From the NCBI GenBank assembly GCA_036244855.1, contig BQKZ01000514.1:28533-92532 (forward strand): 64,000 nucleotides of DNA, in the 5' to 3' direction. Shown piece after piece: positions 1 to 64,000 of this stretch (the first letter of the stretch is position 1; the number at the start of each line of letters is the position of its first letter). The stretch is from Temnopleurus reevesii (Eukaryota; Echinodermata; Echinoidea; Temnopleuroida; Temnopleuridae). Both the position numbers and the translations under genes were made by a program. Under the pieces are notes generated by a model, which made no database searches, was not told the origin of the DNA, and was given only the letters and a program-made list of their open reading frames with translations.

Positions 1-850
1 TTCAGTTCTTCTTCTTTCTTTCTAGCATACAGTTTTAACAACACTTTTATGGTGCTTGTAAATTATCCAGCTGAAAAGAGGATAAAACCTGTAACCCCCT
101 CCTCACCCCCACCTCCCCTTCCACCACGGTACGAAAAAATAATAATTTTGCGTGCACGCGTTTGGCATGCGGACGCGTACGAGCCCGTTCGATGTGGCGT
201 TTCCGCATTCACTTTATTGATTCGGCCGATGGTTGGTTCCCGCTTCGTCCATCTATCATTTTGAGGTAGGAACTGATTATTTCGTTGATAGTATAGAGTT
301 TTAAGCGTATTATTTAGACATGTTAAACATTATCTGGCTTTTTAAAACGTCAAAATTCAATGACTGCCTCATTTTACATTAGAAATTTCAGAAAGCGGCA
401 GCCGCAATTCCCAAGCTGTCTGCGTCGAAAGGGTCGATTCACCGGAGCTCCATTTCTTGGCACGCCGAAATGGCTGGCCTGGTTGATGCACTGGATCCGG
501 AGATGTGGGCTCCGCGCAGATATTTTCCCCCTAATTCGAGTTACTGAAGGCTTGAAGCTAGCCAGCGGCTGTCCCATTCTATACGTACCGTATAAACTGA
601 TATGCGGTTATAAGATTACAAATTCGTGGACTGAAATGTGGGGAAATAAATTTGGTAAAAATCTTTGGAGGTTTTTGAACGGGCAAAAATGAAAATGGGA
701 CTTGGCTTGGTCTTGGCAGCCATTTCCTCGAGCTGTATCAACTAAAAATACCACGGGCACTGCCCTGGGCCTGGACGGGTACCGTACCATAGCATGATAT
801 GCATAGCATAGGCCGAGGCCAAGTTTGATAGCTTGCCAAGGAAACAAGAA
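1..850. promoter_or_regulatory. CpG-bearing patch, possible promoter or first exon region
   Basis: Between about 120 and 550 the sequence is noticeably richer in CG dinucleotides (for example TGCACGCGTTTGG, GGACGCGTACG, CGAAAGGGTCGATTCACCGG) than the AT-rich DNA after 850. Short open frames exist on both strands but none resembles a known protein. A promoter or untranslated first exon of the downstream gene would fit the position. Nothing in the sequence proves it, and an unrelated gene's edge is equally possible. Confidence 0.25.
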
Positions 851-1683
851 ATTTTTTTTTTAATCATTGGGATTATTTTCGCAAATTACATGACTGAAGT
901 GTGTGTCTGTATGTGTGCTGTGCTTTTTGACTTATAAATTACAGTATTCTTTGCTTATTAAATGAAATTAGATGAGAATGTTCTTGAGCCTCAATTTTCT
1001 TTGTGTAAAAAAATTGATAGGCTTATTGACTTGCAGTTTAATTACGTATATATTTAATTTGCATTGTACTAGTTTTGTGCGGCCACCGTAGCCAGGTAAT
1101 ACATGTACGTATGTTTGTATGCTCCCGCACATTCATTTGCCGACAGAAAATTAGATGAAAAAGTGTGAAAAATTAGGCAAAATCAAAGGTAGGACAATCC
1201 ATTCAAAATTAATTTCGCCCACAAATGGGCATCCTTGAATTGGTAACTTTGGTCTAGAATCTGTGGTGGTATCATAGAGAATCACTTTGTACACAAGATT
1301 TCATATTTTCTTCTTTTTTTGTTGTTGAAAAAGTACATAATATAGACAAAATTTGGTTTTGTCTCATATTTATTAAAGCCAAATTCTTCAAGCATTTCAC
1401 AAAGATATCTGTTAAAAAATTCATGTGCAAAGTCAATCATAAGTTCTCCATGTATGACATCACAGATTACACTGTACTTGTATGCCAAAGTTGCTAAGTC
1501 AAGGATGCCCATAACTGGTGGAAATGAGCTCTTTGAGAAACTTGTAACAATTGATTGTTTGAAGTACTTGAAGTACATGTACAAGAACATTGTAATTTCA
1601 GATACTAGTGATATTTGCTCACTTTATTGTTCATCAGAGCTATTAAAACATTAGTGCTATTTGTTTGAAATGAAATTAATACT

Positions 1684-2045
1684 CAGGTAATTGAAATAAT
1701 TATTCTTGCCTTATCCCAACATAAATAAACACTGTTGGGATAGGGCAAAAATCATTTCAATATTTTCTACCCAACACAAAAAAATCATTTAATTGATGTT
1801 TGAGCAGTACCTAAGTATGCTATTACACAAATCGAATCCGCCACTTTCATCGGCTATCGGTGGTCTAGTGGTAAGACACCTGTCTAGTCATCAGGAGATT
1901 GTGGGTTTGATTACTACCCGAAAATGCCTGTGAATATTTTTTCACAGCATCTTGGTAAAGCACTGTCAATCAGTGATTATCCATGTTGGGATAAGGCAAG
2001 AATTATTTCAATTATTTACCTACACAACACAAAAAATAATTTAAT
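1684..2045 (+). mobile_element. tRNA-like element with repeated ends, copy A (rearranged or dimeric)
   Basis: A tRNA-like core (1854-1924) is flanked by direct copies of a segment that starts GTTGGGATA and ends about CCAACAC, at 1734-1777 and 1985-2030 (period about 251 bp). A third, inverted copy lies at about 1685-1720 (TTGCCTTATCCCAACAT). The right-hand repeat runs on well past the 29 bp seen in copy B, as if a second monomer began there. It matches copy B (56145-56418) along its whole length, but is more diverged and has no clear target duplication. Confidence 0.75.
1854..1924 (+). repeat. tRNA-like Pol III core of element copy A (not a functional tRNA)
   Basis: TGGTCTAGTGG at 1861-1871 fits an internal A box, and GGGTTTGATTAC at 1903-1914 is a degraded B box. 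A D-stem GTCT/AGAC, an anticodon-arm stem CCTG/CAGG and a T-stem GTGGG/ACTAC can be drawn. The acceptor strands CTATCGG/CCGAAAA pair at five of seven positions. The mismatches and repeat context argue for a SINE-type promoter rather than a working tRNA. Confidence 0.65.
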
Positions 2046-2181
2046 TAATAATCTGCTCTTATATAATGTAATTGTAAAGTTTCATTGGTGCTTAGACTGT
2101 AATTTAGCCATTTTGTTGGCCAAGAGGGCCCCCAATTCAGAATTCATCCAGTATTCCACTCTCATTCCATAGTTCAGGATG

Positions 2182-2600
2182 CTACATGATTTCTTTTTTT
2201 GCAGACTGGGCTAGTAGTTCAAGAATTCTTGTCGCACCCTGCCCGGGCAATCGGGCAAGTACTTGTATACCCTGATAGTCAGAAAATGTAAAGAGCTTTT
2301 TCATTTTCAGAAGATGGGATGATCTTCCCTCAACTTTCACTTGAACGAAGCATCTCAGGGTGCTACAAGAATCAGTTTCACCAGTTGCCTGGTCGGGCAA
2401 CCAAGTTTTCCAATCACTTGCCCAAAGAAAAGCTTGTCTTGCCCAAAATTGATGGTCAATGTCAATTTGCATATAGAGGAAAACTAGTATGAAATTGTTA
2501 GTTGCCCAATTGGGCAAGTGACAATTTCATTTACTTGCCCGACTGCTAAATTTTGTTGCCCCGGGCATGCGGGCAAGTGGGTTTGTAGTGCCCTGCATCT
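2182..2600. repeat. GGGCAAGT/ACTTGCCC-rich dispersed repeat
   Basis: The words GGGCAAGT and CTTGCCC (or close forms) recur many times, along with three forms of CAGGGTGCTACAA/TTGTAGTGCCCTG. A minus-strand frame of 111 codons (2182-2517) runs through most of it but matches no family I recognise. A smaller related piece lies at 42395-42475, where GGGCAAGT is followed by GGCAAGTGGGTATGTAAAGC. Probably a decayed dispersed element; its type is unknown. Confidence 0.5.
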
Positions 2601-3347
2601 TACCAAATATAAAAGAGATGATCAATCCCCGCTTCCAAGCAAAAATGATTGACTCACAATTGTGTTTGTAAATTATAGTACAGGACCAACATACACGGTA
2701 TTATGAATTAAAAAAGTAGGATTTCAAAATTAATTAAAGTCTTGTGAGTACGAGATACAAATTCGTAAAGTTACTTCTTGTATGCATTGAATTTGACTCT
2801 GTTCAATGGCCTTTAGAATGAGCATCAAACTTGAGAGATAATATTACTGTTGAATCAAAAGCATAATACTCGCTGTTATTTACAGTTGTGTTTGTGAAAG
2901 ACTGAAGACGGAGGGAGAGAGAATGTGGTGATGGGGGCGTTAAATACTAAATGAAATGGAACCATTACGTAACATTTTCTCCCCCACTTTTTTTCTTCTT
3001 CTAGCTGTTTTTTTTTTTATGAACATCCAATTTTTATTATCTGGTATACATGTATGTTGATCCAATTTCCAGGAATTATCAATGGTTCTATGAAAAAAAA
3101 ATAGCATTACTCATGATTAATCAAAAGTATTTTTTTTTTCATTTTGCATATCAAACAGAGAATCTGTTGAATTTAGTATGACGTGGCTTGAATTAATGCA
3201 CTGCAAAAACACCTGTTTTCAATAAATTTCAAATTGTTTCCTTGAAATATTATTCGTCAAAAGGTATCTACTGCCCTTTATTTCAAGGGGATGGGATGCT
3301 TCAATAATTATGATTTTTTTTTTGCTTGAGAAAATTTATGTCAGTCG

Positions 3348-3585
3348 CTGTGAGCAGAAGGAACAAAGGATTTTGGACAAAGTAAACAACTCTATTCAAG
3401 CCTTAACAATAGCTTCGTGGACACCAAAGAAACTACACCCCACCATTCATTGTATGAAGCCTGATTGACACATCTCATCAGAAAAATAGCGATGAATATT
3501 TCTTTTGTATGTCTCCAGCTATTGTCAATGCTTGAATCAAGTAGTTTATTTTGTCCAAAATCCTTTGTCAGGGCTTCTGTTCATG
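3348..3585. mobile_element. Foldback (MITE-like) element, family 1, copy 1
   Basis: The left arm (GTGAGCAGAAGGAACAAAGG, then TTTTGGACAAAGTAAACAAC) is the inverted complement of the right arm, which ends AATCCTTTGTCAGGGCTTCT. The arms span roughly 90 bp each. The same arms occur at 48509-48718. No coding capacity is seen, so it would be mobilised in trans if it is a DNA transposon. Confidence 0.75.
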
Positions 3586-3988
3586 GTGTATTTTATACAC
3601 TATTCTCAGATTATATATTCAGGGTATCATGAGAAAGAAGTCTTTGGAGTAGCATGTATCCTGACATTTGCTTGCTTAAGACATGATCTATTTAGGTCCC
3701 AACGTACGGAGGAATATCCAGTAGGATTTAGCAGTGCCACTGATAATATCCCTCTCTGTTTGTGTGATTTAATGATCTATATTTGTCTCAAGGCAAAACT
3801 AAATTAGATGTTCAGAGAATTTAGGAAATTTGTAATGCACTCTTTGCCTTGTGTGTCAAGATTAATTAACAAGATTTCAGCCGTTTAACTCAGATAAATA
3901 TTACTTTACGTAAACCATTTTTTTTTTACAGGCTTCCAGAATATTTTGTGCGTTACTATATATTTTTTAATCTGTACACAAATGTGCA

Positions 3989-4032
3989 TAATAATAATAG
4001 TAATATCACATGAGATTTATAGAGCACGTTGT
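3989..4032 (-). repeat. Remnant of SINE 3' tail
   Basis: An ATAATAATAATAG run is followed by TTTATAGAGCACG. This resembles the (ATT)n tail and adjoining GCGCTATATAA end of the SINE family at 32117-32420, in reverse orientation. Only the tail is recognisable. Confidence 0.4.
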
Positions 4033-5229
4033 ATGTGAACTATTAAAGGTTACGTATTCATTAGAATTTTATCTTAAATTTTATCTTATTTTTATCCATG
4101 TTCTTTAAGAATTTTGGGCAATTTCGGGGGAAATTTCTCTATTTAAGATCAACATATTATACATATGTAGATGTCATTTGCAACCCGCCGTGCCAGGTAT
4201 TGTAACAAACCTAATTTTCAAAAAACAAACCTACAGTAATTGTCGAAAAATAAACTTAACTTTGCAGATTTCAGCTAAACTGTTTCTGTCTGACTGGCAT
4301 CTTTAAAGTGAAGGGTATTTTTCTTCAGATTAATTGTGTTTCAATAATAAAATTGTTTCTCTCAAGGGTACATGTACATGTAAACCTAATCCACTGTATT
4401 TGTATGCCTCTCAAATATACACGCATGTACAGTAATATTTTATTGTTTCTTTTTTAATGTTCTTATAACTTTAAATGTAGGATGGATTTATAAAATCCCC
4501 CCATGGTGACTAAATATTAAAAAAAAACCCACACAATCTGAGCTTGGGTTGTGTTTAGTCAGTGTAACTTCCTTTCTTGTGTCCCTTTATATGTTATCAC
4601 TACATGTAAATGAATTTCCTCAGGTTAGTACTTTTGAATCTGGTCATCCTGTTATTGCAAAGGCTGTTGTGTAGCGTTGTGTACTGTAAGTGACAAGGTA
4701 GATTTGGGCGTGCTGATTCATCCCCTTGCGTACATGTTGTGATGTGGATCATTGGTTTTGTTTATGATTTTAAAGATTGTTCATCAGTCAAGCAGTTTAA
4801 GAACTATTAATCTTCCGTCAGAAACATTGAGTTGATTTACATGTATGTATGTAATGTCAATTGTTCTATTTGGAGACACACACTCACTTTTGTGTGTGCA
4901 CACATAAATACACTGAAAGCTAATTAGTTTCAAAGGGCAGGAGATTTCCTAAGCTGGATCTGCCCCAGACTATTGAAGAAAAGTCACTTTATACTCGTGC
5001 AACAACTTTGGGGCAACTTGTTAAGAATTTTCAGAAAAGTCATATATTTATGCTACAGTACAGTGTATCTGTAAACCAACTTTGATTATTCAGTAATTAA
5101 TTTATTCTCAATATGACGATTCAGATTTTGTTCATTGTTAATAAAATGTACTCTGTGGTTCCACAGTCTATGATTTTATTTATTGCTAAAATTGTAACTA
5201 ATGTAGCTGTAACAAAATCATGGATGGCT

Positions 5230-5533
5230 CGTATTCCGATAGCGAGGTTTAAGTTAACCCTGGTCTAAATCTGTGGTTTAAGTATGGGTAGCAAAAAGTG
5301 CCAAAACTTTATTTATAATGTATAATTCATATGTTAACTGCTCTCTTGTCCCATGCTCTAATAATGTAGAAAACTATTGAAGTTTTTATTCCGAGACAGT
5401 ATTGAATACTATGAGTGCCAAATGTGCTGGTAAATTAAACATTGACTCTTACAGATTCACGCCTCTTTTGGCTTCTCATACTTAAACCACATATTTAAAC
5501 TCTAGATTAAGTTAAACCTGACATCAGAATACG
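5230..5533. mobile_element. Foldback (MITE-like) element, family 2
   Basis: The left end (CGTATTCCGATAGCGAGGTT, continuing to GTGGTTTAAGTATGGG) and the inverted right end (CCTGACATCAGAATACG read back as CGTATTCTGATGTCAGG, continuing to GTGGTTTAAGTATGAG) match over about 55 bp. The middle, about 190 bp, is unique AT-rich sequence. One copy was seen in the window. Confidence 0.7.
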
Positions 5534-5830
5534 GGCCCATGTGTCTGATCTACTTTTTATCTGCAAAAGGAACCAATTATCAACATGTTTGTTAGTGTAC
5601 CCGTTCAAAAAGGAAGAAGATTTTATTATTTTACCTGGACCATTACTGATAGGCGTTATTATCAGTGATGCATTCTATGGCAAATTATTGACACTCTTTC
5701 ATTGTGTCACCTGGGACAAAGTCCAAGGTAACTCAATGAATAGGGAACCGATGGGAGGCATGTCGGTCTTTTATGCAGGTTTTTGTTAGTCAGCTCAATT
5801 CATGTTTATAATGCTTTGTTTCCTTTACAG

Positions 5831-6660
5831 GTCGCATTTGTGTGAGTGACTTCATACTGAGTGGTAGATGACTATGCACACCCTTTCAGCAGCGCCTCCC
5901 GTCCTTCGATGATTTACGGAATCGATCACTGCTCACGTCTTGCCGCGCCCCTGTTGCACGAGGAGCTGTGATCCCCCTGGAGAAAGTTTATGACTGTGAA
6001 TGAAATCGGCTTTGGTTCGCGAGTCCTGTAGTTTTACCATAACAAGCTTTTAATCCAAGGAAGATTCACCCACCATTGGAGATAGGATATGCACCCCTGC
6101 CGGTGGATTCTACCATGCTAAGGTCAAAGGACAATGCTCTGAGTGGCACTTCCTGAGGATATTGAGAAAGGAAACTCCATGGTAGAGCTTTAAAAGTCGA
6201 ACTGGGAAGGTAGCACGGCCCTGCTTTGCCGAGCTCACAAGTGATTAGGCAACTCCCGCTTGTGATTATTATTCTGACATCCTGGCTTTCGGAAAGCTAC
6301 TGCATACATGAACAAAGTTCCTTCTTGTTATGTATGTCCTTTGTAGAAATCTTGCCCAGTAGCGGCCATTGGATCTAGAGTGGAAGTAACAGATTAACAG
6401 ATGCACCGGTTTTAGGTGTAATACAGTGTGTTTGTGAACATAATCAACTGTCGTGAAACGTACCTTTGTTTTTGTCATGCTCCAGCTCTTGTTCTAGTGT
6501 ACTCAGAGCCGTGCTTTAGAAAACCTCACTCATGTACACTTCCTAGATGCTGTGATCATCGCAAAGCACGCACGTTCACCACTGACTCTTCACTCTCCGT
6601 CAACGGGGCTTGAACTGAAGAAGTTGCTCATCTCGGTCAATGGTTTAAAATTCGGCCAAT
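5831..6660 (+). other. Probable 5' UTR portion of the first coding exon
   Basis: A pyrimidine-rich tract ending in TTTACAG at 5824-5830 looks like a 3' splice site. From there to the start codon at 6661 the sequence is richer in C and G than its surroundings and has no visible repeats. An in-frame TAA at 6646-6648, 15 nt before the ATG, bars a longer N-terminus from this exon. Several upstream ATGs occur, as in many long 5' UTRs. The exact exon start and the position of the first exon are inferred; RNA evidence would be needed to fix them. Confidence 0.45.
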
Positions 6661-51109
<44,449 letters not shown>

Positions 51110-54109
51110 GTAAATATAATGCATTAGACTTAGACAGTATTGAAATCTGTTGTATAAACATATGTGTATTCATTACATGCATTTGGTACAGTAATACACC
51201 CCTCCACCCTAAACCATTTTATCCTCATTGTCAGCATTCCTCCAACCATTTTGTGGTTAGAAAGGAACATTCATTTTTAACCATTTTGACTTTGTGCTTT
51301 ATAAGAAAAATTATAATTTTCCATTAAAATTGTACTGCATAATCTTTTGGGCAGTGTAATTGTTTCCTCCCTATTCGAGCTGTCTGCGATTTATTGTGTT
51401 TTGCCATGATTATCATTTTTTTTTTACTGAAATCATAGGTGGGCACAGGGTACACCATGTATGCTACTTTAATCCACAAATTCAATTGAACTCATTGAAA
51501 ACAGGTGCAATGATACATTTGTTAAATTTTTAGTTTTGTCACTTCCTGCTGTTCGTTAATATGCTTAGTTCTGCTTTAGAATTGAAACATTGATATTATA
51601 GATGTTTTTAATGAAATTACTAGAATAGTTCATAGAAAGAAGTTAATAAAAAGAATTCTAGATGTATATCAAATAACTGTTGTCAGGCTCTCTCCTTACC
51701 AAAGATGATAAAACACAAATAGCACCTATTATTGCCTTTGCATGTCTGTGCTTTTGAAGATAGAAAAGATAGATGAGAGATACCTTTTGATGTGATTCTT
51801 AGTTCTTGTTCCGCAGTAAAAGCTGTAGAAAGAAACTTGTTCTGTATATATTTGCAAATATATAACTTGAATCATATTGCTATAGCTGTAGCCAGTAGTC
51901 GATTACATGCTTTTATCACACAGTTTTACATTGCCATGTACATGTATTAAGTAAGAGTGCTGTTACACAAATAATAATTGTGTAGAAAATATAGCATACC
52001 ATATTACACAGGCACTTTTTTAGATTCTTTTCTAAAAGCTTTGGAAAAAATGTATGCATCGTCAATTTGTTGGGTTCCCTGGAGATTCAAATGAGACAAG
52101 TTTTGTGGCTATAAGATGTCTGTGAAAAAAAAAACGACGCCAAGATTTCCTGGCCATAGACATTCGTTGTTGTGTGTTAAAAAATTAAGAGTCTTTGTTC
52201 ATCATGAAGAGAATTGGTTAAAAATAATCTTAAGAAACCTTCTCCAGTCATTTATTTTACTCAAACAATCCAGCGTTCATGAAAAAGAGGCAAACAAAGT
52301 AAAAACCAAACATATTTTCAAATGTCAAAATGTAGCACATAAATTGTGATCCTTCATCACTCTCATGGCACTTGCAGCTGGTTTTAAGAAATAATTTCTT
52401 ACTTGTTTCAAGAAAATCTTTAACAAGTCTTAGGAGACTGTCTGGATTGTCATGACATTTTGAGAAATAAGTATAAAAGAAATGGTCATTGTTTGAAATG
52501 ACCTATGTCTTCTCAATATCGATTGCTGCAAATTTACAAGTACATTTTTAGTTCAGCGGCAATTTTGACGTCAAAGGCAATCGGTCTGTGTCAACACCAT
52601 TCTTAAAACTTAATATACACCTCAATCTTAATTTTGCACCACACCCCCTTTTCAATTAATCCTTCACAACCACTGAAATGACTTAATGTTTAAAAAGAAA
52701 ACCAAATAGTATCACAATTTATCATATTGCCACCGGATGTGCTCATTTGTAGGGATTTCAAGAAAATTAGGCAATATTGTGGTGGGAGACAAAAGTTAAA
52801 CAATAAAAGTGTGGAGGAGGCATAATAGAAATATGGAACATTAACCCAGGTATTAGATAGCTGTGGTAAATCAATGTCACCATATTTTCTAACAGAGCTA
52901 TATACATCAAATATAGCGTAATGTTTGAGCCAAACAACTGTAGAAAAAATGAATAAAGAATGATAATGAAATAATGATAATAATGTTACTGCTTGTGGTT
53001 TTGAAGTCAGACAATGCTATGCAAAGAATTTATCTCCATTTCTATAGGAAAAATATAACATTATTGACTTATTGAAGTATGAATAGGAAACAAATTTCCT
53101 TCTTTAGGCTATGCTTTTAGTGTGGCTAATACTTCTGAAGATAATACCTTGTGTAGTAAAGTACCAAGTACTTCATTGTTATGATATATTTATGAATCTG
53201 TCAATGATGAATCAATATACATTCATAAATACATGTAGGTACCAAAAATTGACAGTAATCTTAAGGACAATTCTGTCCTATTTTATTTTTACTGCTTTTG
53301 GACAAAAAAAAGGAGAAAAATAAAGGTCATTTCTATATCCTTTAGTGACTGGAAGGCATTGCAGTAGCCCTTTCCTCATGAATTCATAAATCATTTCCCT
53401 TGTGTAACCTAATACAACACAAACATTTCCTTAATCAATCAAAGTTTTTCCACAAAAAAGTCTCCTTTCATCCCTGTATATCTGTACACTTGACTAGTTT
53501 ATACAGAGGTGGGATACATACTTCTGAATGGTTTTACTGATATCATAATTAAGTTTTAAACTGAAGTGCATTTCATGTATTTATGCATGCTGTGCTTGTA
53601 TTGTATACTTTTCTGGGATTGAGATATTGAAAGGTGAAATGACGTTTATAGCCGGTCACGGAAAGAATGAAAACAGAAAAGTATGAAAGGAGTTTTATTC
53701 GCTTGATTACACCTATTATGGTACGAAAGCTCCAGTGCGCTGTTGTGTATAAACCATACTGCCCTAACAGCTACTTTGCTTTGTTAAAAATGACGTCAAA
53801 ATTAAAAGTACTTCATGTCTCAAGAGTGCATGGTATGCTAAATCTATTTGGAAATATAAAGTAGATCACATAGATCACAAAGCAAAATGATTGACTGGCA
53901 TTCTCCAAACTGAAGCAGCAATTCTTTGTATTTGATGTGCACAAAGAAACTGAAAATTGGAACCAGAATTACAATTCCACTTAATTCATTCAATCATTGT
54001 ATGAGGACTGTAAGTGTCCTTTAGTTTTCTTTTTGCAAATACACATCTTACATTATAAATTTACCACTGTAACATTATCACAATACATTGTAACAAGAGT
54101 ATAAGGACT

Positions 54110-54262
54110 GGGCCCCGTAACATAAAGGTTTGCGATTATTAAATCGCTAATTGATTATGCGATCAATTGCAAACTTTAATACATGATTTTCCATAGACTT
54201 GCGATTGATATCAATCGCTATCAGATTAGCAATCAATCGCAAACCTTTATGTTACGGGGCCC
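54110..54262. mobile_element. Foldback (MITE-like) element, family 4, copy 2
   Basis: GGGCCCCGTAACATAAAGGT, TTGCGATT on the left is mirrored exactly by AATCGCAAACC, TTTATGTTACGGGGCCC on the right. The interior also has GCGATTGATATCAATCGC, so the whole element could form a cruciform. Confidence 0.8.
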
Positions 54263-56144
54263 TGGTGTAGAAGTATTGTGATGCAGCACATTTTTTAACA
54301 TTAATTTCAAATGATCAAATCAATCTTTGTGAATAATTCATGCAACTGAACAAGAAAATCATGATCATAACATACAAATCATTTTCTGTTTACAAAATAA
54401 ATCTTGCTGTAAAAAATAGCAAAAGTATATTAGGAGAAGTATGTGTATTAGTATACAATATCATACTTAAAGTCATTCTCTATGTCGTTCTAAACTTCAA
54501 ATCAAATCAATTCAAACACTGAAATACTGCCCTAAAAGATAATTCACAAAGCTTGTCGCCGTAACAATTTATTTAGCGATGAATGAATTAGATCCTTTAT
54601 TTTTGTTGGATGGAAAGCACTTTCTCGACTGTTGATATGGTAACTGTATGAGATTGATTGGTTGTCGATGTGACAAGCTTCATGAAACACCCTCCCGTAT
54701 CATTGTCCAATTATCTTGTTATACAGTGTGTCTACCCTTCGGAATATATACAGAAAGCCTAACCAGCTGGGGTAGCATATAAAAATGCCCAGACACACTC
54801 CTAAACAAACTTCATAATCATCTAACACTTTAAGAATTTCAAGAGTTTCCTTCCTTCCAAATTTTTCCTGTCTGCAAAGAGTAGAATACAGGAAAATGGT
54901 TTTGATTCTATTTTTAGAATACATTGTCAATATTTTGATACTAAGAAAGGTATGATAATTTAAAGATGATGCTGTGTGGCATCATTTGTATTGCCATACA
55001 ACATTATAATATAGCCATAAGACATTATAATATTGTTTTGAATTTGTATGCATTTTATATCGGAAATAGTTTAAAACAAGCTAAAACAATGTAAGATGTT
55101 ATTTACAGTAATGTTGTTTATAATGGATTAACATAACTCAGGTGATAGCAGAAATATTGAGAACGCAACCTTAATTAGTAGATGCTATTATTGTAGTTGG
55201 ATCAAGGAGATTTCCTTGGTTTGATTAAAATTCATGGTGATATCCACCCTTTCATTTCTTGGCAAGGAAGGTGCTAATTGGGAGTTTCAAAAACTTGAGA
55301 AGAAGTTGTTGAAGTAGATAAAACTAGAACATCCATGTGGAAATAATTTTATCGGCTTCTTGGCAATCACTTTTCGAGGGTGGTTTCCCTTTTTGAAATC
55401 TTGAACATATTCCAAAGGAGCCCCTTGGATGACACATCACCGTACTTCCTGTGCGACGAGCCATTTTAAGATTCACCCCCTCGCTGACGACAAACAACAT
55501 CATAACAAGTTCTTCCTTCAAACCTACTTGTCCTCTCACGTGCTGGGGCTATTTTTCTCCTTTTTTTTTCCTGATTCTCCGAAGGGGAAGTTTGTTTTCA
55601 TGTTATTTAGTAAGGCATTCAATCAAAGAAGTCTTTTCATTGGCATTTGAAAAGAATAGTACTGCAGCCCCTGGATTTGTTGCCAACAAAAATACCACAC
55701 TGTACGATTAGCAACAATAACATTAACAAAAAGGGGAAATAAAGAAAGAAGAAAATGAAAGAAAAAATAAAGCCCAAAGAACATTGATCTACTGATTGTG
55801 ATTGACATTGGCAAAGAAACATTTTACCCCGACATTATCAAAATGAAATAAACTCTGTACATACTCTCCTGTATTCTTTAATGGGATAATTTCTGTAAGA
55901 TTGTATTTCCCCTGATTTCTTAAAAATGAGTGCACTAAGATTTTGCTGAAATAATGACAATGTATAGACAATCTACATTTGTCATAGCACAATGAGGAGA
56001 CAACTTTTAGTAAATTTCCGGTGATATAGTTCACATTCAACAACCTTTTTGGCTTTTCCAGTACAAGGGACAGCAATGTTATTTCCAGTATATATCTCAA
56101 TGGGACATTAAGAATTCATTGAAAAAGACAGAGTATGAACAATT

Positions 56145-56418
56145 GAATAATTCTAGCCTTATCCCAACATGGATAAACACTGATTGACAGTGCTTTACCG
56201 AGAAGCTGAGAAAAAAATCTCAGGCATTCTCGGGTAGGAATCGAACCCACGATCTCCTGATGACTAGACAGGTGTCTTACCACTAGACCACAGAGAGCCG
56301 ATGGAAGTGGCGGGCTCGATTCGTGTTATAGCAACAGGTACTGCGTAAATATCAATTGAATGATTTTTGTGTTGGGTAGATAAATAATTGAATAATTCTT
56401 GTCTTATCCCAACATGGA
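56145..56418 (-). mobile_element. tRNA-like element with 29-bp terminal direct repeats, copy B
   Basis: The borders are set by an 11-bp target duplication TATGAACAATT at 56134-56144 and 56419-56429. The related block at 57006-57016 shows a single TATGAACAATT, an empty site. The 274-bp element starts and ends with a 29-bp direct repeat (56145-56173 and 56390-56418, two mismatches) containing TTATCCCAACATGGA. Inside, on the minus strand, lies a tRNA-like core (56227-56297) with intact A and B boxes. A hairpin-prone AGATTTTTTTCTC follows. No protein is encoded. It matches copy A at 1684-2045. Confidence 0.85.
56227..56297 (-). repeat. tRNA-like Pol III core of element copy B (not a functional tRNA)
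   Basis: On the minus strand it shows TGGTCTAGTGG (A box) and GGGTTCGATTCC (B box). It has a D-stem GTCT/AGAC, an anticodon stem CCTG/CAGG and a T-stem GTGGG/CCTAC. Acceptor strands CTCTCTG/CCGAGAA pair at five of seven positions. The anticodon stem is short and the acceptor mismatched, so this reads as an element promoter. Confidence 0.75.
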
Positions 56419-56689
56419 TATGAACAATTAAAGGCATTAATTAAGTTTGACAAAATTTAACTTCAAAGAGTTTTCAATAGTTTAGAAGTATCAACTTAAC
56501 TCTGTTGCCCTCAATGGTTAAATAGATGAAGAAATCCTCAACCAGTTTTGTTGTTATTGTTAATTTAACAACTTATTGTCTTTTCATACAGTAAATTTAA
56601 CACTTTTTTGTGTACATTAATCACATGTTTACCTTTAAGATTTGAAATTGTTGTCCCTGCAATAAATGACATGTGTGACCTATTTTTGT

Positions 56690-56690
56690 N
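56690..56690. other. Single-N contig join
   Basis: Copy 1 of the duplicated block ends exactly at this N (TATTTTTGT|N), where copy 2 reads TATTTTTGTGCG. The sequence after the N differs, which suggests a contig boundary. Confidence 0.8.
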
Positions 56691-56908
56691 CGCCCATTTC
56701 AGGCCGACGCTCCCCTGTGCAAAAGCACTTAGCACACCGTAGGAATAATGGCTGATTGACGTGTTCGACGTAAAATACACAGAATACGAGCAAAAAACTT
56801 ACTCCTAATATCCTACACAGTTATATTTAGGCATGTAAAGCAACTTGTGAACACACCAGCTCGTGTAACATCACTTTCTGCATCCTGGTCATTACGAATC
56901 TATACCTT

Positions 56909-57367
56909 TAAAAACCTTTTTGGCTTTTCCAGTACAAGCTACAGCAATGTTTTTTCCAGTATTTACCACAATGGGACTTTTGGGGAATCATTGAAAAAGA
57001 TGGAGTATGAACAATTAGAGGCATACATATATATCAAATTCGCAAAATTTAATTTCAGAAAGTTTTCACAAGTTTAGAAGCGTCAACTTAACTCTGTTGC
57101 CCTCAAAGGTTAGGTAGATGAAGTAATCCACAAGAAGTTCATTACCCTCAATGAGTACCCTCTATTACTGATCTGTTACATAAGATTAAGTAAGTTTGAA
57201 TGATTTTCATTACTTCACCCTAGTTAGTTTAACTGTTTTAATTAAGCTGCTTATTGTCATTTCATACAGTAAATTTAACACTTTTTCGTGTACATTAATC
57301 AAATGTTTACCTTTAAGATTTGAAATTGTTGTCCCTGCAATAAATGACATGTGTGACCTATTTTTGT
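56909..57367 (+). repeat. Duplicated block, copy 2 (empty site for the tRNA-like element)
   Basis: Same order of blocks as 56040-56689, but with the target TATGAACAATT (57006-57016) uninterrupted. Confidence 0.8.
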
Positions 57368-57829
57368 GCGATTACCAGCGAAGCCATTTAAGCATACAGC
57401 TGTCTACATATCAACAGCTCAAACAGGTAAATCTAACTGAGTCCCATGTTCATATCATCGATAACATAAATATAATCAGGATGTGATTTGCACCCCAATC
57501 CGAGTTTGATCATGAGACTTCCTTCCGTTCGTTCTAAAACTGAAAATTTGACACGCCACAGAATTTCCTGTTCATGTTCAATGCACAGTTTTGACTTCAT
57601 GTATATATTTTCATGTTCATGCACAGAAAGCTACCACAAACTAAAATGTACACAAAACTGCTTATTATATCTATAAAAAGTCAAAGACAAAATGCGAAGT
57701 ACACATTCATCAGTACATCATAGTAGTCAATCTTTAATTGTTTGTCAGTTTCCCATCCAATATTTAATTCTTTATATACATGTATGCTACATTATTTCTA
57801 AAGGAGCCCTGAGATTGCATTAATAGCTT

Positions 57830-57851
57830 CTTTTTTTTTTTTTTTTTTTTT
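57830..57851. repeat. Poly-T run
   Basis: About 22 consecutive T; could be the A-tail of a minus-strand retroposed piece, but nothing recognisable follows. Confidence 0.8.
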
Positions 57852-59077
57852 ACTCCATAATGATGTTGAGTATTTTATAGCAGTTTTGTTTACTTCCTTC
57901 ATATCAAGGCATAAGATCAATTTCTATAGAGGGCTGATGTTATGCAAAAATATGTAAAAAACTTATAAAGAGGTAATATTGAAATTATTTGAAATAAATG
58001 AAAAGCAATTGCTCTTCACTTATCCCCAATAACCTACATGGTAATGGCAAATTTTACTCTTTGAATAAGAGGTTGATATTCAAAAGTAATAAGAAAGTCA
58101 GAAAAGTTGGGGTGGGGGGAGGCAGTAACGATGGTGACCTTTTGCATCTTTCACTTTGATATATCAATAAAAATCAAAACAGCATTATACTACAGACATT
58201 AAAAAAAAAGCCCCTATACTTGCACCCATATCATATATGCCAAAAATAAAAACCAGAGTTACATGTATTCAAATATATCTTTATTTCAATGTAATTGTGT
58301 TCATTTGAATGCATGCAAAACGAAAAGCCAAGAATTATTTCTTTTTCAAATGAAATTGCAATAATATGACTTCTGAAAGGCAAACATTGCATCAAAGGAA
58401 TTCACAGTAGTAGTTTATAAAAATGAAGGAACTGAAATTATAAATGAATTTCAACTTTGCCCCTGAAATTATGTTCGAACCATCAATTGTTAAAATCTTG
58501 AGCATACCACTAAATTTTTTTTTGACAGGATGCATCCCAACATATGATAAACATTCAGGCAAGTTGGTTTTGAAATCCATTTAAACACTTTGCAGCACCT
58601 TCCAAACTCTTTGTCAAAATATCATTTTTTCTGATCTGTCATTGTTCTTTTTAAACTGAAACTGAATGTTCTGTCATATTGCCCAAGTGGTATAATTTCT
58701 TTAGAATATAGCTTGTGGTTTATTCATGTTTCATTGTTTGAATTCAGTCAAGTATGGTTTTGATTTTTATAAAAGAACGACACATTGAATCTTATAGGGT
58801 TAAAAGCATTTGCATGTTCAGGCTAATGTCAATTTTCTTCAGTTAAATCCGAAATATTTCTCCAATCTAGGTCAAATATATTCACAAAGTTACAATGTGT
58901 AAAAGCAGTGTCTGTTAGCCTGTGTCAATATGATGTTATTAATTCGAATGTGAGTTGGGAATATAATCTGTTTTTTTTTTTTTTTCATTTCCTCCACTTC
59001 TTCAGCTCACCCAAATTGTCTGTTCTTCCTTTCTTGTCATTTGAATTGCTGCTTGCGCACCTGAATATTGTCGCTTC

Positions 59078-59213
59078 TAAGGCCCAGGTCACATAGGACC
59101 CCGGAAGCAACATGATTCACCCCGACTCATTGTTCTGAGGCAGTTAACTGTGAATTAACAAAGAGTCGGGGTGAATCGTGTTGCTTACGGGGTCCTATGT
59201 GACCGGGGCTTAA
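59078..59213. mobile_element. Foldback (MITE-like) element, family 3, copy 2
   Basis: TAAGGCCCAGGTCACATAGG, ACCCCGGAAGCAACATGATT, CACCCCGACTC on the left is mirrored by GAGTCGGGGTGAATCGTGTT, GCTTACGGGGTCC, TATGTGACCGGGGCTTA on the right. Same family as 16848-16990. Its right end coincides with the start of the duplicated assembly segment at 59211. Confidence 0.85.
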
Positions 59214-59905
59214 ATTGTCTTTTTCATATTTCACTAGGTTACGATATAGTAATACTATAGCCTAATTTCAGAGGGTGCATATTAATTTAATGCACTGTCT
59301 CAGATATACAGTGTACATGTACAGTAGGAACATTCTGGAATACAAAATTAATAAGTTACTTGCATAAAGGCAAATAAACTACCTCAGGATTATATAGAAG
59401 TAAATCAGGATCCTAAGTAATTCCAGGATCTTGCATAATCACCATTCATTCCCATAGCATCCTATACGTTTGGTAAAAGTTCTGTGAAGAATTTATCCCT
59501 CCCAACATAGAGATATCTCTATGCTCCCAATATGGTTCTATATAGTGAGCCTGAATTGTCTTTGATGATTGGTGTACTTCTGTATGAAAAAATATACTAT
59601 TAAACTTCATTTCCTGACTTGGATTTGTGAAATGTAATGTGATTTCACACCTCAGATATACATATGTGGGCAGTTTTTGTTAACAAAGTATTAGTAACTC
59701 AAACAAAATATTTCTTCTTTTGTAATATTTACAATACAACAATTTCATTGATCAATGCTGTATTTGACATTGCTGCTCTAAACATTGAACTGAATATTGT
59801 TATTTAATGCATGGATTATTCTTGTGTGTATTTGCTATTATTTCCTGTCCAGTTTTCCTGGAAAAACACAGAGAGTTGCAAGCTATCATTCTTCAGTCTA
59901 TTTTA
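59211..59905 (+). repeat. Duplicated segment, copy 1 (probable unmerged haplotype)
   Basis: Collinear and near-identical over its first part to 59907-60717. Both begin TAAATTGTCTTTTTCATATT. Copy 1 ends at the N at 59906 with GTCTATTTTA, where copy 2 has GTCTATTTCA. Confidence 0.85.
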
Positions 59906-59906
59906 N

Positions 59907-60717
59907 TAAATTGTCTTTTTCATATTTCACTAGGTTACGATATAGTAATACTATAGCCTAATTTCAGAGGGTGCATATTAATTTAATGCACTGTCTCAGA
60001 TATACAGTGTACATGTAGGAACATGCTGAAATACAAAATTAATAAGTTACTGTACTTGCAAAAAGGCAAAATAAACTACCTCAGGATTATATCGAAGTAA
60101 ATCAGGATCCTAAATAATTCCAGGATCTTGCATAATCACCATTCATTCCCATAGCATCCTATACGTTTGGTAAAAGTTCTGTGAAGAATTTATCCCTCCC
60201 AACATAGAGATATCTCTATGCTCCCAATATGGTTCTATATAGTGAGCCTGAATTGTCTTTGATGATTGGTGTACTTCTGTATGAAAAAAATATGTTTTAA
60301 ACTTCATTTCCTTACTTGGTTTTGTGAAATGTAATGTGATTTCACACCTCAGATATACATATGTGGGCATTTGTTAGTATGATAATCAAAAGCAATTCAA
60401 TGTGGAAAATATTATAATCACACACATGCAAAGTGGTTATATTACTTATAGTATTTTATTAACATTTAGTTGCCAAGGTTTTGTTAAGGAAGTGTGATAG
60501 TAAGACATACAAACTATTTCCTTTTCTATTGTAATATTTACAATACAATACAATTTCATTGATGATGTATTCGACATTGCTGCTTTATATATCGTGTTGA
60601 ATATTGTTATTAATGCATGGATTTTTTTTGTGTGTGTATTTTGCAATTTATTTCCTGTCCAGTTTTCTTGGAAAAACACAGAAAGTTTGCAAGCTATTAT
60701 TCTCCAGTCTATTTCAT
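59907..60717 (+). repeat. Duplicated segment, copy 2 (probable unmerged haplotype)
   Basis: Begins immediately after a single N. It follows copy 1 throughout, with small differences and about 110 extra bases near 60370-60480. Confidence 0.85.
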
Positions 60718-61255
60718 TCCTCATTTTATTCAAAATTCATAATTTCAATACCAATAGTTATTTGGTTGAGTAACCTAAACCACAGTATGAACAATTTAAA
60801 AATATAAGAAAGTGTAGTGATACTTCCTTTTTTTTCGTCACAGTGATATCCTGGTTGTTGCATTCATTTTCAAAATGTATGCACATTCTTTATATATTCA
60901 AAGGCTTTTGACATGCAATTTTTCTTTCCTCAACGTACAGCATACAATTAAAACAATTTCTAGCACAGTTCTATCTTCCTAATGTTTTGAAAATATATCT
61001 TTTCAGTGTATTGTAAAGAGTATGTGCAGTTGATGGTCACGTGAGTGAACAAAAATAACTTAAAAAAAAAACATATAGGCAATGTTTGGCTGAGCATGAT
61101 CAGTGTTTAGCTATGTGCCAAGATGTGAAAATTTGATTTTGTTTTCTTGATTTTGTACCAAATCAACAATTATTTGATACTGACAAATCTAGGTATTTTG
61201 ATGATTGGAAGTACTGCATTGTGTAATAATTAAGCAAAAAGGGTGAATACATGTG

Positions 61256-61433
61256 CAGTCAAATCTGCTTTAGCGGCCACCTTTATAGAAAGACCACCTG
61301 TCCATAAAGACCACATTACTTGACTCCCTAGAAGGCAATATACATGTAATTGAACCTGTCTATAGAGACCACCTGCTGTTAAAGACCACTTTTTATGTCT
61401 CCCTTGGGTGGTCTTTATAGACAGGTTTGACTG
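61256..61433. mobile_element. Foldback (MITE-like) element, family 5
   Basis: CAGTCAAATCTGCTTTAGCG, GCCACC on the left is mirrored by GGGTGGTCTTTATAGACAGG, TTTGACTG on the right. The interior repeats AAAGACCAC and AGACCACCTG several times in both arms. Confidence 0.75.
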
Positions 61434-61515
61434 TACATGTATAGTACATCAAATAAAGTAACCTCTTATATGTACCTCAACAATTTTTCTTAAGATATCA
61501 AATAAAAATCTTCAC

Positions 61516-61814
61516 ATAATAATAATAATAACGATATATAGCATTTAAACACGCCATCTCTCTAGTCACCTATTCAGAGGCGCGAGACAAATTATCTAAT
61601 ATTATTACCCGGCCATAGCATAGCTGCCAAGTAGGCGCTTCTGCATTTAGAAGAATAAATTCCTGCCGGTACCCATTCACCTCACCTTTGTTGAGTGCAG
61701 CACACTATGGGTAAATTTCTTGCTGAAGGAAATTAATGCCCTGGGAGAGATTCGAACCACCGACCATCTAGTTAAGAGGCGAGAGTCCGAACCACTACAC
61801 CACGACGCTCCCAC
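61516..61814 (-). mobile_element. tRNA-derived SINE, near full length, minus strand
   Basis: Read on the minus strand, the head GGGAGCGTCGTGGTGTAGTG is followed by GGTTCGGACTCTCGCC and the B box GGTGGTTCGAATC. Then come AATTTCCTTCAGCAAGAAAT and GGTGAATGGGTACCGGCAGG, and it ends in (ATT)n. Same family as 32117-32420; the middle differs by indels. Confidence 0.85.
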
Positions 61815-61945
61815 GACATAGAAATAAGTCAATTGATTCTTGGCAATCTTAGATTTGGAAGCTACCTTAAGACATACATGTGCTGCTTTAAAAGGGATGG
61901 GGTTGACATTTTTGCTGTTTATATTACCTGCTTAAATGTCAATGC

Positions 61946-62040
61946 AAGTATTTAAGGACAAAATGCTAACATTCTGAAATGTCATTTTTAATNAAGTATT
62001 TAAGGACAAAATGCTAACATTCTGAAATGTCATTTTTAAT
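61946..62040 (+). repeat. 47-bp exact duplication around a single N (assembly overlap)
   Basis: 61946-61992 and 61994-62040 are identical, separated only by N at 61993. This is what results when two overlapping contigs are placed end to end without merging. Confidence 0.95.
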
Positions 62041-64000
62041 TTTTTCAACCTTGAAGGGTTAAATTGTTCCTATTTGGTACAGGATATCAGGATGGTAGGT
62101 GGGAGTGGTGAAGAAGGAAGGAAAACTAATTGGGATACACAAATTAGTGGTTAGGGAACATTAATTAACCCTTGTCTGACAAATGGCACCCCTAATTTAA
62201 AAAATAGTGTCAGTTAGTAAGAATTTTTAAATTTCATTTTTTATCACAATTTCCACACAAATCATGAGGGAAACGAGACTGCGAAGGTTGTGAAGAAGCA
62301 ATTGTCAGGTTGTGTTTCACATAGTTTTACTGTGATTTATTTACCCATTGATTTTTAATTTGAATAAGAGTTAACAAAAAAAGTTTTGCAATCGAAGGCA
62401 ATAAAGCAATTTTTTTCTTCTGCCTAATCTAGGTTTTATTTATAGAAACATTGAATGAAAGAAAACCACCAACGTGAACAAAAATCCTGTTTATTTATTA
62501 AGTCATTATACATGTATTTCTTTCTTTTTTTTTTCTTCTTGGGGTTGGTATGGGATTCCTGAATCCATGTATTAAGTATTAAAAAGTATTTTAAAAAAGT
62601 TATTATTTTTACTTTGATGATTCCAGTCTACTTTGGTTGTTAAGAGAATATATATTAAAGATCACTGCCAAATCTTTCAAGAAATTTGGTAGCTCATGAA
62701 GCACAGTATTGACAACTAATGAATAAACCCAACACTACAACTCGAAGGGGCCAAAGGAAATGTAAACTAATTCAGGAGGGAAGAGCATTAACTTGATTTG
62801 TGTAGTAATGTAAGAGCTTTGCAAACAGCCCCTTTCAAGTCATGTTTTAATCATGGATCTGTCCAACTTGCCAATCACTGATGAATCTTTTACTATTCCT
62901 TCAAGTACCGACAAGCATACATTTATGCCCTACACTATTCTTATGATGTTGTGCAGCATGTTTACAATCTTTCGGAGGTGTCAACTTTTCCAGATTATTC
63001 ATAAGGATAGAAATTGAAATTTGAATCACAAAAAAGCTGATTCAAGTATTTACTCATCAGACAAAAAGCATGATTATTTCAGGCTTTCTCTTGTGAGAAA
63101 TATTTGACTCATCTCTTACAGATTCAAATATTAACTTCTATCATGTATATTTTCTGGAATGGTTGGTACATGTGTCTTCTTTCTGACACCTTTTTTTTCT
63201 CTTACTGAGCGAATGCTTTACATATATTTTAAAGTCACAATATTTGGAAACTCCTATACATCTCGTGTGCTGCCTGTCATACTTAAGACTGATGTCTATT
63301 CACTTTGTCTCAGCAATATAACTCTCTGAATTGAGTATGTTTTCCCTGAAAATTTCACTTCAAATCTAATCTGATCAGTAGCCTCTTCCCTGTCCTGATT
63401 TACTTGCTTCCTTCTTTTTCAATTTATATACACTTTGAATTGTGCCAATGTAATGTAATGTAATTCAAGAACTGCAACACTTTCTTTTAAATTCCCAATC
63501 ATTTACCCACTCATTTCCTTGTTTAGACTTCGAATTTAACTAGAAATATCATCCCTCTTGCCTAAAAGTAGAATTATATAATTGATTATGGATTATATCA
63601 ATACTGTTTGTGCTCTATGAATCTCATTCACCTTTTTCTTCCTTTTGGGGAAACCCCCTCACCCCATGCTGATTACAAAAGATATAGTATCAAATCCATT
63701 TTGAAAGCAGATAACGATTGGACCTCTTTCATCTGGCTCCTTTTATCCAGATCACTCTATTTTGCCTACATGTATTTTACTCAGACAAATGATTGGTGGG
63801 AAAATATGTTCATGATTCTGCGAAGTGAAAAAGTTCGTGCAAATTATACATCATTTCAACATTGTTCACATTTCATTAGTGAAAATTTTTAGGATAATAA
63901 CATGCCTTCAGACTACCCATGGTCCATGAAGTACCTGTAGTAGGCATTGAGTTTCCCATATAGCCAATCAAATCCCTCATCGGGAATAGCAATGATCCAG

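Follow-up and report, generated by a model that had tools for sequence, protein, structure and literature searches.

What kind of element begins and ends with the same sequence and holds a tRNA-like core between the two? The question is raised by a 274-bp insertion in the window, the whole 64,000-nucleotide stretch of DNA analyzed here. Its sense strand, judged by the tRNA, is the minus strand, and unit positions (m1–m245) are numbered in the tRNA sense, with m1 the complement of 56418 and m29 the complement of 56145. The copy spans m1, one whole unit, and then runs on to m29. The features are as follows, A and B denoting two outer-end sites described below:

56145 to 56418, minus strand: copy of the element, made up of one 245-bp unit and a further 29 bp, ending at site A
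56134 to 56144, no strand: left copy of the target-site duplication (TSD), TATGAACAATT, read directly
56419 to 56429, no strand: right copy of the TSD, TATGAACAATT, read directly
56390 to 56418, minus strand: direct repeat, 5' copy in the tRNA sense (m1–29)
56145 to 56173, minus strand: direct repeat, 3' copy in the tRNA sense (m1–29 of the next unit)
56223 to 56298, minus strand: tRNA-like fold, called Thr(AGT), m121–196 (ARAGORN, Rfam)
56211 to 56217, minus strand: T7 run (m202–208) directly behind the tRNA on its 3' side, where Pol III is expected to terminate
56408 to 56414, minus strand: 5' strand of the putative RT-start stem, TGTTGGG (m5–11)
56370 to 56376, minus strand: 3' strand of the putative RT-start stem, CCCAACA (m43–49)
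56386 to 56393, minus strand: site A of the ATTCAATT type, here inside the element (m26–33; TTCAATT / ATT boundary at m33)
56351 to 56358, minus strand: site B (m61–68), ATTCAATT followed by G
57006 to 57016, no strand: single TATGAACAATT in the duplicated flank, equivalent to an empty site
1685 to 2050, no strand: second, older copy, head-to-head, with one A and one B end

Direct reading bears out the borders given by the first-pass annotation, a 274-bp element at 56145–56418 with the same 29-bp sequence at both ends save for two mismatches. The repeats are identical at 27 of 29 positions, lie 245 apart and can be extended to 41 nt at 90%. Both copies of the exact 11-bp TSD can also be read, and element and TSD overlap by four bases, AATT (m30–33), with which the element closes at its 3' end and the TSD opens. 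Because the flank of the element is duplicated, the window contains its own empty-site equivalent: 56033–56692 and 56904–57370 form a diverged direct duplication with pieces 81–94% identical, and the insert-free part of the duplicate (56904–57139) has TATGAACAATT once. The tRNA-like core lies in the middle of the element, as annotated, and is placed on the minus strand by ARAGORN (56223–56298) and Rfam (56226–56297; 47 bits, cut-off 29). The older copy consists of a minus arm (1685–1734) and a plus arm (1733–2050) with a tRNA-like fold at 1854–1925 (+), and has a TSD of just 8 bp that overlaps the element end. A further repeat in the window, at 61946–62040, is a perfect two-copy tandem of a 48-bp unit.

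The 558-Mb assembly containing the window was searched with the full element and with the tRNA core, giving 2172 and 1416 first-look candidates, respectively; the best 40 of each were scored, and these figures are not copy counts. Sample 1 comprises 41 loci, namely 39 on other contigs from the best 40 of the full-element search and the two window copies; L048, a second cut of the older window copy, was excluded. As it was ranked by the full 274-bp query, this sample is ascertained toward long arms. Sample 2 comprises 8 loci from 28 new places found among the best 40 of the tRNA-core search. The two lists, limited to the best 40 each, place copies on 39 other contigs and at 28 more places, and 61 arms longer than 150 bp are 84–99% identical to a 245-bp consensus unit (median 96.5%). 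The search that the first-pass annotation had called for returned a dispersed family with TSDs and fixed ends; the terminal repeat on which that annotation had centered is not constant. Arm lengths, tabulated for the 49 loci, reach 751 bp, and long tandem arrays, which assemblies may under-represent, were not seen.

Flanking repeats of at least 8 bp were present at 24 of the 41 sample 1 loci, compared with 1.9% of 1640 mismatched left/right flank pairs, and repeats of at least 10 bp at 18 of 41, compared with 0.06% of the mismatched pairs; 17 of the 41 have no TSD of at least 8 bp. The 18 clear TSDs average 12.6 bp and 77% A+T, typical lengths being 10–15 bp. In sample 2, four of the eight loci have a TSD of at least 10 bp. 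Both length and composition agree with the TSDs of around 8–15 bp at AT-rich sites that are expected of Penelope-like elements (PLEs).

Most outer ends lie at one of two sites separated by 35 bp, site A (m33, after GGCAAGAATTATTCAATT) or site B (about m68, after ACACAAAAATCATTCAATTG); an end was assigned when the motif fell within −14 to +8 of the border, a rule set after the first table had been seen. At 24 of the 41 sample 1 loci two arms meet head-to-head, so both outer ends are 3' ends, and this polarity holds for all 28 inverted joins (24/24 in sample 1, 4/4 in sample 2). At the 24 sample 1 joins the arms overlap by 0–13 nt in 16 cases and by 21–59 in four, and are separated by a gap of 2–30 in the other four. 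Where both ends could be classified, 21 of 22 inverted copies pair one A with one B end (18/18 in sample 1 and 3/4 in sample 2, the fourth being A+A). That single exception is L111 (C1386:122240-123250). Six of the 28 inverted copies, all in sample 1, have an unclassified end, the other end being A in two and B in four. Copies running in one direction end at A, B or neither in 8, 4 and 5 of 17 cases in sample 1, and at A or B in three and one of four in sample 2.

The arms also explain the terminal repeats. An arm of more than 255 bp is present at every one of the 41 sample 1 loci, whose ranking used the full 274-bp query, compared with two of the eight in sample 2; the other six have arms shorter than one unit and no direct terminal repeat. 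Terminal repeats do not define the family, and a copy has them only if one of its cDNA arms is longer than the unit of 245 nt; those at 56145–56418 exist because an arm of more than 245 nt reads the unit start twice. The initial suggestion of a piece cut from a head-to-tail multimer is supported in this respect, with a 245-bp unit and arms above one unit that re-read its start, and the companion suggestion of a miniature terminal-repeat (TRIM-like) class falls with the six core-selected loci that lack the repeat. It is highly improbable that the family consists of TRIM/LTR-type miniature elements or excised satellite units: such elements would account for direct terminal repeats and head-to-tail units, but here the repeat varies from none to above one unit, TSDs are mostly 10–15 bp, the ends are fixed and paired, and copies are dispersed as described above. 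A TRIM assignment fails on direct terminal repeats that are present in two of eight core-selected copies and are not fixed.

The tRNA-like fold of the family consensus is called Thr(AGT) by ARAGORN, with a nearly full cloverleaf. Its anticodon is directly followed by a C, which is unusual in a working tRNA. Behind the tRNA stands a run of 4–9 T in all 36 instances that pass the length filter. Pol III is expected to stop at such a run, so that, judged from sequence, it should end there and would not make the full element. The Pol III promoter proposed earlier is doubtful as a promoter of the whole element. The unit is predicted to fold strongly (−82.8 vs −53.3 kcal/mol for shuffles, z −6.3), but its minimum-energy structure gives up much of the cloverleaf, whose bases pair with m97–113 instead. 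Just before the tRNA, at about 56311–56324 (m95–108), lies a near-complement of the tRNA T-arm, which in that predicted structure pairs with the T-arm and breaks the cloverleaf; it may act as a switch or be what remains of an inverted origin.

These properties bear on whether the family is a Pol III-transcribed tRNA SINE moved by a LINE, its inversions arising by twin priming. Internal A/B boxes, TSDs of LINE-like length and the presence of LINE-type RTs in the genome would all suit such an element. The tRNA, however, is not at the head; 5' ends lie elsewhere, with few near a Pol III start (m110, m125); the T-run follows the tRNA throughout; and there is no A-rich tail. Moreover, inverted copies have a fixed site at each outer end, whereas twin priming fixes one end and leaves the other variable. 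We consider this origin very unlikely. The first-pass annotation had rightly set the element apart from a standard tRNA SINE, and a SINE assignment fails on the central tRNA, the T-run behind it, the missing A-rich tail and the two fixed ends.

We next turn to the PLEs resident in the same genome. A consensus of the PLE RT segment, used as a probe, gave 29 matches, six of them with 51–55% identity over most of the probe. L081, L082 and L090 match RVT_1 (L082 below cut-off) and GIY-YIG, L084 matches RVT_1 alone, and a 266-aa piece of L085 gave no domain match; the GIY-YIG matches in resident PLEs are below Pfam's cut-off. Family searches yielded two weak matches for GIY-YIG and, for RVT_1, matches without a PLE sign. 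Inverted pLTR pieces are 55 bp (100% identical) in L081, 68 bp (98.5%) in L082 and 180 bp (100%) in L084, with TSDs of 12, 12 and 13 bp. In each of the three, one end lies at A and the other is tailed. Among five inspected PLE insertions, these are the three with both ends readable, and all three are A+B; the ends of L085 are unresolved and L087 is cut by a contig end.

The region around site A is arranged similarly in the family and in the PLEs. In the element, L082 and L084, a stem of 7, 7 and 6 bp lies 22, 26 and 22 nt from A, the distance to the second stem strand being 9, 9 and 11 nt; the stem sequences differ. The stem alone is a weak sign, as 2.2% of random positions have at least 7 bp and 6.7% at least 6 bp. 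A 10-mer across site A, TTCAATTATT, is common to the element and L081/L082. When the L082 site is anchored on the element, the best anchor is exactly m33, with 17 of 29 positions identical; counting both strands, 55 of 127942 positions in the window reach this score. Relative to the start sites, the tRNA-like fold occupies about the same upstream place as a hammerhead-like motif in the resident PLEs, GAAACGTC, which resembles the 3' part of a hammerhead core; in L081 this motif precedes A by about 58 nt, counted by eye. The features of a PLE-mobilized element that are testable here are present, with the start-site element shared with resident PLEs as a partial exception because of its shortness.

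Two observations concern individual PLE-probe loci. The L084 pLTR (C9639 region), at 435–480 (−) and 2873–2918 (+), matches the Rfam histone 3' UTR stem-loop at 29 bits (E 7e-5), short of the gathering score of 34. Its stem-loop, GGTCCT-TTTC-AGGACC followed by AAGAAAGA, adjoins the hammerhead-like GAAACGTC and may be a retroelement's 3' end signal of the histone type; the match was absent in ten other PLE-probe loci. L098 contains a purine/pyrimidine-rich stretch (2486–2606) with weak microRNA-family matches, probably reflecting low complexity.

A less likely, tentative possibility is that the family is no independent parasite but the ORF-less pLTR, single or as an oligomer, of an autonomous PLE with the tRNA in its own sequence. 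The unit would then be a pLTR of about 210 bp plus a 35-bp tail, which fits both the unit length and the A/B arrangement, and pLTRs of 181–218 bp have been reported (PMC3846280). However, none of the 29 PLE-probe loci carries the unit; a blastn comparison with these loci, whose flanks extend only about 1.5 kb, gave nothing convincing.

A tandem unit of 245 bp falls within the range of metazoan retrozymes (about 150–450 bp), and the family could be a genuine retrozyme of this kind with a ribozyme that escapes recognition through small size or divergence, its template being a circle made by self-cleavage. Unit size, tandem build, A+T richness and strong folding match the retrozymes of PMC7229834. 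On both strands of the family consensus, however, the CTGANGA...GAAA core and GAAAC are absent; the sole CTGATGA is antisense, inside the tRNA and partnerless. Nor do the Rfam matches include a ribozyme in the window region (E up to 5) or in three loci (E up to 2). The Rfam result is weak evidence, since the hammerhead-like motifs in resident PLEs go unrecognized by Rfam as well, and a hammerhead-family search of the genome gave no match, with its control likewise empty. The type I hammerhead typical of metazoan retrozymes was thus not found by motif search or by Rfam, which is insensitive to PLE-type minimal motifs, and we regard a concealed retrozyme as unlikely.

Our data very probably reflect a non-autonomous retroelement family moved in trans by PLEs. 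In the best reading it has a retrozyme-like build with a tRNA-like fold and T-run, without a detectable hammerhead; we do not call it a retrozyme because that defining motif was not found. As the unit was not found in any of the PLE-probe loci, the helper is inferred from insertion scars and a short site, both read from sequence. The template would be an RNA, either multimeric or circular, with at least one unit, and would be bound at the m5–49 stem-loop by the PLE reverse transcriptase/GIY-YIG endonuclease. The enzyme would make a staggered cut in AT-rich DNA, and both target-strand 3' ends would prime inside the RNA, one at site A and the other at site B, 35 nt apart. Each cDNA may extend upstream for a variable distance, after which the two arms would be joined head-to-head, often at a short shared sequence, or one arm alone would remain. 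An arm of more than 245 nt would copy the unit start twice and leave terminal direct repeats, as in 56145–56418. What the single copy had not shown are the constant features of the family: the pair of fixed outer ends, the head-to-head inversions and the stem-loop common to resident PLEs.

Like tRNA-derived SINEs, the family is small and dispersed, with a tRNA-like fold and TSDs; it differs from them in its central tRNA with a T-run behind, two fixed ends and head-to-head arms. Schistosoma mansoni SMalpha has a Pol III promoter. SMalpha and W-elements are likewise SINE-like and satellite-like repeats, but bear a type I hammerhead, and the available text of PMC8490949 mentions neither tRNA nor polymerase III. 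The short nonautonomous Penelopes of heliconiine butterflies are comparable as short, protein-less PLE derivatives, for which the portion available of PMC6685494 gives no structure or tRNA. A tRNA-bearing PLE element was not found in the open-access literature. A bivalve SINE survey (PMC10294476) demanded the tRNA region at the 5' end, at least as its accessible text describes the filter, and a filter of that kind would miss elements like the present ones.

Metazoan (non-LTR) retrozymes share with the family protein-less tandem units of a few hundred bp, TSDs larger than those of LTR retrozymes, strongly folded RNA and PLEs in the same genome (PMC7229834). The family differs in its tRNA-like fold and in that a hammerhead was not found, and the head-to-head A/B end rule is not described in the available text of that study. 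PLEs have been named as a strong candidate helper of animal retrozymes (PMC7229834), and retrozyme-like repeats are reported, in the accessible part of PMC7761336, to have no conserved motif that reveals the helper. The present family carries a helper signature in its ends, and if a hammerhead is truly missing beside the tRNA-like fold, such a lifestyle would not require a ribozyme.

The closest likeness is to Penelope/Poseidon-type PLEs (PMC11167929, PMC3846280), which have two start/end sites about 30–40 bp apart, a tail on one inverted copy, head-to-head arms, partial tandems, AT-rich targets and TSDs. The ends, joins and TSDs of the family bear this PLE signature of a pLTR with an optional tail. 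In the anole PLE (PAc), RT starts at two adjacent internal sites bounding a 30–40-bp tail, and both strands of AT-rich targets are cut and extended (PMC11167929). In the rotifer (A. vaga) PLE, a tail of 31 bp is attached to one of the two inverted pLTRs and the TSD measures 9 bp; pLTRs also carried a foreign gene in trans (PMC3846280). We did not see A+B pairing counted in the available text of either study; it turns the PLE tail into a testable rule on which target strand primed where. We suggest, speculatively, that ribozyme-free Penelope parasites exist in which a tRNA-like fold and T-run replace the hammerhead as RNA-processing module upstream of the start sites, and that Penelope insertion is generally paired, its strands primed at two fixed sites about 35 nt apart. 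The family departs from PLEs in being ORF-less, with a 245-bp unit, a tRNA-like fold and no hammerhead motif found, and it shares its stem-loop geometry with the PLEs of its own genome.
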